NCBI GenBank assembly: GCA_003557485.1 | Contig: PWOI01000030.1 | Coordinates: forward strand, 1-7,716 | Direction of reading: 5' to 3' | DNA length: 7,716 nucleotides | DNA from: Elusimicrobiota bacterium | GTDB lineage: Bacteria; CG03; SLGR01; PWQF01 | Shown: piece after piece, positions 1 through 7,716 of the stretch | How the letters are laid out: each line of letters opens with the position of its first letter | Position numbering within the stretch: the first letter of the stretch is position 1 | Program-made: the position numbers and the translations under genes | Notes under the pieces: generated by a model | The model's input: the letters and a program-made list of their open reading frames with translations, nothing else | Told to the model about the DNA's origin: nothing | The model's database searches: none

Positions 1-280
1 AACCTATACCGCCGCGGTTTTCTCTTACGCGGCATGCACCTCTCCGGCCTTCTGCAAGCTCACACTCTTTAGGACAGAGAACACATTTAACTTTTCCGGA
101 ACCCAATGTGCGGAACCATTCTGAACGCTTTGCTTTTATAAGCCCTTTGCTGGCGCCGGGAATTGAGTCCTGAAGCGCCCGGCATACACCAGTCCCCAAA
201 ACACCTGCTGCAAAAGCTGCACCGCAGGCGCCGGCGGCGTATTTTATAAAATTGCGTCTTTCAAATTTTTTTTCTGCCAT
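1..280 (-). CDS. AmmeMemoRadiSam-type radical SAM protein with twin-arginine-like leader (partial, N-terminal 93 residues)
   Basis: The frame opens with ATG at 280-278 and runs open to the window edge, so only the N-terminus is present. An AAGGG ribosome-binding site sits a few bases upstream of the ATG. The first part reads MAEKKFERRNFIKYAAGACG, followed by an alanine/glycine-rich stretch: RRNFIK then a weakly hydrophobic segment, which looks like a Tat signal. After it comes a cysteine-rich block with CVLCPKEC, ELAEGRRGAC and RVRENRGG. This pattern (Cys-x2-Cys-x3-Cys, then Cys before VREN) is the N-terminal signature of the PflA-like AmrS family (COG1180), annotated as the radical SAM member of the AmmeMemoRadiSam system, whose biochemical role is unknown. 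The CX3CX2C motif that binds the catalytic iron-sulfur cluster would lie beyond the edge and is not seen. The gene overlaps the 3' end of the preceding spermidine-synthase-like gene by 37 bases, suggesting coupled expression. Family fairly confident; export is inference. Confidence 0.8.
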   Translation of the reverse strand, partial: MAEKKFERRNFIKYAAGACGAAFAAGVLGTGVCRALQDSIPGASKGLIKAKRSEWFRTLGSGKVKCVLCPKECELAEGRRGACRVRENRGGIG

Positions 281-2679
281 ATTACCCTTACTATTAATAT
301 TAATAAAAAAGCTGCAACTCCCGCAAACATAGCCAGGAAACAACAGGTCGCTATACCCATAACCGGAGCTATAAAAACGCTAGCTGCCAGAGCTCCGATA
401 CAGGCTCCCATAAGCTCAATTCCGTAAACATATCCTGCAGATTTTTCCGCACTTGTTCCTGTGATTAAAAGGCATTCGGCAGCCAGAGGAAAATCCATTC
501 CATTTACAAGGCCTGCCGTAAATGTAAACAGAGCAAAAAGTATAAAAACCGCACCTGGATAGCGCATTCCTCCTGCTTCCGGAAGCAGAAATGCAAGAAG
601 CCCTGCCAGAATAGCTATAAGAAGCTGGAGACTAGCCAGTGTACTAAGATTTGATTTATCTTTTATATACCTGTTAGAAATATACGTACCAAACGAAAGA
701 CCGAACATAAAAAGGGCTATTATCAGGCCAACTGTTTCATATACAAATCCGTATATGCTCTGAAAAGAAAAAATAAGGGCTATCTGAAGCATCATAGTAG
801 AAAAGCCGGTTGTAAAGACCGCAAAAAGAACAGAAAATCTGACCGGCGCTTCGGAATCCTCCCGTTTCGGATAAATCCGCATAAGAATAAGGATCAGGAA
901 CGGGAGAAGAGTAAAAGGCAAAAACCGGTTAAAGTTTACTTCCTGAAGTAACTTAAAAGTCTGGGTTTTCCCGGCTCGGGTAAGCTGTTCCCAGAACATC
1001 AGCGTGTAATAATATCCTATAGGCCTGAAATCGGAGTTTATGAAAAAACGCTCCGAAACAGAAGGAAGGCGTTTTTCTTCCTCAATCTGTTTTTCTAAAG
1101 TAGGGGGCATAACAGGACCGGGCCTGGGCCCTTCAATATGAGCATCAGGGCTGCGGCCGTGGTTCCGGAGAACCCAGTTTACCCTTCGGATTTGAGAGTC
1201 CTGCAGAAATGAATAGAAATATGCCCCTGAAAAACCTTTTGTGCGGATCCCGCGGCTCGAAAATCTCTCAGAGAGCTCTGATGCATCAACTGTTATTTCT
1301 CCTTTTTCATCTGAAGCTATAAAAAACATAAACCGCTCGCCGGCCGCAAGAACCTGGGGGAAAACACTCTTTAGGGTGTGGTATATTGCAGTATTACGGT
1401 TTGCTATTGCTCTGCCTCTAAGGTCTGGAGTTGATACCACCCCGGTAACCAGTACCCCGCCCGGATTCAACACTCTGCTTATCTCACTGAAAAACTCTTC
1501 TGTATAAAAACGGTTAAGCACGGCAGTAGCAGGATCCGGAAAGTCTACTATAACCATATCATATGAATTCCGAAGGGTTTTTATAAAAAGCCGGCCGTCA
1601 GCGTGTATCAGGTTGACATCTTCACGTTGAAGCGTATCAAAAGTAGAACGTGAAACATAAGGCAGGGCAGCATCTGTAAGAACCCTGTCCAGCTCCAAAT
1701 AATCAATTCTTTCAACGGGATAAAGGGCCAGCTGGCTTAATATTCCTCGCAGTCCGCCGCCTACCAGAAGAACTCTTACCGGGTTTTGGTGCTGCATCAT
1801 TGACAGATGAGTAAAAAGAAATGCATCCTGTTCTTCCAGGTCAGAGAGTATTTTATCGGGGCCTGCCGTACTGAATACAAGGTGCCCGCTCTGAAAGAAA
1901 CTGTACTGGCCATGAAGCTCTGCTACAGAAACAGTTCCGTGTTTTGAATTACGAACTTCAACGAGCCTGTGATTGGGCGCAAAGTTGTTCCACTGCAGAG
2001 CGTAACCCCATTCATCCACACTTCTCAAAAGAAAGAATCCCACTGCAAATAGAGGCAAAAGAAGAAGCATACGGCGGCTCATAATAAATGCTGCCCCGGC
2101 CATTAATGTTCCTGCAAGAAAAGCGGACTGAAGAGGAGTAAGATAATGAACCATCAGGAAGGTAAAAAGAACGCCTCCGATCATATTTCCGGCGGCCTCT
2201 CCCATATAAGTGAAACCTGCTCCGGAAGTGTCATTTACCCCTTTTTTCTTTCTTCTTATTTTTGCAAGTACAACAAACTGAACTCCAAGAAGGATGCAGA
2301 CAGGCGCTGCAACAATAAAACACGATAAAAGTATATCGTAAAGAGAAAGGTATGCACCTGGAATAATATCAAAAAAACCCCTCAACGTTCTTATAACCAG
2401 TATCGTAGCAGGAAGAAAAACAACTATTCCCGCAGCGCTGAATTTAAATAAAACCTCAGGATTCGGAAACCGGTCGGAAACAAATCCCCCAATAAAGCTT
2501 CCTGCCGCTACCCAGACCATCCAGGCGGCAAGTATTATTCCTATTGTAAGTTCATTCCCCTGAAAGGCCATAAGAAACTCACGCAGAATGAGTACCTGTC
2601 CGACCTGGGAAACAAATCCCAGTAACAGAACCGACAAAGCGCTGCCCGGGATTGTTTTATTTTTTATTTTTCTCTGCAC
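244..2679 (-). CDS. Membrane-embedded spermidine synthase-like protein (transmembrane / aminopropyltransferase domain / transmembrane)
   Basis: This 811-residue protein has hydrophobic membrane segments at about residues 11-220, a soluble Rossmann-type spermidine-synthase domain at about 240-460, a soluble extension to about 585, and a second membrane block at about 586-800. In the enzyme domain VLLVGGG (303-309) matches the SAM/dcSAM-binding loop, LELD (328-331) the acidic ribose-binding strand, HADGR (359-363) the adenine-binding turn and VDFPDP (378-383) the catalytic Asp loop. Canonical soluble SpeE has GGGDG and DSSDP there; this one has GGGLR and DFPDP. Substitutions of this kind occur in the fused MFS/spermidine synthase group, so polyamine synthesis is not assured. 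The start is a GTG at 2679-2677; the next in-frame upstream stop lies eight codons before it and the first internal Met is residue 37. No Shine-Dalgarno is visible, and the first 16 bases overlap the end of the upstream metallopeptidase gene, so re-initiation is likely. Substrate unknown. Confidence 0.88.
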   Translation of the reverse strand: MQRKIKNKTIPGSALSVLLLGFVSQVGQVLILREFLMAFQGNELTIGIILAAWMVWVAAGSFIGGFVSDRFPNPEVLFKFSAAGIVVFLPATILVIRTLRGFFDIIPGAYLSLYDILLSCFIVAAPVCILLGVQFVVLAKIRRKKKGVNDTSGAGFTYMGEAAGNMIGGVLFTFLMVHYLTPLQSAFLAGTLMAGAAFIMSRRMLLLLPLFAVGFFLLRSVDEWGYALQWNNFAPNHRLVEVRNSKHGTVSVAELHGQYSFFQSGHLVFSTAGPDKILSDLEEQDAFLFTHLSMMQHQNPVRVLLVGGGLRGILSQLALYPVERIDYLELDRVLTDAALPYVSRSTFDTLQREDVNLIHADGRLFIKTLRNSYDMVIVDFPDPATAVLNRFYTEEFFSEISRVLNPGGVLVTGVVSTPDLRGRAIANRNTAIYHTLKSVFPQVLAAGERFMFFIASDEKGEITVDASELSERFSSRGIRTKGFSGAYFYSFLQDSQIRRVNWVLRNHGRSPDAHIEGPRPGPVMPPTLEKQIEEEKRLPSVSERFFINSDFRPIGYYYTLMFWEQLTRAGKTQTFKLLQEVNFNRFLPFTLLPFLILILMRIYPKREDSEAPVRFSVLFAVFTTGFSTMMLQIALIFSFQSIYGFVYETVGLIIALFMFGLSFGTYISNRYIKDKSNLSTLASLQLLIAILAGLLAFLLPEAGGMRYPGAVFILFALFTFTAGLVNGMDFPLAAECLLITGTSAEKSAGYVYGIELMGACIGALAASVFIAPVMGIATCCFLAMFAGVAAFLLILIVRVIWQKKNLKDAIL

Positions 2680-3233
2680 TTTTGATGGATAATAAACCAG
2701 TATTTAAAAAGCCCTTCTTCGTATCTTTTGTAATCACCGTACCTTTCCCTGACTATATCCCAGTACTTTTCATTATGTTTTTTTTCAATCAGGTGAGTCA
2801 ATTCGTGGTGCACAATGTATTCTATAAATTCTTCGGGAAGCATTCGGGCGTAGCTGTTTACGGTCATATTTTTTTTATGGCTCATACTAGCCCAGTTGGT
2901 GGTCATCTTTTTGACAAGTATCTTATTTACACAGAGGTTCATTTCGCCGGAAAGAATCGACACTTTTTCAACGAGCAGAGCCTTAAATTCCTTAAGAGTC
3001 CTTTTCCCGTATAGTTTCATATCGCTGCTGCTTTTAAGGGCATTCTCTATTTTTATATAATTATTATATATCCACCTATCGTGTTTTTTTATTACTTTTT
3101 TTTCATCTTTCATTTTAAGCGGAAGCACAACATGAAGCTGGCAGGTCTTGAACTCAAACCGGACATTTTTTACTTTTCTCCAGCTTGTTTTATAGGGGAT
3201 GAGTTTATCTTTTATTCTTATTGTCTTATTCAT
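2664..3233 (-). CDS. YgjP/DUF45-type (M48-like) metal-dependent hydrolase
   Basis: This 189-residue soluble protein carries HELTH at residues 143-147 and a further His at 153 (HELTHLIEKKH), the HExxHx5H zinc-binding layout of the YgjP / DUF45 (WLM-related) metallopeptidase-like family. The flanking text, PEEFIEYIVHHELTHL before and HNEKYWDIV after, fits the family well. Family members usually have R-W-G-S-C about 25-30 residues before the zinc motif; here the equivalent is N-W-A-S-M (113-117), so the Arg and Cys are missing. Physiological substrates of the family are poorly known. The start is ATG 3233-3231 with AGGA just upstream. The gene is rich in lysine codons and visibly more AT-rich than its neighbours. 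It follows the PurL-like gene after 73 bases and its last 16 bases overlap the GTG start of the membrane spermidine-synthase-like gene. Confidence 0.87.
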   Translation of the reverse strand: MNKTIRIKDKLIPYKTSWRKVKNVRFEFKTCQLHVVLPLKMKDEKKVIKKHDRWIYNNYIKIENALKSSSDMKLYGKRTLKEFKALLVEKVSILSGEMNLCVNKILVKKMTTNWASMSHKKNMTVNSYARMLPEEFIEYIVHHELTHLIEKKHNEKYWDIVRERYGDYKRYEEGLFKYWFIIHQKCREK

Positions 3234-3306
3234 ATCCTGGAGTCGTCCTGAAAATCAAAACAAACGGATTGAATATATAAAGCAGTCGTAAAGGTTTTCG
3301 TAAAAA
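3234..3306. other. 73-base intergenic gap without a recognised feature
   Basis: This is the longest stretch in the window with no gene on either strand. It separates the PurL-like gene from the metallopeptidase-like gene. Read on the minus strand it is AT-rich and includes TATATT, which could serve as a -10 element, but the hexamer at the proper distance upstream (GAAAAC) is a poor -35. No stem followed by a T-run is visible, so I see no intrinsic terminator. The last bases before the next ATG hold a short AGGA ribosome-binding site. Confidence 0.45.
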
Positions 3307-4416
3307 CTATTTTCCGCTTTTTAAAGTCTCAAGAATCTCTTCCGAAGGATTGTTAGGGATAACGGCTATTGTCTCCCCGTTATACTCAAAGGTTTCCTTA
3401 TCATCCCCGGTAATTTCACCTATAATTGCCGTGTTTTCGGTCTTAGACTTTATAGCATCCAGTACTTCATCTGCCGATTCCGGAGAAACCTGGACAAGAT
3501 AACGCGCCTGGGTTTCGCAGATAAGGATTTCCTGCGGCGTGATTTCCTGAACAGAAACAGGCACGCAGGAGAGGTCAACCTTTGCTCCAAAACCGCCATA
3601 CCTTGCGGATTCGCATACAGCAGCTCCTATTCCGGCAGCTCCCAGATCCGAACAGGCATTTATTTTCCCTGTGGCAAAGGCAGCAAGGACTGCTTCCATT
3701 GCAACTTTTTCTTCCTCAAATAAAGCCAGCGCGGGACGCATTTCATCAACGAGGCCTGCGCGGTAAAGAGTGTCGTTGCCGTCATTGCCAGTAACACCTA
3801 TTATTATAATCTTATCCCCTTCATTTTTCGCAGGCTTGGTAAGGGGTTTTTCTGTGACCAGTTTCCCTATTACCGCCACTACAATCGCGGGAACAATATC
3901 CGAGAAAGAAGTTGAAAATCCTCCCCCCACCACAAAAACATCCATCCGGGAGCACATATCTTTTACGCCTTTAATCATCAGGTTGAGTCTTTCCTGGCTG
4001 CTCATCACTTTACAATTTCCGCACTCGCAGCGTTCCGAGAACCCGCATGGGCCTACAATAACTTCCTTCTCAAGCGGCCTTGTTCCAATAAAATCCAGAA
4101 GAAAGACAGGGCGGGCGCCCATAGCGACAACATCCCTCATCGCTCCGCCGGCGCCGGTTGCCGCAGCGTCATAGGGCCTGGGCACGGCAGGTGAACAATG
4201 ACTTTCCATTTTACCTACAACAAACCCTTCCATTCCCGGCAACTGAAAAACCGCTGCATCGTCATTTGCTTCCGGCCCGACAACTAAAGCCCCCGGCCAG
4301 ACTTTTTCTACCTGACGATTTAATTCCTGAAACCCCTTGAAGTCTATGACCTTATCAATATTGTGATGCAGATGTACAAATAATCCATGCATTAAAGCTT
4401 TTTCAATAGTATTCAT
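3307..4416 (-). CDS. PurL-like AIR synthase-family protein, single unit, substrate unknown
   Basis: This 369-residue protein has the AIRS N-terminal fold at about 45-185 and the AIRS C-terminal fold at about 198-355. It most resembles the first half of PurL (FGAM synthase II): MESH (70-73), AAATGAGGAMRD (85-94), MGARPVFLLD (99-108), VVGGGF (162-167), SDLGAAGI (256-263) and TPQEILICETQARYLV (293-308). Small bacterial PurL is about 600-750 residues with two such units, so this is a one-unit paralogue and unlikely to be the purine enzyme. The PurL ESHNHPS motif is ESHCSPA here, keeping the first His only. NDDAAVF (51-57) recalls the metal/ATP Asp motif of HypE and ThiL. An insertion holds C124, C130, C132 and C135 (Cx5CxCx2C), a possible metal site. 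The start at 4416 has AAAGGA upstream. The gene begins 36 bases after tRNA-Pro(CGG). ATP-dependent activation of some substrate is inferred from the family. Confidence 0.8.
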   Translation of the reverse strand: MNTIEKALMHGLFVHLHHNIDKVIDFKGFQELNRQVEKVWPGALVVGPEANDDAAVFQLPGMEGFVVGKMESHCSPAVPRPYDAAATGAGGAMRDVVAMGARPVFLLDFIGTRPLEKEVIVGPCGFSERCECGNCKVMSSQERLNLMIKGVKDMCSRMDVFVVGGGFSTSFSDIVPAIVVAVIGKLVTEKPLTKPAKNEGDKIIIIGVTGNDGNDTLYRAGLVDEMRPALALFEEEKVAMEAVLAAFATGKINACSDLGAAGIGAAVCESARYGGFGAKVDLSCVPVSVQEITPQEILICETQARYLVQVSPESADEVLDAIKSKTENTAIIGEITGDDKETFEYNGETIAVIPNNPSEEILETLKSGK

Positions 4417-4452
4417 TTTTTCCTTTCTTTCTCTTTCAACTTAATCACTATA

Positions 4453-4530
4453 TGGTCGGGGTGGCCGGATTTGAACCGGCGGCCTCTGCGTCCCGAACGC
4501 AGCGCTCTAGCCAAACTGAGCCACACCCCG
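4453..4530 (-). tRNA. tRNA-Pro (anticodon CGG)
   Basis: The complement of these 78 bases folds as a full cloverleaf: acceptor CGGGGTG with CACCCCG, D-stem GCTC/GAGC, anticodon stem CTGCG/CGCAG with loop TTCGGGA, T-stem GCCGG/CCGGC with loop TTCAAAT, discriminator A and encoded CCA. Loop positions 34-36 read CGG, which decodes the proline codon CCG. The C1-G72 first pair and G37 are the usual bacterial tRNA-Pro identity features. Its 5' end lies five bases after the greA stop codon, and the PurL-like gene starts 36 bases after its CCA end, so it is probably released from a transcript shared with both. Confidence 0.96.
4463..4484. repeat. Exact 22-bp direct repeat, copy 1 (in tRNA-Pro CGG)
   Basis: This stretch, covering the T-arm and variable region of tRNA-Pro(CGG), is identical to 5048-5069 in tRNA-Pro(GGG). 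Including the CCA and acceptor strand, the similarity extends to 32 bases with two mismatches, and both mismatches are compensated on the opposite acceptor strand of each tRNA. The repeat reflects common descent of two proline tRNA genes rather than a mobile element. Confidence 0.9.
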
Positions 4531-4535
4531 CCGAA

Positions 4536-5009
4536 CTATCTTGTTATTTCCAGAATTTTAAACCTGACTTTGCCCGCGGGAGTTTCAATATCCGAAGTGT
4601 CTCCGGGCTCTTTCCCGAGAAGCCCTGCTGCTATCGGAGAGTCGACCGAGATTTTATCTTCAAAAGGATCAGCCTCGTCAGCCCCCACGATTGTAAAGGT
4701 TTCTTTTTCCTCCGTGTCAAGGTTAAGAAGTTTAACTGTGGCCCCGATATAAACCTTGCCGGGGTCTATTTCTTCTTCGTCAAAGATACGCGCCGATGAA
4801 AGTTTGTTGGTTATATCTTTTATTCTTATCATAGTCTGCTGAAGCATTTCTTTTGCTGCATCGTACTCAAAGTTCTCGCTCAGATCACCGTGGCCGGCAG
4901 CGGTTCCTATACGCTCTGAAATTTCAGGTTTCTTCACTTCCTGAAGATATTTAAGCTCTTCTTTAAGTTCTTCGTATTTTTTTCTTGTTAAATATGTTTC
5001 TTTATTCAT
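4536..5009 (-). CDS. greA: Transcription elongation factor GreA
   Basis: GreA binds the RNA polymerase secondary channel and stimulates cleavage of backtracked transcripts. The product is 157 residues, matching the usual length. The N-terminal coiled coil (about 1-75) holds the tip motif GDLSENFEYDAAK (41-53) with the two acidic residues, D41 and E44, that coordinate the catalytic magnesium in the polymerase. The C-terminal FKBP-like domain contains the family block SPIAAGLLGKEPGD (124-137). A longer reading from 5108 exists, but its first 33 residues are a translation of the tRNA-Pro(GGG) gene and its downstream spacer, so I reject it. The start at 5009 has a GGGGG ribosome-binding site with a seven-base spacer. 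The gene is flanked by proline tRNAs, 28 bases after one and five bases before the other, and was probably transcribed with them. Confidence 0.97.
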   Translation of the reverse strand: MNKETYLTRKKYEELKEELKYLQEVKKPEISERIGTAAGHGDLSENFEYDAAKEMLQQTMIRIKDITNKLSSARIFDEEEIDPGKVYIGATVKLLNLDTEEKETFTIVGADEADPFEDKISVDSPIAAGLLGKEPGDTSDIETPAGKVRFKILEITR

Positions 5010-5016
5010 AAATTTA

Positions 5017-5021
5017 CCCCC
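5017..5021 (-). promoter_or_regulatory. Ribosome-binding site of greA (decides the start)
   Basis: On the minus strand GGGGG stands seven bases before ATG 5009-5007. It lies in the short spacer after tRNA-Pro(GGG), which supports the 157-residue greA rather than a longer frame reading back through the tRNA. Confidence 0.7.
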
Positions 5022-5037
5022 ACAAATAAAAATAAAA

Positions 5038-5114
5038 TGGTCGGGACGGCCGGATTTGAACCGGCGGCCACTCGCCCCCCAGACGAGTGCGCTACCAGAC
5101 TGCGCCACGTCCCG
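5038..5114 (-). tRNA. tRNA-Pro (anticodon GGG)
   Basis: The complement of these 77 bases forms a cloverleaf: acceptor CGGGACG with CGTCCCG, D-stem GCGC/GCGC, anticodon stem CTCGT/GCGAG (one T-G pair) with loop CTGGGGG, T-stem GCCGG/CCGGC with loop TTCAAAT, discriminator A and encoded CCA. Positions 34-36 are GGG, decoding CCC and CCU proline codons. It carries the C1-G72 pair expected of bacterial tRNA-Pro. It lies 33 bases after tRNA-Gly(CCC) and 28 bases before greA, and shares its 3' third with tRNA-Pro(CGG) downstream. Confidence 0.96.
5048..5069. repeat. Exact 22-bp direct repeat, copy 2 (in tRNA-Pro GGG)
   Basis: Identical to 4463-4484. The two copies are 585 bases apart in direct orientation, with greA between them. 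Confidence 0.9.
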
Positions 5115-5147
5115 ACAAATAAATTAAAAAGTTCGCCCCTGAGGTAA

Positions 5148-5222
5148 TGGAGCGGGCGATGGGATTCGAACCCACGTCGTCCAGCTTGGGAAGCTGACAT
5201 TCTACCCCTGAATTACGCCCGC
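5148..5222 (-). tRNA. tRNA-Gly (anticodon CCC)
   Basis: The complement of these 75 bases folds as tRNA-Gly: acceptor GCGGGCG with CGCCCGC, D-stem ATTC/GAAT, anticodon stem TCAGC/GCTGG (outer T-G pair) with loop TTCCCAA, T-stem GTGGG/CCCAT (one G-T pair) with loop TTCGAAT, discriminator T and encoded CCA. Positions 34-36 are CCC, decoding GGG. The sequence closely resembles the Escherichia coli tRNA-Gly(CCC) as I recall it. Its first base, G1 at 5222, is also the last base of the merR stop codon TAG. Confidence 0.95.
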
Positions 5223-5581
5223 TATATCTCTCTTTCGAGAAGATCCTTTATGTCTGAAAGATCTTTTTTTATTTCCTTCAGCGTATCACTGTCTATCGTT
5301 GAATTAAAAAAAGGCATCTCTGTCTGCGCGGGCTGATTTCTTTCCTTCAACAGATGCTTTTTCGCTCCGGCGATACTGTATTTATCCTCATAAAGCAGCT
5401 TTTTTATTTTTTCAACAGTCTTCAGGTCAGCTGAAGTGTACCTCCTCTGGCCGCTTTCCCTTTTGAGGGGCCTGAGAAGATTAAATTCATCTTCCCAGTA
5501 CCTAAGCGTATGAGGAGGAACCTCTGTTATATTAGAAACTTCACCTATAGTCAAATATTTTTTTTTAGTGTAATCTGTCAT
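5222..5581 (-). CDS. Small MerR-family transcriptional regulator
   Basis: This 119-residue protein has a MerR-type winged helix-turn-helix at about 9-77: YLTIGEVSNITEVPPHTLRY, then WEDEFNLLRP and the wing residues SGQRRYTSADL. The C-terminal part (about 98-118) is a short charged helix likely to pair two subunits, and there is no effector-binding domain or cysteine set of the metal-sensing type. The regulated target cannot be read from the sequence. Small regulators of this type are commonly found beside HU/IHF genes in Deltaproteobacteria, which fits here. The start ATG 5581-5579 lies inside the HU/IHF gene (17-base overlap) and no purine-rich ribosome-binding site precedes it, so translation probably depends on ribosomes arriving from the HU frame. 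The stop codon TAG (5224-5222) shares its last base with tRNA-Gly. Confidence 0.9.
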   Translation of the reverse strand: MTDYTKKKYLTIGEVSNITEVPPHTLRYWEDEFNLLRPLKRESGQRRYTSADLKTVEKIKKLLYEDKYSIAGAKKHLLKERNQPAQTEMPFFNSTIDSDTLKEIKKDLSDIKDLLEREI

Positions 5582-5834
5582 TGAGCTTTGGAGAAGGAGT
5601 AAATTTCACCCTCTTTTTCGGGGGAATAATCATTTCCTCTCCTGTAGCGGGATTTCTTCCTTTCTTCGCCTTTCGCACTACTACGGAAAAAGAACCAAAA
5701 TCCGAAATTGTAACTCGTTATCCCCTTTCAAGAGCGTTTTTTACAGTATCTATAAATTCATTTACCGCATCTTTCGCTTCCTGCTCGGCACAGGTAACAT
5801 TCGCTACTTCAGTTATTATATCGGTTTTATTCAT
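5565..5834 (-). pseudogene. HU/IHF-family DNA-binding protein gene interrupted by an in-frame TAA (codon 39)
   Basis: Starting at ATG 5834-5832, codons 1-38 read MNKTDIITEVANVTC...ALERG, then TAA at 5720-5718, and codons 40-89 continue in the same frame: RVTISDFGSFSVVVRKAKKG, RNPATGEEMIIPP, KKRVKFTPSPKL, stop TAA at 5567-5565. Read through, this is 89 residues, the normal HU/IHF length (about 90), with the helical body, the FGSF strand, the DNA-binding arm GRNPATGEE and the terminal FTPSPKL all present. The stop replaces exactly one residue, usually Glu, Asp or Lys (ALxxG-E-xVxI), and TAA is one change from GAA, AAA or CAA. Nothing else is decayed. It could be a recent nonsense mutation, a read or assembly error, or a recoded stop; a 38-residue product alone would lack the DNA-binding arm. 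The gene starts four bases after gpsA ends and overlaps merR by 17 bases. Confidence 0.88.
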
Positions 5835-5838
5835 ATTT

Positions 5839-6864
5839 TCAACCTCCCTCCGGATATTCGCTTTTCAGCGGTCTTGTCATCAGCTCGCCGGTTGCTTCTG
5901 CCGGATTCTTTCCCCTGTAGAGAACATCATAAACTTTTTTGCAGACCGGCATTGGGACATCATATTTACTTGAAAGTTTTACGCAGCTTCTAACCGTATA
6001 AATACCTTCTGCAGTTGTCCCGACTTTTTTCTCTGCCTCGGAAAAACTCATTCCTTCGCCTATAAATTTACCGAAACGGTAATTCCTTGAATGCATTGAA
6101 AAGCAGGTAACGATAAGGTCTCCTATTCCGGAAAGGCCGTTAAAAGTCTTGTGTCTTGCTCCCATTTTTATACCCAGCTGTTTTATCTCACTGTTTCCGC
6201 GCGTAATTAAGGCTGCACGCGTATTGTCACCCAACCCGAGGCCTGCCGTAATGCCTGATGCAACGGCAATAACGTTTTTAAGAGCACCACCCAGTTCAAC
6301 GCCTTTAATGTCATCGGAAGTGTAGACCCTGAAATAGTCCGTAAAGAAAAGCTCCTGAACCTGGCGGGCTGTTTTCGGGTTAGAAGACGCGGCGACTATT
6401 GCAGTCGGCATTCTTTTAATTACTTCCTCAGCGTGACTGGGACCCGAGAGAACAGAAATATGAAAACCTTTTCCAAGTTCTTCTCGCAATATTTCAGTTG
6501 GCCTTTTGAGTGAAGCATAATCAAACCCCTTTACAGCGGATATTATAAGCCTGGGAACTGATTCCTTTATTTTTTTAATTTTTTCCACTGTTTTTTTAAA
6601 TGCCTTTGACGGAATAGCAATAACTAAAAAATCCGCTCCCTCAATAGTTGTTTTTAGGGAGGAGCTGATTTCTATTTCTCCCGGAATAATAAAATTTTTA
6701 AGCGGAGGGAAAATTCTTTTTTTATCAAGTATTTTACTTTGCCGGGAATCAAATTCCCACATACGAACCTCATTGCCTTTGCAGTGAAGCAGATAAGCAA
6801 GGGTAATCCCCCAGCTTCCGGCACCTAAAACCGCTATTTTAAACCGATCTTTTTTCTTTGCCAT
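5839..6864 (-). CDS. gpsA: Glycerol-3-phosphate dehydrogenase [NAD(P)+]
   Basis: GpsA reduces dihydroxyacetone phosphate to sn-glycerol-3-phosphate, the backbone for phospholipids, in the cytoplasm. The 341-residue product has the family length. Visible motifs are the dinucleotide-binding GAGSWG (14-19) in AVLGAGSWG, VKG (111-113), GPSHAEEV (141-148), GALKNVIAVASG (193-204) with the catalytic Lys at 196, GDNTRAALITRG (212-223), NGLSGIGDLIVTC (242-254) and RPLKSE (331-336). The start ATG 6864-6862 lies inside the end of plsY (26-base overlap) with no clear Shine-Dalgarno, so coupling to plsY translation is likely; the next enzyme in the pathway, PlsY, uses its product. Stop TGA is four bases before the HU/IHF start. 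Confidence 0.97.
   Translation of the reverse strand: MAKKKDRFKIAVLGAGSWGITLAYLLHCKGNEVRMWEFDSRQSKILDKKRIFPPLKNFIIPGEIEISSSLKTTIEGADFLVIAIPSKAFKKTVEKIKKIKESVPRLIISAVKGFDYASLKRPTEILREELGKGFHISVLSGPSHAEEVIKRMPTAIVAASSNPKTARQVQELFFTDYFRVYTSDDIKGVELGGALKNVIAVASGITAGLGLGDNTRAALITRGNSEIKQLGIKMGARHKTFNGLSGIGDLIVTCFSMHSRNYRFGKFIGEGMSFSEAEKKVGTTAEGIYTVRSCVKLSSKYDVPMPVCKKVYDVLYRGKNPAEATGELMTRPLKSEYPEGG
5843..5851 (-). promoter_or_regulatory. Strong ribosome-binding site of the HU/IHF gene
   Basis: GGAGGGAGG on the minus strand ends eight bases before ATG 5834-5832. It is the best Shine-Dalgarno sequence in the window and lies in the last codons of gpsA. Its strength fits the abundance usual for nucleoid proteins and argues that the HU/IHF gene is, or recently was, well translated. 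Confidence 0.8.
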
Positions 6865-7429
6865 ACCAGAGACGTTTTAAGTTAGAGCGGTGCTGAAAAA
6901 TTATAAGCACGGCAACTATAATTGAGAGAATAGTATATTCGCGGTTGCCCATGAAGTAAGCAATGAAAGGAAAAGAAAGGGAAGCCATTACCGAACCGAA
7001 AGAAACAAACTTAAAAATAGTGGTTACTGCAGTGAAAATCATTATAACTATGAGAGTAGGCGCCGGTGCAAGAAAGAGAAATATCCCTACACTGGCAGCT
7101 ACGCCTTTCCCTCCTTTGAATTTAAGGAAAGGAGAAAAGTCGTGTCCAAGAATAACCGCAAGCACTGCTACAGGCACAAGAACCGCTGCCAAATCGGTCC
7201 TGTTTGCCAGATACGCAGGGAAATAACCTTTAGCTACATCCAGAAGAAGTACAGGTATTCCGAGCCCGGCTCCGTATAAACGATAAACGTTTGTTGCGCC
7301 GGGATTACCGCTTCCTATTTTTGTTATGTCTTCGCCTTTAAACAATTTTGCAAATATATATGAAAAAGGAATTGCTCCCACAATATAAGAAGCAACCGCA
7401 GCACGTATAATAAAAACAGTCTCACTCAT
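6839..7429 (-). CDS. plsY: Acyl-phosphate:glycerol-3-phosphate acyltransferase PlsY
   Basis: PlsY is an integral membrane enzyme that transfers an acyl group from acyl-phosphate to glycerol-3-phosphate, the first acylation of phospholipid synthesis. The 196-residue product has the usual length, with hydrophobic segments at about 4-28, 55-75, 80-98, 112-140 and 145-178. The three conserved loops are visible: GSGNPGATNVYR (39-50), KFKGGKGVAAS (103-113) and HRSNLKRLWYGKE (180-192). The start at 7429 is two bases after the stop of der; a weak GGGAAAA precedes it in the der coding sequence. Its 3' end overlaps gpsA by 26 bases. Placing plsY with gpsA couples substrate supply and use. Confidence 0.97.
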   Translation of the reverse strand: MSETVFIIRAAVASYIVGAIPFSYIFAKLFKGEDITKIGSGNPGATNVYRLYGAGLGIPVLLLDVAKGYFPAYLANRTDLAAVLVPVAVLAVILGHDFSPFLKFKGGKGVAASVGIFLFLAPAPTLIVIMIFTAVTTIFKFVSFGSVMASLSFPFIAYFMGNREYTILSIIVAVLIIFQHRSNLKRLWYGKEKRSV

Positions 7430-7431
7430 TA

Positions 7432-7716
7432 TTATTTCTTTTTCCCGGATTTATATTTTTTCATTTTTATTTTGACCGGAACGCCGTAAAAATCAAATTC
7501 CCTGTAAATTGAGTTTCTTATATAATTTTTCCAAGATTCCTGTATTTTGTCAAGACGGATATGCTGAATAAGAAGGGTAAAACTGGGAGGATTCACTCCA
7601 GTCTGCCTCAAACTCAATATCCGCGGCCTTTCATTTGCTGCTTCCGGGGGAGGCCTTTTTTTAAGGGCTTTCCGCAGAAAAATCTCCATATCTTCATCAG
7701 ATATTCTTTTATAGGA
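7432..7716 (-). CDS. der: GTPase Der (EngA), C-terminal fragment
   Basis: Only the last 94 codons lie in the window; the frame stays open to base 7716, so the start and both GTPase domains are outside. The visible part is the C-terminal KH-like domain of Der: a helix with RKALKKRPPP, then RPRILSLRQTGVNPPSF, where NPP is the family hallmark, SWKNYIRNSIYREFDFYGVP and a basic tail MKKYKSGKKK. Der assists assembly of the large ribosomal subunit. An ATG at 7689-7687 falls inside this domain and is not the real start. The stop TAA is two bases from plsY; der next to plsY or gpsA is a known arrangement in several bacterial groups. Confidence 0.9.
   Translation of the reverse strand, partial: SYKRISDEDMEIFLRKALKKRPPPEAANERPRILSLRQTGVNPPSFTLLIQHIRLDKIQESWKNYIRNSIYREFDFYGVPVKIKMKKYKSGKKK

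Follow-up and report, generated by a model that had tools for sequence, protein, structure and literature searches.

A single in-frame TAA in the probably only native HU gene of an Elusimicrobiota draft genome

Why should an otherwise well-kept gene for HU, a nucleoid protein, carry a stop codon in the middle of its reading frame? We addressed this question for a 7,716-nucleotide window of Elusimicrobiota DNA. The window spans a whole contig of a draft genome (212 contigs, 86.6% complete) that was assembled from environmental DNA and belongs to an uncultured bacterium. Positions 5834-5565 of its minus strand form one HU gene, whose translation runs for 38 residues, meets a TAA, continues for 50 residues, and ends at a second TAA. 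The features of the locus are as follows:

5222-5581, minus strand: merR-like gene, intact, its start overlapping the 3' end of HU (sequence and relatives' loci)
5565-5834, minus strand: gene of the HU/IHF family with 89 codons and a terminal TAA, broken at codon 39 (matches PF00216 at 2.3e-29 when the stop is read as X)
5565-5717, minus strand: codons 40-89, encoding the conserved beta core and DNA-binding arm, behind the stop (PF00216 positions 41-89, 1.2e-17)
5718-5720, minus strand: premature in-frame TAA at codon 39, next base C (translation; sense codon in all aligned relatives)
5721-5834, minus strand: codons 1-38, N-terminal helical part, which is all that would be translated under complete termination (PF00216 positions 1-39, 1.1e-5)
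5839-6864, minus strand: gpsA, upstream neighbor, intact (gpsA neighbor in 12 of 12 related loci)

In a profile search, the whole frame with X at the stop matches PF00216 (Bac_DNA_binding; cut-off 22.4 bits) with 101.9 bits over profile positions 1-89, core and arm included. The 38- and 50-residue pieces each also match the profile alone, in adjoining stretches, which excludes chance; the claim of the initial annotation that both halves encode HU/IHF sequence in one frame is thus borne out, as is its identification of C as the base after the stop. The part of the gene beyond residue 39 encodes the peptide VTISDFGSFSVVVR. With its full-length match across the stop and its probable single-copy status, the gene resembles other members of the PF00216 family and the single HU of Streptococcus pneumoniae, which is essential and the only nucleoid protein known in that species (PMC5890176), but its frame is interrupted at codon 39.

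The surroundings of the gene are undisturbed. In all 12 related loci checked, gpsA precedes HU and a merR-like gene follows it, the standard setting of HU in the phylum. As previously described, the ribosome-binding region is intact and so is the overlap with the start of merR; the former is almost identical to its counterpart in the sister genome G001. No other gene of the window is disrupted. DNA similarity to the G001 locus ends at position 2686, and the content of window positions 1-2686 (a spermidine-synthase-like membrane protein and a TAT-signal protein) is absent beside the G001 HU gene.

Comparison with relatives, a check that the initial annotation had proposed, found HU intact at the same locus, with a sense codon at position 39 in every aligned sequence. 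The same-genus comparison comprises one genome, G001, whose HU protein is 88% identical and has GAG (Glu) at codon 39. Among 32 aligned homologues, which include those of 11 further gpsA-HU-merR loci of the phylum, codon 39 is never a stop; it encodes Glu in 19 and Asp in 4, in keeping with the earlier statement that the family usually has Glu, Asp or Lys here, and the residues found overall are E, D, K, N, G, R and I. The prevailing GAA and GAG codons lie one substitution from a stop. The TAA differs at two bases from the codon of G001, which means that one change, if not both, was probably an ordinary substitution. Internal stops flagged in the HU matches of two other genomes (G013 and G051) proved to lie at gene ends rather than mid-gene. 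A GpsA search of genome contigs returned no second strain, only distant relatives at 38-41%.

Purifying selection acted on this gene until very recently. Compared with G001, the whole gene shows a dN of 0.058 and a dS of 0.54, a ratio near 0.1, and a level of constraint about equal to that of the neighboring genes. The codons behind the stop carry 15 synonymous and 3 nonsynonymous differences, the latter all conservative (I/V, R/K and H/Y), so a stop that abolishes function must be either recent or not real. No second disabling lesion was seen, and the gene shows none of the relaxed selection or further lesions of a decayed pseudogene. When all three nonsynonymous changes are placed on the species' own branch, the 95% Poisson limit confines a neutral period to at most about 20-25% of that branch (114.5 nonsynonymous sites; 0.28-0.34 synonymous changes per site), a rough figure given the few synonymous sites and branches left unpolarized by outgroups that are too distant. 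By this rough bound, a function-abolishing stop would be younger than about a quarter of the branch. The selection pattern would be the same under a stop that is read through, and the test therefore does not separate a recent stop from readthrough.

A search for another HU copy, also suggested earlier, did find one, on contig C167, but its composition is foreign and the copy is probably not native. The tetranucleotide usage of C167 correlates with that of the genome at only 0.17, compared to 0.82-0.98 for 31 of 34 sampled contigs, the window included. Its other genes encode a prephenate dehydratase, a Nudix protein and a ParE-like toxin with a small partner gene. C167 is probably either a foreign island or contamination introduced by binning, and we rejected its HU as a native backup on the basis of its composition. 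This leaves the interrupted gene as probably the sole native HU found, in a genome of which about 13% is missing; most members of the order have a single HU of the window's type. A long-lived null allele in a gene that is probably the only native HU is unlikely. The contigs with deviant tetranucleotide usage were L037 (C167), L056 (C11; 0.19) and L075 (C205; 0.35), all likely to stem from binning contamination or mobile islands.

A recent event at one codon is enough to account for all of these findings: the frame is conserved on both sides of codon 39 and the relatives are intact. The event is most likely of an ordinary kind rather than a new mechanism. It resembles an ordinary nonsense allele, a young pseudogene or a consensus error in a metagenome-assembled genome in having one stop in a conserved frame, an intact orthologue in the nearest relative and no further decay, and differs from the usual case in that the gene hit is probably the single native HU. 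On what caused the stop, and how it changes the level of HU, we infer the following. We put first the reading in which a single codon is affected in an otherwise functional gene and the TAA arose as an error of consensus or base calling, or else came into the assembly from a minority strain; the reasons are that there is probably no other native HU and that selection on the gene is not relaxed. We lean slightly towards this reading, by which the TAA would not be the prevailing sequence of the population, where HU would be made normally from an intact gene. Several points count against it, the two-base difference from the G001 codon being one. The same genome shows no internal stop in 100 matches to ABC, radical-SAM and response-regulator domains, indicating that the assembly is not generally error-prone. 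In addition, some bacteria can do without HU (hupAB mutants of E. coli are viable despite poor growth), which makes a real null possible.

Such a null, a very recent nonsense mutation fixed in the lineage, is a serious contender that we rate somewhat below an even chance. It would leave a 38-residue fragment with neither core nor arm, with HU lost or made only at a background readthrough level and decay just starting. The stop does stand in the assembled sequence, in a clean context with no other assembly oddity; two genomes of the same phylum, G003 (88% complete) and G010 (91% complete), gave no HU match with the window protein, so loss may be tolerated; and with the genome incomplete, another HU may have been missed. 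These points have to be set against the lack of relaxed selection among the 3 nonsynonymous and 15 synonymous differences behind the stop, the probable status of the gene as the only native HU, and the lack of general gene decay in the domain matches. If the stop is fixed, there are two outcomes for the bacterium: life without HU, or translation past a UAA in its sole HU gene.

The second of these outcomes, in which a real stop is misread by a near-cognate tRNA in a weak context and enough HU is made, whether as a tolerated leaky allele or as a programmed device, is improbable. Still more doubtful is its stronger form, in which ribosomes regularly pass the UAA-C of the sole HU gene and termination holds the main nucleoid protein at a reduced level. 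Readthrough would be suited by the weak termination context of UAA followed by C, by the several residues tolerated at position 39, by the selection preserved behind the stop, and by the probable lack of any other HU; a recent origin accounts for the conservation equally well. Moreover, neither the sister nor any aligned relative has the stop, which argues against a conserved device. RNA structure downstream of the stop is no better than that of shuffled sequences (z = 0.39; 128 of 200 shuffles fold as well), and we rejected a stimulatory hairpin on this basis, although such structures are not obligatory at all readthrough sites. A suppressor tRNA was likewise rejected, since no tRNA with the UAA-reading UUA anticodon is among the 40 found, an incomplete set from which tRNAs such as those for Tyr and Ile are also missing. 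Our literature search on bacterial readthrough found nothing specific. Nor does restarted translation offer a way past the stop: no ATG, GTG or TTG follows it closely, and the next in-frame ATG is codon 68. Thus, of the three causes named in the initial annotation, a recent mutation and a read error fit all findings, while programmed readthrough, which is unlikely, gains no support from the sense codon in the sister, the downstream RNA, the tRNA set or the domain matches.

The least probable explanation, that this organism reads UAA wholly or in part as a sense codon, has in its favor the lone in-frame TAA of the HU gene and nothing else, and is excluded for practical purposes by TAA being the commonest terminator (47 of 93 coding segments sampled), by the stop-free domain matches, by two intact peptide release factor genes, and by the lack of a UAA reader among the 40 tRNAs found. 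The earlier view that the code is not reassigned therefore holds, and TAA is, as was also noted then, the normal terminator of the nearby plsY, der and metallopeptidase-like (YgjP-like) genes, as well as of HU itself. In-frame, non-terminating TAA codons in many conserved genes, the mark of a reassigned stop, were not found among the 100 domain matches.

Returning to the preferred reading of an assembly error or minority allele, the locus advises caution wherever a metagenome-derived draft genome shows a lone stop. Were readthrough true instead, a chromosomal gene for an abundant and often essential protein would be living with a leaky nonsense codon. Genes of Salmonella enterica annotated as broken, the "pseudo-pseudogenes" of Feng et al. 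in 2022, reportedly still give protein in low amounts; a leaky HU allele would fall into the same category, provided that the stop is real.

Searches for other broken genes gave little. A codon-usage scan of 252 kb, of low sensitivity in that it missed the HU case itself, returned three candidates, all resembling adjacent separate genes. A sampled G000-G001 comparison had too little overlap and flagged mostly antisense or upstream frames; in one rplF-like match from it, the "stop" precedes the start codon. In the sister genome, one TAG is reported inside a response-regulator domain match (G001:C49:7477-7815).

The tRNA survey also identified a tRNA-Leu with anticodon AAG at L065:4616-4701 (G000:C100), and at L137, L138, L139 and L141. 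A34 is unusual in bacterial tRNA-Leu, and its presence here would suggest a widened TadA-type inosine modification. This tRNA is kept in several genomes of the order, in most of which it adjoins tRNA-Cys and tRNA-Val; G005 has GAG instead.
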